A stretch of 56,284 bases of DNA from an uncultured Lachnospiraceae bacterium (GTDB lineage: Bacteria > Bacillota > Clostridia > Lachnospirales > Lachnospiraceae). Positions 1 to 56,284 of the stretch are shown here, in pieces. The stretch lies in contig CACZFF010000021.1 of the NCBI GenBank assembly GCA_902780385.1, positions 1-56,284 on the forward strand, in the 5' to 3' direction. The notes under the pieces were generated by a model that searched no databases, was not told the origin of the DNA, and was given only the letters and a program-made list of their open reading frames with translations. The translations under genes and the position numbers were made by a program. Position 1 is the stretch's first letter. Each line of letters opens with the position of its first letter.

Positions 1-33
1 AAAAGCCAGATATCCATCATAAACATTTGTAAG

Positions 34-101
34 ACTAAACTCCACCCCCTTATTTGGAAAAAGTAAATTCCACGGAACGGATGTTCCGGGTGGAATTTAG
101 T
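34..101 (+). terminator. Hairpin with two alternative partners
   Basis: The arms AAATTCCAC (65-73) and GTGGAATTT (90-98) enclose an inner GGAAC/GTTCC stem and are followed by TTAGTTTTGC, which suits a terminator for a gene left of the window. The right arm can also pair, with one mismatch, to ACTAAACTCCACCC at 34-47, so two exclusive folds are possible. It lies about 370 bases before pgi, so a role there is doubtful. Confidence 0.4.
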
Positions 102-151
102 TTTGCAATTGAAGTTTTACCCAATTTTAAGAAACATAAACGCTACAAATC

Positions 152-181
152 TGGACAAGTTGCACACATATATTTTATAAT
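152..181 (+). promoter_or_regulatory. Sigma-70-type promoter candidate
   Basis: TGGACA (152-157) and TATAAT (176-181) are separated by 18 bases. It would give the pgi message a leader of almost 290 bases. No better match to the consensus was seen nearer pgi. Confidence 0.35.
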
Positions 182-212
182 TATGGGGAATGTGCCGAAC
201 CGCATCGCATAA

Positions 213-356
213 CTGATTTCAGAGGATCCGGAATCAGAAACCTTTGTTTTTCATTGTTTCTATGACAGATCTGATGCGAATGAAGCTATGTTTGATTCAC
301 CTGCGTATGATACCGGCACGCAAACTGTAGCTGCGGTATTCCTGCCCTATGCATAA
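213..356 (+). other. Short open stretch, possible gene remnant
   Basis: Forty-seven sense codons run from just after a stop to a TAA with no good start codon or ribosome-binding site. The reading has protein-like composition and ends TVAAVFLPYA. It could be the tail of a decayed gene or chance. No family was recognised. The rest of the 474 bases before pgi holds only the hairpin and promoter candidate listed separately. Confidence 0.2.
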
Positions 357-474
357 CGCATCTGAAATAAAGTAAACAGGGGGGCTGTTTACAGAGTACG
401 GATCGTTATACAACATCCCGTGACAGGCTGCTGTATGACTCATGTAAAAGCCTTAGTAAAGGAGGACATTTCAA

Positions 475-2058
475 ATGATTTCCTGGAAAAACCTGGACAC
501 ACTTGCTGTTTATGACAAGTTTCTGGCTCTGAAGGGCCGCGTCAACATCGTAGAGGCAATGGCCGGCGAAAGCGGCGCTGAGCGCGTAGCCAAGTACACC
601 GTTCCCATGGCACGCGGTATGCAGTACAATTTTGCTGCCAAGGCAGTCGACGATTATGCTCTCGAAGTCTTTCAGGAGCTCGCGGACGAGCAGCAGCTGA
701 TCGACAAATACAAAGCTCTCCTCGGCGGCGAAGTCATCAACACCGGTGAGAAACGTCTCGTTCTTCACCAGCTCTGCCGCGGACAGCTGGCAGGCGATGT
801 CATCGCCGACGGCGTCAACAAGCGCGATTTCTATACCTCCCAGCAGAAGAAAGCTGCGGACTTCGCCAACAAGGTCCATGCCGGTGAAATCACCAATGCC
901 GCAGGCGAGAAGTTTACCACCGCTGTACAGATCGGTATCGGCGGAAGCGACCTGGGGCCCCGCGCAATCTATCTGGCACTCGAGAACTGGGCAAAGACCA
1001 ACGACACCCTCAAGATGGAAGCCCGCTTCATCAGCAATGTCGACCCCGATGATGCTGCTGCGGTTCTGAAATCCGTTGATATTCCTCATACCCTGTTTAT
1101 CGTCGTTTCCAAGTCCGGCACGACTCTGGAGACTCTGACCAATGAATCCTTTGTGCGCGATGCTCTTCGCAACGCAGGCGTAGATCCTTCCAGGCATATG
1201 CTCGCCGTCACCAGCGAGACATCCCCGCTGGCTTCCAGCACCGATTATCTGGAAGCATTCTTCATGGATGACTACATCGGCGGACGTTATTCTTCCTCCT
1301 CCTGCGTCGGCGCCGTGATCCTCTCCCTGGCATTCGGTCCCGAGATTTATGCGCGTGTCATGAACGGCGCTTCCGAAGGCGACAAGACCGCCCTCAACCC
1401 CGACATCCGTCAGAACGCAGCTCTTCTCGACGCTCTGATCGGCGCTTATGAGCGCAATGTCGAAGGCTATCTCTGCACCGCGGTTCTGCCTTATTCCCAG
1501 GCTCTGCACCGCTTCCCTGCTCACCTGCAGCAGCTCGACATGGAGTCCAACGGCAAGTCCGTCAACCGCTTCGGCGAGCCTGTCAACTATGAGACAGGCC
1601 CCGTTATCTTCGGTGAGCCCGGCACCAACGGCCAGCACTCCTTCTATCAGCTCCTGCATCAGGGCACCAGCATTGTTCCCATGCAGTTTGTCGGCTACAA
1701 AGACAGCCAGATCGGCATGGATGTCGATATCCAGGGCAGCACCAGCCAGAAGAAGCTGTGCGCAAACGTCGTCGCCCAGATCATGGCCTTCGCATGCGGC
1801 AAGGATGACGAGAATCCCAACAAGGCATTCGCCGGCGGCCGTCCTTCCAGCATCATCATCGGCGACCAGCTCTATCCCGAATCCCTCGGCGTACTGCTGG
1901 CCCACTTCGAGAACAAGGTTATGTTCCAGGGCTTCATCTGGAATGTCAACAGCTTCGACCAGGAAGGCGTTCAGCTCGGCAAGCTCCTCGCAAAGCGCGT
2001 CCTTGCACACGATACCGACGGTGCCCTCAAGGCCTACGCAGATCTGTTTGAGATCTGA
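475..2058 (+). CDS. pgi: Glucose-6-phosphate isomerase
   Basis: This cytosolic enzyme interconverts glucose-6-phosphate and fructose-6-phosphate in glycolysis and gluconeogenesis. The 527-residue product has the sugar-phosphate-binding SKSGTT segment, the family signature DYIGGRYSSSS, the active-site stretch GEPGTNGQHSFYQL that carries the ring-opening histidine, and a C-terminal QLGKLLAKR that carries the conserved lysine. The length is normal for the long bacterial form. The start is fixed by GGAGG at 461-465, nine bases before ATG. Codon use is strongly biased towards C-ending codons, as in fhs, which suggests high expression. It stands alone and is closed by a strong terminator. A long open frame on the opposite strand is only a shadow of this biased gene. 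Confidence 0.98.
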   Translation: MISWKNLDTLAVYDKFLALKGRVNIVEAMAGESGAERVAKYTVPMARGMQYNFAAKAVDDYALEVFQELADEQQLIDKYKALLGGEVINTGEKRLVLHQLCRGQLAGDVIADGVNKRDFYTSQQKKAADFANKVHAGEITNAAGEKFTTAVQIGIGGSDLGPRAIYLALENWAKTNDTLKMEARFISNVDPDDAAAVLKSVDIPHTLFIVVSKSGTTLETLTNESFVRDALRNAGVDPSRHMLAVTSETSPLASSTDYLEAFFMDDYIGGRYSSSSCVGAVILSLAFGPEIYARVMNGASEGDKTALNPDIRQNAALLDALIGAYERNVEGYLCTAVLPYSQALHRFPAHLQQLDMESNGKSVNRFGEPVNYETGPVIFGEPGTNGQHSFYQLLHQGTSIVPMQFVGYKDSQIGMDVDIQGSTSQKKLCANVVAQIMAFACGKDDENPNKAFAGGRPSSIIIGDQLYPESLGVLLAHFENKVMFQGFIWNVNSFDQEGVQLGKLLAKRVLAHDTDGALKAYADLFEI

Positions 2059-2107
2059 TCGTCAACATATGCCGCACAGACCGGCTGATTAAATACTGAA
2101 AAACAAT

Positions 2108-2153
2108 ACGCCGCGGACAGACTGCACTGCAGTTTTGTCCGCGGCGTCTGTTT
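2108..2153 (+). terminator. Rho-independent terminator of pgi
   Basis: Perfect 11-base arms ACGCCGCGGAC and GTCCGCGGCGT flank an inner ACTGCA/TGCAGT pairing. CTGTTTTCTT follows the stem. Confidence 0.8.
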
Positions 2154-2209
2154 TCTTCAAAGCATGCCGCCCTTCAGTATTCAGGCATTGCTCCGCGTCC
2201 CGGACGCTC

Positions 2210-2845
2210 TCAGACCGCTCCAGACATTCGGAATCCCTCCGGACCAGTCAATTGCAGATAACCGGATTCTGTAACAAGCCGGGGAATCCTGCGGTCCGTC
2301 TCCTCTGTGGCAATCTCCTCCAGCTCCTGCAGGTCAAACGCAGCCATTATGAGAATGGTTTCCGGTCTGCAGAGTGCCAGAAACCTGTCATAATATCCCG
2401 CCCCATGACCGCATCTGTTTCCTTTGCGGTCAAAGGCGACGCAGGGAACGAGGATCAAATCCATCTGCTCCGGCAGAAGGATCTCTGATCGATCCAGGTC
2501 CGGCTCTGTGATGCCATAAGCCCCGCGGCGCCAGGCATCCTCTCCCTGCGGGACAGCAGCCTTCATGATCCCGTGCGGAAGAGAAACCGGATAGGCGACC
2601 TTCCTGCCGGACTCTTCCATCCGCTTGTTGAAGCGGTCCACATTGGCCTCCTCCGGCATCGCCCGGTAGGAAAAGACTGTCTTCACATCCTGAAAATTTC
2701 CTCTCTCGAGCAGTGTCTCCAGATGCCGGCAGATTGCCCTGCTTTTCTCAGCACACTCCTCCCGGGTAAGCTCCCGTCTCCTCGCAGCAATCGTTTTCCG
2801 CTGTTCTTTTTTACGCAAATAGATTTCATTTTTGTCTGAAAACAC
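2210..2845 (-). CDS. 5-formyltetrahydrofolate cyclo-ligase
   Basis: The enzyme uses ATP to turn 5-formyl-THF into 5,10-methenyl-THF, recovering stored folate for the one-carbon pool. The 211-residue protein begins with the Lys/Arg-rich helix typical of the family and has the signature VPCVAFDRKGNRCGHGAGYY, in which the GxGxGYYDR-type loop binds nucleotide and substrate. The start is GTG, six bases after GGGAGG. Length is slightly above the usual 180-200. It is convergent with pgi and divergent from fhs. Its product feeds the same methenyl-THF pool as fchA and folD nearby, so the location makes metabolic sense. Only the exact start is uncertain. Confidence 0.93.
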   Translation of the reverse strand: MFSDKNEIYLRKKEQRKTIAARRRELTREECAEKSRAICRHLETLLERGNFQDVKTVFSYRAMPEEANVDRFNKRMEESGRKVAYPVSLPHGIMKAAVPQGEDAWRRGAYGITEPDLDRSEILLPEQMDLILVPCVAFDRKGNRCGHGAGYYDRFLALCRPETILIMAAFDLQELEEIATEETDRRIPRLVTESGYLQLTGPEGFRMSGAV

Positions 2846-3149
2846 TGACTGCCTCCCAATCCTTTGATCTTAACAACATTGTATAGGAAATCGTCGAATT
2901 GCGCACCTTTCAGTTCATTTTTACGCCATAATCCGCCTCTGTCTTAACCATTTCCACATTTATTTTCAGAAAAACCATGAAAAATCGTACAATTTGTGAA
3001 TTCCATTTCAGTAAAAGACTGTGTTACTCTATAGGCAGACAGTACAGATGCGTTTTTCGCACTACGGGATGTACGGAAATATTTCATCCTGGCATAAGGA
3101 AATTAATGATAAAAAGTTCCACCACATATGCAAAAGGAGGCATACCACC
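2846..3149. other. Divergent intergenic region before fhs
   Basis: No gene is seen in these 304 bases. They must hold the promoters for the cyclo-ligase (leftward) and fhs (rightward), but no convincing -35/-10 pair was found. A tetrahydrofolate riboswitch was looked for by eye and not recognised. An upstream in-frame ATG could add 43 residues to Fhs, but the strong ribosome-binding site at 3133-3140 argues against it. Confidence 0.6.
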
Positions 3150-4826
3150 ATGGGATTTAAGTCCGATATTGAGATTGCACAGGAAGCGCAGCCTAAGAAG
3201 ATTACTGAGATTGCGGCAGGACTGGGCATTGACGAGAAGTATATCGAGCAGTACGGCCACTACAAGGCAAAGATCGATTACAACTATCTCAAAGATCACG
3301 CAGACGCTCCGGACGGAAAACTGATCCTCGTGACCGCGATCACCCCCACCCCCGCAGGTGAGGGCAAGACCACGACCAGTGTCGGTCTGGCAGACGGTCT
3401 CCGCGCCATCGGCAAGAAGACAGTTGTCGCTCTCCGCGAGCCCTCTCTGGGACCGGTCTTCGGCATCAAGGGCGGCGCTGCAGGCGGCGGCTATGCTCAG
3501 GTCATTCCCATGGAGGATATCAACCTCCACTTCACAGGTGATTTCCACGCCATCGGCGCGGCAAACAACCTGCTCGCGGCCATGCTCGACAACCACATCC
3601 AGCAGGGCAACTCCCTCGGCATCGATGTCAAGCAGATCACCTGGAAGCGCGCAGTCGATATGAACGACCGCCAACTCAGAAATATCGTCGACGGCCTCGG
3701 CGGCAGAATGCAGGGCGTCCCCAGAGAGGACGGCTTCGAGATCACCGTTGCCTCCGAAATCATGGCGATCCTCTGCCTGGCCAGTGATATCACCGACCTC
3801 AAGGCACGCCTGGGCAGAACCATTGTCGCCTACACCTATGACGGCAAGCCCGTCACAGCTCATGACCTGCACGCAGAAGGCGCAATGGCAGCCCTCCTCA
3901 AGGATGCCCTCAAGCCCAACCTGGTACAGACCCTCGAGCACACACCCGCCTTTATCCACGGCGGCCCCTTCGCCAACATCGCACACGGCTGCAACAGCGT
4001 GACCGCGACCAGAATGGCACTCAAGCTCAGTGATTATACCGTCACAGAGGCCGGCTTCGCAGCAGACCTGGGCGCCGAGAAGTTCCTCGACATCAAGTGC
4101 CGTCTGGCAGACCTGCATCCCAGCGCAGTTGTTCTTGTAGCCACTGTCCGCGCCCTGAAGTATCACGGCGGCGTTCCCAAGGCAGACCTGAACAACAAGA
4201 ACCTGGAAGCACTGGAGAAGGGTCTTCCCAACCTGCTCCAGCATATCGACAACATCAAGAACGTATTCGGTCTCCCCTGCGTCGTGGCGATCAACGCTTT
4301 CCCGACCGACACCAAGGAAGAACTCGACCTGGTCGAGGCCAAGTGCAGAGAGCTGGGCGTCAATGTCGCTCTGTCCGAAGTATGGGCAAAGGGCGGCGAA
4401 GGCGGCAAGGCTCTGGCACAGGAAGTCGTCCGTCTCTGCGAAGAGCCCAATGATTTCCGCCAGTCCTATCCTCTCGATGCCACTATCGAAGAGAAGCTCG
4501 ACATGATCTGCAGAAAGATCTATCACGCAGACGGCGTGCAGCTGGTCGGCAATGCCGTCAAGCAGGTCAAGCAGCTGACAGACCTCGGTTTCGCGGGACT
4601 TCCCATCTGCATGGCCAAGACCCAGTACTCCTTCTCCGACGATCCGGCACTGCTGGGTGCTCCCAAGGGCTTTACCGTCTCCGTGCGCAACCTCAAGGTC
4701 AGCGCGGGCGCAGGCTTCATCGTTGCCCTGACCGGTGACATCATGACCATGCCCGGACTTCCCAAGGTTCCTGCGGCTGAGAGAATCGATGTCGACGAGA
4801 ACGGCGTTATCAGCGGCCTGTTCTGA
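3150..4826 (+). CDS. fhs: Formate-tetrahydrofolate ligase
   Basis: The enzyme activates formate with ATP and THF to form 10-formyl-THF, the entry step of the methyl branch of the Wood-Ljungdahl pathway and a general C1 source. The 558-residue product matches the usual length. Its phosphate-binding loop TPAGEGKTT is at residues 67-75, and [13 protein letters not shown] and the C-terminal [11 protein letters not shown] segment are family hallmarks. AAAAGGAGG lies nine bases before the chosen ATG. fchA and folD follow in the same direction, giving successive pathway steps, although a mobile element now separates fhs from fchA. Codon use is highly biased, suggesting abundant protein. Confidence 0.98.
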
Positions 4827-4871
4827 TCGAAATACTGACTGAAATACTGATTGAAATATTGATCGAAATCA
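4824..4871 (+). repeat. Four 12-bp tandem repeats at the fhs stop codon
   Basis: The unit TGAYYGAAATAY occurs four times without gaps. The TGA of the first unit is the stop codon of fhs, and every later unit puts another TGA in the same frame. No coding role is evident. Confidence 0.85.
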
Positions 4872-4882
4872 TATCCAATCAC

Positions 4883-5034
4883 GTTACAGTACACGCCCTC
4901 TCGAAGGGCGTGTACATGTAACGTTGCGAAAATCGCATTCCAATGCGCTGCGCGCGCGATTTTCGCCGTTCAACTCGGGTTTTGCGCAAAAGCGCGCAAA
5001 ACACCTCGCGTTTCAGGTGAGTCTCTACTGTAAC
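4883..5034 (+). mobile_element. 152-bp MITE-like element, copy 1
   Basis: Ends are GTTACAGTA and TACTGTAAC, exact inverted repeats. The 8-bp sequence CCAATCAC sits immediately outside both ends (4875-4882 and 5035-5042), the mark of transposition. Inside are four hairpins: GTACACGCCCT/AGGGCGTGTAC, GCGAAAATCGC/GCGATTTTCGC, GTTTTGCGC/GCGCAAAAC and CACCT/AGGTG. There is no transposase gene, so movement must have been driven in trans. A second copy is at 13531 and a truncated one near 25.0 kb. Confidence 0.88.
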
Positions 5035-5106
5035 CCAATCACCACAATCCTCCATCTGTCCGGATTGCAAATATTGAAAAAAACAATTTCCTATAGGATA
5101 ATAAGT

Positions 5107-5149
5107 GTGCCTGCGTCCGCCGGATCCGTTAACCGGCAGATGCAGGCAC
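5107..5149 (+). other. Stem-loop ahead of fchA
   Basis: GTGCCTGC pairs with GCAGGCAC and an inner GCCGG pairs with CCGGC. No U-run follows, so it is more likely a leader structure than a terminator. It lies between the mobile element and fchA. Confidence 0.45.
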
Positions 5150-5234
5150 ATTCCATAATGCAGTACAATCCTCTGAAAGAATCTGAAGTAAAATTGACAA
5201 GGTGCACATCGCTGCGCCCCGCATGGTGAATTCT

Positions 5235-5855
5235 ATGAAAATGATCGAAAAAACTGTCACTGCCTTTACCGAAGAACTTGCCTCCCCTGCTCCCGTACCG
5301 GGCGGCGGCGGTGCCAGCGCCCTGGCCGGCGCCATCGGCATCTCCCTGGGAGACATGGTCGGTGAACTCACGACAGGCAAGAAAAAATACGCAGATGTCG
5401 AAGAAGACATTCAGGCCCTGATGAAACGTGCACAGGCTCTCCGCGTAAAACTCCTTGGCTTTGTGGACGGAGACGCGGAAGCTTTTGCCCCTCTGGCAAA
5501 AGCCTACGGCATTCCCAAAGATGATCCCACTCGCGGCGCTGTCATGGAAAGCGCCCTGCAGGTCGCCTGCAGCGTACCCATGGATATCCTGCGCACCTGC
5601 GCCGATGCCATTGACATCATCGGGGAATTTGCCGCCAAGGGTTCCCGTCTGGCGGTTTCCGATGCAGGCTGCGGTGCCATCCTCTGCAAGGCTGCCATGC
5701 AGGCCGCTTCCCTCAACATTTACATCAACACAAAATCAATGAAAGACCGTGCCTTGGCACAGGCACTTGAAGCGGAAGCGGATGCCCTGCTCTCAGGATA
5801 TACACAGAAGGCTGATGACATCTTCAACTCTGTGATGGCCGGAATCCGCAGCTGA
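5235..5855 (+). CDS. fchA: Methenyltetrahydrofolate cyclohydrolase
   Basis: This enzyme of the formiminotransferase-cyclodeaminase family interconverts 5,10-methenyl-THF and 10-formyl-THF. The 206-residue product has the family N-terminus KTVTAFTEELASPAPVPGGG, with PGGG near residues 22-25, and the all-helical body rich in Ala and Gly, and it is of normal length. Alternative starts are ATG at 5223 and GTG at 5202. The ATG at 5235 was chosen by family alignment and has a GGTGA five bases upstream. It lies between fhs and folD. Because the neighbouring FolD lacks residues needed for the cyclohydrolase step, this gene probably supplies that activity. The leader contains a stem-loop. Confidence 0.92.
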   Translation: MKMIEKTVTAFTEELASPAPVPGGGGASALAGAIGISLGDMVGELTTGKKKYADVEEDIQALMKRAQALRVKLLGFVDGDAEAFAPLAKAYGIPKDDPTRGAVMESALQVACSVPMDILRTCADAIDIIGEFAAKGSRLAVSDAGCGAILCKAAMQAASLNIYINTKSMKDRALAQALEAEADALLSGYTQKADDIFNSVMAGIRS

Positions 5856-5947
5856 AACCCGACATTACCGGTAACAACCTGACCATGTTAAAAACCTCTC
5901 GATTCCGAACCTCTAAGACTGACAAAACCGAAAGAAAGGAACTGTTT

Positions 5948-6802
5948 ATGGCAAGAATACTAAAAGGCAAAGAAGTCGCCGACGCCCTGACCGCAAAGAT
6001 GCAGCAGGATGCACAGGCGCTGAAAGAAGCCGGCATCACACCCACCCTCTGTATCTTTCGGGTAGGAGAACGCCCCGATGACCTCGCCTATGAGCGCGGA
6101 GCGGCAAAGCGGGCCGAGACCGTTGGCATCGCCGTAAAAAAGGTGATCCTTCCCGCCGACGTGTCACAGGAGGTCTTTGACCAGACTCTGCAGAGCGTCA
6201 ACGAAGACGACACCATCCACGGCATCCTTCTCTTCCGTCCCCTTCCGGGACATCTGGACAACGAGAAGGCCCGGCAGATGCTCAATCCCGCCAAGGATAT
6301 CGACGGCTGTACGGACCTGTCTCTGGCAGGTGTTTTTACAAATACAAAGACAGGCTTTCCGCCCTGCACAGCTCAGGCGGCCATGGAGATCCTCCACCAC
6401 TTCAATATTCCGATCAAGGGCAGAAAAGCGGCTGTCATCGGCCGTTCTCTGGTCATCGGCCGCCCGGTCGGCATGATGCTGATGCATGAAAACGCCACCG
6501 TCGTCAACTGCCACACACGCACCGTCGACGTACCCTCGATCACCCGGCAGGCAGACATTCTGATCGCTGCTTCCGGACAGCTCCACAGTGTCACAAAGGA
6601 TTACACCAATCCACAGCAGGTCGTCATCGATGTCGGCATCAACTGGGATGAAGAAAAAGGCGGTATTTCCGGAGATGTTGCTTTCGAAGAAGTCGAACCC
6701 TTCGTACAGGCCATCACACCTGTCCCCGGCGGCGTCGGCAGTGTCACCTCCTGTGTCCTGATCGGACATGTGATCGAAGCTGCGAAAAGAGCCGCAAAAT
6801 AA
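5948..6802 (+). CDS. folD: Methylene-THF dehydrogenase, cyclohydrolase residues lost
   Basis: FolD normally oxidises 5,10-methylene-THF to methenyl-THF with NAD(P) and then hydrolyses it to 10-formyl-THF. The 284-residue product has a Rossmann segment (VIGRSLVIGRPVGMML) and the C-terminal ITPVPGGVGSVT motif. An ungapped alignment to E. coli FolD from memory puts Ala52 where the catalytic lysine (Lys54, four residues after Tyr) should be, and Phe96 where the conserved Gln98 of VQLPLP should be. The Asp119 equivalent is kept. I infer a dehydrogenase with little or no cyclohydrolase activity, partnered by fchA 92 bases upstream. The start follows GAAAGGA. An in-frame extension of 21 codons upstream is unlikely. 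Confidence 0.93.
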   Translation: MARILKGKEVADALTAKMQQDAQALKEAGITPTLCIFRVGERPDDLAYERGAAKRAETVGIAVKKVILPADVSQEVFDQTLQSVNEDDTIHGILLFRPLPGHLDNEKARQMLNPAKDIDGCTDLSLAGVFTNTKTGFPPCTAQAAMEILHHFNIPIKGRKAAVIGRSLVIGRPVGMMLMHENATVVNCHTRTVDVPSITRQADILIAASGQLHSVTKDYTNPQQVVIDVGINWDEEKGGISGDVAFEEVEPFVQAITPVPGGVGSVTSCVLIGHVIEAAKRAAK

Positions 6803-6897
6803 GGGTTTAAACAGCAGGTAACAGAAAAACACAAAAACACCGGCCGCGTTTGTCTGTTCTCCGATAAAGAAACGGGGTCTTCTACAACGCGCCAAAA

Positions 6898-6933
6898 GGA
6901 ACCGGCAGAATGCTGTACACTCTGTCCGGTTCC
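6898..6933 (+). other. Stem-loop touching a ribosome-binding site
   Basis: GGAACCGG pairs with CCGGTTCC, extended by CAGA/TCTG. The Shine-Dalgarno GGAAAG of the next gene begins at the base after the stem. It could close the folD message or modulate translation of the phosphatase. No U-run follows. Confidence 0.45.
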
Positions 6934-6949
6934 GGAAAGAATAAAGACT

Positions 6950-7537
6950 ATGAAAATCTGGATCACCCGCCACGGGCAGACTGACCTCAACCGCACAAGA
7001 CGCATGCAGGGGAGGGTCGAATGCCCTCTCAACAAAAAGGGGATCGCCCAGGCGAAGCAATCCCGCAAAAACATAGGAGACATCCGCTTTGACGCCGTCT
7101 ACGCCAGTCCCCTTCAGCGCGCGCAGATGACGGGATCCATCATCGGAGGCGTCGATGTCTCCGAAATCATCGTGGACCCGCGTCTGATCGAGACCGATTT
7201 CGGCAAATACGAGAAGCGCAAATATTATCTGATGGGGCCTGCAATGACAGCCTACTGGGTCATGCCGAAGCTTTTCCCTGCCCCGCCCACTGTCGAGACG
7301 ATCGCATCAATGAAGGAAAGAGCGGCCTCTTTCCTGAAAGATCTTGAAAAGCACAGCGAATACGAAAATGTACTCGTCGCCTGCCACGGCGGCATCATGC
7401 GCGCTCTGTGCGGCTACCTGGACGATGCACCGGACGGACTTCACTGGGAACGGGCAAAAAACTGCGAGATCCGCGTGTACGAATACAAGGACGGAAAGCA
7501 TACATTTTTGAAGTCCTACATCCCGGAAAAAATATAA
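6950..7537 (+). CDS. Histidine phosphatase family protein
   Basis: This 195-residue cytosolic protein belongs to the phosphoglycerate mutase-like superfamily, whose members hydrolyse phosphate esters through a phosphohistidine. The N-terminal RHGQTDLN holds the catalytic His8, the conserved glutamate is in RLIETDFGKYEKR, and the second histidine is in ACHGGIMRAL. The length is typical of the small CobC/GpmB-like class. The substrate cannot be assigned, since such proteins include broad sugar-phosphate phosphatases and alpha-ribazole phosphatase, and there are no cobalamin genes here. It follows folD by 147 bases and precedes a lipoprotein by 29. Confidence 0.9.
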   Translation: MKIWITRHGQTDLNRTRRMQGRVECPLNKKGIAQAKQSRKNIGDIRFDAVYASPLQRAQMTGSIIGGVDVSEIIVDPRLIETDFGKYEKRKYYLMGPAMTAYWVMPKLFPAPPTVETIASMKERAASFLKDLEKHSEYENVLVACHGGIMRALCGYLDDAPDGLHWERAKNCEIRVYEYKDGKHTFLKSYIPEKI

Positions 7538-7566
7538 AAAGATTACTTGAGAAAGGGATCAGAATA

Positions 7567-8430
7567 ATGAAAAAAGTCATCTCCGTCTTTTTAATGATGA
7601 TGATTCTTTCCGGCCTGACAGCCTGCGGGCAAAAAAACAATGGTTCCGGAGGAGAAACTGAAAATGCCCCCGAAACCACTGTTGAATCAACTGCGGAAGC
7701 TTCCGCTGATACTGCTTCCGAAACCACTACTGAAACCACTGCTAAAACCGATGCTGAAACCGACTCAGAAATGTCTCAGACCGCTGAAAGCATACCGACA
7801 GCCGCGCCGCAAGGCAGCACCGCTGAAGTTCCGGCAGCACAGAATGTACTGCCTGAGGAAGAGCAGCGCCGCATTCTGGAGGAAAACCGCAGTCTCTGGA
7901 CTTTCGACGAGGGCGAGTATTCTCCGGACTGGTACTATACCTTTACTGACCTGGACCACAACGGGCTTTTGGAGGTCCTTTCCGCCTCCACACAGGGCAG
8001 CGGCATTTTTACCTATGCTCATTTTTATGAGGTTCTGCCCGATGGCTCCGGCATCAGGAACCTGTATCACGCCGATGTGGAAATACAGGTGCCGGATGAC
8101 TGGCCGGAAATTATTCTGGAAACGATCCCCTGCTATTACGACAAAGCTTCCGATCGTTACTACTACATTTGCACAAACAGCACACGGGACGGGGCTGCAC
8201 ACGCTGTATCCCGGATTGCAGCGCTCTGCCTGAAGGACGGGGCTGCGGAATGGGAGTATCTGGCATCCATGGAGACTCAGGTCACCGAAGATGGTAAGCA
8301 GAAGTCCTGGCTGGACAGCAGCGGAAATCCCATCACAGAGGAAGACTACAACAAGACTGCGGACAGCCGCTTTGCAGGCATGGAACAGTCCGAACTCAAA
8401 CTGGACTGGATCAGCGGTACATCGCAGTAA
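7567..8430 (+). CDS. Putative secreted lipoprotein with Thr/Glu-rich linker
   Basis: A 287-residue protein of unknown function. It has a signal peptide ending in the lipobox LTAC (cleavage before Cys about residue 20), so it should be lipid-anchored outside the membrane. Residues of about 30-80 form a low-complexity Thr/Glu/Ala linker (repeats like ETTTETTAKT), followed by a folded domain beginning near QRRILEENRSLW. The folded part contains FTDLDHNGLLEVLSAS, a Ca-binding-like DxDxNG segment also seen in other Clostridial lipoproteins. A modest GGGAT lies before the ATG. It may be co-transcribed with the phosphatase. I do not recognise a named family. Confidence 0.85.
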   Translation: MKKVISVFLMMMILSGLTACGQKNNGSGGETENAPETTVESTAEASADTASETTTETTAKTDAETDSEMSQTAESIPTAAPQGSTAEVPAAQNVLPEEEQRRILEENRSLWTFDEGEYSPDWYYTFTDLDHNGLLEVLSASTQGSGIFTYAHFYEVLPDGSGIRNLYHADVEIQVPDDWPEIILETIPCYYDKASDRYYYICTNSTRDGAAHAVSRIAALCLKDGAAEWEYLASMETQVTEDGKQKSWLDSSGNPITEEDYNKTADSRFAGMEQSELKLDWISGTSQ

Positions 8431-8493
8431 AGTGTAAAGTGCGATACGGGCCGCGTCATAAACGACCTGTCATAAAAGGCAGGTACACATACT

Positions 8494-8709
8494 TCAATGC
8501 CTGATTCCGGGCTCTGTCATGCTGACGGGATCCAGAATCCGGGACAGCTCCTCAGGCTCCATGATCTTTTCTTCCAGAATGATTTCCCGCACCGGCCGGT
8601 TCTGTTTCAATGCTTTTTTGGCAATATCCGCCGCACGCTGATAACCAATGACGGGAGCGAGCGTTGTCATCTTTCCCGCCGTGGGGATCACATCGTTTGT
8701 AGACTGACC
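8494..8709 (-). pseudogene. Aspartase/fumarase-family remnant
   Basis: Reading leftward, GQSTNDVIPTAGKMT, the substrate-binding segment found near residue 140 of aspartate ammonia-lyases and class II fumarases, is joined directly to TTLAPVIGYQRAADIAKKAL and ending ILDPVSMTEPGI, which is the extreme C-terminus of such enzymes. About 250 central residues are missing, and there is no N-terminus. The reading frame runs on to the right into the phosphatase gene's end, which is coincidental. It is a deletion relic and cannot be active. Aspartase is slightly favoured over fumarase by the tail sequence. Confidence 0.8.
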
Positions 8710-8734
8710 GGACCAAAACCTGTACGGATTACAG

Positions 8735-9745
8735 CTATTGGACCGAGATGAAATAAACATCGTCACCGACCAGGACTGTCGCCTGGCCGGGAGCCATTGC
8801 TTCCAGAGAATCACTCACGACAAGCTGATCGGAGCTGAATCCTTCTCCATCGAGTCTCTCCCCGACCTTCATGTCAATTGTACGGGAATGTCCTTCGAGC
8901 CATTCACTCCATTTCACTGTATAACCGGACTCTCTGTTGGCGCAAATGTATTGGTATACGGCCCTGGCCAGCACACAGCGCTCTTTCTGTGCATGGCTTT
9001 TCTCCGGTGCAGCCCGGTCCACCAGGTTTCCGCTGCCGGTTTCGGCCTGATGCTGGAGGATTTCCTCCACAGGTGTGCCCGGCTTCTGCATCATCTCATA
9101 AATAGTCATAAAGGCTCCGGTCCGCCCGGACCCTGCCTGACAGTGGAAATGAAGCCAGACGTCTCCTTCCAGCCTGCCTGCAAAGTCAATAAATGAATCG
9201 ATCACTTCAGAAGGCGGCCAGCAATGGTCGGGACATGCCAGGCGCAGGTAGTGCATTCCCTCAGCCTCCGCCAGAGCCCGCTCGGTTTCCCATTTCTCCA
9301 CAGAAAATTTCATGCCGTCCACGGGCTGGTCATTCTCTGCGGTGTAGGCCGTAATAGTTTTGCCTGTCAGGCTGGAAAGTGCCTCTTCCTCTGCTTCCAC
9401 TTCTTCCGCTGTCTTCCCCAGATTGGCTCCATTATCCGCACCGCACCAGGATACAGCTATTCCATTGATGAGACCGTGGCTCTCCAGCCGGCAGTCGACG
9501 ATCCAGACATCTTCTGCTTGTTCCCTGAGTTTTACTGCAAGATCATGGAACTGTGTTTCGGAGAACTGTGCGCTTCCGGACATACCCTCATCCTGCAGAA
9601 AACGCACGTTGGAAAGCTCTTCCTTCCAGGCATTGGGATCATCCCTGTCGATGCGGATAAATACGCCGTTCTCCTCTTTACGTGAGCAGGCTGAAAGAAA
9701 GAGAACAGCCAGGATCAATATGGCTATTTTTTTTAAGATACGCAT
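8735..9745 (-). CDS. Phytase-like cysteine phosphatase lipoprotein
   Basis: The 336-residue product is an exported lipoprotein (signal RILKKIAILILAVLF, lipobox LSAC with Cys20). It carries the cysteine-phosphatase P-loop HCQAGSGRTG at residues 201-210, with Cys202 and Arg208, and an upstream PDHCWPP that can supply the general acid. This arrangement fits the PTP-like inositol polyphosphatases (cysteine phytases) of anaerobic gut and rumen bacteria, which remove phosphate from phytate, but a protein phosphotyrosine substrate cannot be excluded. A C-terminal extension follows the catalytic domain. The start is ATG preceded by GGAGG. A longer upstream start is unlikely because the signal peptide begins here. 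The 3' end abuts the aspartase relic. Confidence 0.88.
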   Translation of the reverse strand: MRILKKIAILILAVLFLSACSRKEENGVFIRIDRDDPNAWKEELSNVRFLQDEGMSGSAQFSETQFHDLAVKLREQAEDVWIVDCRLESHGLINGIAVSWCGADNGANLGKTAEEVEAEEEALSSLTGKTITAYTAENDQPVDGMKFSVEKWETERALAEAEGMHYLRLACPDHCWPPSEVIDSFIDFAGRLEGDVWLHFHCQAGSGRTGAFMTIYEMMQKPGTPVEEILQHQAETGSGNLVDRAAPEKSHAQKERCVLARAVYQYICANRESGYTVKWSEWLEGHSRTIDMKVGERLDGEGFSSDQLVVSDSLEAMAPGQATVLVGDDVYFISVQ

Positions 9746-9851
9746 ATGATTTTTCCTCCCTGTCCTTATTGTACAACAGGTTCGTTCCAAAGTTCTCTAT
9801 CTATCGAACTGTTTTCCTCTTTCTTACCAATCTGATTCTCCCCAGCGCAGC

Positions 9852-9891
9852 AGCCTTCACCGTTTTCGCGAAGTCGAAAACGGTGAAGGCT
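9852..9891. repeat. Perfect 17-bp inverted repeat
   Basis: AGCCTTCACCGTTTTCG and its exact complement CGAAAACGGTGAAGGCT surround a 6-base loop. It has no U-run on either side and lies about 107 bases upstream of the phytase-like gene start. It resembles the dispersed hairpins elsewhere in the window in style but not in sequence. Confidence 0.8.
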
Positions 9892-9929
9892 CAGGGGATG
9901 TTTGGACTGTCCCGCAGCACAAACATCTG

Positions 9930-9983
9930 AAAAAAGCGCCTGCTTTCAAAAGACTTATAAGTTCTTTGAAAACAAACGCTTTC
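9930..9983 (-). terminator. Terminator of the 71-aa gene
   Basis: Read leftward, AAAGCG pairs with CGCTTT, enclosing a second stem built from TTTCAAA and TTTGAAA, and the stem ends in a run of six T. It is correctly placed 42 bases after the 71-residue gene. Confidence 0.7.
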
Positions 9984-10024
9984 AGCCTGCATACACTATT
10001 CAGTTGTATTCATCCATAAGCCCG

Positions 10025-10240
10025 TCACCGGACAAACGGAGCGTTGTACTCCGCATTGATTTCCCGGATTTCCTTCAGGCCATCGATATAGGGCTGGTAG
10101 ATGCTCTCGATTCGTCCGCCGCCGCGGTTGTCGCAGCCGGAACAGAACTCGCAGTCGATGCCGCATGCGCCCCACAGCGCCTGGTGGACGATCTGCTGCC
10201 GCTCCTCCCTCGTTGTGTCCTTGATCAATATGGATTTCAT
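10025..10240 (-). CDS. Small cysteine-rich conserved-type protein
   Basis: A 71-residue cytosolic protein not assigned to a family. It has CGIDCEFCSGCDNRGG in its middle, with cysteines spaced C-x3-C-x2-C-x2-C, which looks like a zinc or iron-sulfur site, followed by a helical IYQPYIDGLKEIREIN tail. GAGAGGG lies eight bases before the ATG. It is alone on its transcript, with a good terminator after it and the aerobic or metal-responsive context unknown. The composition and strong start signals argue that it is a real gene. Confidence 0.75.
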   Translation of the reverse strand: MKSILIKDTTREERQQIVHQALWGACGIDCEFCSGCDNRGGGRIESIYQPYIDGLKEIREINAEYNAPFVR

Positions 10241-10350
10241 TTTATTACCCTCTCTGAGAATTGGATTGGTTCCCATGCCGAAATATTCTGTATTTGAGTA
10301 TAACAATATAATCTATACGCATACTATGTCAATAGGCATTTTGCAAATGA

Positions 10351-10401
10351 AAAAGGGTCTTGCACAAAGCAGCATTTGCTGCAGCATGTACAAGGCCCTT
10401 T
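10351..10401 (-). terminator. Terminator of lipoprotein gene
   Basis: Long arms, AAAAGGGTCTTG and CAAGGCCCTT on the plus strand, form a stem whose leftward reading ends in CCCTTTTT. It lies about 93 bases beyond the stop of the lipoprotein gene. Confidence 0.7.
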
Positions 10402-10493
10402 ACTTCCAGTTTCCCTGAGATGGGGCGTTTTACTCTGTTCAGACGATCGATGATTCCTTATTATTCTGCTCACTCTCGAGTCAGAAGCAGCAA

Positions 10494-11222
10494 TCAATTT
10501 CCTTCAATATACTTAAGTACTTCTTCAAATTGGTCTTCAGGGGCATAAATACTTATATTGCTTTGAAAATCACCCTTGATGATACAAACCGTTGCAGATT
10601 TTGCCCTGCCGCCTTCTGTATCAGAAATCTCAGTATAGGCATGATGATCCTCTCCGGCTATATTGATGGTTTCAACAGCACACTCCGCTTTATATCCCAT
10701 CGCTTCATTGATACCCTGCTCCAGATCATAACGTTCCTGAGCCAGATCCTCTTCTTTTTTCCCCTGATCTTTCGAAGTGACAGCAGAAACAGTCATAGAT
10801 ATAGAGCATTCATTATAGGCGCTGCGTGTACTGATCATAATACAGCCATTTCCGTTTGTATAGGTTTCGCTCAACGGCATAATATCAGTGCCCGAATCCA
10901 TCAGACTCTCTATTGTACCGCCCTCGATCTTGTTGATCGTAATCCCGAAATAGTCATTCCGATAAGCGTCTTCCGTCAATACACCTGTTAACGCCTGATC
11001 ATCTTCCGGGCTGATATTTGTGATGGCATCCGGGATTTCAAGCTGATAGTCGTCCTCATCTCCTGCTTCTTCATCGGATTCTGCCTGTGCATCGTCTTCT
11101 ATGTGCAGGACTTTTTTCTCAAAATTACTGTCCTGAGATGTTTTGGCGACACCGCCTCCGCAGGCAGTCAGGGAAAGACAAAAAGTTCCAATAAGCAGCA
11201 GTGCAATAATTTTCTTTTTCAT
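10494..11222 (-). CDS. Putative lipoprotein, unknown function
   Basis: A 242-residue exported lipoprotein. The signal MKKKIIALLLIGTFCLSLTAC gives a lipobox at Cys21. An acidic stretch (DDAQAESDEEAGDEDDYQLE) links the anchor to a domain with regular beta-rich composition. No catalytic motif is recognised. Similar small lipoproteins in Clostridia often resemble PsbP/MOG1-like folds, but this is only an impression. Its translation start is unusual: the strong AAAGGAGG is 50 bases upstream and separated from the ATG by a stem-loop. A terminator follows. Confidence 0.85.
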   Translation of the reverse strand: MKKKIIALLLIGTFCLSLTACGGGVAKTSQDSNFEKKVLHIEDDAQAESDEEAGDEDDYQLEIPDAITNISPEDDQALTGVLTEDAYRNDYFGITINKIEGGTIESLMDSGTDIMPLSETYTNGNGCIMISTRSAYNECSISMTVSAVTSKDQGKKEEDLAQERYDLEQGINEAMGYKAECAVETINIAGEDHHAYTEISDTEGGRAKSATVCIIKGDFQSNISIYAPEDQFEEVLKYIEGN

Positions 11223-11280
11223 CTTTTTTGATGCGGGGGGATCAAGTCATCTGACTTGTTCAGGCCCGCAAACCTCCTTT
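11223..11280 (-). promoter_or_regulatory. Stem-loop bridging Shine-Dalgarno and start codon
   Basis: On the coding strand AAAGGAGG (11273-11280) is followed by TT, then a hairpin (TGCGGG/CCCGCA outside, CAAGTCA/TGACTTG inside) and TCAAAAAAG before ATG. Without folding the spacing is 50 bases, too long for initiation. Folding leaves about 11 bases. No closer ribosome-binding site is seen. The bacteriophage T4 gene 38 leader is a known precedent for such looping. Confidence 0.6.
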
Positions 11281-11387
11281 CAATTGTCTGCAAAGACCCA
11301 GGTGCAATATACCCTCGCGGTCTTTAAAATGCGTATTTCTCTGACATAGGCTTTACATTTGTTGACGTCGTCTGTGCACTAACGTGC

Positions 11388-12221
11388 TCAGACATGTTCG
11401 GAAGAGTGAAGGACCGTGCTGACTTCCTCCGCAAACTTCTCAGGGTATTCTCTGATCAGCATATGTGTACTATTCGGGAAGCGGACAGCCCTGAACGGTG
11501 TCACTACATGTTCTTTGTACCAGTCTGCAAGAACCGGTGAGAACAGGGAGCCGGGATCTGCATAAAAATAAGTGACCGGCACTGTAATCTGTCCTGCGAC
11601 CGGGCGGTTATCCTGGGTTTTCATGGATACCGCCAGACTCTTCAGAACGGATTCATCGCATTTTGCCAATATTTCTTTCAGAGGTTTCTTAAGGAGAAAG
11701 CCCGGAATCTTCCCCAGTTTTGGCATAGCTCCGACAGCAAAATTTTTATACCGGGTATAAAAATCCATATTCGCTTCCTGTTCCATATCCTGCCTGGTAT
11801 ATCTTCCCTTATACAGCCCGAGCTTCCACTCCTCATCATTGAGCTGCTTTGGTGTCATATCGCAGAGGATGATCTGCTTCAGGGCGCTGCAGCCATAGAG
11901 TCGGATGTAGTTGAATACAACACCGGCGCCCATGGACCATCCCATAAGTGTGATATTGGAGAGTGAAAGCCCTTGAATAAGTTCATTCAGATCTTCCGCC
12001 AGCGTTTCCATGGTGGGGTTTTCGCCTTTCGCATCTTTGCTTCCCCCGTGTCCCCGATGATCATAAATGATGCACCTGGCATGTTTCTGCAGCATTTCCG
12101 CCGGCTTCACATAGATCTCGTGAGTACTTGTCCAGCCGTGCATCATGATCACTGTATCCGATCCCTCTCCTCTGTCCTCATAATACAGTTTCTCTCCATT
12201 TTTCAGAGTGAAGAAGCTCAT
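11388..12221 (-). CDS. Alpha/beta hydrolase
   Basis: A 277-residue cytosolic alpha/beta-fold hydrolase. The oxyanion HGWTSTHE segment, the DHRGHGGSK strand and the nucleophile elbow GWSMGAG (Ser near residue 100) are all present, and the C-terminal NSTHML provides the catalytic histidine. Such proteins include esterases, haloperoxidase-like and carboxylesterase enzymes, and the substrate cannot be predicted. The ATG at 12221 follows AGGAGG by 12 bases. A TTG three codons upstream would be too close. It is a single-gene unit. Confidence 0.88.
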   Translation of the reverse strand: MSFFTLKNGEKLYYEDRGEGSDTVIMMHGWTSTHEIYVKPAEMLQKHARCIIYDHRGHGGSKDAKGENPTMETLAEDLNELIQGLSLSNITLMGWSMGAGVVFNYIRLYGCSALKQIILCDMTPKQLNDEEWKLGLYKGRYTRQDMEQEANMDFYTRYKNFAVGAMPKLGKIPGFLLKKPLKEILAKCDESVLKSLAVSMKTQDNRPVAGQITVPVTYFYADPGSLFSPVLADWYKEHVVTPFRAVRFPNSTHMLIREYPEKFAEEVSTVLHSSEHV

Positions 12222-12415
12222 AAAAAACAATTACCTCCTGTTGTCTTTTGTGCGGTGACGGCAGTGACAGCAAAGCATCCGGGAAACTGCCATACCTTGT
12301 CCGTCGCAAAACCATTTTTATCTTAACATATCAGGAGAGAAAAAGTGTGTCTTGTCTATTAAATCGTTATCTTTAAAACGAAGCTGCAGTACAGCCTCCG
12401 CTTGAATCTGTACGC

Positions 12416-12451
12416 AAAAATACCCCGCCTGAATGAACCGCGGGGTATTTT
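12416..12451 (-). terminator. Terminator of the XRE-membrane gene
   Basis: AAAATACCCCGC and GCGGGGTATTTT are perfect 12-base arms, and five T residues follow on the leftward strand. It lies 23 bases after the stop. Confidence 0.8.
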
Positions 12452-12474
12452 GCAAGTGGTTTCCGATTATGCCC

Positions 12475-13464
12475 TCATCTGGAGCGGACAATTGCTTTCA
12501 TGATCTCCCTGTAAGCCGCGAACAGGACACCTGCCACAGGCCATACGATCCAGGTGAACTCCCAGCGGGAAGTCGCAAAGCTCCAGCACAGATAAACTGC
12601 CGTCGCAATCGCCCAGTAGATGCCGTCATACTTTCCGGCCTTCTTATTCAGTCTGCTGTAGTCGCCTTCTTCCAGCAGTCTGTCATATCCGCCCTGCCTG
12701 ATCGAAGTAAGGACAATCAGCTTGACTCCGACAGCACACATGATCAGAAGCAGGGCAATGCCCAGTGCGGGAAGCAGATCACTGTTGTTGGAGTATTTGA
12801 CTGCCTCAATACCGAGCAGAGGCACTGCGGAGATAATGCACAGCATAACCCCGATGATCAGCCGTCTGCTGTGTGTCTCCGCATAGGTGTCCCGGCGCTC
12901 CTTCACCATTCCGTCCACACCGTACTCTGTTTCGATATCGATCTTTTCCAGATATTCGTATCTTTTCCCCCGCATCCCTTCTCTGATAAACAATCCTACA
13001 GCAACCGCTATGATGATCAGAAGAATTGCCGTTCCCGCGATTTCAGCAATCGCACTCTCCAGAGGAAGATATCCGATTTCCGCAAGCTGCACCAGGAGGA
13101 TCAGGATCACGGGAGACACAATGCACATCATGACACCGGTGGATACCGCGCGGGATTCCTTCTCATTATATTTCAGAAAGGAAGCCGCCTCCTCCATGGA
13201 GACGCTTCTGACTGTCTCTTCCAGCCCGTTGTCCACAGGAGCCTGTTCCGGGACCGGGGCTTCCTCAATCTCGTCCCTGATCAGATAATCTGTGCTTACA
13301 CCGAAGATCTCCGAGAGCTGCAGAATCTTCTTCATATCCGGTATTGCCTGGGCGCTCTCCCATTTGGACACGGACTGCCTGGAAACTCCCAGCTTCTCTG
13401 CCAGCTCCTCCTGGGACCAGTTGTTTTTCTTTCTGTTTTCTATAATCTTGTCTGCAAGGATCAT
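12475..13464 (-). CDS. Membrane-anchored XRE-family regulator
   Basis: This 329-residue protein joins an N-terminal helix-turn-helix (about residues 8-62, WSQEELAEKLGVSRQSVSKW) to a C-terminal half with some five or six membrane segments. It should sit in the membrane with the DNA-binding domain inside. This architecture is common in Firmicutes, where the ligand is usually unknown. The start is the ATG after GGAGG. A longer frame to the right runs into the mobile element and is spurious. It has its own terminator and no obvious partner gene. Confidence 0.9.
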   Translation of the reverse strand: MILADKIIENRKKNNWSQEELAEKLGVSRQSVSKWESAQAIPDMKKILQLSEIFGVSTDYLIRDEIEEAPVPEQAPVDNGLEETVRSVSMEEAASFLKYNEKESRAVSTGVMMCIVSPVILILLVQLAEIGYLPLESAIAEIAGTAILLIIIAVAVGLFIREGMRGKRYEYLEKIDIETEYGVDGMVKERRDTYAETHSRRLIIGVMLCIISAVPLLGIEAVKYSNNSDLLPALGIALLLIMCAVGVKLIVLTSIRQGGYDRLLEEGDYSRLNKKAGKYDGIYWAIATAVYLCWSFATSRWEFTWIVWPVAGVLFAAYREIMKAIVRSR

Positions 13465-13530
13465 CTCATTTCCTCCATGATTCGAGTATATTGGTTTTAT
13501 GTGTAATGCCTTCATCTGCTCAAAATATAC

Positions 13531-13685
13531 GTTACAGTACACGCCCCCTCGAAGGGCGTGTACATGTAACGCTGCGCGCGGCGATTCCAACATCGCTTTG
13601 CGTGCGCCGCGCGCCGTTACACTCGGGTTTTGCGCGAAATAGCCGCGCAAAACACCTCGAATTTCAGGTGGGCCTGTACTGAAAC
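13531..13685 (+). mobile_element. 155-bp MITE-like element, copy 2
   Basis: The ends are GTTACAGTA and TACTGAAAC (one mismatch). AAATATAC is directly repeated at both outer edges (13523-13530 and 13686-13693), an exact 8-bp target duplication different from that of copy 1. The same hairpin order is kept, although the second hairpin differs in sequence. It is inserted about 70 bases upstream of the XRE gene start. Confidence 0.88.
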
Positions 13686-13834
13686 AAATATACTCCTAAT
13701 AAGGATTGCAGACTACCAATCTGCCTTGTCAATTTGTCAACTTGCGGTTGCAACCGCCGGTTTCCATCTGTCTCCATTGCGCTTTTGCTATTTTCAGGGT
13801 TTGCTTATCGCTATCGGTATGTTCAGGTTAATGG

Positions 13835-13868
13835 AAAAGGGACTGTGAAACCCCACAGCCCCTTTTTT
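13835..13868. terminator. Bidirectional terminator after etfA
   Basis: GGGACTGTG pairs with CACAGCCCC. T6 follows rightward and T4 leftward. It lies about 60 bases beyond the etfA stop. A small CCGCC-GCAA-GGCGG hairpin lies between it and etfA. Confidence 0.7.
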
Positions 13869-13925
13869 AAATGACACAGCCCGCGCAATGTAGTTTTCCG
13901 CCTTGCGGCGGAGACGTCCTGGATC

Positions 13926-14903
13926 TTATCCCTTCATCTCTTTGACTTTCTTTGTCAGTGCAGGGCATATGACATTCAGATCGGCAACGATTCCGTAATT
14001 TGCCACACCGAAGATCGGCGCGTTCGGGTCTGTATTCACTGCCACGATAATATCGGATTCCTTGATTCCGTTGACATGGGGCAGGGCGCCGGATATGCCA
14101 AAGCCGATATACAGCCTGGGTGCAACCGTCTTGCCGGTAATGCCGATCTGGTAATCTTTTCCGATCCAGCCCTCATCCACTGCGGCCCGGCTTGCGCCGA
14201 CACTGCCGCCAAGTGCTGCTGCCAGTTCATACAGCTGACCGAACCCCTCTTTGCTTCCGACGCCGCGGCCGCCTGCGACAATGATCTCAGCGTCCTCAAT
14301 GTTGGCTTTTGTCAGCTCATCGTCCGGCGTGAAGCCCAGAAGCTGTGTGAGCAGTATCCCTGCCGGCACCTCGATGGCTTCCTCCACCGTCTCGCCGCTT
14401 CTGCCGGCTGCAGGCTCCTCCAGTTTAAAGATGCCCGGTTTGAAGGTACCGATCATGGGAGCTTCCTCAATGCCGATATTGGTATTCAGCCTGCCATCGT
14501 AGGACGGACGGATCCAGAAAACGCCGCTGCCTGTGATAACCACATCCGTACATTCACTTGCGATTCCGCAGTGAAGACGTGCGCTTGCAGACGCTGCAAG
14601 GTCCCGTCCTTCAGTCGTTGCGCCGATCATGACAATTTTCGGCTCATATTTTCCCGCCAGTTTTTCCAGAATATATGCCGCGCTCTCAAAGAAAAATTTC
14701 TGCCGCACGATCAGGACCTGGTCCGCGCCGTTTTCAAAGGCAGCTTTGCATGCTTCTTCCGGTTCCGGATCTATGATCACGGCTGCAGCCTTCCCGGAGC
14801 TTCCTTCTGCGAGTGCCTTTGCTTTCTGCATCATTTCAAGGCAGACTCTCTTAGGCCGGCCGTCAGACAATTCAAAAAATACCCAGATATTCTGATTGCT
14901 CAT
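13926..14903 (-). CDS. etfA: Electron transfer flavoprotein subunit alpha
   Basis: The 325-residue alpha subunit binds the FAD of the EtfAB heterodimer and passes electrons between dehydrogenases and a quinone reductase or ferredoxin. The C-terminal FAD domain contains GGRGVGSKEGF, GASRAAVDEGW and the GISGALPHVNG loop (family GISGAxQH, here with Pro for Gln). The start is the ATG after GGAGGAAGACC. etfB lies upstream with a gap containing 17-bp tandem repeats. No acyl-CoA or lactate dehydrogenase is adjacent, so the partner must be elsewhere, with fixC at 43.9 kb as a candidate. Confidence 0.96.
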   Translation of the reverse strand: MSNQNIWVFFELSDGRPKRVCLEMMQKAKALAEGSSGKAAAVIIDPEPEEACKAAFENGADQVLIVRQKFFFESAAYILEKLAGKYEPKIVMIGATTEGRDLAASASARLHCGIASECTDVVITGSGVFWIRPSYDGRLNTNIGIEEAPMIGTFKPGIFKLEEPAAGRSGETVEEAIEVPAGILLTQLLGFTPDDELTKANIEDAEIIVAGGRGVGSKEGFGQLYELAAALGGSVGASRAAVDEGWIGKDYQIGITGKTVAPRLYIGFGISGALPHVNGIKESDIIVAVNTDPNAPIFGVANYGIVADLNVICPALTKKVKEMKG

Positions 14904-14942
14904 GGTCTTCCTCCTTGGTTTCCTCCTTTTAATCTCGATCAC

Positions 14943-15026
14943 ATGAATCTCTTCATCGAATGAATCTCTTCATCGAATGGATCTCTTCATCGAATGGATC
15001 TCTTCATGAATGGATCTCTTCATCAA
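14943..15026 (-). repeat. Five 17-bp tandem repeats between etfB and etfA
   Basis: The unit ATGRATCTCTTCATCGA occurs five times (one copy is 16 bases). It is not a multiple of three and lies entirely between the two subunit genes. It could alter the translation ratio or mRNA stability of the two subunits, but this is speculation. Confidence 0.85.
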
Positions 15027-15054
15027 ATAAATCTCTCAGTCTGATTGATCTCAA

Positions 15055-15831
15055 TCAAAAGGCCGCTTGTTCCTGCAATAATTCAACCAGTTCCGCGACA
15101 GCCGCTTCCGGATCCTCACCCGGGATCATCTGTCCCTTTTCAAGCGCAGGCGGCGGGAACAAGCCGATCACCTTGGACGGGCTCTTTATGCCTTCTGCCG
15201 GAATCTGCAGCTTCTCATTATCCAGCACTTCAATAACAAGCCTTTTGGACATCGTTCTGCCTTTGATGGAAGGCTTTCTCGGTGTATTGGCATCCTCTGT
15301 GACAGAACAGACAAGGGGGAATGAAGCGGTCAGCTTCTCATAGCCGGTACCGGCTTTGCGGTCGATCGTCAAACCGGCATCTGTGATCTCGATCTTGCAG
15401 GCATTGGTAAGAATGCCGCAGCCCAGCATGGTACCGAGTTTGGCCGGGATCTGTCCGGTCACACCGTCAATTGAACTGGCACCGCAGAAAACGGCATCAT
15501 AAGGACCGGTTGCATCGATTGCAGCCTTCAATATTGTTGCCGTAGCAAGCGTGTCCGCTCCTGCGAAAGCCTTGTCCGTCAGCCGGTATGCCGCTTTAAC
15601 ACCCAGGGACGCAGCTTCGCGCAGAATGCTCTCACTGCTCTCCGGCCCCATGGTTATGGCAGTGACCTCACCGCCCCGGGTATCGGCCAGCTTCAGCGCT
15701 GCTTCGATCGCATGGCGATCTGCCGGGTTCATCATCTTGCCGACACCGCTTCTGTCAATCGTAAAATATTGACGATTGATCCTGATTTCGGAGACTACCG
15801 GAACTTCTTTTAATAATACAAGTATTTTCAT
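15055..15831 (-). CDS. etfB: Electron transfer flavoprotein subunit beta
   Basis: A 258-residue beta subunit that forms the nucleotide-binding and partner-docking part of ETF. The N-terminal MKILVLLKEVP, the NPADRHAIEAALKL helix (family NPxDxxAxE) and VFCGASSIDGVTGQIPAKLG, the nucleotide-binding segment, are all present. The ATG follows GAGGG. Another in-frame ATG lies five codons upstream. It is the first gene of the two-gene operon. It cannot be decided from sequence here whether this ETF bifurcates electrons. Confidence 0.96.
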   Translation of the reverse strand: MKILVLLKEVPVVSEIRINRQYFTIDRSGVGKMMNPADRHAIEAALKLADTRGGEVTAITMGPESSESILREAASLGVKAAYRLTDKAFAGADTLATATILKAAIDATGPYDAVFCGASSIDGVTGQIPAKLGTMLGCGILTNACKIEITDAGLTIDRKAGTGYEKLTASFPLVCSVTEDANTPRKPSIKGRTMSKRLVIEVLDNEKLQIPAEGIKSPSKVIGLFPPPALEKGQMIPGEDPEAAVAELVELLQEQAAF

Positions 15832-16040
15832 GGCACCCTCTTTCATTAGAAAACGAGAAAACGACTAAATGCTATCAGTTATCAGTTTCCAATCAAGGTT
15901 ATAGTTCCATAAAAATAATAAGACAGGCGTGCGGAAAAGACAAGTATTACACCCGTGCTGCGCAGAGCATATTGGTGGAAAAAAGAGAAGGATTATGATA
16001 GTGTGGAAGAAGGGGCGAAGACTGTCCGAAAGGTGGAAAA

Positions 16041-16583
16041 ATGAAAAAGGTTATCAGCAATTTAAAAGCTGCTATGAAAAATGCCGGATTATTTCTGATC
16101 ATTCAATCAATTCTATACATCCTGCTGGCCGGGCTGCTGATTGCAGCCGTGATCGGCATCTATCAGGACGGCGCCGCCCTGCGCGCGGAGGATCCTCTGG
16201 CAGCAATCTTTTCCCGGGAGATCGCAGCAAAAGCCTTACGCAAAATTGCTCCAGCCTTCTTCGGGGCTGTCGGAATCACCGCGGCAGGACTGGTTCTGAA
16301 CAGGAAGAACCATACTCCCAATGATCCCATCGGAGAAGCCCTTTCCGGGATTCCTCCCCGCGATGCCGCTCCGACGGGAGGCATGTACGGGAAGAGCAAA
16401 AATGTCCTCAAGGCAGTGAACGGCGGCATAGCAGAAAACAAAGTGTCCGGAGCAAAGAAGGTGCGTATGGTGCTGCTGATCACAGCGATCGCTCTGATTG
16501 CGGCAGGGGTCCTCAACGGGAGCGCAAGGGATGTTTTCGGCAAAGCGGTAAAGATATGTACGGAGTGTATCGGCCTTGGATGA
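16041..16583 (+). CDS. Membrane protein ending in CXXC motif (CD1871A-like)
   Basis: This 180-residue protein has three to four hydrophobic segments. Its last 40 residues, with VLNGSARDVFGKAVKICTECIGLG, match the CXXC motif of the small CD1871A-type proteins of Clostridia, which are usually a short separate polypeptide next to a membrane iron-sulfur protein. Here that motif is the tail of a larger membrane protein. The next gene overlaps it by eight bases, so the two are translationally linked. The likely role, by context, is thiol/redox handling together with the downstream fusion protein. AGGTGG precedes the start. Confidence 0.8.
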   Translation: MKKVISNLKAAMKNAGLFLIIQSILYILLAGLLIAAVIGIYQDGAALRAEDPLAAIFSREIAAKALRKIAPAFFGAVGITAAGLVLNRKNHTPNDPIGEALSGIPPRDAAPTGGMYGKSKNVLKAVNGGIAENKVSGAKKVRMVLLITAIALIAAGVLNGSARDVFGKAVKICTECIGLG

Positions 16584-18369
16584 GACAAAAACAAACTGGA
16601 GGCAGAATTGCCGGCCATCGACCAGAAGACTGATCCAGCTCTACAGTGCGCTGCTCCACAATGCGCACCTGAAGGGCTTCATTGACGGCGATATTTATAC
16701 CGGGAAGGCAAAATATGCCTGTGTTCCGGGCCTCAACTGCTATTCCTGCCCGGGAGCAGTCGGTTCCTGTCCGCTGGGGGCACTGCAGAATGCGCTGGCC
16801 GCGGCCGGTCACAGGGCCGGCTGGTACATAATGGGCATTCTCCTGCTGTTCGGCACTGTACTGGGCCGCACCATCTGCGGCTGGCTCTGCCCGCTGGGAC
16901 TGATTCAGGAACTGCTGCACAAAATACCGACGTTTAAAATCAAAAAGAGCCGGGTGACCCGGCTTCTGACATATCTGAAGTATGTGTTTTTAGCTTACTT
17001 TGCGGTCGCGATTCCTCTCTGGTACGGCCTGAAGCACGATATGCCCATGCCGGGCTTCTGTAAGTACATCTGCCCGGCCGGTACACTGGAAGGCGCTGTC
17101 GGCCTGCTCTCCAACCCGGCCAACAGCGGCCTGTTCAATATGCTCGGTATCTTCTTCACGCGCAAATTTGTCATCCTGATCATCATAAGCCTTGCCTGCA
17201 TTTTCTGCTACCGCAGCTTCTGCCGCTTCATCTGCCCTCTGGGGGCCGTCTATGGCCTGTTCAACCGCTTCTGTCTGGTCGGTGTGAAAGTAGATGGGGA
17301 CAAATGCAATGGCTGCGGAAACTGCGTCCGCCACTGCGGCATGGATGTCAGGCATGTAGGTGATCATGAGTGCATCCACTGCGCCGGGTGTATGGACGTC
17401 TGTGCCCGAAAAGCCATTTCGCTCAAAGCCGGAGGGGTCACCCTCAAAGCTCCTGCCGGAGCCTGCAAAGAAGAAGATCAGAAAAAGCGGGACACTACCG
17501 GCCGTATTGCATGGGGTATTGCACTGGCTGTACTGTGCTTTGCCCTGCTCTGGTTCAATTACCTTGATCCGGCAGCCAGGGAAGCAAAACAGGCCGGCGC
17601 AGATGCCGCGGCTGCACAGACAGACAGCGGCACACCTGTCGGCTTTGAAGTCGGCCAACAGCTGGAGGACTTCACGATCAACTGTTTTGACGGCTCAACC
17701 TTTACCCTCACTGAGACGCGGGGCAAAGTGACCTTCATCAACCTCTGGGCCACCTACTGTACTCCCTGCCTGCAGGAGCTGCCCCACTTTGATGCCTTCT
17801 ACCGTGAGCACGGGGATGATATTGCCATGCTGGCTGTCCACTCCTCTGTCGTGACAGACGATCCGGAGGTCTATCTTGCTGATAAGGGTTATAGCATCCC
17901 CTTTGCTCTGGACTCGGAGGATGACAATATATGGCACATCGTAAACGGTTCCACGACCCTGCCGCAGACGATTGTCCTGAACCGGGATGGTGTGGTCATC
18001 TACAACCGGAAGGGTTCCGTCACTCCCCGGGCGCTCGAAGCGCTCTACGAGCAGGCATCCGCCGGCAGTGCCGGGCCCTCCCTTCCGCAGACTGCCGCCG
18101 AAAAAGATGAAGGAACTTATCTCGTCCTTGTGACTGATGAAGAGGGGACACCCGTCCCCGGAGTGAAGGTTCAGTTCTGCTCGGATACGGAGTGCATACT
18201 GGGAGAAACCGGCGACGACGGTACCGCGGGATTTGACCGGGAAGCCGGCACGTATACGATCCACATTCTGCAGCCGCCTGAGGGCTATGCCGCAGATGAC
18301 ACAGAATATGCCGCTCCTCTGACGCCGGGCACCACAACCATCGTTCTCCACGCAGAAACCGGGTCTTGA
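16576..18369 (+). CDS. Membrane iron-sulfur protein fused to thioredoxin domain
   Basis: A 597-residue three-part protein. Residues 1-330 form a NapH/NosR-like polytopic unit with CxxxCP motifs (C101GWLCP, C162KYICP, C216RFICP) and two [4Fe-4S] sites (C244NGCGNC...C254 and C266IHCAGC...C276). Residues 355-495 form a TlpA/ResA-like thioredoxin domain with WATYCTPC (Cys395, Cys398), placed on the outer face. Residues 510-597 resemble a small transthyretin or Cna-B-like beta domain. Electrons may pass from the inside through the clusters to the external disulfide. The start is TTG within the preceding gene, with no strong ribosome-binding site; GGAGG at 16598 is downstream of it, so the true start is uncertain. 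Confidence 0.85.
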   Translation: MDETKTNWRQNCRPSTRRLIQLYSALLHNAHLKGFIDGDIYTGKAKYACVPGLNCYSCPGAVGSCPLGALQNALAAAGHRAGWYIMGILLLFGTVLGRTICGWLCPLGLIQELLHKIPTFKIKKSRVTRLLTYLKYVFLAYFAVAIPLWYGLKHDMPMPGFCKYICPAGTLEGAVGLLSNPANSGLFNMLGIFFTRKFVILIIISLACIFCYRSFCRFICPLGAVYGLFNRFCLVGVKVDGDKCNGCGNCVRHCGMDVRHVGDHECIHCAGCMDVCARKAISLKAGGVTLKAPAGACKEEDQKKRDTTGRIAWGIALAVLCFALLWFNYLDPAAREAKQAGADAAAAQTDSGTPVGFEVGQQLEDFTINCFDGSTFTLTETRGKVTFINLWATYCTPCLQELPHFDAFYREHGDDIAMLAVHSSVVTDDPEVYLADKGYSIPFALDSEDDNIWHIVNGSTTLPQTIVLNRDGVVIYNRKGSVTPRALEALYEQASAGSAGPSLPQTAAEKDEGTYLVLVTDEEGTPVPGVKVQFCSDTECILGETGDDGTAGFDREAGTYTIHILQPPEGYAADDTEYAAPLTPGTTTIVLHAETGS

Positions 18370-18415
18370 GCCCTGGGAATCTTAAGCCCCGGAAGTCTTG
18401 TGCCCCGCAAGAGGG

Positions 18416-21025
18416 TCATGCCGGCTTTTCCTCAGGCCCGGAGGCATATTCAGGAACGAGCGTCGGCAATGTAAAGCCGCTTCCCGCACTGGCCACTATG
18501 CACATTGCTATATAATGCAGGGCAGCAGAGCCGAAGTGCAAAAAGAAATTATTTCCCCTGGCAGTGTTCAGGACGATCAGGATCCCTGCCGTAAAAAGGA
18601 GGAAGGAGCCGCGGGAGATCCTGGCAGAGTGCGTAAATGATGTCACCACAAGAGCAGTTCCTGAAATAATATACAGGGCAGCCAGGTAAAACAGATAGCC
18701 AAAATCACCCTCCACTTTACTCATCAGGAAACAGATTGCCGCGGCAGACAGCGCGATCCATATCAGGATCCGGAATATTCCGGGTCTGTCTTCCCTTGCG
18801 TAGTTCACGCAGAGCAGGATATAAGCTGCGATATAGAGCACTGCACCTACAGTAATGGACGTTGTCATCATAACATCTGCACCGGTCAGCAGGGCTGCCG
18901 CATAGATAATGATCCGATGGAATCTGTTCTTTTTTCTCCTGTATCCGTAAAATGCAATGATCAGAATCAAAGCGCCTATTACAATCTTGAAAGAGTTGAT
19001 CTCTGACGGAGAGATATTATAAAGAGCAGTGAGGAACTCCTTGGTCAGGAAAACCTCCAGAATGAGGAAGAAGCAAATGATCGGAAGAGGACGAAAACGT
19101 GTGTCTTCCGGTATAAATCCACGCTTTCGTTTGTAGCGATGGCGGATCCACATGGACAGCAGCGAGATCACAAATAAGACCGTTATAACCGACAGAACCG
19201 CTGTCATCAGGAAGAAGAGAACCAAATCTCTCCATGTCACCGTCTCCGAATAACTGTATGCATTCAGCATCAGATCCACCCTTGTAATTGACTTTTCCTG
19301 CTCATAATGCGTGAAAGCTATAGAAGAACGATCTGGGATTAAGGTTCTGGACGACACATCGTACTTGACGGTCATCACATCATCGGTCTTCATATTGCTG
19401 GAATACTTCAGCGTTTCTTCCGGTGCATGTCTTCCCACCTGAAAATCCGCCTCAAAAACCTCCACGGTCTGCTCCCTGTTGGAACGCATGGAAATTGTGT
19501 ACTTGTGATCACGGGGAATCAAAACTGTGATTTTATGGTCACGGACACCCAGGTAATGGTGAGAATCGAGATTGCTTTCGCCCGTCTCAAGCGTTTCCAG
19601 GACTTTATCATCCCTGGAGAGCGTAACTTCAGTATCACCATTGACATAGAGCAAAGTATAATTGACAGAATCACTGTACAATTCCGCCGCATCATCCACA
19701 GAGAAAACCCAGGATACATATAGTTCCGGTGTATGTGCCTGCATAAAATTCGCTCCGACAGAAGCATTCTGGTTAAACCTGCGGAAAGCGTTCTGCGTGC
19801 CCACATAATCCAATAATAGATATGAGATCTGGTTCATCAGAATATTTGCTTCCAGCCGGTTATCATCATTGATCAGAACCGGATCCTCTGCCATTTCCAG
19901 AAGACGTGTCATAAGACTGACCGCATCATGCTTTTCCCATAAAGAAATCAGATATTTTTCCAGACTTTTATGATAGGTTTCCACATCCGGACAGATGTGC
20001 AGCAGACAGTCGATCAGTACTCTCAGCTGGCCGCTTATGTCCGGATTTGCCCAATAGGAAATACCGGTCACCTCTTTGTATACTTCATCTGCCTTCTTTC
20101 GTTTTGTCCAGAAATCAGAATCGGTTTCCATGGCCGGCGTGGACAAAGTAATACCATATCGGGAATAGCCCCAGTCCGCAAACGGAATGTTGGTAACCGG
20201 ATCCATTTTCCCGCAGATATTGAAGATGTTCTCATATGATTTCGGTTCTTTGTCGCGAACGGTCATCGGCGTCGCGAATGTGTAGGCAAATACGTTTTCC
20301 TGAGAGAAGGTATCCGAATCTGACAGAAGCGACGCAGTGATGTTGGAAACAGCCGCAGCCCTTGAGAAGCCGGAGACCCAGATCTTCATCTTTCCCTTGA
20401 GGTGGTTCTCCGAAATATAGCCGAATACACGGTCATATACAAGGTGGGCAGCACTGGAGAAACCGGTGGGATTCTTCCCTGTGCCGACGGACAGATTGGA
20501 TTCCCACTCGTCCGCATATCCCTGTCCGCAGATTCCAACGGCGATCAGTTCAAAGGAATCCTCCCCTTCACCGATCGTCTGATGTCCCATCACCGTGGAA
20601 ACGGTATACTTACTGGGATCCTTATCGTAATCGTCACTGCGCAGATTGACAAACCCTGCCTGCTCCAGAAAGGACCGCAGATTATAGTCTGCCGGCTGGC
20701 TTTTTTTGGAAAGAGGGCTTTCCGGCCGGAATGCGGAAGTCGCCAGCCCCAGAGACAGCTTGGCCAGATCATGATTGTAAACTCGTGCGTCATTCCTGAA
20801 CCAGGAGCGGTTGAAAGGAACATGCAGAGAGTGATCTTCCTCTGTTGTCTTTGTATAAAAAACATCAACCAGGTCTATGGTTTTATCCGATACTTCTGCT
20901 TCATGTTCTTCATCTGCTTCAGATACTTCGTCTGCTTCAGATACTTCGTCTGCATAAACCAGCGCGGTATGATTCAGAAACAGTAATATAACAAGGCTCC
21001 AGATCAGTATTCTTTTCATAGTCAT
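18416..21025 (-). CDS. Lipase-like domain fused to multi-pass membrane domain
   Basis: An 869-residue exported/membrane protein. It has a signal peptide, then a repetitive acidic stretch (EADEVSEADE), then a Mbeg1/lipase-3-like alpha/beta-hydrolase region whose nucleophile is in VSGFSRAAAVSN (Ser near residue 221, GxSxA form). The C-terminal 250 residues contain seven or eight hydrophobic helices. The gene begins with TGATG overlap with the upstream hydrolase, so the two hydrolases are translationally coupled. An extra ATG two codons in is an alternative start. A function in cleaving an extracellular lipid or ester is possible but not shown. The link of this catalytic domain to a seven-helix domain is unusual. 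Confidence 0.82.
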   Translation of the reverse strand: MTMKRILIWSLVILLFLNHTALVYADEVSEADEVSEADEEHEAEVSDKTIDLVDVFYTKTTEEDHSLHVPFNRSWFRNDARVYNHDLAKLSLGLATSAFRPESPLSKKSQPADYNLRSFLEQAGFVNLRSDDYDKDPSKYTVSTVMGHQTIGEGEDSFELIAVGICGQGYADEWESNLSVGTGKNPTGFSSAAHLVYDRVFGYISENHLKGKMKIWVSGFSRAAAVSNITASLLSDSDTFSQENVFAYTFATPMTVRDKEPKSYENIFNICGKMDPVTNIPFADWGYSRYGITLSTPAMETDSDFWTKRKKADEVYKEVTGISYWANPDISGQLRVLIDCLLHICPDVETYHKSLEKYLISLWEKHDAVSLMTRLLEMAEDPVLINDDNRLEANILMNQISYLLLDYVGTQNAFRRFNQNASVGANFMQAHTPELYVSWVFSVDDAAELYSDSVNYTLLYVNGDTEVTLSRDDKVLETLETGESNLDSHHYLGVRDHKITVLIPRDHKYTISMRSNREQTVEVFEADFQVGRHAPEETLKYSSNMKTDDVMTVKYDVSSRTLIPDRSSIAFTHYEQEKSITRVDLMLNAYSYSETVTWRDLVLFFLMTAVLSVITVLFVISLLSMWIRHRYKRKRGFIPEDTRFRPLPIICFFLILEVFLTKEFLTALYNISPSEINSFKIVIGALILIIAFYGYRRKKNRFHRIIIYAAALLTGADVMMTTSITVGAVLYIAAYILLCVNYAREDRPGIFRILIWIALSAAAICFLMSKVEGDFGYLFYLAALYIISGTALVVTSFTHSARISRGSFLLFTAGILIVLNTARGNNFFLHFGSAALHYIAMCIVASAGSGFTLPTLVPEYASGPEEKPA

Positions 21026-21846
21026 CACTTGTGTATTTCCAAAACCAGCTTTTCTATAAGGCGGTTAACGGTTTCCGGTGCATCTGTATTGGAATTATGG
21101 CCTGCTCCTGCAATCCATTCAAGGGGTATTCCTGTTTTTCTATGCCATGCTTTATTATATCTTATACAGGAACCGGCATGGTCTTTTTCCCCGCAGATCA
21201 GCAGAGCCGGGCATTTGATCTCGTAGGGAAGATCCTCCTCCATCGCCTCTGCCAGAATCTTAAATCCATGGCCTGCGATTTTGGCATATCTCTCCTGATC
21301 CCCGTCATAGGTCATCATGATCTTATGCATGAGCTTTCTTCCGTAAGCTGTCGCTGCAACGCCTTTTGTGCCGGACTTCAACAGAGCTTTCCAGGGATAA
21401 TGCCGATAGACCGGTTCCATTCTCTTCAGCAGCCAGATTTCAATGGCAGTGACATATTCCCGCTGCAGCGGCGCGGAATCAATGGAGACAAATCCTTTCA
21501 GTTTCTCCGGGAACAGCCGAGCATATGCCTGCCCCACATATCCCCCCATAGACTGGCCGACTATGACCGGTTGATCAAATCCTTCCCGGGTCAATATTTC
21601 ATCCAGCCATCGGGCTTTATCCATCAGATTGAAATCGAACGAAAAAGGCCATGATAAAGCATGACCCGGCGCATCCCAGACAAATACCGGATATTTCCCC
21701 TCAAAATATTTAATCTGTTTAATAAACAACCTGTGATCTGCTGTGAGTCCCGGAAGAAACACCAATTGAGGGGAGTTCGTTTCTGCCGCTCTGCTGACCC
21801 AGTAATGAATGCAGCCGCACGGCGTTTCATGTGTCCGCTTAATCAT
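21025..21846 (-). CDS. Alpha/beta hydrolase
   Basis: A 273-residue cytosolic alpha/beta hydrolase with nucleophile elbow GQSMGG, an acid-bearing strand (LLICGEKDHAGS) and a histidine in GAGHNSN. The oxyanion region is FLPGLTADHR. It is likely an esterase or lactonase with unknown substrate. GGAGC lies ahead of the ATG. The final TGA overlaps the ATG of the lipase-membrane protein. Confidence 0.88.
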   Translation of the reverse strand: MIKRTHETPCGCIHYWVSRAAETNSPQLVFLPGLTADHRLFIKQIKYFEGKYPVFVWDAPGHALSWPFSFDFNLMDKARWLDEILTREGFDQPVIVGQSMGGYVGQAYARLFPEKLKGFVSIDSAPLQREYVTAIEIWLLKRMEPVYRHYPWKALLKSGTKGVAATAYGRKLMHKIMMTYDGDQERYAKIAGHGFKILAEAMEEDLPYEIKCPALLICGEKDHAGSCIRYNKAWHRKTGIPLEWIAGAGHNSNTDAPETVNRLIEKLVLEIHK

Positions 21847-21898
21847 ATTTCAGCTCCATGGGCAGGTGCCCGCAAACATGTACGTCCTTCTGATCACC

Positions 21899-22528
21899 TT
21901 AAAAATCCGACTTGGGGACAAGGTCCTGAATTGCTGTTTCCTGCTTATATTCTTCCAGAAACTGCTCCAGGAAAGCATGCCTTTTTTCTGCCATCTGTTT
22001 TCCTGTTTCCGTGTTCATAAGACCCTTCAGCCGCAGCAACTTATCGTAAAAATGCTGCACGGATTCCTGCATGGCTCTTCCATGCTCACCGCCATAGGCA
22101 AATGTCCTTGCGATCCCGACAGCACCCATGGCGTCCAGGCGGTCTGCGTCCTGCACTATTTTCCCCTCCAATGTCCCGGGAGGGCGGCCCTTGTTCCGGC
22201 TGAATGAAACCGAGTCGATCACCTGGCAGATCCGGTTGATCGTTTCCTGGGGAACCTGATTCCGCTCCAGAAATGCTCTGGCATTTGCCTTGTCCTGTGT
22301 AAAAAACAGCTTGTGGTCATCCGCATCATGGAGCAGGGCTGCCAGTGCGACGATCAAAGTATCACAATCCTGCTCATTTTCCGCAATCAAAAGGGCATTC
22401 CTGTAGACGCGCAGGGTATGACCTGCATCATGTCCGCCGGCGTTGGTCCGAAACAGGTCCTCTATATAATGGATTGTATTCTTTATGATCTTTTCTTTCA
22501 ATGATATGCTGCACCACGTTTTCATCAT
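21899..22528 (-). CDS. HD-domain phosphohydrolase
   Basis: A metal-dependent HD hydrolase of about 210 residues. Metal ligands are visible as H in GGHDAGHTLRV, then LLHDADDHK (the HD pair) and a later Asp in VQDADRLDAMGAVG. These enzymes remove phosphate from nucleotides or cyclic nucleotides; the substrate is not known here. The start is uncertain, as ATG at 22528 and 22525 both lack a strong ribosome-binding site. A hypothetical small reading frame overlaps its 5' end. Confidence 0.85.
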   Translation of the reverse strand: MMKTWCSISLKEKIIKNTIHYIEDLFRTNAGGHDAGHTLRVYRNALLIAENEQDCDTLIVALAALLHDADDHKLFFTQDKANARAFLERNQVPQETINRICQVIDSVSFSRNKGRPPGTLEGKIVQDADRLDAMGAVGIARTFAYGGEHGRAMQESVQHFYDKLLRLKGLMNTETGKQMAEKRHAFLEQFLEEYKQETAIQDLVPKSDF

Positions 22529-22694
22529 CGGCACCTGTATACAAGAAAAGTCCCACCGACCACATTACAAGTCGCTGGGAAATCAAATAAATGCATGCCA
22601 TCACCAACCCAATCGATTCAAAACTCCACCGGCAGCCATGAAAAATATACTGAATGCCCGTTTCAGGAGTTTGTTCATCCTGGCTATTCTCCAT
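22428..22694 (-). CDS. Possible small membrane protein overlapping the HD gene
   Basis: This 88-codon frame starts with ATG inside the last codons of the upstream DUF4176 gene and has a hydrophobic segment (IGLVMACIYLISQRLVMWSVGLFLY). Its last third overlaps the HD gene in another frame. Coupled starts favour it; the overlap and ordinary C-terminal composition argue against. It may be a remnant. Confidence 0.25.
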   Translation of the reverse strand: MENSQDEQTPETGIQYIFHGCRWSFESIGLVMACIYLISQRLVMWSVGLFLYTGADDENVVQHIIERKDHKEYNPLYRGPVSDQRRRT

Positions 22695-22971
22695 GATTCA
22701 GGGCGGCTGCCTGCTTACGAACATAGTCCCTGTATTCCTGCTCCTGCTCATTTTGCCAACCTTTGAACAAGACTTCCTCTATGTCTTCATCGTTGAAATA
22801 AAAGCTTAATATCTTATTCGCGAGGCCTTCGGGATACATCACTGCAATATAATCATATATTTCTTCTTTTGCAGTGCTTTTCTGAAGCCAGCCAAAAATC
22901 ATGAAAAGCTGATCCGGAGTATCTTTTATCTTTACAACACTGCCAATTGGCAAAAAACCTTCTTTCTTCAT
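22684..22971 (-). CDS. DUF4176 protein (type VII secretion-associated)
   Basis: A 95-residue soluble protein with the DUF4176 pattern: LPIGSVVKIK, then a hydrophobic MIFGW strand, YDYIAVMYPEG and the tail FNDEDIEEVLFKGW. Such proteins occur beside type VII (ESX) secretion substrates in Firmicutes and are thought to help their export or folding, though the mechanism is not known. It is the second such protein here, about 600 bases from the other. ATG at 22971 is chosen over a longer start because LPIGS normally begins near the N-terminus. Confidence 0.8.
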   Translation of the reverse strand: MKKEGFLPIGSVVKIKDTPDQLFMIFGWLQKSTAKEEIYDYIAVMYPEGLANKILSFYFNDEDIEEVLFKGWQNEQEQEYRDYVRKQAAALNHGE

Positions 22972-23090
22972 AATAAGCCTCCTATCAAGCCTGTTATGTT
23001 TTTCCAAATTCCTGATGATCCTGTATTTACTGTAAAAGTTCGATCAAGCGGCTGTGCGGATGATCGACTATGCAAATACAGACTGGTCTT

Positions 23091-23600
23091 CTACAGGGAG
23101 ATGGATTCGATTCTCCGATTTGAGGAATGGTAGACTACGGTGACATGATTCCGTCCGCTATCCTTGATGCGTTTAGCCAAAGCTTTATCAGCGCCGCGCA
23201 GCATGAACCAGCTCTTAGTTCCATTTACCACTCCTTCAAGCTTTCTGTCCTGATTATGGTACCCTGCCGGAACTATGCGAATCTCCGATAAACACACCGT
23301 CACGAGGTCCTCCGGTGTCTCTCTTAATGTACCTCTGATTCCTATTATGCCGCTGACTAAAAGGATAAGACCTATGACTGCAGCGCCAAGGACGTAAATC
23401 CTCTTGTCCGGTTGAAAAAACATCACACACATCCAGCTGAGAATCAAAACAGTCAAGGCTTCCGCGATACAGAACAGATTTTGCAGAAGTACATTTTTAT
23501 GGCCCTTTTTCCCTATATGTGTTCCGAAATGCAACAGGAGAATATGAATAGTTAAGAACAATATAAGCAGAACAGCCAGCGTGATAACGATTGTTGTCAT
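23091..23600 (-). CDS. Membrane protein of type VII locus
   Basis: A 169-residue protein with three or four membrane helices in its first 110 residues and a soluble C-terminal domain (DLVTVCLSEIRIVPAG to IESISL). It starts inside the preceding DUF4176 gene with an ATGA overlap, so they are translationally coupled. No family was recognised. By position it could be an immunity or secretion-accessory protein for the putative substrate upstream, but this is inference. Confidence 0.75.
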   Translation of the reverse strand: MTTIVITLAVLLILFLTIHILLLHFGTHIGKKGHKNVLLQNLFCIAEALTVLILSWMCVMFFQPDKRIYVLGAAVIGLILLVSGIIGIRGTLRETPEDLVTVCLSEIRIVPAGYHNQDRKLEGVVNGTKSWFMLRGADKALAKRIKDSGRNHVTVVYHSSNRRIESISL

Positions 23601-23860
23601 GTCATATTACTCCTTGATGAAAGAAACTTCTGAAAGCGTTCTTCGATTTCACAATCATACCCCGTGAACAGAATTTCCCTTATGTCCTCCTGGTCAAAGC
23701 AGCGGATGTTCTCTTCCGTTGTATTTCCTTCCGGAAAAGGAACGCCCCGATAGTCAAAATATTCCTGCTTCCCGGGTTTCTTAAATCTTCTGGCAATAAT
23801 CATATAAGGATGAGTGCTTCTGCTGGTCAGCACAACACTTCCGAGGGGAAGATATTTCAT
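23597..23860 (-). CDS. DUF4176 protein
   Basis: An 87-residue protein in the DUF4176 pattern: LPLGSVVLTSRSTHPYMIIARR, FDYRGVPFPEG and FDQEDIREILFTGY. It is the first gene after the putative type VII substrate and overlaps the next gene by four bases. Its role is presumably as a partner of the secreted protein. GGAGGTAGTTCCT precedes the ATG. Confidence 0.82.
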   Translation of the reverse strand: MKYLPLGSVVLTSRSTHPYMIIARRFKKPGKQEYFDYRGVPFPEGNTTEENIRCFDQEDIREILFTGYDCEIEERFQKFLSSRSNMT

Positions 23861-23910
23861 AGGAACTACCTCCGATTATTATTATGAACGCTAATTCGAT
23901 ATAATCCAAA

Positions 23911-24768
23911 TCAGATACCATCCGGCAAATAATACGTTTCATCATTACCGGCAGGATTTCTCCAGTCAAGAATAAATTCTATCGCGTTCCTTACCTCATC
24001 GCGATTAGACTCTCCATCCCGATCCCAGTCAGCTTCGTTAAAAGCATCCACTACATGACCGGTCACTATACCTGCACCGGTTCCGACCAGCTTGCCGATC
24101 ACAGCTGCTAAAGGTGCGATTGCGGCACCAACGCCTCCGGTTGCACCGGCACAAGCTGAAGTAATAGCTGTAGTGACAGCAGCCTCTACCGCTTTTCCTG
24201 CCCCCATTGCCAGGAGAGTTGCTGCTGCTGCTACGATAATATCCGCGTAAAGACCATTGATTGTCGCTCCATCCTGAAGGTCATCGATCATATAATTTAT
24301 AGCATCTAAGATTCCTGCGGCAATGTCAACACCATCGCCCAGGCCTTCCACATTCTTCAGCGCCTCAATCAAGCAGGCAATAAAGGACACGGCATCATGA
24401 CCAATGATATCCTCCAGTGTTTGAAGAGCTTTCTCTATGGCACCATCTTTATCTACCTCGGCCGCCGTTCCTGACTTTTGTGTGTCTGTATCATTATCCT
24501 GACTTAGTATTTGATTATCGGCTCTTTCATAGAGCATCACAATTTTTTCCAATGCCGATGACAACTCAGCCAGCTGTGTTTTTTCTACACCGATTTCATT
24601 GGAAAGAGTTCTGAGGGCTGCGTTGACAGCAATGGAGTTTATCGACAAATGTATTTTCGGTATACATTGGGTCAGGTCTGTCTGATATTGACCCATTGCT
24701 GTTTCCAGTTGTTTCAAATCACCAATCACAGTTCTGGTACGGGAAAGTTCAATTTTAAATTCACTCAT
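23911..24768 (-). CDS. Putative type VII secretion substrate with EF-hand loop
   Basis: A 285-residue protein. The first 85 residues form a helical, WXG100/LXG-like coiled domain (ETAMGQYQTDLTQCIPKIHL), a charged linker covers 88-110, residues 175-240 are a glycine/alanine-rich hydrophobic region that could insert into membranes, and D247-W-D-R-D-G-E-S-N-R-D-E258 is a perfect EF-hand calcium loop. No signal peptide is present, which fits type VII export. The first gene of the DUF4176 unit follows. A toxin role is possible by analogy but no catalytic motif is seen. Confidence 0.72.
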   Translation of the reverse strand: MSEFKIELSRTRTVIGDLKQLETAMGQYQTDLTQCIPKIHLSINSIAVNAALRTLSNEIGVEKTQLAELSSALEKIVMLYERADNQILSQDNDTDTQKSGTAAEVDKDGAIEKALQTLEDIIGHDAVSFIACLIEALKNVEGLGDGVDIAAGILDAINYMIDDLQDGATINGLYADIIVAAAATLLAMGAGKAVEAAVTTAITSACAGATGGVGAAIAPLAAVIGKLVGTGAGIVTGHVVDAFNEADWDRDGESNRDEVRNAIEFILDWRNPAGNDETYYLPDGI

Positions 24769-24991
24769 GTCTTTATCCTTTTGTGCGTGATTGAATAACC
24801 TACAGGATTCTGAAATACTATTGCAGATACCATCATAAGGGTTTTGCGAGTCATCACATATAAATCCACTGCAAAAAGCAGAAATAGCACTGCACCATTC
24901 AAAATTAATACGTTTTCTTTTTTTACTATATCACGCAGGAATATTACATGGCAAAAATACGACGAAATGCAAATTTAACTGACAGATAACC

Positions 24992-25107
24992 ATTACTTGT
25001 ACACGCCCTATCAAGGGCGTGTACAAGTAACGTTGCGAAAATCGCATCCCAACAAAGGGAAGCATTGTCTGCGCTGTGCGCGCGATTTTCGCCGTTCAAC
25101 TCGGGTT
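24992..25107 (+). mobile_element. Truncated copy 3 of the MITE-like element
   Basis: The first hairpin is a perfect 17-bp stem beginning TTACTTGTACACGCCCT, and the second hairpin block and CGCCGTTCAACTCGGG follow as in copies 1 and 2. The right end stops at CGGGTTTT: hairpins 3 and 4, the terminal repeat and the target duplication are missing, and gene sequence begins at once. Confidence 0.85.
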
Positions 25108-25844
25108 TTTCTGTCAATCCCATGTCCTTTGCAAAACATCTGAATCTGTTCGGAAACCAGCGATACATCATCTTCGTCCCGAATATCCAGAAGAATCACA
25201 TCGCCGGGAGAGAGCTGGAAGTTTTCAGGGAGAGCCCGGTAATCGGACTTTGACGGGAGCAGCTTGCGGGTTTTGAACGAGCAGCAGGCCAAGACCGTTG
25301 CCAGGGACAAAAAGTCGCTCACGGGAAAGGCGGCCAGAATTCCATATGCGCCGAAGACTACGCCGAGAACAGCGGCTGCCAGTACGACATAAATCAGAAT
25401 GGACAGAACAGACAACAGCTGCATATCCCTGGTACGGTTTACTGCATGAAGATAAGCGATCCTGAGTCGAAGAAACCCGTAGAGCGGCGCTTCCAGAGCA
25501 ATCATGCGCACCGCAAAGACTGTCATATTCAAGAGCTCTCCCCCCTCAGAAACATACAGCCTCGCAATAGGCCTTGCAAAAACAAAAAACAAGATGCAGA
25601 CAGTTCCGCAGAAACGAATAATAGCGTTCATAACGGTGCAGATCAGAGCCGCCCTCATTACCCGTTTTCGTCCGCTGTCCATATGAATGGCAGCTGCAAG
25701 GACGCCAGTCATAATAAGAGCAGGCAGACCGATTCCAATACCGCGGAGATATTGTGCTGCCGGGGCTGCCATAGCTTGATCGTCAAGAAAATTACTGGCG
25801 ATCAGACCTGCTCCGATATGTGCAAGTTCGATGAGAGAAAACAT
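25107..25844 (-). pseudogene. Truncated transporter/ATPase gene
   Basis: This encodes about 245 residues. Residues 1-190 are multi-helix and resemble MATE-type efflux proteins (IARLYVSEG, EAPLYGFLR), but the N-terminal half of a MATE protein is missing and the start may be an internal fusion. The last 50 residues resemble the beginning of a HATPase/anti-sigma domain (VSLVSEQIQMFCKGHGID). The frame then runs into the mobile element, which supplies a false tail (RVERRKSRAQ). The gene has been cut at the element. Confidence 0.7.
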
Positions 25845-25929
25845 CTATAGCACAGTTGAATAAAATGAACAACAGTCTTGGTTGACAAGAAGACCGGAAC
25901 ATAACTTTCGTTGACAGGCAGTCCGGAAT

Positions 25930-26583
25930 CTAAGAGATCCACCACGTTCCGTCTGCAGCCTGATGCAGGGCTCCGATTTCTTCTGAAAGAAGATCTCCGT
26001 GGAAATCCTTAGTTATAACCTTGTTATAATACTTATACTCTTCGGTGGCACAATCGTTTTCATCATCCCAGCCTTCCTCGATCCATGCTTCAATATATAC
26101 TTTACCCTCTTCGATAAAGCATACCGTCTCATTCGGCCGCAGCGGAAAAGAAAAGACCTCAGGATAATAGCATTGCAGCTCCCCTTCCTGACTGATAATA
26201 TGGACCGGATTTCCCACGATCCTCAGATTGTAGAGATTGACCTGGTCCAGCCTCAGCTCCGCAGCTGCCTGCGGCATTTGGCCCGGGAAATATCGATATA
26301 AAACGAGAGTGTTTTCATCATAATCACCCTGAAGGAAATAATAGGATCCGTCCGCATATTCCGGTCTGCTGTATACAACATTTTTCTTTTTCTCAAAGGG
26401 CTGATAAACATCTCCCGTCTCAAAATCATAGAAATATATGACAGCCCCCTGATAACCGCCGCGCTCTGACCAGGCGATCAGATCATAGAAATCTTCATTG
26501 TCGGACATGGCATAAGCCAGCCTGTCCTGACCATATATCTTCTCGATATATTTTCCCTTTATTGCCTTGAATTTTCTGATCAT
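25930..26583 (-). CDS. Hypothetical protein, beta-rich
   Basis: This 217-residue soluble protein has no signal peptide or membrane helix. It is rich in aromatic residues (YYFLQGDYDENTLVLYRYF, WIEEGWDDENDC), with a pattern of alternating short strands that suggests a beta-propeller-like or repeated-strand fold. It starts at ATG behind GAGGGGG. No family was recognised and no neighbouring gene gives a clue. Flanking regions hold gene remnants, so its current importance is uncertain. Confidence 0.7.
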   Translation of the reverse strand: MIRKFKAIKGKYIEKIYGQDRLAYAMSDNEDFYDLIAWSERGGYQGAVIYFYDFETGDVYQPFEKKKNVVYSRPEYADGSYYFLQGDYDENTLVLYRYFPGQMPQAAAELRLDQVNLYNLRIVGNPVHIISQEGELQCYYPEVFSFPLRPNETVCFIEEGKVYIEAWIEEGWDDENDCATEEYKYYNKVITKDFHGDLLSEEIGALHQAADGTWWIS

Positions 26584-26594
26584 AGCTGTCCCCC

Positions 26595-26730
26595 TCAGGC
26601 CCGGGCCGGAGATTCCCGGACCGCTGCCGCCAGCAGGCAGAAAGCGACTGTAACTGCCAGAATCAGCATGCTGCCCGTTTCTTCAATCCCATGTCTCTCT
26701 TTTCCTTTCCTGAAAACCAGAATCAATGCT
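26595..26730 (-). other. Remnant with one membrane helix
   Basis: A leftward open stretch of about 43 codons reads through a hydrophobic helix (MLILAVTVAFCLLAAAV) and ends 12 bases before the next gene. It has no convincing start site. It looks like the C-terminus of a deleted membrane protein, or a very small coupled peptide. The surrounding 270 bases hold nothing else. Confidence 0.25.
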
Positions 26731-26855
26731 TACGAGCAGGCTCGAAGCGGCCGTGCTTAGGTTTGGACGTGCATGACTCATTGCTGAAATACATTTACAG
26801 CTGATATTTTCCAGCTAATGCAGGAGCCCCCATCCATATTTGTCATGCAACTGCT

Positions 26856-27434
26856 TCACTCGCTTTTGAGCTTTTCGCCCAGGGCAGTCAGCTGTTCCGA
26901 AGTAAGGCCTATTGCCCGCAGGTACTGCTCAGCCTCCTCCTGCAGGTCTGCCTCTTCTAAATCATCAACCTCAAAAAGATTACTCAGTGTCTTCACAAAA
27001 TTATTATTCAGAATAATGCTGTATGCAGCATCCTCCGGCTGAACCTTATAGTAATTATAGTAAGTGGTCATATAATCCCGGTTGACATCATCAGCTGCGG
27101 CGCCGGCAAAGTATTCCAGTATTGCGCAAAGGATTCCGGTGTGGTCTTTGCCTTCCTTGCAGTGAATGAGGTATGGTCCGTCGTTTTCTGTAATACAAAG
27201 GACAGGAAGATCATACCCACGGTCATCAATATAGACGGTGATAATATCTCCGACTTCTATCCCGCCTGCCTTCATTTCCTCAAAAGTAGTATCCAGAATC
27301 AGATTGCCGTGCTTTCTGATGTCTTTGATCTTTATTGTCATGGTTTTGTCCGTTCCATAACAACCGGATACAGTGAGAAGTATTAAAAAAATGACAATAA
27401 TGCTGCCAAAAACCTTCTTTATCATAGGAATCAC
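26856..27434 (-). pseudogene. Degenerate tyrosine-phosphatase lipoprotein
   Basis: A 192-residue lipoprotein (signal MIKKVFGSIIVIFLILL, lipobox VSGC). It has an N-terminal domain (KIKDIRKHGNLILDTTFEEM) then jumps from VYIDDRGYDLP to ENDGPYLIHCKEGKDHTG, where a catalytic middle region of a phosphatase would normally lie. The P-loop reads C92-x5-His98 instead of C-x5-Arg, removing the phosphate-binding arginine. Both point to loss of catalysis, but the frame is otherwise open and the tail is intact. GTG at 27434 follows GGAGG; the ATG three codons on is an alternative. It could be a pseudophosphatase still expressed. Confidence 0.72.
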
Positions 27435-27447
27435 AGGATCCTCCCCC

Positions 27448-27500
27448 TTCTGCCGGGCTTCTCCGCATAAAGCGTTCTGCCGGGCTTCTCCGCATAAAGC
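27448..27500. repeat. 27-bp tandem duplication
   Basis: The unit, beginning TTCTGCCGGGCTTCTCCGCA, occurs twice (27448-27473 and 27475-27500) and is identical in both copies. It lies between msrA and the degenerate phosphatase start. Confidence 0.9.
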
Positions 27501-27552
27501 CTTCCTCCGGCTCACAAAAGACAAGTCGATGAGCTGCAAAGCCTTTACAGGA

Positions 27553-28059
27553 TTACTGTCTGCCGGAAAGATGATAATACCTGTCGGGAATATGGCAGTA
27601 CCCTCCGGGATTCTTCTCAAGGTATTTCTGATGGTACTCCTCGGCAGAGAAGAAGTTCCTGATCTGTTCCAGTTCTACGGCAAGGGGTTTTCCCGCCTTA
27701 TCCTGCTCTGCATCGTAGACAGGGCGGATCTCCTGCAGCTGCTCACTGTCCGTATAGTAGATTCCGGTGCGATACTGTATACCACGATCATTCCCCTGCC
27801 TGTTCACAGAGAGGGGGTCTATGACCATGAAATAAAACCGGAGCAGTTCCGGCAGAGAGATTCTCTTTTCATCGTAGATGATCTTCACAGTCTCAGCATG
27901 TCCGCTGCTGCGGCAGACTTCCTCATATGTCGGTGAATGACCATCTCTATTGTCCGGGCCGTTTGCATATCCGACCTCTGTGGAAACGACGCCGTCAAAC
28001 TGATCAAAAAACTTCTGCAGCCCCCAGAAACAGCCGCCGGCAAGATAAATTTCTTTCAT
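27553..28059 (-). CDS. msrA: Peptide-methionine (S)-S-oxide reductase
   Basis: The enzyme repairs methionine-S-sulfoxide in proteins with thioredoxin as reductant. The 168-residue product has the catalytic GGCFWG (Cys10), VGYANG, the conserved YEEVCRSSGHAETVKI and DRGIQYRTGIYY segments, and a normal length for MsrA alone (no MsrB domain is fused). ATG at 28059 follows AGGGGG. Longer starts are less likely. It stands between the damaged phosphatase and a MATE transporter and is not obviously in an operon. Confidence 0.95.
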   Translation of the reverse strand: MKEIYLAGGCFWGLQKFFDQFDGVVSTEVGYANGPDNRDGHSPTYEEVCRSSGHAETVKIIYDEKRISLPELLRFYFMVIDPLSVNRQGNDRGIQYRTGIYYTDSEQLQEIRPVYDAEQDKAGKPLAVELEQIRNFFSAEEYHQKYLEKNPGGYCHIPDRYYHLSGRQ

Positions 28060-28158
28060 GATTAACCCCCTCATCGTCATTATCCTGGTCTGCTTATCGC
28101 CCCGGCTTACAGTAACATTCATTTTTTGTCAGATCTGCAGCATATCTAATACAGCTCT

Positions 28159-29553
28159 TTAAGCACCGGCACTGTGATTCCCTGATCGTCTCCCGGCATG
28201 ATGCGTTCTATCCCCCCGGATATAAGGATCTGTGAAGAATGCGATTACCAGATGCAGGGCCATGGCGCACCAGATTAAGGGTTCGCACAATATGACAGCC
28301 CTGTACCCCATCTGAGGCACGAGCAGCCAGGCAAAAAGGCATTTCCCGGCAAGCTCAATGAAACTTGAGAGGACAGGCGTAAACTTTGCGCCAAGACCCT
28401 GCAGTGCCAGCCTGGTCTGGTGCAGCACGCCCAGAATGCCGGTAAACACGGCTGCAAATTGAACATATGCGACAACATTGCCGATCAGTTCCGGATTTGC
28501 CGATCCAGAAATCAGGACAGCCAGTTCGTCCGCAAACAGGAACAGTATGGCGATCGTGATCCCGCAGCAAATCAGATCGTAAATATAGGATTCTCTGACC
28601 CCGCGGATGATCCGCTCTCTCTGTCCCGCGCCCTTATTCTGGGAGACAAAAGTAGAGATCGCCATTCCCATTGCCGTATAGGGGAGTATGCAGAGCATGA
28701 AGATTTTTCTCGCTGTCGTATGGCCGGCGATCACAGTCGGCCCAAGGCTGTTGATCCCGGACTGCAGGATCACAGAACCGATGTTAATGACCGATCCCAT
28801 AAAAGCCATGGCATATCCCTGCCCGGCCAGTTCCAGATACAGCTTTTTTTCAAAGATAAAATCTTCCCGGCGCGGAATCAGTATCCGCGCTCTCCGCACA
28901 ATATAGCCGGCACAGAGCACAGCGCTGACCCCCTGCGCGATCACTGTCGCTGCCGCAGCGCCCCGCACTCCCATTCCGGCACCTGCCACCAGTGCGAGGT
29001 CAAGAATAACATTCAGGACAGAAGAAATGATCAGGAAGACCAGGGTCATGGCGGAATTTCCGATTGCGCGCAGAAGTGACGATAAAAGATTGTAGGCGAA
29101 CATCACCACAGTCCACCCGCCTATGATCCTGATATATGCCAATGCCTCTGCGTAAATTGCCTCCGGTGTCCCCAGAATCCGCAGTAGCGGTCCCAGTCCC
29201 AGCAGAGACGCCGCTGTCATCACTGCGATCGTTCCGGCTCCGATCACCAAAGACCCGGCCACAGACTTTCGCATCCTGCTCTCATCGCCTGCACCGTATG
29301 CTCTGGACACAACAATACAGAGACCGTTTCCCAGGGCCTGGGCAAACATGACCATCAGGTCAAAGATCGCGACGTTGGCCCCGACTGCCGCCAATGACTG
29401 TTCTCCCAGAAAGTGCCCCACAATTGCTGTATCCACTGCATTGTAAAGCTGCTGAAATATATACGATACCAGGATCGGCAGCATGAAAATAAATAGATTT
29501 TTCATGATCGGACCGCCGATCAGATCGACCTGCCTGTTCCATTTCATCAACAT
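28159..29553 (-). CDS. MATE family efflux transporter
   Basis: This 464-residue inner-membrane protein has about twelve helices. The N-terminal DLIGGPIMKNLFIFMLPILVS (family entry GPI) and FQQLYNAVDTAIVGHFLG, and the repeated second half AGQGYAMAFMGSVINIGSVILQ, are typical. It would export drugs or metabolites with sodium or proton gradients. The length is normal. The start at 29553 has a weak GGAAGA; ATG at 29547 is an alternative. It is a single gene. Confidence 0.93.
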   Translation of the reverse strand: MLMKWNRQVDLIGGPIMKNLFIFMLPILVSYIFQQLYNAVDTAIVGHFLGEQSLAAVGANVAIFDLMVMFAQALGNGLCIVVSRAYGAGDESRMRKSVAGSLVIGAGTIAVMTAASLLGLGPLLRILGTPEAIYAEALAYIRIIGGWTVVMFAYNLLSSLLRAIGNSAMTLVFLIISSVLNVILDLALVAGAGMGVRGAAAATVIAQGVSAVLCAGYIVRRARILIPRREDFIFEKKLYLELAGQGYAMAFMGSVINIGSVILQSGINSLGPTVIAGHTTARKIFMLCILPYTAMGMAISTFVSQNKGAGQRERIIRGVRESYIYDLICCGITIAILFLFADELAVLISGSANPELIGNVVAYVQFAAVFTGILGVLHQTRLALQGLGAKFTPVLSSFIELAGKCLFAWLLVPQMGYRAVILCEPLIWCAMALHLVIAFFTDPYIRGDRTHHAGRRSGNHSAGA

Positions 29554-29686
29554 CTTGTTCTTCCAAACAAAATTAAAACCACCAATATCACTCTAGCATC
29601 TTGGTGAATCAATCGCAAGAAACGTATGGCCGGCATTACAAGGGCCGTGTCATAAAACAACCTCCCCTGTCTCCCCGGAAAAAACA

Positions 29687-30568
29687 TCACTTGAGATCTT
29701 CCGACTTGTTCATATCCATCTGTCTGCTTCTCCTCCATGCAAGCGGCGGCATTCCTTCCGCCTGTGAAAACAGCTTTATAAATCCCTTCAATGAAAACCC
29801 CGTCCTCTCCGCGATTTCAGTGACCGGCCACTCCGTCCGGATCAGAAGGGTTTTGGCATAGTCCAGCTTCTTGTGGTTCACGTATTCGACAGGAGAATAG
29901 CCTGTATCTCTTTTGAAACGGCGGGAAAAATGAAAACTGCTCAGGGAAGCCGTCTCTGCAAGTTCTTCCAATGTAATCCTGCGCCCTATATTTTCATTGA
30001 TATATGCCGTGACCTGATCTATATAGGAAGCTCTCCCTGCGTCCTGCGCACTGCCGCCGTGCAGATAGCGCAGGATCTCATATACCCTGAGGGATTCCTC
30101 GAATTCCGTCTCTGTCTTCCCCTCCTCATAAAACTGCATCGTTTTCTCAATAAATGCGGTAAGAGCCGCTGCATTCTGCTTTTCGACCACAGCCCCCCGC
30201 AGGTTCAAAATGTGCTGGCATATCTCATGGGCATTGGATCCCTCAAAATGGAGATAATAGAATTCCAGCCCGTCCATATCCGCATAATAATAATGGGGCT
30301 CCCGGCAGTCGATCAGTATCGCGTCCCCCGCCGTCAAACGGCTGGAAGCCCCCCGGTACTCCACATGCAGACATCCTTTTTTGACGCAGAGCACAAGTAC
30401 CGGGGAAAAGTAGTCTCTGCGGATCGTGTAGGCGTGTGTGCAATAATAGTGCCCGATCTGAGTAATGTAAAAATACAGGGATTTTGCCGTGGGCAGCGGT
30501 GTGAAGAGATGCCCGCTGGACTTTCCCAGTACTCCCGTCTCCTGCAGCATCCTGAAGTCAAGTCTCAC
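29687..30568 (-). CDS. AraC-family transcriptional regulator
   Basis: A 293-residue regulator with an N-terminal cupin sensor domain (RRDYFSPVLVLCVKKG, YYADMDGLEFYYLHF) and a C-terminal double helix-turn-helix (ITLEELAETASLSSFHFSRRFKRDTGYSPVEYVN, with the second in WPVTEIAERTGFSLKGFIKLF). The preferred start is GTG behind GGAGG. It is divergent from the Gfo/Idh/MocA gene, and three phased 22-bp repeats lie in the shared intergenic region, so it probably controls that gene and perhaps itself. Ligand is likely a sugar or sugar derivative. Confidence 0.92.
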   Translation of the reverse strand: MRLDFRMLQETGVLGKSSGHLFTPLPTAKSLYFYITQIGHYYCTHAYTIRRDYFSPVLVLCVKKGCLHVEYRGASSRLTAGDAILIDCREPHYYYADMDGLEFYYLHFEGSNAHEICQHILNLRGAVVEKQNAAALTAFIEKTMQFYEEGKTETEFEESLRVYEILRYLHGGSAQDAGRASYIDQVTAYINENIGRRITLEELAETASLSSFHFSRRFKRDTGYSPVEYVNHKKLDYAKTLLIRTEWPVTEIAERTGFSLKGFIKLFSQAEGMPPLAWRRSRQMDMNKSEDLK

Positions 30569-30768
30569 GTTCTTTCCTCCATGGTAAAAAACCAGTAAAA
30601 AAAATGCTTTCTGTCTCAAGAACCGAACATGCCCGTCTTCTCCATAATCCTCCTGCTTTATTGTAACACCCTATTTGTGAAAGGAAAACAATAAGAGCAA
30701 TATCGGCGAAGTTTAGAGCAACGAACAGGATAGGATACTTTGGTTTAAGGAGTATACTCAGAATCATC

Positions 30769-30834
30769 AAAGGAAAGAAAACACTTTCCTGAAACAAAGA
30801 AAAATCTTTACCGAAACAAAGAAAACTCTTTACT
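30769..30834. promoter_or_regulatory. Three phased 22-bp repeats, likely AraC operators
   Basis: GAAACAAAGAAAAATCTTTA at 30791 and GAAACAAAGAAAACTCTTTA at 30813 are direct copies two helical turns apart, and a weaker copy begins at 30769. They lie in a gene-free stretch of about 400 bases between the AraC gene and the oxidoreductase. AraC-type proteins usually bind such direct repeats. Confidence 0.6.
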
Positions 30835-30971
30835 AAAACAAAAAACCGGGAACTCAAAGAAAGCACAGAAATCACAGAAAACAATAAGCAAGGCACAAAA
30901 TTCTCAGAACAAAGCATTTTTAAAAAGACAAAGCCTATTCAAAAAGCCATTTAAAGCAGGAGGAAAAGAAA

Positions 30972-32147
30972 ATGATCAACGGAGAAAAGAAGATTGCAAG
31001 GCCTTTCAGATGGGGTATCGTAGGCGGCGGCCGCACCAGCCAGGTCGGTTACAAGCACAGGCTCGGCGCCCTGATGGACAACACCAATTTCGAGCTCGTG
31101 GCTGCAGCATTTGACATCGATCCCGAGCGCTGTATCGACTTCGGAAAAGAACTGAATATGGATCCCGCCCGCTGCTATCCCGATTACAAGACCCTCTTCG
31201 CAGAGGAGGCAAAGCGCGAGGACGGTATCGAGGTCGTGGACGTCGCCACCCCCAACTTCCAGCACTATGAAGTGACAAAGGCAGCCCTCGAGGCAGGCCT
31301 GCATGTTATCTGCGAGAAGCCCCTCTTCTTCGAGAGAGAGCAGGGTGAGGAAATTAAAAAACTGGCCGAGGAAAAGGGCAAAATCGTAGCAGTCACCTAC
31401 GGTTTCTCCGGCTTTCCCATGCTCAAGCAGATGCGGGCGATGATCCGGGACGGCGCCATTGGCAAGGTCAACATGGTCGAGCTCCGGTATACACATGGCT
31501 TCGGCTGCGATGCCACTGCCGATGTCAAGGCAGAAGGCCAGAAGTGGAGAGTCGATCCTGCAAAGGTCGGCAGAGGCTTCGTCCTCGGTGATCTTTCCAC
31601 CCACACCTTCTACATGAGCGAGCTGATCTGCCCCGAGTTGAAACTGGACGAGGTCCTCTGCTTCCGCCAGGCCTTCGTAGGCAGCCGCTATCCCCTGGAA
31701 GACAATGCCTATGTCCTCATGAAATACGAGGGCGGCGCAGTAGGCCGTATGTGGACCTCCGCTGTCAACGCGGGCGACATGACCTCCCAGCACATCCGCA
31801 TCGTGGGCTCCAAGGCTTCCCTGGAGTGGAACGACTCCACCGCCGACAGGCTGATCTTTGAGGAGCAGGGAAAACCCCAGCAGGTCCTGACCCGCGGCAT
31901 GGATTACCTGGATGACCTCGCCAAGGAAGACGAGCGTCTGGGCGCTCTCCACTTCGAAGGCCTGCCCGAGTCCTGGGCAAACCTCTACACCCGCTTTGCC
32001 ATCGTGATGGATGCCAAGAACCGCGGCGACGAGGAGACCATCAAGAACACCATCTATCCCGACATCGATGCCGGCATCGACGGCATCCGCTGGATCAACG
32101 CCTGCGCTGAGTCTGCTGACAAAGGCTCTGTCTGGACTAAGTTTTAA
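30972..32147 (+). CDS. Gfo/Idh/MocA-family oxidoreductase
   Basis: A 391-residue NAD(P)-dependent sugar or inositol dehydrogenase. The N-terminal Rossmann motif is GIVGGGRTSQVG, the family motif EKPL occurs in VICEKPLFFE, and a C-terminal GFO/IDH domain follows. Normal length. AGGAGG precedes the ATG. Divergent from the AraC gene, with a long inverted repeat after the stop. Codon use is highly biased, unlike the neighbours, so it is probably well expressed. The substrate is not predictable from these motifs. Confidence 0.93.
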   Translation: MINGEKKIARPFRWGIVGGGRTSQVGYKHRLGALMDNTNFELVAAAFDIDPERCIDFGKELNMDPARCYPDYKTLFAEEAKREDGIEVVDVATPNFQHYEVTKAALEAGLHVICEKPLFFEREQGEEIKKLAEEKGKIVAVTYGFSGFPMLKQMRAMIRDGAIGKVNMVELRYTHGFGCDATADVKAEGQKWRVDPAKVGRGFVLGDLSTHTFYMSELICPELKLDEVLCFRQAFVGSRYPLEDNAYVLMKYEGGAVGRMWTSAVNAGDMTSQHIRIVGSKASLEWNDSTADRLIFEEQGKPQQVLTRGMDYLDDLAKEDERLGALHFEGLPESWANLYTRFAIVMDAKNRGDEETIKNTIYPDIDAGIDGIRWINACAESADKGSVWTKF

Positions 32148-32157
32148 CCCCAACCGC

Positions 32158-32229
32158 AGGGACGGTCCTTTCGTTTCCGTCCCCCCTGTTTCATAAAAAC
32201 AGGGGGACAGAAACAAAAGGACCGTCCCT
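32158..32229. repeat. Long inverted repeat, GGGACGGTCC family
   Basis: Arms of about 33 bases (AGGGACGGTCCTTTCGTTTC and its complement near the right end) face each other with a 5-base gap. It follows the oxidoreductase stop by 10 bases and probably acts as terminator for both sides. Related sequences occur at 35871 and 37505, and a decayed relative at 35009. Confidence 0.85.
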
Positions 32230-33537
32230 ATACAAGCGGAAACATCAGCTCGACCCTGAATACCTTATCTTTACATTCAGATTGGCAGCTTCCGCCCATC
32301 TCCTTCATCATGCTTCGTATGCTCTGAATACCTATTCTGTTTCCTTCTACTGTTTCATCCGTCACTGCGATCCGGTTTTGGAACAGGAGCCCGATTTCAT
32401 CCTTTCTTTCCACCCTGTCTATTGTGATCGGATATTCCGGATCCGCATATTTCACAATGTTCGACATGATGTTATCCATAATGCGGACAAGATAATCTGT
32501 GTTGTATTGAATCTGTACATCCGACCATCGGACATGCATTTCTGTATGATAACCTCTTTGTTCAAGATAGCAGCTGGTTTCAGAAAGAAGATCATAAAAC
32601 ACTTCAGAGAAGGATTCTTCTTCCATATCTGTTTTTGTTTCTTTGCAGGTGCCGAGAGAATATTTCAAAAGACTGTCTGTCCTTTCTTTGAGCTGCAGTG
32701 CCTTTTGATTAATCTTTTGTATATATTGTGTTTTTTGATTGTCATCTTTGGTTTTTCCTGCCAGCAATATTCCGCATACAATATGATGGCTGTGACCGGC
32801 GTCCGAAGATCATGCGACATTTCCGTGATGACCTGCTGATGGTCACGGATCATCTCCGCTTCTCTTTTCTGACTGTCCAGGAAGGTCCTCCTCATGCTGT
32901 CAAGACCTTCTGCCAGCACGGATAGTTCATCGCATCCTCTTACGGTGATCGGACAGTTCAGACAGCCTCCCTCAAGCACTTCCACTTCATCACTGAGCTG
33001 ACGGATATAGCTCATTTTTCTTCGAATGCCCAGCAGCACAATCACCAGAAAGGCCAGAAAGCTCAATCCAATTTCAAACTTCTGAACACAGCTGTAGACC
33101 TGATAGCTCCATGCGCCGGAGATCATGATCTCTGCAATCCCGTCTTCAAATCTAATCGTATCGTACTTGATCCAATCATAATCTGCAGCAGCGATTTCCT
33201 GATCCCAAATATGCTGATACGGGTAGGCCGAATCAAACACCTGAATCCCGTCCTTGTAGATACTCAGAGAAAGCAGACGCTGTTCCTGCACCCATTTGTA
33301 TATATTTTCCGCATCCCGGGAATAGATCCTGTTTTCTGCAATGTACTCCTGAAATCCGGCGACAGCTTTCCTGATCCGGGTCTCAATGTAAACGCTCTCC
33401 TCCATATAGCGCTCGATCGGGTACTCGCTTATCTTGTCCAGCACAAAAAAGAATCCAACGGCGGCCACTGTAGCGACAATAAGGAGAATCATCATTTGTA
33501 CATATATGGAATGCCCTCTATGAATGTACCGTTTCAA
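32228..33537 (-). pseudogene. Frameshifted sensor histidine kinase
   Basis: The N-terminal part has two membrane helices, an external sensor of about 125 residues and the DHp helix with SHDLRTP (His242). The reading frame then ends in TIKKHNIYKR. In the next frame LAGKTKDDNQKTQYIQK continues the helix and the ATPase domain (N-box DNIMSNIVKYADP, then NRIGIQSIRSMM). Inserting one base in the stretch at 32765-32773 restores an unbroken protein. It begins with TTG inside the last codons of the response regulator, so the pair form one operon. Either the gene is dead, or the base was missed in assembly. Confidence 0.85.
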
Positions 33538-34231
33538 AGCGATATCCCTTTCCCCACAAGGTCTTAATATATCTAGGATTCTTGGGATCCTTTTCTATCT
33601 TTGTGCGCAGCTTCCTGATATGTACCATCACCGTACTGTTGCACGAATAAAAATACGGCTCCTCCCAGATACTTTCATATAGATTCTGTGCCGAAAAGAT
33701 TTTCCCGCTATGCTGCATCATGAGCAGGAGAATTTTATATTCAATGTTGGAAAGTTCTGTTTCCCTTCCTTCGATATATACTTCATTGATCAGGCGGCTG
33801 ATCCGTATACCCGCCCGTTCCAGGTATTCATTGTCGTCAGTTTCTTCAATCCTGCTGCCCATGTAAACCCTGTATCTTCTGATCAAAGCTTTCACTCTGC
33901 CCAGAAGTTCCGCATAGGAAAACGGCTTTGTCAGATAATCATCTCCTCCTGCCATCAGCCCGATCAGTTTGTCGGATTCCTGCGATTTTGCCGTGAGGAA
34001 GAGGACCGGTACATTGGAAACCTTCCTGATTTCCTCACAGGTTCGAAGACCGGTCATTCCGGGCATCATAACATCCAGAATCACAAGGGAAGTATCTTCT
34101 TCCAGCAGCTGCAGGCCCTTCTTTCCGTTTTCCGCTTCCGTGACTGTATACTGCTCACTCTCCAGGAGAATCCTTATTCCTTCCCGAATATCTTCGTCAT
34201 CTTCAATAATCAGAACTTTCTTCTCCGTCAT
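33518..34231 (-). CDS. OmpR/PhoB-family response regulator
   Basis: A 237-residue regulator with a receiver domain (DDED, phosphoacceptor Asp53 in VILDVMMPG, Lys in LTKPFS) and a C-terminal winged helix (RKLRTKIEKDPKNPRYIKTLWGKGYRF). It overlaps the kinase gene at its end and the small 53-residue gene at its start, so it is in a tightly packed operon. It may still be active if phosphorylated by another source. AGAGGAG precedes the start. Confidence 0.93.
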   Translation of the reverse strand: MTEKKVLIIEDDEDIREGIRILLESEQYTVTEAENGKKGLQLLEEDTSLVILDVMMPGMTGLRTCEEIRKVSNVPVLFLTAKSQESDKLIGLMAGGDDYLTKPFSYAELLGRVKALIRRYRVYMGSRIEETDDNEYLERAGIRISRLINEVYIEGRETELSNIEYKILLLMMQHSGKIFSAQNLYESIWEEPYFYSCNSTVMVHIRKLRTKIEKDPKNPRYIKTLWGKGYRFETVHS

Positions 34232-34389
34232 TTCTTTTCTCCTCTGAGTTTGTTCAGAATTTTGGCGGCTTTCTCCTCATAAACAAGACTTTCTTTCGTC
34301 CAGGATGCATATGCGGAATCTCCGCGATGGTCAGGCAGCTTATACTTTCGTATTTCAAAAGCTGTCCTGCCTTTGATGGTCCTTATCAT
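34228..34389 (-). CDS. Small 53-residue protein
   Basis: A small charged, helix-rich protein (ends YEEKAAKILNKLRGEKK) of unknown function. Its ATG overlaps the TGA of the acetyltransferase gene and its own TGA overlaps the ATG of the response regulator, both as ATGA. This double coupling makes a real gene likely. A DHRGDSAYASWTKES segment follows its basic N-terminus. No family was recognised. Confidence 0.6.
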   Translation of the reverse strand: MIRTIKGRTAFEIRKYKLPDHRGDSAYASWTKESLVYEEKAAKILNKLRGEKK

Positions 34390-34808
34390 AAGCCGCAGTT
34401 ATTAACATAGAAATGGATGTTTCTTTTCTCAAAATAGGGAGTACATGTTTCCCACACTTTTGTCTCAGGGTAAAGCGATTCGACGCACTTCCATGCAGCC
34501 GTGCCAATGCCTTTGCTGTGGGCATTCGGGCTGACAAACAGAAGATCCAGATGATTGTGGTGTGTCTTTTCATCGATCTGCAGCACAAGTCCTCCGACAA
34601 TTCTTCCATCCTCACGAATCCGGTAGGCAACACCCTGGTCGATGCTGTTTTCAATGGTCTTTCGGGAAATGATCTCACCGTCTTCCTCAAAGTGACTGTC
34701 CCTTTCTCCAAATTCTTCCATTGCCCCATATTTGAATGCGCGCTGATTATCAAGAATGAATTGTTCCCGATCATTCCCTGTGAGAAGAGTAAGTGTAATA
34801 TCTGCCAT
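34386..34808 (-). CDS. GNAT N-acetyltransferase
   Basis: A 140-residue acetyltransferase. The acetyl-CoA binding signature is PNAHSKGIGTAAWKCVE (RxxGxG/A form). It starts at ATG behind GAAGGAGG. The last strand is cut at YVNNCGL, where relatives normally run on with a further 15-20 residues, so a shortened C-terminus is possible. It is the first gene of the operon with the small protein, regulator and kinase. The substrate is unknown. Confidence 0.85.
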   Translation of the reverse strand: MADITLTLLTGNDREQFILDNQRAFKYGAMEEFGERDSHFEEDGEIISRKTIENSIDQGVAYRIREDGRIVGGLVLQIDEKTHHNHLDLLFVSPNAHSKGIGTAAWKCVESLYPETKVWETCTPYFEKRNIHFYVNNCGL

Positions 34809-35008
34809 TTATTCAACCTCCTTCAACAAAAAAGCTCGGCAGCAAAAGGCTTTTTAAGCCAATTGTTCCGAGCTCACTCGACATCTTATCCAACAGGCGG
34901 CCTGCAAAGCTTTCGCTTTACGATCCCCTACGCTGCGGCGTACTGTCCTCCGATGACCAATATTCAAATTACGTGCATATTATATCCTCTTTCAATCTCT
35001 GATTCAAG

Positions 35009-35061
35009 AGGAGACAGGGAGACAGGGGAGAAGACAAAGAACCGTCCCCTTCCTGTCTCCT
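35009..35061. repeat. Decayed GGGACGG-family hairpin
   Basis: AGGAGACAGG pairs with CCTGTCTCCT around a loop containing AAAGAACCGTCCCC, which matches the family core. It lies 16 bases beyond the DUF134 gene stop and may act as its terminator. The region to its right up to 34809 contains a weak GCTCGG/CCGAGC stem and no gene. Confidence 0.55.
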
Positions 35062-35076
35062 CCCCCGTCTTCCCCA

Positions 35077-35805
35077 TTAATTTCCATGGCAGTGATGATC
35101 TGCACAGTGATCGTGTCCGCAATCGCCATCGTGATGATGCCCGTGGTGATCGCAGCGGGCATCCGGATCGTACTCCATTGTTCCTGAAGCCAGAGACTTT
35201 GCTGCCGCATCCGCTGATCCCCGAACACCGGCGTAGAGTTTGATCCCGGCATCTGCCAGTGCCATCTGCGCTCCCATGCCAATACCTCCGCAGATCAGCG
35301 CATCCGCCTTTGCCGCCTGCAGGAAACCGGCCAGTGCACCATGTCCGCTTCCGTTTGTATCTACAACCTGTTCTCCTATGATCCTGCCGTCCTCAGTATC
35401 ATACAGTTTGAACTGCTCTGAACGCCCGAAATGCTGGAAAATCTCTCCGTTTTCATAAGTAACTGCGATTCTCATTGTACTGCTTCCTTTCTCCATTATG
35501 TGCTGTTTAATTTCGACCGGCGCGAATTCACAACGGCCCCCTGCGATCAACAGCCGTTTTCCACGAACAAGGGCATCCGCGACCTTTTTTCTTGCGCTGT
35601 TGTAGATCGATGTGACCGTGGTCCGGGCAATGTTCATTCTGGCAGCACAGGCTTCCTGTGTGAGCCCTTCGTCATCAAGAAGGCGTAAGGCTTCAAACTC
35701 ATCCACAGTCATATACACACTCTCGGCGGCTATTATATCGTCGGGTGAGAAGCTGCGATAGACCGGCAGCCGCTCTATTCTCCGGCATCTGATAGGTCTT
35801 GGCAT
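35077..35805 (-). CDS. DUF134 HTH fused to NifX-like domain with His-rich tail
   Basis: A 242-residue fusion. Residues 1-95 are a DUF134 helix-turn-helix protein (MPRPIRCRRIERLP, then TQEACAARMNIARTTVTSIYNSARKK). Residues 115-210 are a dinitrogenase Fe-Mo cofactor-type domain (IAVTYENGEIFQHFGRSEQF), which binds small metal-sulfur clusters. The C-terminal tail is HHGHHHDGDCGHDHC-like and clearly binds metal. A metal or cluster sensor regulating transcription is the likely role. Two perfect TGACATATGTCA palindromes bracket its promoter, so it probably represses itself. The start is ATG after AAAGGA; longer frames upstream run through the promoter. Confidence 0.88.
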   Translation of the reverse strand: MPRPIRCRRIERLPVYRSFSPDDIIAAESVYMTVDEFEALRLLDDEGLTQEACAARMNIARTTVTSIYNSARKKVADALVRGKRLLIAGGRCEFAPVEIKQHIMEKGSSTMRIAVTYENGEIFQHFGRSEQFKLYDTEDGRIIGEQVVDTNGSGHGALAGFLQAAKADALICGGIGMGAQMALADAGIKLYAGVRGSADAAAKSLASGTMEYDPDARCDHHGHHHDGDCGHDHCADHHCHGN

Positions 35806-35818
35806 GTTTTTTCCTTTC

Positions 35819-35864
35819 TGACATATGTCAAATACTATTATACACAGTTTCTGACATATGTCAA
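35819..35864 (-). promoter_or_regulatory. Promoter flanked by two palindromic operators
   Basis: Leftward: TTGACA (35859-35864), a 16-base spacer and TATAAT (35837-35842). The 12-bp palindrome TGACATATGTCA occurs at 35852-35863, overlapping -35, and at 35819-35830, just downstream of -10. The two sites are 33 bases apart. The DUF134 protein encoded next is the natural binder. Confidence 0.75.
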
Positions 35865-35870
35865 TTATCA

Positions 35871-35930
35871 GACCGTCCCCATTGACATTTAAAACAGGGG
35901 GACGGAAACAAAAGGACCGTCCCCATTGAC
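35871..35930. repeat. GGGACGG-family repeat with direct repeats
   Basis: GACCGTCCCCATTGAC occurs at both ends (35871-35886 and 35915-35930) with the family core GGGGGACGGAAACAAAAGG between. It is adjacent to the operator region of the DUF134 gene. The rest of the gap up to 36119 shows no gene. Confidence 0.7.
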
Positions 35931-36119
35931 CGCGAAATATCTCCCATTCATTTGGATTGACCATATAAAACGCTCTGTCATATAATTATATACGTAATAT
36001 TCTTACTCCAAATGTGCTTTGAGGGACACCTGCACCATCCTGTGACTTTGTCATGCTGACACGATCATGTCAGACTTGCATCATGTGAAAGTTCACTTGA
36101 ACCGGACAGGGACCCTGAC

Positions 36120-37037
36120 ATGCAGGAAAGCAGTGCCGAAATGACTGTTCAATCCAGTGGTTTCCAGGAATATCTGGCGGAAGAGATCAAAAAATACGGC
36201 GGAGTCATGATCCCTGTGAAAGCAGGTCTGATGGAGCGTCTTCTGGTGAAGGAAGTAGAGATAAAAAAACTGCATCCTAACCCGGACGATGAATTCTGCA
36301 TGCCCGGGATCGGGCCGAATGACAGGATCATCTCCGACTATATGGCGCGTTATCAAAGATACGGATCGATGAAAAACCCAGATGCGATCGAGGAGGATCC
36401 GCTGATCGTAGAGAAAGTCCACCCGGATGGATACATCATCCTGAACGGGCATCACAGATGGGCGGCTTTCTGGAGACTGGGCATAAAAAAAGCACCTGTA
36501 TCCATCGTCAATCTGACACAAAAAACGGATATCGAGGAGATGATCCGCACATCTGAACATGACAGACGCGTCACACTGGATCTGGATGAGGTCGCATTCT
36601 GCCGTGGAGACGAGCCCGGGGAGAAGCCGATCAAGGGTTTTTCTGAAGGACAATTTAAAGAGAGACTGCGTCCCGGGATTCCCGCGCTTCTCCAATACCT
36701 GTCCAGACAGGGCTATGACATCTGGGTCTATACGGCAGAATATTACTCGATTGAATATATCAGGGAATATTTTTATTATTATACAGTGAAAATCGACGGA
36801 ATCGTCACAGGAACAGGCCGCAAGAGCAAGGGCTTTGCAGAGGAAAGGAAAAGCATAGAGCAGCTCGTAAGAGAGCGCTACGAACAGACCCTGCACATAG
36901 ACCGCCGAACTGTCCTGCGCACATTTGCCGGCTCGAAAGATTTTGAAGAATATCCGGTGGAGGAAGGGGCCTTCGGATGGGCACAGACCGTGAAGTCGAT
37001 CATCCGGAGGTTTGAGAATAATGAATCATACAAATAA
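36120..37037 (+). CDS. ParB-like domain fused to HAD phosphatase-like domain
   Basis: A 305-residue fusion. Residues 40-130 are ParB/Srx-like (LIVEKV, then LNGHHRWAAFWRLG), the form found in proteins that hydrolyse CTP or ATP or act on serine. Residues 150-300 are a HAD-like domain: motif I TLDLDEV (Asp154, Asp156), a Thr in VWVYTAE-like strand, and motif III LHIDRRT. It overlaps the next gene, also a HAD protein, by 17 bases. The ATG at 36120 is not supported by a strong ribosome-binding site, and ATG at 36141 is an alternative. The function of the pair is not known. Confidence 0.75.
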   Translation: MQESSAEMTVQSSGFQEYLAEEIKKYGGVMIPVKAGLMERLLVKEVEIKKLHPNPDDEFCMPGIGPNDRIISDYMARYQRYGSMKNPDAIEEDPLIVEKVHPDGYIILNGHHRWAAFWRLGIKKAPVSIVNLTQKTDIEEMIRTSEHDRRVTLDLDEVAFCRGDEPGEKPIKGFSEGQFKERLRPGIPALLQYLSRQGYDIWVYTAEYYSIEYIREYFYYYTVKIDGIVTGTGRKSKGFAEERKSIEQLVRERYEQTLHIDRRTVLRTFAGSKDFEEYPVEEGAFGWAQTVKSIIRRFENNESYK

Positions 37038-37512
37038 CAGGATGCGGGTTTCCTTTGACCTGGACGAGGTATTGTTTGTCTCTCCTGATACTCACAGGAC
37101 GGAACCGGCACTCCGCTTTCCATTGAATTTAATTTATAAAGAACGCCTGCGCCTGGGGACGCCGGACCTGATCCGTACCCTTCAGAGCATGGGCTTCGAG
37201 GTGTGGATCTACACATCCTCTTTCCGTACCGAGGCCTATATAAAGCGCCTGTTCCGCTGCTATGGCGTCGTCTTCGACGGAATCGTCAATGGAACCCGGC
37301 ACCTGAAGGAAGTACAGCAGGGACATTCAGAAACGCTGCCCCAGAAGCTGCCCAGCAGGTACAGGATTTCCCTGCACATCGATGATGAGACCATCGTCTG
37401 CACATCGAGCCGTCAGTACGGATACAACGTGTATCAGCTTAATGCCCAGGATGATGACTGGAAGGAAAAAATCATCGCACGGGCGGTGCAGATCAGAAAT
37501 AGAACGAATTAG
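37021..37512 (+). CDS. HAD-like protein paired with ParB-HAD fusion
   Basis: A 163-residue HAD-like protein that resembles the C-terminal half of its neighbour: FDLDEV (Asp13, Asp15), VWIYTSSFR and LHIDDET. It starts at ATG behind GGAGG 10 bases upstream, while the preceding gene is still being read in another frame. The two proteins were probably formed by duplication and may act as a complex. A GGGACGG hairpin includes its stop codon. Confidence 0.8.
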   Translation: MNHTNNRMRVSFDLDEVLFVSPDTHRTEPALRFPLNLIYKERLRLGTPDLIRTLQSMGFEVWIYTSSFRTEAYIKRLFRCYGVVFDGIVNGTRHLKEVQQGHSETLPQKLPSRYRISLHIDDETIVCTSSRQYGYNVYQLNAQDDDWKEKIIARAVQIRNRTN

Positions 37513-37542
37513 GGACAGAAACAAAAGGACCGTCCCTAATTC
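37505..37542. repeat. GGGACGG-family hairpin including a stop codon
   Basis: GAATTAGGGAC (37505-37515, which contains the TAG stop of the HAD gene) is complementary to GTCCCTAATTC (37532-37542). The core AGAAACAAAAGG is shared with other members. It probably serves as terminator. Confidence 0.7.
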
Positions 37543-37607
37543 AGAACAGGCACTCTTTGATGAGGATTCTGATAACCTGTTCATAAGCTTTCCTTAATAG
37601 TTTTCCT

Positions 37608-38270
37608 CTAACCTCTTTTTTTGATCATGATCAAAGCTGCCACCAGAAGGAGAATCGGTGAGATCAATATTGTCTTGATTCCATACTTTACAGAAAGGAT
37701 TCCACCAATGCCGGCTCCTATGGCAAAGATAAAAATGATGCCAAAGAAATCCAATGCCTTATTTAGTGATTCCTTCTCTTTTGTTCTGAAATACTGTGAC
37801 AGACTTTCCGTACCGCTCCTCAGATTGCCGATACACATCGTACTGGCATATCCGTATCCATGAACCTTCTTGAAAGTCTGCACCTGCATGGCACATGTAA
37901 ATGATACTATGCTATTTGCAAGCATATTTAATCCTGACGGCATAAATCCTACAGCCAAAAGCATTGCAATCTCTATGAAAAGTATGATCTGTCTCCAATG
38001 AATTTTACTGCCGATCTTAAACCTGCTCTCTATTCTTTCAGCCAGAAAAATACCTGCAGCAAATGATATGAGCGGAAGCATATAACGTAATCCCTTATTC
38101 CACTCTCCCTGCATTAAATTCTGGCTCATCAGTACCACATTGCCGGTCTGGGCATTTGCGAATACACCATCCCTCACGTTATAAGTATATGCATCCTGTA
38201 GTCCTCCCGAAAATGAAAGCACCGCACTTAATCGAAAGCTCTCCGAGGTCTGCGATTTTGTAAGCGTCAT
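37608..38270 (-). CDS. DUF1275 (YoaK-like) membrane protein
   Basis: A 220-residue membrane protein with about six helices. The N-terminal segment LSFSGGLQDAYTYNVRDGVFANAQTGNVVLM is characteristic of the DUF1275/YoaK family, whose function is unknown. ATG follows GGAGG. It is a single gene between the HAD pair and a small methyltransferase remnant. Confidence 0.88.
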   Translation of the reverse strand: MTLTKSQTSESFRLSAVLSFSGGLQDAYTYNVRDGVFANAQTGNVVLMSQNLMQGEWNKGLRYMLPLISFAAGIFLAERIESRFKIGSKIHWRQIILFIEIAMLLAVGFMPSGLNMLANSIVSFTCAMQVQTFKKVHGYGYASTMCIGNLRSGTESLSQYFRTKEKESLNKALDFFGIIFIFAIGAGIGGILSVKYGIKTILISPILLLVAALIMIKKRG

Positions 38271-38295
38271 CTCTATCCTCCAAAAATACCTCCAT

Positions 38296-38436
38296 TTAAA
38301 GTGACTCTTTAAGGATCAACTTAATCTCTTCCTTCGTCAGCACTTTATGGCCGCCTACGAGTTCAACTTTTGCAGCAACACTATAGTCTCGACATGTGCA
38401 TTTTTGTCCAAACCACTAATCTGCTGCCTGACGGTT
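38296..38436 (-). pseudogene. Tail remnant of a 23S rRNA methyltransferase
   Basis: Directly after the ATPase stop the leftward sequence reads KTVRQQISGLDKNAHVETIVLL in one frame, resembling the HVETVVLL tail of RumA/RlmD-type rRNA uracil methyltransferases. A further stretch VAAKVELVGGHKVLTKEEIK lies in another frame. No start or catalytic region remains. Family assignment is tentative. Confidence 0.35.
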
Positions 38437-39669
38437 TTATATATACTCTATTGGAAGGGCAATCAGATTTTCTCTGAGATACGTTTTCTTATTAATAAGA
38501 CAAAGAATAACTCCTGTGCCCCTCTTTTTGTCCGGTATCTTGTCCAAAACCTGATTTGCTGCCCCCATATCTGCCTTAGGATTTCCGGTCATCTTTATTT
38601 CCACCGGGTACAGTTTTCCGTCTTCCTGAATGACCAGATCGATCTCGTTCTCCCCGGACGACCTTTTGTCCTTACCTCTGTAATAAAAAATGCTGAACCT
38701 GTAATCACGCCCTTCGTTACTGTAGGATTTTAATATCTCTGACACAACAAATGTCTCAAACATATTTCCGGCAACAGCTGAATTCATCAGGGTTTCCGGA
38801 GAAAGCCATCTGGTCAGATAACATGCCAGACCCGTGTCCCTGAAATATATCTTAGGAGTCTTGATCGCCCTTGCCAGAGCACTTGAACTGTAAGGCTGCA
38901 GGATATACACAATACCGGTTCGTTCAAGCACTGAGATCCAGTTTTTTATTGTTGGTTCGCTTACCCCGACTTCACCGGCTATATTGGCGTAGTTGAGCAT
39001 TTCTCCCGTTCTTGCGGCAACGGAAGTCATGAACTTCGTGAAAGTAAGGCTGTCTGCCGCAATCAGTTCATTAATATCCCTTTCCAGATATGTCGCAACA
39101 TAAGATGAATAATAATCCTGCCAGTCCCGGTCCACATCATAAAGCTCAGGATAAGAGCCTTTGTGAATGATTTTCCAGATATTGGAATAGGGTCTGAGTT
39201 CTTTCTCTCTTTCCCTCAGATATTCTTCAGAGGGAATAAAATGGTGATTGAAAGAAATGCCCTTGATCTCCCTCAAAGAAAGTCCGGTGAGTTCCATGAC
39301 AGAGACCCTGCCCGCAAGAGACTCACTGACACCTTTCATCAGCTCCAGTTTTTGCGAGCCCGACAGTATAAACTCCCCCCTCTGGTCAGAATCATCGACA
39401 ATCTGTTTGATCTCTTCGAGAATGCTGTTTTCTTTCTGTACTTCATCTATAAAAAGAGGCCTGGGATTGTTCAGGAAAAACAATTTAGGTTCTTCCCTGG
39501 CTTGAAGCCGTGTCAGCCTGTCGTCAAAATTAGCCCTGTGAAATTCAGGAAAAACGTGCTTCACAAGCGTTGACTTCCCAACCTGCCTCGCCCCTGTCAA
39601 CAGCAGGCATTTGCTCGTGGTAACCCTCTCTTTTAAAACGGATGTAATTGCTCTTTCAATATAGGCCAT
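38437..39669 (-). CDS. AAA-family ATPase with DUF4143
   Basis: A 410-residue cytosolic protein. The N-terminal P-loop is LTGARQVGKST (residues 26-34), Walker B is LFIDEVQK, and the DUF4143 domain follows near residue 200, with a C-terminal IDLVIQEDGKLYPVEIK nuclease-fold-like stretch (D..E-x-K). Such ATPases are common in Clostridia and are often horizontally transferred, possibly as toxin-antitoxin or defence modules; the role is not known. ATG follows GGAGG. Its promoter is flanked by direct repeats, suggesting a dedicated repressor. Confidence 0.88.
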   Translation of the reverse strand: MAYIERAITSVLKERVTTSKCLLLTGARQVGKSTLVKHVFPEFHRANFDDRLTRLQAREEPKLFFLNNPRPLFIDEVQKENSILEEIKQIVDDSDQRGEFILSGSQKLELMKGVSESLAGRVSVMELTGLSLREIKGISFNHHFIPSEEYLREREKELRPYSNIWKIIHKGSYPELYDVDRDWQDYYSSYVATYLERDINELIAADSLTFTKFMTSVAARTGEMLNYANIAGEVGVSEPTIKNWISVLERTGIVYILQPYSSSALARAIKTPKIYFRDTGLACYLTRWLSPETLMNSAVAGNMFETFVVSEILKSYSNEGRDYRFSIFYYRGKDKRSSGENEIDLVIQEDGKLYPVEIKMTGNPKADMGAANQVLDKIPDKKRGTGVILCLINKKTYLRENLIALPIEYI

Positions 39670-39684
39670 CTCCGCCTCCTTTGA

Positions 39685-39758
39685 CGACTAATCTAAATTC
39701 TTATTTTATATTAGCCTCCGCCAAAACTATTTGTCAACGCCGTTTCGACTAATCTAAA
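39685..39758 (-). promoter_or_regulatory. Promoter flanked by 13-bp direct repeats
   Basis: On the leftward strand TTTAGATTAGTCG occurs twice, 61 bases apart, one just before the TTGACA (39732-39737) and one just after the TAATAT (39708-39713, spacer 18). The second lies in the ATPase leader. This bracket arrangement suits a looping or competing repressor. No repressor gene was seen next to it. Confidence 0.65.
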
Positions 39759-40123
39759 ATATAACTTTATATAAGTCGCTGATGGGGTCAGCTAGAAGCA
39801 AACCCAGCGAGCCAACTGCGAAACCTTCCTGAAGGCCTTTGAAAAGCAGCCGGATCAACTACCGGAGCCGTTTGCGGGAACATGTCGATAAGCCGGATTT
39901 TACACTCGCAGCATACTCCATATGCATTCAAGCAAAGTCAGGGGATACGGGCATCAATATTGTTGATCACTTCATTACGGATCTTTATATTCTCTATTCA
40001 CAAAGAAATTATCTCTATCAACTATATACAAAAAGGCTATAGACTAAATGTCCATGGCCTTTTGTTCTATAATTATATTTAATATCCAATTGTTCTTTTT
40101 GATTTGTTATCTACATTCTCTCT
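39759..40123. other. Gene-free AT-rich interval
   Basis: This stretch contains several short open frames but none with a strong ribosome-binding site. An open frame on the plus strand near 39839-40042 (ending YLYQLYTKRL) has no recognisable family and is probably chance. No hairpin or terminator of note was found. It separates the ATPase operator region from the radical SAM gene end. Confidence 0.4.
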
Positions 40124-41215
40124 TCATCCCGGCATGCGCAGACGCAGTCCTGCCAAAATCGTATCGGGTTTCATGCGCAGAACGCTGTACATCTCACCGG
40201 CCATGGAAAACCCGCAGTCATCACAGGCTCCCATGATGCTGCCCGGGCAGTTGGGAAGTATGCGGCCATCGATCAGAATATAGTTGGCGATCCAGCAGTC
40301 CTTAGGAAAGCCTCGTTTTTTCATGATCTTCAGGCCGGAGACAGAATTCATGATTGGATACCCCCGCTTTTTATAGGCAATGATTTTGTCTATGACACGG
40401 TTTCTTTCCTCCCAGTCCATCATCAGGTCTTCAGTTCCGGGAAAGGGGGTATGGAAGTTGAAAGCAATCTGGCGGATGGCGGGGTTTTCTTGCGCGTAGC
40501 GGATCAGCCTGCCCACTGAGTCCTTGTTGATCCTGTTTACTGCCATGGCAATGCTGACCTCCGGGTGCCCTGCTTCCCTGATATGCCGGTCAAGCCTGGC
40601 AAAAGTCCCCTTACCGCGAACGCGGTCGTGATATTTGCCGTAGCCGTCTACACTCACCCAGACGGTATCCGCGAGTGTGTCCGAAAAGGGGCGCTGGCCG
40701 TTTGTGGTCAGGGTACAGGACCAGAATCCCACCTCTTTAGCCAGCCTGTACAGGTCGTTGAGCGTTCTGCCTTCGCTGTCGCGCCAGAGGGTCGGCTCCC
40801 CGCCCTCAAAATCGATGAAACGGGATCCTCTCTGATAGGAATATTCCAGCTCTTTTCTGATCTCCTCATAAGGCTTCATTCTGGAGCCCTGATGGCCTTC
40901 TTCCATGCAGTGCCTGCACTTCAGATTACAGTAGTCCGTCACAAAGAGCACTGTCTGGAGCGGCCTCTTCTGATTCAGGATGCGGCTGCGAAAAAACCAC
41001 CGGGGCAGATAAGTCAATTTTCCCAAGGTCTTCCATACATCTGCAGGCTGAAATGCTTCCTTTTTTCTGAAAGCTCCGACAGGCTGTATTGCATCCTCTC
41101 TTCTGAAAGCTCCTGAAGACTGTATTGCATCCTCTCTTCTAAAAGCATCTACAGGTTGATCTGCTTTCTCATTCTTGAAAACGCCTGCATTTTCCATTGC
41201 ATCCTCTTTTCTCAT
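40124..41215 (-). CDS. Radical SAM protein with N-terminal 12-residue repeats
   Basis: The catalytic core has the cluster motif C96NLKCRHC103 and a GGEPTL motif, as in radical SAM enzymes, and about 360 residues in total. A C-terminal NCPGS...ACDDC cysteine group may bind a second cluster. The first 60 residues contain three near-identical 12-residue units (AFRREDAIQSSG-type) that are unusual for this family. The start is supported by GGAGG five bases before ATG, so the repeats should be translated. It lies next to prenyl synthesis genes and may modify a quinone or peptide; the reaction is unknown. A stem-loop separates it from them. Confidence 0.82.
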   Translation of the reverse strand: MRKEDAMENAGVFKNEKADQPVDAFRREDAIQSSGAFRREDAIQPVGAFRKKEAFQPADVWKTLGKLTYLPRWFFRSRILNQKRPLQTVLFVTDYCNLKCRHCMEEGHQGSRMKPYEEIRKELEYSYQRGSRFIDFEGGEPTLWRDSEGRTLNDLYRLAKEVGFWSCTLTTNGQRPFSDTLADTVWVSVDGYGKYHDRVRGKGTFARLDRHIREAGHPEVSIAMAVNRINKDSVGRLIRYAQENPAIRQIAFNFHTPFPGTEDLMMDWEERNRVIDKIIAYKKRGYPIMNSVSGLKIMKKRGFPKDCWIANYILIDGRILPNCPGSIMGACDDCGFSMAGEMYSVLRMKPDTILAGLRLRMPG

Positions 41216-41257
41216 AAGGCCTCCTGAATATACCGGATCAGTTTCCGTCTTTCACAA

Positions 41258-41311
41258 ACAGGCGGGACAAACCTTCACGGAGTAATACCCGTACCGGTCT
41301 GTCCCGCCTGT
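41258..41311. other. Stem-loop between radical SAM and prenyl synthase genes
   Basis: ACAGGCGGGAC and GTCCCGCCTGT are perfect arms with a long loop. There is no U-run. It probably ends the upstream prenyl operon or marks its boundary. Confidence 0.5.
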
Positions 41312-41378
41312 ATTTGTTTACGTGTATATGGATCATTTTAAAGCCCGCCGGTGCTTGCTGCGCGACGAAGACGGCACA

Positions 41379-42377
41379 CTATCCTGCCGCAGACACTTTA
41401 CATTTGGTCTGCAGCAGTTCCCGGAAAACGGCGCTGACACCGTGGTCAGGCAGTGTTTCAACTGCCTGCAGAGCACGCTCAGCATACATTTCCATATCCG
41501 CCGCTGCGCGGGCAAGGCCGCCGGAAGCTGTGACGATCGTCTTGAGAGTCCTGGCATGCTCTCCGGTAAAAGTTCCTTCCTTTGCCTCCCGCAGAAGATC
41601 GATGATCCGATCCTTTGCCTGCGGATCCTGCATGGCATAGAGTACAGGGAGCGTCAGTATTCCTTCCCTGAAATCCATCTGCGTGAGCTTGCCTTCCTCC
41701 TCCGTGTCGGAAACAAAATCCAGCAGGTCATCGCGGATCTGGAACATATAGCCGAAATTGATCCCCAGCTGTTCGAGCTGTGCCTGTACGTCTTCACTGC
41801 ATCCGCTTTCCACTGCGCCCGCCAGACAGGCCAGCCTGCACAGGGCAGCTGTCTTGCCGTAAATATTGTGCATATACTGCTCTACCGTGATGTCATCTCT
41901 GCCGCGGCACTCCATCTGTCCCAGTTCTCCCAGACACATGGACTCAACAGCTTGGCCGAAAAGAGCGCCTACACGATAAAAGCCGTCCCGGAACAGACTC
42001 TGGACAATCCTGCTGAGGATCAGGTCGCCCGCATAGACAGCCATATCCTTGCCGTATTTGCACTGTGTTGTCGGAAGTCCGCGGCGAAGAGGCGCGTCGT
42101 CGACAATATCGTCATGAATAAGCGATGCCAAGTGGACAAGCTCCACCAGGGCTCCCAGGCGGCAGAGTTTCTCTCTCCTGCCGGGCTCCTGCCCATCTCC
42201 GTACCGGCTGGCCATCAGTAACAGCCGCGGACGGAGCCGCTTTCCTTTTGACATCTGCATATCGCGGAGAATGTTTCCCACAGCACCCCCGTATCCGGGG
42301 TCGCGAAGGCAGTCTGACAGATATTTTTCTACTTGCTCCATTTCCTGCTGCAGCTCTTTTTCTTCGTAACGATCCAT
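41379..42377 (-). CDS. Polyprenyl diphosphate synthase
   Basis: A 332-residue enzyme of the trans-prenyltransferase family, which condenses isopentenyl units into the side-chain donor for quinones. Both Asp-rich motifs are clear: LIHDDIVDDAPLRRG and QIRDDLLDF. KGKRLRP is the conserved basic site. It lies with a UbiA-type prenyltransferase, which would use its product. An AGGGAA precedes the ATG. Confidence 0.93.
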   Translation of the reverse strand: MDRYEEKELQQEMEQVEKYLSDCLRDPGYGGAVGNILRDMQMSKGKRLRPRLLLMASRYGDGQEPGRREKLCRLGALVELVHLASLIHDDIVDDAPLRRGLPTTQCKYGKDMAVYAGDLILSRIVQSLFRDGFYRVGALFGQAVESMCLGELGQMECRGRDDITVEQYMHNIYGKTAALCRLACLAGAVESGCSEDVQAQLEQLGINFGYMFQIRDDLLDFVSDTEEEGKLTQMDFREGILTLPVLYAMQDPQAKDRIIDLLREAKEGTFTGEHARTLKTIVTASGGLARAAADMEMYAERALQAVETLPDHGVSAVFRELLQTKCKVSAAG

Positions 42378-42431
42378 CGGTTTCCCTGCCTTCCGGTCTG
42401 TCTGTACAATGCCGGTCTGAAAAGTAACGCA

Positions 42432-42470
42432 AATAATCTTGTGATCACAAAAATGTACATAGATTATTTA
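42432..42470. promoter_or_regulatory. Nested palindromes between prenyl genes
   Basis: The perfect 12-bp palindrome TTGTGATCACAA (42440-42451) lies inside AAATAATCT/AGATTATTT arms. It may be an operator or mRNA structure between the UbiA and prenyl synthase genes. It is not a CRP or FNR site because those have a 4-6 base gap. Confidence 0.45.
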
Positions 42471-42472
42471 CA

Positions 42473-43438
42473 TTAAAAGAGTTTTATCATCAACCACTGC
42501 ACCGCGAGATGCACAGCCGAAGACGCCAGATAGCCTTCAGAGATCCAGAAAGCCATTGACGCAAGCGCACCGGTTGCAGGAAGCTTGTTGTCACGCGTCC
42601 GCTCCTCGCGGAATGTCCCCGCGATCCCCTTTCTGCCCATATAAAGCGATGCTGCCAGAACAGGCAGTCCGAAGGAAAAAAACACCGCCACATTCAGGAC
42701 AAGCGACGTCAGCCAGACAATATTAAGAAAATCTGCAAGCTTCTTTGCCCGCGCACGGCCCAGAAACATGGGGAGTGTACGGCGGCCGGCAGCATAATCC
42801 CGATCCATGTCGCAGGTGTTGTTCTCCAGCATGAACTGAGATACCACGAGAATCATCGGAAGAGAGCGCAGCAGAATAAGGGGCGTATCCTGAAGACGTC
42901 CTGTCAGGGACACATAGACGGCCAGCGGGATCAGTCCGCCCATTGTAACCCCCGAGAGCACTTCTCCAATTGGCATATGGGAGGTGGAAATCCATCTGCC
43001 GGAATAAGTTGCTGTGACCAATGCACCGAAGACTCCGATCGCAGCCGGCACCGGTCCGCATTTTATCACCACATATATACCCATCAGACAGGCAGCAGCA
43101 AAAAAAAGGAGCCCGTAAATAAGAGCCGGGCGCGGATTTTCCACCTGATGATAGACAAGGGGGCCCTCTGCCTCTGCCACAATGTTTTCAGCCGTATCAT
43201 TACCGCTGATAAAGTCATAATAATCGTTGAGCAGATTCACCGAACAATTTGCCAGAGCCGGAATCAGCAGGAGAAAGATCGTCAATGGCCAAGACAAACT
43301 TACCTCCTGCTGCAGGGAGATAATCACTCCCAGCAGAGCAGGATTGATGGCAGAGAGAAGAACTGCTCCGGGAGTGATCATATCGACAAAAACTTTCCAG
43401 GTGATCCGCCGCACAGGCTGCGCGCTCTTTACCTGCAT
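42473..43438 (-). CDS. UbiA-type prenyltransferase (MenA-like)
   Basis: A 321-residue membrane protein with about eight helices that attaches a polyprenyl chain to an aromatic acceptor, most likely dihydroxynaphthoate to give demethylmenaquinone. The first Asp motif is LLNDYYDFISGNDT, the second DMDRDYAAGRRTLP. Together with the prenyl synthase it forms a quinone module. No methyltransferase (menG) is in the window. The start has a weak ribosome-binding site. Confidence 0.9.
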   Translation of the reverse strand: MQVKSAQPVRRITWKVFVDMITPGAVLLSAINPALLGVIISLQQEVSLSWPLTIFLLLIPALANCSVNLLNDYYDFISGNDTAENIVAEAEGPLVYHQVENPRPALIYGLLFFAAACLMGIYVVIKCGPVPAAIGVFGALVTATYSGRWISTSHMPIGEVLSGVTMGGLIPLAVYVSLTGRLQDTPLILLRSLPMILVVSQFMLENNTCDMDRDYAAGRRTLPMFLGRARAKKLADFLNIVWLTSLVLNVAVFFSFGLPVLAASLYMGRKGIAGTFREERTRDNKLPATGALASMAFWISEGYLASSAVHLAVQWLMIKLF

Positions 43439-43478
43439 ACAACAAAACCTCGCATGCGGATGCCGCCACGGCGGCTTA

Positions 43479-43547
43479 TTTATTCTTCATCGCGCAATAC
43501 CCGTGACTTCAGTCATGGGTATTGCGCAAGACTCGCGAGCGAGTCTT
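43479..43547. repeat. Palindromic repeat, family B copy 1
   Basis: It starts TTTATTCTTCATCGCGC, has a 16-bp hairpin (GCGCAATACCCGTGAC and near complement) and ends in the palindrome AAGACTCGC/GCGAGTCTT. Copy at 55931 lacks the 16-bp hairpin and is inverted. A CCGCC/GGCGG hairpin lies just before it. Confidence 0.75.
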
Positions 43548-43652
43548 CTGTCCCTTGCGTTGAAAACCATACGTACATAGTGTCAAATCAGGCATGTTAT
43601 AGCAGCAATATGGAACAAAGGGGCATCGCTCGGGACAGCATTCTGCTTTTAA

Positions 43653-43682
43653 CTATTATCCTTTGCGCTATTATCCTTTGCG
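43653..43682. repeat. 15-bp exact tandem duplication at the fixX end
   Basis: CTATTATCCTTTGCG occurs twice in direct succession. It duplicates the final codons and stop region of the fixX C-terminal frame. Confidence 0.9.
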
Positions 43683-43936
43683 GAAAGCTACACCCATACC
43701 GCCCATGGGGTGGTCCCAGGACTCAACAATACGTCCGTGTGTGAGGACGCGGCAGGTGCCGCATTCCAGACATCCTTCACGTCCTCCCGCTGGCTGTAGA
43801 GTTTTGCGGGACAGGCCATGATCACTCTCTCGACCAGCTTCTGGTCGTCGCAGGTATCTTTTACATGGATATGCGCATAGCTGCTGTCAACGTTAAACCG
43901 GTTATGTCCAAGCTTATCTTCAATTGTCATTGCCAT
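43671..43936 (-). pseudogene. fixX: Ferredoxin-like FixX, frameshifted
   Basis: FixX carries iron-sulfur electrons between FixC and its partners. The open frame begins MAMTIEDKLGHNRFNVDSS with normal FixX sequence as far as ACPAKLYSQREDVK. One base is then missing near 43777: the next frame reads GCLECGTCRVL and GGMGVAFRKG, which supplies the remaining cysteines and C-terminus. The ATG overlaps the fixC stop codon (TAATG), so coupling is intact. As sequenced, the product lacks its C-terminal cluster ligands. This is either a mutation or a sequencing error. Confidence 0.85.
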
Positions 43937-45228
43937 TACAGTGCACCCATCGCCTTTCTGACATCCCCGAAGAGTTTGAAGATGCCGACCTTCTTCACTG
44001 CGCCCATAGCTGTCTTGAAGAACTTCTCCTTCTCCTCGCCGTCTACCAGCCACAGCCCCTTCATGATCTCTTCCATCATGCCGGGATACTGTTCAAAGAT
44101 GCGGTGATTGTCAATAAATGCAGGCATCTTGCGGTAGTGCTTCATGTCCTTTACGATAAAGCTGTCATTGAGTTTCTTCTCGTACAGGGAGAGAGAAGCT
44201 TTGCTGTAGTCACCTTTCTCCTTGGCGGCAATAATGGTCTCTGCCGCAAGACGAGCGGATTCCGCGCACAGATCCATGCCGCGGATAGTAAATCCAAGGT
44301 TCATGACCAGAGCCGCCGCATCACCGGCGACGATCACACCGTCGCCGTACAGCTGAGGAATCATATCATAACCGCCCTCTGTGACCAGATGTGCGGAATA
44401 TTCCACCAGTTCGCCGCCCGTCAGATAATCTCTGACAGAAGGGTGATTCTTCAGGCGCTCCACCATATCTCTGGGAGCGACACCGCCGTAGCCGATCTCT
44501 TCGATCGTCTCGACAATACCGATGGAGACACAGTCCTTGTCTGTATAGAGGAAACCACCGCCGACTGCTCCGTTTGTGACGTCACCGGCAAACAGCCATG
44601 CCAGGCCCTCTCCGTCCTTGACGCCGAAACGCTTGTTGATCTCTTCTTCACTGAACTGGATGACTTCCTTGACGCCGACCGCGACCTGTTTGGGCTCCAG
44701 CTCCTTTTTCAGTCCCAGCTGCTGGGCGAGCAGAGAGTTGACGCCGTCCGCCAGAAGTACACAGTCCGCATACATTTCTTCCTCACCGGCCAGAACACCG
44801 ATTGCTTTTCCCTTGTCATCCGTCAGGACCTTGTCCACACGGATTCCATGAATGAACATGGCACCCGCCTCCTCGGCCTTCTCTGTCAGCCAAGGATCCA
44901 GATTGCCGCGCAGAATGGAATAGCTTGCCTTCTCCGGTTTGCGCATCTCTTCATCGTCATACTCGAGGGTTGTAGCAGTTTCCTCTGCCAGGAAAGAGAT
45001 TCTCTCACGCACGATCTTTCTCTCTACGGGAGCCTCTTCGCCGAAGCCGGGGAAGATCTTCTCCATCGCATGTCCGTACATGCGTCCGCCGGTCACGGCC
45101 TTCTGTCCCGCTTCCTCGGCGCGCTCAACAACAAGTACTTCCATCTCTGCCTGCGCCAGAAGGTAAGCAGCTACACATCCCGTAATGCCTCCGCCTACGA
45201 TTATGACATCAAATTTTTCTTCTGCCAT
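43936..45228 (-). CDS. fixC: FixC-type FAD-dependent quinone oxidoreductase
   Basis: A 430-residue flavoprotein that transfers electrons from ETF or FixAB to the quinone pool. The N-terminal FAD motif is IIVGGGITGCVAAYLL, the middle contains ADGVNSLLA, and the C-terminal GDAAALVMNLGFTIRGMD motif is typical of FixC/ETF-QO proteins. The next gene, fixX, overlaps its stop. AGGGGG precedes the ATG. No fixAB is adjacent, so etfBA at 14-16 kb may be the donor. A long antisense open frame is only a shadow. Confidence 0.94.
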   Translation of the reverse strand: MAEEKFDVIIVGGGITGCVAAYLLAQAEMEVLVVERAEEAGQKAVTGGRMYGHAMEKIFPGFGEEAPVERKIVRERISFLAEETATTLEYDDEEMRKPEKASYSILRGNLDPWLTEKAEEAGAMFIHGIRVDKVLTDDKGKAIGVLAGEEEMYADCVLLADGVNSLLAQQLGLKKELEPKQVAVGVKEVIQFSEEEINKRFGVKDGEGLAWLFAGDVTNGAVGGGFLYTDKDCVSIGIVETIEEIGYGGVAPRDMVERLKNHPSVRDYLTGGELVEYSAHLVTEGGYDMIPQLYGDGVIVAGDAAALVMNLGFTIRGMDLCAESARLAAETIIAAKEKGDYSKASLSLYEKKLNDSFIVKDMKHYRKMPAFIDNHRIFEQYPGMMEEIMKGLWLVDGEEKEKFFKTAMGAVKKVGIFKLFGDVRKAMGAL

Positions 45229-45294
45229 ATGTTCCCCCTGTCCTTTCTCATCATCCTGTGCTGTGTTGATCAGTAACTGTATTGCATCTGTAAT

Positions 45295-45431
45295 TCAAGA
45301 CTCGCTCGTGAGTCTTGCGCGCCGGATGCGGGTTGACATGTCTTGTTTTTTCAAAGACATGTCAACATCTTCCGCACATGCAAAGCATGTGTTAACGCTT
45401 CCGTGCAGCATCCAACACACCTTCGGTGTGT
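45295..45431. repeat. Cluster of hairpins, family B copy 2
   Basis: TTCAAGACTCGCTCGTGAGT begins a family B copy. It is followed by GTTGACATGTCTT/AAGACATGTCAAC, CACATGC/GCATGTG and ACACAC/GTGTGT hairpins. They lie between fixC and tatC, and the last stem, seven bases beyond the tatC stop, may terminate the tat operon. Confidence 0.7.
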
Positions 45432-45437
45432 AGGAGC

Positions 45438-46247
45438 TCAGTTTTTTCCCAAAAATCTTGCGCAGAGCACGCTGACTTCAAACAATACCAGAAGCGGAAG
45501 AGCCAGCATGCACTGGGAGACGACATCCGGCGGTGTGAGAACCGCCGCCACAGTAAAAACTGCCAGAATTATAAATTTCCTTGCCCGGACCAACTGCTGC
45601 GCCGTCACCAGGCCCAGTCTCGAAAGCCAGACCACCAGAACCGGCAGCTCGAACATGATCCCGAAGGGAACCAGAAACGCAAACAGAAAGCTCACATATT
45701 TTCCGAGTGAAAACATGGGTGTCGCCATGTTATCCCCCATGGTGACAAAAAAGTTCACTGCAAGAAAAAAGACAAACCTGTAGGCAAACATGACTCCCAG
45801 AATAAACAGGATCAGCGCCGCAGACAGATAGACCAGCGCAGCCCTGCGTTCCCGTCTGTGCAGAGCCGGGCGCACGAACCACCAGATTGAGCCGAATACC
45901 ACCGGGCTTCCCAGCACTGTGCCCGCGATCAGGGACATCCTGGTCTGGGCACTGAAGGCCTCGGCGACCTCTGTATAAATCAGCTGTATTCCTTCTCTCT
46001 CCAACGGTTCGGTCACCCACTGTACCAATCGGCTGCTCCATAGAAAAAAGACGAGCAGAAAACCGATCAGGATGGCTGCCATACTCGCGAGCAGGAGCTT
46101 GCGCAGAGCCTGCAGATGTTCCAACAGAGGCATCGCCTCCAGAGTCTCCGTTTCTGCAGGAGCTGTCATGGCTTTCCCGGCTGTCCTTTCTGTCAGGGCG
46201 GAAGCGTCCTCTTTCCTGTCTTTTTGTTCAAGATCACGCTTTTTCAT
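45438..46247 (-). CDS. tatC: Sec-independent translocase TatC
   Basis: A 269-residue protein with six helices, the core receptor for twin-arginine signal peptides. Family residues in MPLLEHLQALRKLLL, the TEVAEAFSA loop and LTPPDVVSQ are present. An acidic/basic N-terminal extension of about 35 residues precedes the first helix. It overlaps the tatA gene by 14 bases. The exported reductase at 52.1-54.7 kb is the obvious passenger. Confidence 0.95.
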   Translation of the reverse strand: MKKRDLEQKDRKEDASALTERTAGKAMTAPAETETLEAMPLLEHLQALRKLLLASMAAILIGFLLVFFLWSSRLVQWVTEPLEREGIQLIYTEVAEAFSAQTRMSLIAGTVLGSPVVFGSIWWFVRPALHRRERRAALVYLSAALILFILGVMFAYRFVFFLAVNFFVTMGDNMATPMFSLGKYVSFLFAFLVPFGIMFELPVLVVWLSRLGLVTAQQLVRARKFIILAVFTVAAVLTPPDVVSQCMLALPLLVLFEVSVLCARFLGKN

Positions 46248-46419
46248 CGGACCTGCCGTCCTCTTCCTTCTTTGCGGCAGGATCGTCCGCGTTCACCTCT
46301 TCCTTGAACTCCCGGATACTTTTTCCCATTGCCTTTCCGATTCCTGCGATCCGGCTCGTCCCGAACAGCGCGATGGCAATGATCAGGATCAAAATCAGTT
46401 CTGTGCTTCCTACCCGCAT
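46234..46419 (-). CDS. tatA: Twin-arginine translocase subunit TatA
   Basis: A 61-residue protein with one N-terminal helix (TELILILIIAIALFG), the conserved FG hinge, and an amphipathic helix with AMGKSIREFKEEV. It forms the pore with TatC. AGGGAGG precedes the ATG. It is the first gene of the tatA-tatC unit. Confidence 0.93.
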   Translation of the reverse strand: MRVGSTELILILIIAIALFGTSRIAGIGKAMGKSIREFKEEVNADDPAAKKEEDGRSDEKA

Positions 46420-46495
46420 ATCGCTTTCCTCCCTGAATGCTGTGCAGTAAAAAACTCTACAAAGATTATACCGTCTGGGCATTTCAAAAAATATC

Positions 46496-46529
46496 AGGGG
46501 ATTCCCTCTAATTGGAGAGGGAATCCCCT
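46496..46529. terminator. Perfect 13-bp inverted repeat, terminator or operator
   Basis: AGGGGATTCCCTC and its exact complement surround eight bases. Leftward a T-run follows after five bases, so it can end the response-regulator transcript, but it also lies 77 bases upstream of tatA. The core GGGGAATCCC recurs at 54859 and 56106. Confidence 0.65.
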
Positions 46530-46632
46530 TTGAGAAACGGCAGGTATGGTGTTTTCAGACTGAAGATCTGGCTCTGTTAAGCAATCAAGCAGAAAGACAA
46601 GCAGAGTGTACAGATCAATGCTTAACAGCGCA

Positions 46633-47286
46633 TTACTGCAAAAGCTTCTTTTTGAGGGCATATTCGACCAGTTCCGCACGGGTTCGAAGGCCCAGTTTGT
46701 TCATGATCTTGGCCCGGTAGCTCTCGACGGTTTTGACGGAAATAAAGAGCTTTTCGCCGATTTCTTTGTTGCCGTAGCCGCGGGCGATGAGAGAGAGCAC
46801 CTCAAGTTCACGCTCCCGCAAAGACAGATAGCCGGACTTGCCCTCCTCGTGTCGGTTTACGAATCCGTCCACAAGATGCGGCACCATCTCCTTGCTGATA
46901 TAATCACTTCCTCCATAGACCGTGTGAACAGCCTCGATCAGTTCCTCCTCGGGAACGTTTTTCAGAAGATAACCGGAGACGCCGGTCTGCACTGTATAAA
47001 GCAGGTACTCCTTGTCGGCATGCATTGTCAGCATGATGATCTTTACTTCCGGGAAATCCGCATGGATCTTGCCTGCGGTGATCACGCCGCTCTCCCCCGG
47101 GGGCATGCTGATATCAAGCATGACAATATCGGGCTTGAGCTTTGCGACTGCATCGTAGGCCTCCTGGCTGTTTGCCGCGGTTCCGATCACTTCTATATCA
47201 GGCTGATGATTCAGCAGCATTTTTAATGCATTTCGCACAATCGTGTGATCGTCCGCAAGGACGATCCGAATCATCTTGTTCCCCAT
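46633..47286 (-). CDS. NarL/NreC-family response regulator
   Basis: A 217-residue regulator. The receiver has DDH, phosphoacceptor Asp58 in VMLDISMP, and the C-terminal LuxR helix-turn-helix is LSLRERELEVLSLIARG through GNKEIGEKLFISVKTVESY. It is the second gene after the sensor kinase by 28 bases. With the reductase and tat genes around it, it is likely to switch on this respiratory island in response to an electron acceptor. Confidence 0.94.
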   Translation of the reverse strand: MGNKMIRIVLADDHTIVRNALKMLLNHQPDIEVIGTAANSQEAYDAVAKLKPDIVMLDISMPPGESGVITAGKIHADFPEVKIIMLTMHADKEYLLYTVQTGVSGYLLKNVPEEELIEAVHTVYGGSDYISKEMVPHLVDGFVNRHEEGKSGYLSLRERELEVLSLIARGYGNKEIGEKLFISVKTVESYRAKIMNKLGLRTRAELVEYALKKKLLQ

Positions 47287-47314
47287 CAGACACCCCTTTC
47301 TTTATATTTGCGCC

Positions 47315-48454
47315 TCACGGCACTTCCACCTCAAGCAATACGCTGGTCCCCAGATCCGGTGCAGACCGCACCGTCAGAGACGCACCGATATTCCCCGCCC
47401 AGTAATACATACCGGGCAGTCCCATTCCGCCTCCGGAGATCTGCAGATTATCTGCATCAAATCCCTTTCCGCTGTCCCGGATTTCCAGACGGAGCATATT
47501 TCCGTCCAGATACAGCCGGGCTAAGACCAGTTCCGTTCCGGCATATTTACAGGCATTTGCCGTCGCCTCCTGTCCGATCCGGTAAACCACCGTCTCGATG
47601 TCCGACCCGAATCGCCTGTCTCCTATATTTTCCTGAAAGTCCACCGTGATCTGATAACTGGCTTCCATAAAACGAAAATGCCTTAGAAAGGCAGCCTTCA
47701 GCCCAAGAGTCTCCACGATCTCCGGCTTTACGCTGACCAGTATTTCCCGCAGTTCCTTCTGAATATGGCTCAATGAAGTATCCGCCAGCTGCAGTCCCTC
47801 CCGGATTTCTTCCATAACATCTGTGTATTTGAGTGTGCGCAGCTGCATCTGAACCCCGAGAAGATCCTGGATCACACTGTCGTGCAGATCCTGCGCAATA
47901 CGGGATCTCTCCTCCCGAAGCGCCGCCCGCAGCGGCACATCGACCAGCTCATAGATCGGCAGTTCACGGTACTCCTGCCGCCAGACTTCCTCCAGTGCAG
48001 CCTCATAAGACTCCGGAATGATCCGGCGCCCGAATATCCCTTCCGAAAGGATCTGCTGCAGCTGCTCATAGCGCTCCCTGGTGACCGAATCATTCTCCCG
48101 CATGCCCAGCATCAATACCGCGTCCACTTCCTGGTCCTTCCAGAGAGGGAAAGCGGCAAAGCTCTGAATATCCTCTGCCAGGAGTATGGGCGTGTGCACC
48201 CTCTCACTCTCACTGTATTGGAGCAGGGCATTCTGTACAACCATGGTCTTCCTGCGCAGAAAGACGCCTCCCGCGATTCCCTTGCCCGGTTCCAGGACAA
48301 TTTTCAGGTAATTCCGGTTCCGGTTTCCGGAAGCCTCCCGCCATGTCAGAAGTGTCCTCCTGCCCCGAATCGCACAGGCAAGTCCGGCAAAATCAAATCC
48401 GCACTGCCGCCGCAGCGTACGGAGCTGCACCGACCATTCATATTCTTTTCTCAT
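47315..48454 (-). CDS. Cytosolic GAF-containing histidine kinase
   Basis: A 379-residue NreB/NarX-like kinase without membrane helices. The first 150 residues resemble a GAF domain, and the DHp helix is RIAQDLHDSVIQDLLG (His191). The ATPase domain has YRIGQEATANACKYA and DSGKGFD. It lacks the cysteine cluster of NreB, so the signal is unlikely to be an oxygen-labile cluster of that type. It is divergent from the ferredoxin gene. Confidence 0.92.
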   Translation of the reverse strand: MRKEYEWSVQLRTLRRQCGFDFAGLACAIRGRRTLLTWREASGNRNRNYLKIVLEPGKGIAGGVFLRRKTMVVQNALLQYSESERVHTPILLAEDIQSFAAFPLWKDQEVDAVLMLGMRENDSVTRERYEQLQQILSEGIFGRRIIPESYEAALEEVWRQEYRELPIYELVDVPLRAALREERSRIAQDLHDSVIQDLLGVQMQLRTLKYTDVMEEIREGLQLADTSLSHIQKELREILVSVKPEIVETLGLKAAFLRHFRFMEASYQITVDFQENIGDRRFGSDIETVVYRIGQEATANACKYAGTELVLARLYLDGNMLRLEIRDSGKGFDADNLQISGGGMGLPGMYYWAGNIGASLTVRSAPDLGTSVLLEVEVP

Positions 48455-48600
48455 CAGACACCTCGGAAGAGAACACTGGTTATGTTATACTGTCACTGGA
48501 AATACTACAGATGATAGAATGTGGATTCAGCTGAAAAAAGATTGCAGCAAAAAGATCTGTATGCATTCCAGGGATTCTATCGGAAAAAGAAAGGAAGCCT

Positions 48601-49674
48601 ATGTCCCTGTGGAACGATTATCTTGCGCGAAAATTGATTTTTGAGAGCCACCCGACAATAGACCAGGATCGCTGCCTGAACCGGATGCAGACACGTCATC
48701 CATGCAGATCCTGCATGGATGTCTGTCCGGCGGGCGTCATTTCCATGCCCTTTGCCGGCAGCATGAAAGCGGACTGGGATTCCTGTTCAGGGTGCGGTCT
48801 GTGCGTCAGTGCATGTCCCTCACGCGCTGTTTCTCCCGCCCGCATACAGGCAGAACGGCTCTTTTCCTACGCCTCCCGTTTACAACATGATACCATCATT
48901 TCATGCAAAAGCGGGCTGTCATCAGACATTCCGACGGATTATCCGGGCGCGCTGAACTGGGAATTTCTGTGCTTTCTTGCCCTGCACGGTATCGTCACGA
49001 TCATCACCGGCGACTGCGCCGGCTGCGAAAAATCCTCCTGCCGCAAGTCCCTCGAAAAAAACCTGTCACAGGCAAAGATCTTCCTTGGAGAAGAACTCTA
49101 TTCCCAAAGAGTGATCCTGACACAGGACCCCTCTGCTGTACCGGCCCGCCGTTATACACGACGTGAGGCTTTATCCCTGCTCATGACAAAGACCGGAAGG
49201 ACTGCTTCCGCCCTTCTTCCTCTTCCGCAGGAATCTGTTCCCGACGGAACACTGTGGAGGCAGATTCTGCTCCACAAAGTAAAACAGCTCTCCAAAGACC
49301 CGGTTGAAGCCGGCCAATCCCCGTCCGGATCCGGCTTTTCCTGGATGCTCCCGCATTTTGAAAAAGGCTGCACAGCCTGCGGGATCTGCACCCGCATCTG
49401 CCCGGCGGGAGCCCTTCTTCGCGCCCCCGGTCCCGAAGGTTCCGGGCGCTATTATATGGCGCTTCTGCCGCATAAGTGCACCGGCTGCGGTCTCTGCAGC
49501 CGGGTCTGCCCGGAGCAGGCTATGGCGGCGCCGTCTCCTCTTGAGCTCAGCGAGCCGGACCGTCCGCTCCTGACTGCCATAGCGGCAAAACCCTGCATAC
49601 GATGCAAAGAGCCGGTCCCCCTGGATTCCGGCTCCGATCTGTGTGCCCGCTGCCGGGGCGAGCTGTCCATTTAA
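48601..49674 (+). CDS. Ferredoxin with four [4Fe-4S] motifs and zinc ribbon
   Basis: A 357-residue soluble protein. Clusters I and II use Cys35/38/42 with Cys25, and Cys62/65/68/72; clusters III and IV use Cys257/260/263/267 and Cys293/296/299/303. Between them is a 150-residue middle domain with GDCAGCEKSSC, and the C-terminus is a possible zinc site (C332IRC, C348ARC). It has no Tat or Sec signal and so is cytosolic. It is divergent from the regulator operon and convergent with the reductase operon. It may transfer electrons to or from the reductase system, or help mature it. Confidence 0.83.
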   Translation: MSLWNDYLARKLIFESHPTIDQDRCLNRMQTRHPCRSCMDVCPAGVISMPFAGSMKADWDSCSGCGLCVSACPSRAVSPARIQAERLFSYASRLQHDTIISCKSGLSSDIPTDYPGALNWEFLCFLALHGIVTIITGDCAGCEKSSCRKSLEKNLSQAKIFLGEELYSQRVILTQDPSAVPARRYTRREALSLLMTKTGRTASALLPLPQESVPDGTLWRQILLHKVKQLSKDPVEAGQSPSGSGFSWMLPHFEKGCTACGICTRICPAGALLRAPGPEGSGRYYMALLPHKCTGCGLCSRVCPEQAMAAPSPLELSEPDRPLLTAIAAKPCIRCKEPVPLDSGSDLCARCRGELSI

Positions 49675-49794
49675 GCGCGCCCCGGTCTTTTCGGACACGG
49701 TTTACCCATAACATCCCTTTATCATCATTCGGAAATCCCATTGAAACAGACAAGAGGATTCCCGAGTGAGATACCTTATAGATTACGCTGTTCC

Positions 49795-50109
49795 TCAGTT
49801 CGTTTTTTCCCTGAGCTCTTCCTCAGCCTTCTGAATTTCCTTCAGGACGCCGTCGAGATCCGAAGTTACGGATCCCGCGGCGTCTTTTATTATGTCTTTC
49901 CGTCCTGTGTTATCCGGGCTGAGATCCAGGTCCGGCACAGAGGGCAGATTGATTCCTCCTACTGCCTCCTCGTGCAGGTCCACAGTCAGCTTTCTGAGCT
50001 GCCGCAGGGTCCTGGCAAGAGTTCTCGCGAGCTTGACCATATCCTCCGGTCCGACCACCACATAGGCGATCACCAGGATCAGGGCCAGTTCACCGGCTCC
50101 AAGTCCCAT
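49795..50109 (-). CDS. TatA/TatB-family protein
   Basis: A 104-residue Tat subunit with an N-terminal helix (AGELALILVIAYVVVG), then PEDMVKLARTLARTLRQLRKL, closer to TatB than TatA. The remaining 60 residues are acidic and helical. It starts two bases after the NrfD gene stop. Together with tatA-tatC it gives two Tat subunits, one inside the reductase operon. Confidence 0.88.
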   Translation of the reverse strand: MGLGAGELALILVIAYVVVGPEDMVKLARTLARTLRQLRKLTVDLHEEAVGGINLPSVPDLDLSPDNTGRKDIIKDAAGSVTSDLDGVLKEIQKAEEELREKTN

Positions 50110-50111
50110 AA

Positions 50112-51326
50112 TCACTCCTCTCCGGGATTCAGGCGGAACAGAATCGCCGCCGCGGCCATCACGAATACGATCAGACCGACAGGCAGAATACCGACGATCC
50201 ACTCAACAGCGGTTGGCACGTAATTCCAGAAACGGACGAAAACGTCCTCCCCTTCCGTGAAGGTTCCGACCGCGATCGGGAAGGTCCAGAGCTTTCCTGC
50301 CACAGGCAGTGTGAGCGGAATCGAATTGAAAGCGGGAAGGAGCAGCATCATACGCTGGATGAAAATACCCGCAATAACCAGGATGCCTGCCACTGAGACC
50401 AGTTCCTTTCCGAGACCGCCGCCGACCAGGAAAAGGATCATTGCCAGCAGAGGCAGGAGGATCTCCAGCCAGAAGAGCGGTCCGTAGGTGTGGAAGATCA
50501 GATGCAGCAGATGCCGGCTCTCCTGTGTGCCGCTCCAGGCAAGCGGAACGATCTCGATAAAGGACATGACAATGTAGGCAGCGATCGATGCAGCTGCGAT
50601 GCGGGACAGAAGACGGATTCCGTCACTGTTCTCAACAAAAATCTCATGTCTGACCATCAGCACACAGAGAAGGATGGTGAAAGACAGACCGACGGCTGTC
50701 GCTTCCGCGCAGGCATTGACCGGAATCAGAGCGCTGTGCCACCACTCCCTGGTGTTCTGTGTCGCAAACATGAAGCTGGTGATGATATTGAGAAGAAAAG
50801 CCATGGGAAAGGCAATAAAGGAAAAGCGCCGGCAGTTCTCTTCGTTGGTCATCCTGTAGCCGCGGTCATGGACATGTTTTTTCGTGTCGGGAAGGAGCGT
50901 GAGCACTACCGCAACAAGGCAGACGATCACGTACAGGGTCAGAATCACCACATCCCAGAACAGGGGAGAGCCCACATTTGGGGTGATGATCATATAAAGT
51001 GCGTGGAAGGGTTCGCCCAGATCCTCAAAGATCGCGACGCCGGCCGCGACAACAGAAGCCAGAGAGCCGATGGACGCAATTTTGACAAAGGGCTTCAAAG
51101 TCTCAATGTTCCAGAGATAAGCAATGGAGAAGGCAAGGATACCGCCTGTCGCCATCGCGATGAAGAACTCAAAGCTTCCCATGTAGAGTCCCCAGGTAAA
51201 ACTGTTGCGCAGGTTAGTGACCTGCATGCCCTGAACCAGCTGATAGATCCACGCCGCAAGTCCTGCGGCGCACATAGCCGCGCCTATGACCAGGGCAGCT
51301 GTTTTTTTGGCAGATAATTTTTTCAT
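50112..51326 (-). CDS. NrfD/PsrC-family membrane subunit
   Basis: A 404-residue integral membrane protein with about nine or ten helices, typical of the NrfD/PsrC anchor that oxidises menaquinol and gives electrons to the iron-sulfur partner. It has FTWGLYMGSFEFFIAMATGG near the start and repeated helix pairs. It follows the ferredoxin subunit by 11 bases. AAGGGGG precedes the ATG. It anchors the exported reductase. Confidence 0.93.
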   Translation of the reverse strand: MKKLSAKKTAALVIGAAMCAAGLAAWIYQLVQGMQVTNLRNSFTWGLYMGSFEFFIAMATGGILAFSIAYLWNIETLKPFVKIASIGSLASVVAAGVAIFEDLGEPFHALYMIITPNVGSPLFWDVVILTLYVIVCLVAVVLTLLPDTKKHVHDRGYRMTNEENCRRFSFIAFPMAFLLNIITSFMFATQNTREWWHSALIPVNACAEATAVGLSFTILLCVLMVRHEIFVENSDGIRLLSRIAAASIAAYIVMSFIEIVPLAWSGTQESRHLLHLIFHTYGPLFWLEILLPLLAMILFLVGGGLGKELVSVAGILVIAGIFIQRMMLLLPAFNSIPLTLPVAGKLWTFPIAVGTFTEGEDVFVRFWNYVPTAVEWIVGILPVGLIVFVMAAAAILFRLNPGEE

Positions 51327-51337
51327 AGCTGTCCCCC

Positions 51338-52084
51338 TTACGGTATGATGGTGTTCGGTGTCTTATTTTCCCAGGACTGTTCCGTCCACGGACCCTCGAC
51401 ATTTTTGCTCTTGGTAGAGGAGATATAGTAGACTTTGGGCTCCGTGCCGTACTCCTCTTTGAGACGGAAGACCTGTTTGGAGCTGACCAGGCGGCTCACT
51501 TCGGAGTTGGGATCATCCAAATCGCCGAAATAACGTGCCTTTCCGGGGCAGGCGCGGACACAGGCGGGAAGAGCATCATAAGTGCCGTCCGCATTCATGC
51601 ACTCAACACAGAAAGTGCATTTTTCCACGACACCTGCCGGACGGTCCTGGGTGTAGACCAGGCGTTTGCCCTTTTCTGTGACATCAAAGGGATAGCCATA
51701 TGCATAGCCGGCCTCTTCCTTTGCCTTTTTGGGATCCTTCCAGTTGAACTGGCGCACTCCATAGGGGCATGCCGCCATACAGGTGCGGCAGCCGATGCAG
51801 CGGTCATAGTCCACCAGGATCATGCCCTCTTCATTTTTGTAAGTCGCGCCTGTGGGGCAGACTCTCTCACAGGGGGCATTGTCGCACATCTGGCAGGACA
51901 CCGGGAGATATTCGATTTTAAAGCCGTCTTTGGTGCCGACTGCAGACTGGTGATAGTCGGATCCCTGCGTGAAGACCCTGTTCCACCAGGTTCCCTGCGG
52001 CTGGGCGTGATGCATTTTGCAGATCACTGCGCAGGTCTGGCACCCGATACATTTGTCCAGATCTATAACCATACAGTAACGCAT
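51338..52084 (-). CDS. Four-cluster iron-sulfur electron-transfer subunit
   Basis: A 248-residue DmsB/PsrB-like subunit with four [4Fe-4S] sites: CIGCQTCAVIC, CQMCDNAPCERVC, CIGCRTCMAACP and CTFC...ACVRAC. It passes electrons from the NrfD anchor to the molybdenum subunit. It has no signal of its own and would be exported with the catalytic subunit. GGAGA precedes its ATG by 10 bases. Confidence 0.94.
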   Translation of the reverse strand: MRYCMVIDLDKCIGCQTCAVICKMHHAQPQGTWWNRVFTQGSDYHQSAVGTKDGFKIEYLPVSCQMCDNAPCERVCPTGATYKNEEGMILVDYDRCIGCRTCMAACPYGVRQFNWKDPKKAKEEAGYAYGYPFDVTEKGKRLVYTQDRPAGVVEKCTFCVECMNADGTYDALPACVRACPGKARYFGDLDDPNSEVSRLVSSKQVFRLKEEYGTEPKVYYISSTKSKNVEGPWTEQSWENKTPNTIIP

Positions 52085-52110
52085 TTGTATTCATTCTCCT
52101 TTCGGCTTAT

Positions 52111-54708
52111 TTAAATCTCTGCCTTCTTGAAGTCGACCAGACACTCATTCCATGAGGTGTTGGGCGCCCACATCTGCGAGACAAAATACACCTCATGTAC
52201 CGGATTGATCCAGGGATAGAGCAGTGTATTGTAGGAAGTTCCATGCGTGTAACGGCTCCACCATCCTTCTTCGAAGATGACGGTCATGGTGCGCACACCG
52301 GGATCCAGAACGGCTTCCGCAAGAAGTTTGCCTCTGTCGTTGAAGACCTCGACCAGATCGCCTGCCGCAATTCCCTTTTCCGCGGCATCATCAGGATTGA
52401 GGTAGACCTTGGCGCTGTCATCCTGCAGTTCCCGCATCATCTGGTTGTTGGAGTGCGTTGAGTGTACACGGTGAATACTGTTGCGTGTGATATAGGTATA
52501 TTTGTAAAGTTCCCTCGCCGCGGGATTGAGCACATACTCAGTCTCCTCAAACGGCGGTTTGTGAACAGGCAGGCATTCGCCGACCTTGATAAAGGTGTCC
52601 TCGTCCTTGTAGAACTCGATCCTTCCGCTCTTGACGAACTGAGCTGTCTTGTCGATGGTCATGGGATAACTGACCGGCGGGAAGGGCTGTCCGCCCTGGA
52701 TCTGCTCGTAGAAAGGGATCCTCTTGCGTCCGGGATTCTCGTGGTGGAGCTTGACAGGGCCCTGTTTCAGTTTTTCGAGAGTGACTCCCTCCATCTCGAT
52801 ACCGCCGGTCTCGCAGGTAAGTTTGATGACTTCCTCTGCGGCCTTGTCGGGATCCAGATCGGGGTAAAACCACTTTCTGTCTCCTGGATTGACACGGTCT
52901 GCCAGCTCGCGCATGATCCAGAGCTCGGGCTTGCAGTCGTACAGGGGTTCGATTGCCGGCTGCATGAGCTGGGCATAAGGATGAATCGGTGTGGATACCA
53001 GCTCGGTCTTCTCATACCAGCTGACACCGGGCAGGCAGAAATGCGCATATTTACTCGTTGTGGTCTTCTGGAAGTCCAGGGTGATCACACACTCGAGCTG
53101 TCCGCTCTCGACCTGCTCGCGCAGGACATTGGCGATATTGTGCTGATCAAATGCGTTGCAGCAATACAGGATCCAGGCCTTGATGCCGCTCTTGGGGAAG
53201 GGACAGGTCATCGTGGGACGGGGTCCGTTTTTCGCATAATCGTTGAGCGTGTAGTCCAGCATGTAGGCGAAAGAGGTTCCTGCCGGCTTCTTGTCGGGAA
53301 GCTCCGGTACATTCCACCAGGCGCCGCCTTTATAGCGCATCTTGTACTGGCCGGCATAGGTAGAGAAACCGTCTCCCAGATGACCGATGTTACCGGTCAG
53401 AGCTACGAGCAGGGACAGGGCACGGCCCTTGAGGTCTCCGTGGTACCACTGATAGTTGGAGGCGCCGTACATGATATGAACGGGCTTGACCGTCGCTATT
53501 TCCCGCGCGATCCTCGGAATCTCGGAGGCAGGCATATCCGTCTCCGCTTCGACCGCTTCCGGCGTCCACTGTGATGCCATCTCGCTGAGCAGGTCGAAGA
53601 CAGGCCGGCACTTGACGCTCTTGCCATCCCTGAGCCTGATGGTCACTTCACCTTCAAGCTGCGTATCCATGGGCAGGTCAAACTTCTCGGGATTGACAGT
53701 GACAGGTTTCCCCTTGCTGTAAGCAACAAAAGCCTGCCTGTATTCGGGCATATCCGCGGGTACTTCCAGTCCATCGACATCTGCTGCCAGGAGCTTCTTC
53801 TGATTATCGCTCCGGATCAGGATCGGCATATCCGTAAATTTGCGGATAAAGTCCGCATCATAGAGCTTCTCGTCCAGAATGACCTTGGCGAAGCCGAGCG
53901 CCACTGCCGCGTCGCTGGAGGGCTTGATGGAGTACCATTCATCCGCCTTGGAAGCTGTCGCAGTAAAGCAGGGGTCAAAGACCAGAAGCTTTGCGCCGTT
54001 CTCACGAGCCTCATTGAGGAAATGGGCGTCCGGAATACGGGTCTGCATGGGATTGGAACCGAAGCACATGATGTACTTGGCATCCAGCCAGCAGTAAGTC
54101 TCAAGCTCCTCGGACTGCACGCCGAAGGTGATCGGCGCGGACATGGGCAGGTCGCCGTTCATCTCGTAGCCGCCCATCATTGCCCAGCCGTTGAGTGTTG
54201 CGATTCTTGAGATCGCGCCCTTTGCCACGTGGCCGGTGCCCGCGACCTGGACGACACAGGCGATGGACTCAGGGCCATAGGTGTCGCTGATCCTGCGAAG
54301 CTCCGCAGCCGCCTGATCGAGTGCATCCTCCCAGCTCAGCTCCTCAAATTCATCCTCGCCGGGAGCTCCGATCCTCTTGAGAGGCCCGTGCATACGGTTA
54401 GGTCCGTAAATCAGATTGGAGAAAGAGATGCCCTTCAGACATCCTCTGGGATTGTGCTCGGAATCCTCGTAGTCCGATGCCTGAATGATATCTTTGATCT
54501 CTCCGTTGTAAACACATGCCTGCTGTCCGCAGCCGCCGGTGCAGTTGGGCGCGCAGGTGGTGCGCACATACTTCAATTCACCCTTTTTCGCCTCTTCATC
54601 CGGCGCGGCATGAGCCGCAAGCTCAATTCCTCCCGCAGCGGCAACGGCGCCTGCCGCTGCCGATACCTGGAGAAATTTTCTTCTGGTCAATTTCAATTCT
54701 TTATCCAT
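52111..54708 (-). CDS. Molybdopterin oxidoreductase, catalytic subunit
   Basis: An 865-residue DMSO-reductase-family enzyme. The Tat signal is LTRRKFLQVSAAAG, and the first cluster uses Cys52, Cys56, Cys60 and Cys90 (C-x3-C-x3-C, DmsA type). The cofactor domain continues through GSNPMQTRIPDAHF and ends with the guanylate-binding DLVEVFNDRGK region. The metal ligand cannot be fixed here; the candidate region is VAGTGHVAKGA. The substrate is not clear: candidates include sulfur oxides, catechols or other organics. It is first in the operon with the four-cluster subunit, NrfD and the Tat subunit. No TorD/DmsD chaperone gene was found. Confidence 0.93.
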   Translation of the reverse strand: MDKELKLTRRKFLQVSAAAGAVAAAGGIELAAHAAPDEEAKKGELKYVRTTCAPNCTGGCGQQACVYNGEIKDIIQASDYEDSEHNPRGCLKGISFSNLIYGPNRMHGPLKRIGAPGEDEFEELSWEDALDQAAAELRRISDTYGPESIACVVQVAGTGHVAKGAISRIATLNGWAMMGGYEMNGDLPMSAPITFGVQSEELETYCWLDAKYIMCFGSNPMQTRIPDAHFLNEARENGAKLLVFDPCFTATASKADEWYSIKPSSDAAVALGFAKVILDEKLYDADFIRKFTDMPILIRSDNQKKLLAADVDGLEVPADMPEYRQAFVAYSKGKPVTVNPEKFDLPMDTQLEGEVTIRLRDGKSVKCRPVFDLLSEMASQWTPEAVEAETDMPASEIPRIAREIATVKPVHIMYGASNYQWYHGDLKGRALSLLVALTGNIGHLGDGFSTYAGQYKMRYKGGAWWNVPELPDKKPAGTSFAYMLDYTLNDYAKNGPRPTMTCPFPKSGIKAWILYCCNAFDQHNIANVLREQVESGQLECVITLDFQKTTTSKYAHFCLPGVSWYEKTELVSTPIHPYAQLMQPAIEPLYDCKPELWIMRELADRVNPGDRKWFYPDLDPDKAAEEVIKLTCETGGIEMEGVTLEKLKQGPVKLHHENPGRKRIPFYEQIQGGQPFPPVSYPMTIDKTAQFVKSGRIEFYKDEDTFIKVGECLPVHKPPFEETEYVLNPAARELYKYTYITRNSIHRVHSTHSNNQMMRELQDDSAKVYLNPDDAAEKGIAAGDLVEVFNDRGKLLAEAVLDPGVRTMTVIFEEGWWSRYTHGTSYNTLLYPWINPVHEVYFVSQMWAPNTSWNECLVDFKKAEI

Positions 54709-54761
54709 ACCTGTACCCCTCCTTGCAAAGTTGAAACCCTGTTACTCCCCTGCAGTACTCA

Positions 54762-54789
54762 AAAGAGTCTCTTTCAATAGAGACTCTTT
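54762..54789. other. Perfect hairpin in reductase leader
   Basis: AAAGAGTCTCT and AGAGACTCTTT are exact 11-base arms with a loop of TTCAAT. It lies 54 bases before the reductase start and could be an attenuator or mRNA stabiliser. Confidence 0.6.
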
Positions 54790-54857
54790 GTTTGGGCAGA
54801 CAACACTGTCTAAATCCTTCTAAAATTATTATAAAAAAAATCAAATAACAAAAATAT

Positions 54858-54929
54858 CGGGGGAATCCCTCATCTAAAATAGGGTTTTTCCCTGTGTTGC
54901 TGTTCACTCCCTGTCGAGGGCGTGAACAG
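54858..54929. promoter_or_regulatory. GGGGAATCCC site and two hairpins before reductase
   Basis: GGGGAATCCCTC is followed by AGGGTTTTTCCCT, then CTGTTCAC/GTGAACAG with inner CCCT/AGGG stem, similar in shape to hairpin 1 of the mobile element. They lie 150-220 bases upstream of the reductase and 12 bases beyond the metallo-beta-lactamase-like gene. Operator for the NarL-type regulator and terminator of the upstream gene are both possible. Confidence 0.45.
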
Positions 54930-54940
54930 TAGTTTCCCTG

Positions 54941-55906
54941 TCATTCATCCTTCTCCTGCAGATTCCAGTCCGTCAGCCGCCTGCTGCCGCGCTCATAGAC
55001 AAATCCGTCAGAAGTCTCAGTCTGTCGAATATATCTGCGGTAAAGCAAATACTTCAGGCCGCTTTCCGTGTCTGCAATGCCTGCAGACTCATCCTCCTGA
55101 AACATTTCTTCAGATCGGATGCCTCCCCGGGCGGGAACCTTCTGGTAGACCTCAAGGATCCGCAGACAGTATCCCCCCAGCATGGCATCCAGTACTTTCA
55201 GGCATTCTTCCGCGCCCTTTTCTCCCTGCTGATCTACACCGATGCAGCGGCCTCTTGCCGGCAGAATCATCTGAGGACACAGTCTTTTGACCCGTCGGAG
55301 AACCTCGATCTGCAACCCTAATGTATCCACCTGCGGATCCCAGCTGTACACTCCCGGCACTTCATCAGCACCTACCGCTTCGCCGGCAAAAAGTAATTTC
55401 TTTTCCGGAAACCAGAGTCCGGTAAGCCCCTTCCTGCATGCCTCCAGTCCTATGATCCGGAGTGTCCTGCTGCCGATCCGGAATAAATCTCCGTCCCTCA
55501 CCTGTTTCCATGGAAAAGCCTCTTTATCATACGCATCCTCTTCCGCTTCCGGCCTGCCCTGCATTTTCCTGTCCGGTTCGTCTGCCTCCTCGGAAATTGT
55601 CCTGTAGGGCCGGTCACAGCAATAGATCTTCATCTCCTTAAATGCAGGCCCGCTGTCCGTACAGAGTTCCTTTCTGCAGGGCTGTGTCAGGTAGATCCGG
55701 ATCCTTCCGCTGTCCATTTCCCTTATATGTGCCAGACGGCAGATACTCCCAATCATGTCCACTGAAGAGGGATCGATGACGACAACATCCTCCCCGGAAA
55801 AAAATACATAGCTGTTAGAAGAACTGCCTGCCTCACAGACCCTGTATATATCCGGATCTCTCATAATCTCTTCCCAGATCAGGCGTTTTCTGCTGTTGTT
55901 TGTCAA
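54941..55906 (-). CDS. Degenerate metallo-beta-lactamase-fold protein
   Basis: A protein of about 320 residues. An N-terminal strand pattern (IYRVCEAGSSSNSYVFF, VVVIDPS) and LLFAGEAVG resemble the metallo-beta-lactamase fold, but the HxHxDH metal motif is replaced by YLTQPCRKEL, so hydrolysis is unlikely. It may have a binding or sensing role. The start is TTG behind AGAGG, or ATG at 55864. It lies upstream of the reductase operon in the same direction. Family placement is tentative. Confidence 0.7.
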   Translation of the reverse strand: MTNNSRKRLIWEEIMRDPDIYRVCEAGSSSNSYVFFSGEDVVVIDPSSVDMIGSICRLAHIREMDSGRIRIYLTQPCRKELCTDSGPAFKEMKIYCCDRPYRTISEEADEPDRKMQGRPEAEEDAYDKEAFPWKQVRDGDLFRIGSRTLRIIGLEACRKGLTGLWFPEKKLLFAGEAVGADEVPGVYSWDPQVDTLGLQIEVLRRVKRLCPQMILPARGRCIGVDQQGEKGAEECLKVLDAMLGGYCLRILEVYQKVPARGGIRSEEMFQEDESAGIADTESGLKYLLYRRYIRQTETSDGFVYERGSRRLTDWNLQEKDE

Positions 55907-55930
55907 TTAAGGACACCTCTTTCCTATTTC

Positions 55931-55967
55931 AAGACTCGCTCGCGAGTCTTGCGCGATGAAGAATAAA
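55931..55967. repeat. Palindromic repeat, family B copy 3
   Basis: AAGACTCGCTCGCGAGTCTT is followed by GCGCGATGAAGAATAAA, the exact reverse complement of the outer parts of copy 1. The extra hairpin of copy 1 is absent. Confidence 0.75.
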
Positions 55968-56105
55968 CTTTCCCTATATAAACTTTCCCTTTATAAACTT
56001 ATAAACGGCAAATGATCGGTAAAAATACAGCCTGTGGACACTATATGCACTTTAACGATCGTCATTCCTGATAAAAGCATAACATTTAAAAAAACATAAA
56101 AAATC

Positions 56106-56141
56106 GGGGAATCCCCCGTGATTATTCACGGGCGATTCCCC
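56106..56141. terminator. Bidirectional terminator at the right edge
   Basis: GGGGAATC with CCCGTGA faces TCACGGG with GATTCCCC. Leftward, six T follow after GA; rightward, CTTTTCTT. It shares GGGGAATCCC with sites at 46496 and 54858. The 143 bases to its right show no complete gene. Confidence 0.75.
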
Positions 56142-56284
56142 TTTTCTTGTTCTTATCACTATTCCCCATTACATAGTGTAATGGACTCACTGGGACCACA
56201 TCAGCCAAGTTCTACATCTATGTTTTACTCCTTGTCGCTCAGCATTAATTCGTACTCATTATATCATAGGGTACGATTGTCCAT

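Follow-up and report, generated by a model that had tools for sequence, protein, structure and literature searches.

The short, hairpin-rich repeat found in several copies in the window, by which we mean the whole 56,284-nt stretch of Lachnospiraceae DNA analysed, is a real MITE. It is non-autonomous, and very probably a divergent IS66-family transposase mobilises it in trans. It belongs to a known general kind of mobile element and has an unusually well conserved folded body. According to the mechanism we propose, the transposase would bind GTTAC(A/T)GTNCA-type termini and would insert them with 8-bp staggered cuts. The body, made up of hairpins H1, H2 and H3 and a CTCGGG-stem-ACACCTCGCG core, is an ancient module, related forms of which occur in several genera of the family. 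With less certainty, we suggest that template switching between arms may keep the hairpins as DNA, and that folded single-stranded DNA possibly aids mobility or replication.

Two complete copies lie in the window. Copy 1 (152 bp) occupies positions 4883..5034 on the plus strand, with the left hairpin first and the CTCGGG core on that strand; it scores 157.4 bits with model R1 and is flanked by exact 8-bp target duplications, CCAATCAC (4875..4882 and 5035..5042). Copy 2 (155 bp; 13531..13685, plus strand; 169.7 bits) is enclosed by exact duplications of AAATATAC (13523..13530 and 13686..13693) and differs from copy 1 by 30 edits over 152/155 bases. The first-pass annotation had described a MITE-like element with exact 8-bp duplications at these places, and both the coordinates and the duplications are exact. 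It gave the two copies the same inverted ends, but copy 2 terminates in TACTGAAAC, one base off the TACTGTAAC described. It had also seen no transposase inside the element, and inspection of the alignments, which is not a formal test, likewise revealed nothing coding. It had missed a mini-element, described below, and copy 3 (24992..about 25111, plus strand; 69.4 bits), which is 3′-truncated, carries an extra insert in H2 and breaks off in H3; the R1 match extends to 25157, its 3′ portion being chance-like. A gene for an HTH_3 regulator, read from the minus strand, has copy 2 just upstream of it. With a TTG start, its longest ORF (window 12475-13650, minus strand) extends into copy 2, and the stretch within the element is probably non-coding because the HTH domain starts at residue 71.

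The centroid fold of copy 1 (–67.3 kcal/mol) consists of four plus-strand hairpins: H1 (4883..4922), in which the left terminal inverted repeat forms the outer arm; H2 (4926..4966); H3 (4979..5002), located within the conserved CTCGGG...ACACCTCG core; and H4 (5005..5021), a weak hairpin that overlaps the base of H3 on the 3′ side and was left out of the covariation tests. The minimum free energy of copy 1 is –68.5 (z –6.3), and none of 200 shuffled sequences folded as well. Copy 2 is similarly structured (z –5.8, 0 of 200 shuffles as good). Yet both its MFE and centroid folds pair the two termini together in place of the left hairpin. H1 contains a bulge, and a gapless test of its inner arm is therefore non-discriminating.

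When the own genome (3.30 Mb, 96 contigs) was searched with copy 1, at least 73 matches and at least 40 places at E<1e-20 were obtained. These figures are minima, since scoring covered 40 of the 116 candidates; the list does not include the window's copy 3. Partial copies were added by right-end and TIR pattern searches. As is typical of MITEs, the element is thus short (~150 bp), dispersed over at least 40 places and gene-less, its non-coding nature being judged from the alignments. We observed that ends of three contigs (C71, C7 and C27; loci L018, L019 and L028) fall inside element copies. Assembly therefore breaks at these repeats, which makes the copy counts lower bounds and illustrates how such elements limit short-read assemblies.

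Target duplications were counted among the best 150 of 164 model matches over 95 sources, a subset of the known copies. Once overlapping matches and repeats of one place had been removed, there remained 103 copies for which both flanks were available, besides 1 lying at an edge. Of the 103, 57 had exact 8-bp duplications (24/44 in the own, 16/31 in the near and 17/28 in the distant group), and 15 further copies (6, 5 and 4, respectively) had a 7/8 duplication. A control comparison of the left flank of one copy with the right flank of another yielded 1 exact match in 10,506. A prior count, 40 exact duplications in 55 copies, was biased, since the best right end had been chosen. The element therefore combines terminal inverted repeats with duplications of fixed length, another hallmark of MITEs, and the further copies with 8-bp duplications that the first-pass annotation proposed to look for do exist. 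Own and near copies with exact duplications number 40; in 30 of them the duplication ends in C, and in 32 it is followed by C or T. G is found at position 1 in 5, with no G preference mirroring the C at position 8. Insertion thus seems to be oriented. At position 8 of the distant copies, T is found in 11 of 17.

The first-pass annotation had interpreted the pattern as recent transposition, and two observations bear this out. Near-identical copies (1–5 edits over about 150–170 bases) reside at different sites with different exact duplications. In addition, the genes next to copy 1, for formate-THF ligase and cyclodeaminase, are also neighbours in three congeneric genomes, where no complete element separates them (3 of 9 stretches were aligned). 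The immediate flanks have diverged at this locus, and the absence refers to a syntenic place rather than to a base-exact empty site; in one genome (G449), this intergenic region contains a remnant of the left hairpin nearer the downstream gene, which counts against it. Several other leads were dropped. The 5′-truncated copies, considered as a sign of reverse transcription, lack exact duplications where inspected by eye, and complete copies have them. A long duplication in locus L129 is accounted for by two tandem copies, a 3′-truncated copy (L109) with a duplication-like flanking repeat is read as a deletion, and no right end matching a supposed full-length element was seen in L105.

A TIR pattern search of the own genome allowing one mismatch revealed two inverted ends 2.6 kb apart. 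They delimit a transposon of 2,628 bp (G000:C5:88376-91003; L132:877-3504) flanked by an exact 8-bp duplication, CAAAAATT. This transposon carries an open 568-aa ORF matching PF03050 (1.3e-10; 41.6 bits, cut-off 23.1) and DUF6444, as well as a 124-aa ORF with no family match. The 568-aa transposase scores 110.5 bits against NF033517, below the equivalog cut-off of 180, and is accordingly named divergent, or IS66-type, rather than a plain family member. As expected for a transposase with a DDE_Tnp_IS66 domain, residues D336, D387 and E512 are invariant in eight aligned proteins (own and seven relatives); they presumably form the DDE triad.

The right 24–26 bp of the transposon match the element ends best: 38 of 55 elements gave a same-strand BLAST match there, with 25 of 26 bases in the best case (L042). 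Neither window copy gave a BLAST row; direct comparison shows 20 of 25 bases in common for each of them (in copy 1, 5010..5034, plus strand), and no other 25-mer of the window plus strand reaches 18 of 25. On the left, 14 of 16 bp are identical between the window copies and the transposon. The interiors are unrelated, with no match below E 1.0 between the transposon interior and the 55 elements. Similar ends and an 8-bp duplication are what one expects of a MITE and an autonomous transposon that moves it. Thus, judging from sequence, the mobiliser is most likely this divergent IS66-type transposon, and for the own genome the assignment is well supported. The first-pass annotation had suggested looking for a full-length transposon with the same ends; the one found has similar ends and encodes a divergent IS66-family transposase, and an orphan-looking repeat thereby gains a likely mobiliser. 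In the titles and abstract openings of the literature that came up, we met no IS66-linked MITE of Lachnospiraceae, from which we claim no absence from print.

Termini of the GTTACTGTTCAC or GTAACTGTTCAG type (GTTAC or GTAAC ends) recur in 23 loci around related transposases, and, besides the own transposon, exact 8-bp duplications flank related transposons of other genera in L189, L192 and L198 (L208 is the same place as the last). The own genome has a second IS66-type gene, which extends to a contig end and has GTTACTATTCAC termini. A lower-scoring element copy (L132:692-863, 86.6 bits) was also noticed 13 bp from the IS66-type transposon.

Might another transposase move the element, the IS66-type transposon merely having termini in common with it? 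The distribution of the two over genomes speaks for this: in a family sample of 397 genomes, element relatives were detected in 16 (E<=1e-4) and the partner transposase in 19 (E<=1e-20), and the own genome is the sole overlap between the lists. The partner is, moreover, a single-copy transposon in the own genome, where the element has dozens of copies. Against it stand the equal length of the duplications, the right-end similarity of up to 25/26 and the occurrence of IS-group terminus variants GTTACTGTTCAC, GTAACTGTTCAG and GTTACCATTCACAGC at the ends of distant element copies as well. The two transposase families searched for were PF00872 and PF03050; IS256 (PF00872) was discarded as a candidate, having no match in the own genome, with the control positive in 6 of 14 named genomes. 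Taken together, these data make a different mobiliser highly improbable. When 14 of the 16 element-positive genomes were searched for PF03050, IS66 turned up in 6, and the canonical IS66 loci of those 6 genomes contained no pair of such ends within <=1.5 kb on each side. Outside the own genus, then, either the mobiliser has been lost, or it has diverged further, or a different one is at work.

Relatives of the element allowed us to look at its body across genera. An H1 pattern scan of a public genome collection returned 30 stretches, from Lachnospiraceae MAGs, one Eubacteriales MAG and Sarcina sp. DSM 11001 (Clostridiaceae by NCBI placement); the same pattern gave 0 matches in IMG/VR. The CTCGGG-stem-ACACCTCGCG core is common to most distant copies and was recovered by a regular expression over whole loci in 13 of 16 genomes, a set composed of the 15 element-positive genomes other than the own plus G027. 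The misses were one genome with copies of the near type (G010), one with other linkers (G214) and one with a close variant (G300). Model R2, built from distant genera only, detects copies 1 and 2 of the window (rough E-values of 9.1e-7 and 4.5e-4 over 139,902 bases) but not copy 3; it is mainly a sequence model, as its RNAalifold structure is poor (20 pairs, with the termini paired). When R2 was applied to a sample of 391 genomes of the class, 2 were matched, namely the own genome and a single other member of its family, which suggests absence outside the family under strict filters and with a model weak on structure.

We analysed pairing in two alignments. In A1 (30 copies), 95.0% of cells at 44 pairs are paired, compared to 32–57% in slid controls, and 18 of the 44 pairs have changed on both sides (shuffle mean 9.6). 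In A2, which comprises 31 distant rows fitted to the R1 structure, two of them weak and on the opposite strand (L147 and L165), 91.2% are paired and 37 of 44 pairs have changed on both sides (shuffle mean 23.1). Column 9/31 of H1 displays three compensated pair types. The core linkers are nearly invariant although the neighbouring stems have changed greatly. The folded body is thus conserved across several genera of one family, and a hairpin-rich MITE body can retain both architecture and linkers across genera despite changing stems. In G214, L147 and L165 (1501-1646) have similar termini, several hairpins and exact 8-bp duplications, with different linkers and no CTCGGG core.

Covariation of this strength, the kept linkers and the low folding energies of copies 1 and 2 could be taken to mean that the body is a structured RNA, in which case folded read-through transcripts would act on adjoining host genes (through stability, termination or processing), and RNA selection would maintain hairpins and linkers. 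In RNA, G.U is normally the commonest non-Watson-Crick pair, and selection on a sense-strand RNA should favour G.T over A.C mismatches. We counted mismatches in 98 rows, after dropping 42 overlapping, 5 duplicate and 5 short ones. There were 64 G.T and 89 A.C over H1–H3, that is, no overall G.U excess. By hairpin, the G.T/A.C counts were 9/26 in H1, 33/21 in H2 and 22/42 in H3, with 23, 23 and 88 other mismatches, respectively; by group of copies, they were 20/43 (own), 17/23 (near) and 27/23 (distant). The covariation expected of a structured RNA is therefore present, whereas the accompanying one-strand tolerance of G.U is seen in H2, and slightly in the distant copies, but not overall. Both neighbouring genes were called for 87 of 99 copies: they both run in the direction of the element in 23 cases and both opposite to it in 31, and are divergent in 21 and convergent in 12, while 14 copies overlap an ORF of >=150 aa. 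As far as crude ORF calls can tell, 23 against 31 is no gene-strand bias. Rfam likewise provided no curated-family match: no family reached its gathering score in the window, and none matched the element at E<=1 in ten distant loci. The first-pass annotation had proposed that the RNA of the element could have effects; the strand tests, covering mismatch types and gene orientation, lend this no support, and we regard an RNA function of the body as rather unlikely.

Alternatively, the covariation may be purely mutational, with replication template switching evening out the arms of a functionless body and linker conservation reflecting common descent. According to PMC8604942, template switching homogenises hairpin arms and inverts spacers. 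Some loops are indeed inverted here: in the small extra hairpin of H2, 7 copies have TTC as the loop, 4 have GAA (with L122 among these a full reverse complement) and 1 has TAA. Yet of 62 H1 loops that could be read, 1 is inverted (14 more are unreadable), despite the three compensated types in column 9/31 of H1, and template switching leaves unaccounted for the linkers conserved in 13 of 16 genomes. That mutation alone explains the body is possible, though not the view to which we incline. At the other extreme, the folded body could be a functional DNA module: the left terminus would need the H1 hairpin, and hairpin H3 with its CTCGGG/ACACCTCGCG linkers would be what the transposase or a replication protein recognises in folded single-stranded DNA, with high mobility and oriented insertion as the outcome. 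If true, this would be a DDE element depending on folded DNA, with a module that several genera of one bacterial family have conserved; we consider it unlikely and offer it as speculation. What we prefer is that hairpin folding is probably kept at the DNA level, because there is no overall G.U excess, no strand bias and there are some inverted loops. The element would then show that covariation, even when strong, does not always point to RNA, and the mismatch test together with loop inversions could help to separate DNA-maintained hairpins from RNA in searches for structured RNAs.

The combination of features can be compared with known systems. IS66 elements begin with GTAA and make 8-bp duplications. 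The 8-bp duplications found here, the PF03050 match of the partner transposase and its invariant D, D and E agree with the IS66 family (NF033517/PF03050); the differences are that the partner is divergent, as its NF033517 score indicates, that its ends are GTTAC or GTAAC, and that nothing coding was found in the element itself. IS200/IS605 and REP/RAYT systems have terminal hairpins and HUH transposases and are not known to make a target duplication. Hairpins at the ends are common to them and the element, which differs in having 8-bp duplications and in that the DDE domain of its partner is of the IS66 type. The bcr1 repeat makes a 5-bp duplication, and its sequence is not known to resemble that of the element. 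Listed at 147 and 167 bp in the family table of PMC2267715, bcr1 belongs to the Bacillus cereus group and is, like our element, a dispersed, mobile and foldable repeat of similar size. The element here has, in contrast, another host group, a candidate partner IS and an 8-bp duplication. MITEPsy1, as described in PMC3189936, is thought to be derived from ISPsy2 and has 4-nt duplications; well-conserved copies are reported there only in P. syringae genomospecies 2, and the authors suggest that similar sequences may be widespread. Like it and other IS-partnered bacterial MITEs, the element is gene-less, has IS-like termini and is presumably mobilised in trans (PMC3189936); unlike MITEPsy1, it has a folded body common to several genera and an 8-bp duplication.

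In addition to the element copies, the window contains a 38-bp mini-element (54896..54933, plus strand), in which two inverted ends form one hairpin without a body, flanked by exact 8-bp duplications of TTCCCTGT (54888..54895 and 54934..54941). Of 402 end pairs spaced 30–60 bp apart, three have exact duplications: this one, another of 38 bp (L097) and one of 41 bp from another genus (L171). In each of these the left end is joined to a right end with no body between; the mini-elements may have transposed in this form or may have lost a body later.

A few other repeats were noticed. In L126 (2021-2216), a second element of 196 bp, unrelated to the main one but with termini of its kind (GTTACAGTTCAGGCCC) and an exact duplication, ATTTTCGG, abuts the end of a main-element copy and was apparently inserted there. 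Tandem repeats are found in the window at 14933-15050 (spacing mostly 17 bp) and 41044-41187 (36 bp). Another dispersed repeat, with GGGAC...GTCCC arms, has three copies in the window (32196-32246, 35891-35941 and 37504-37554).
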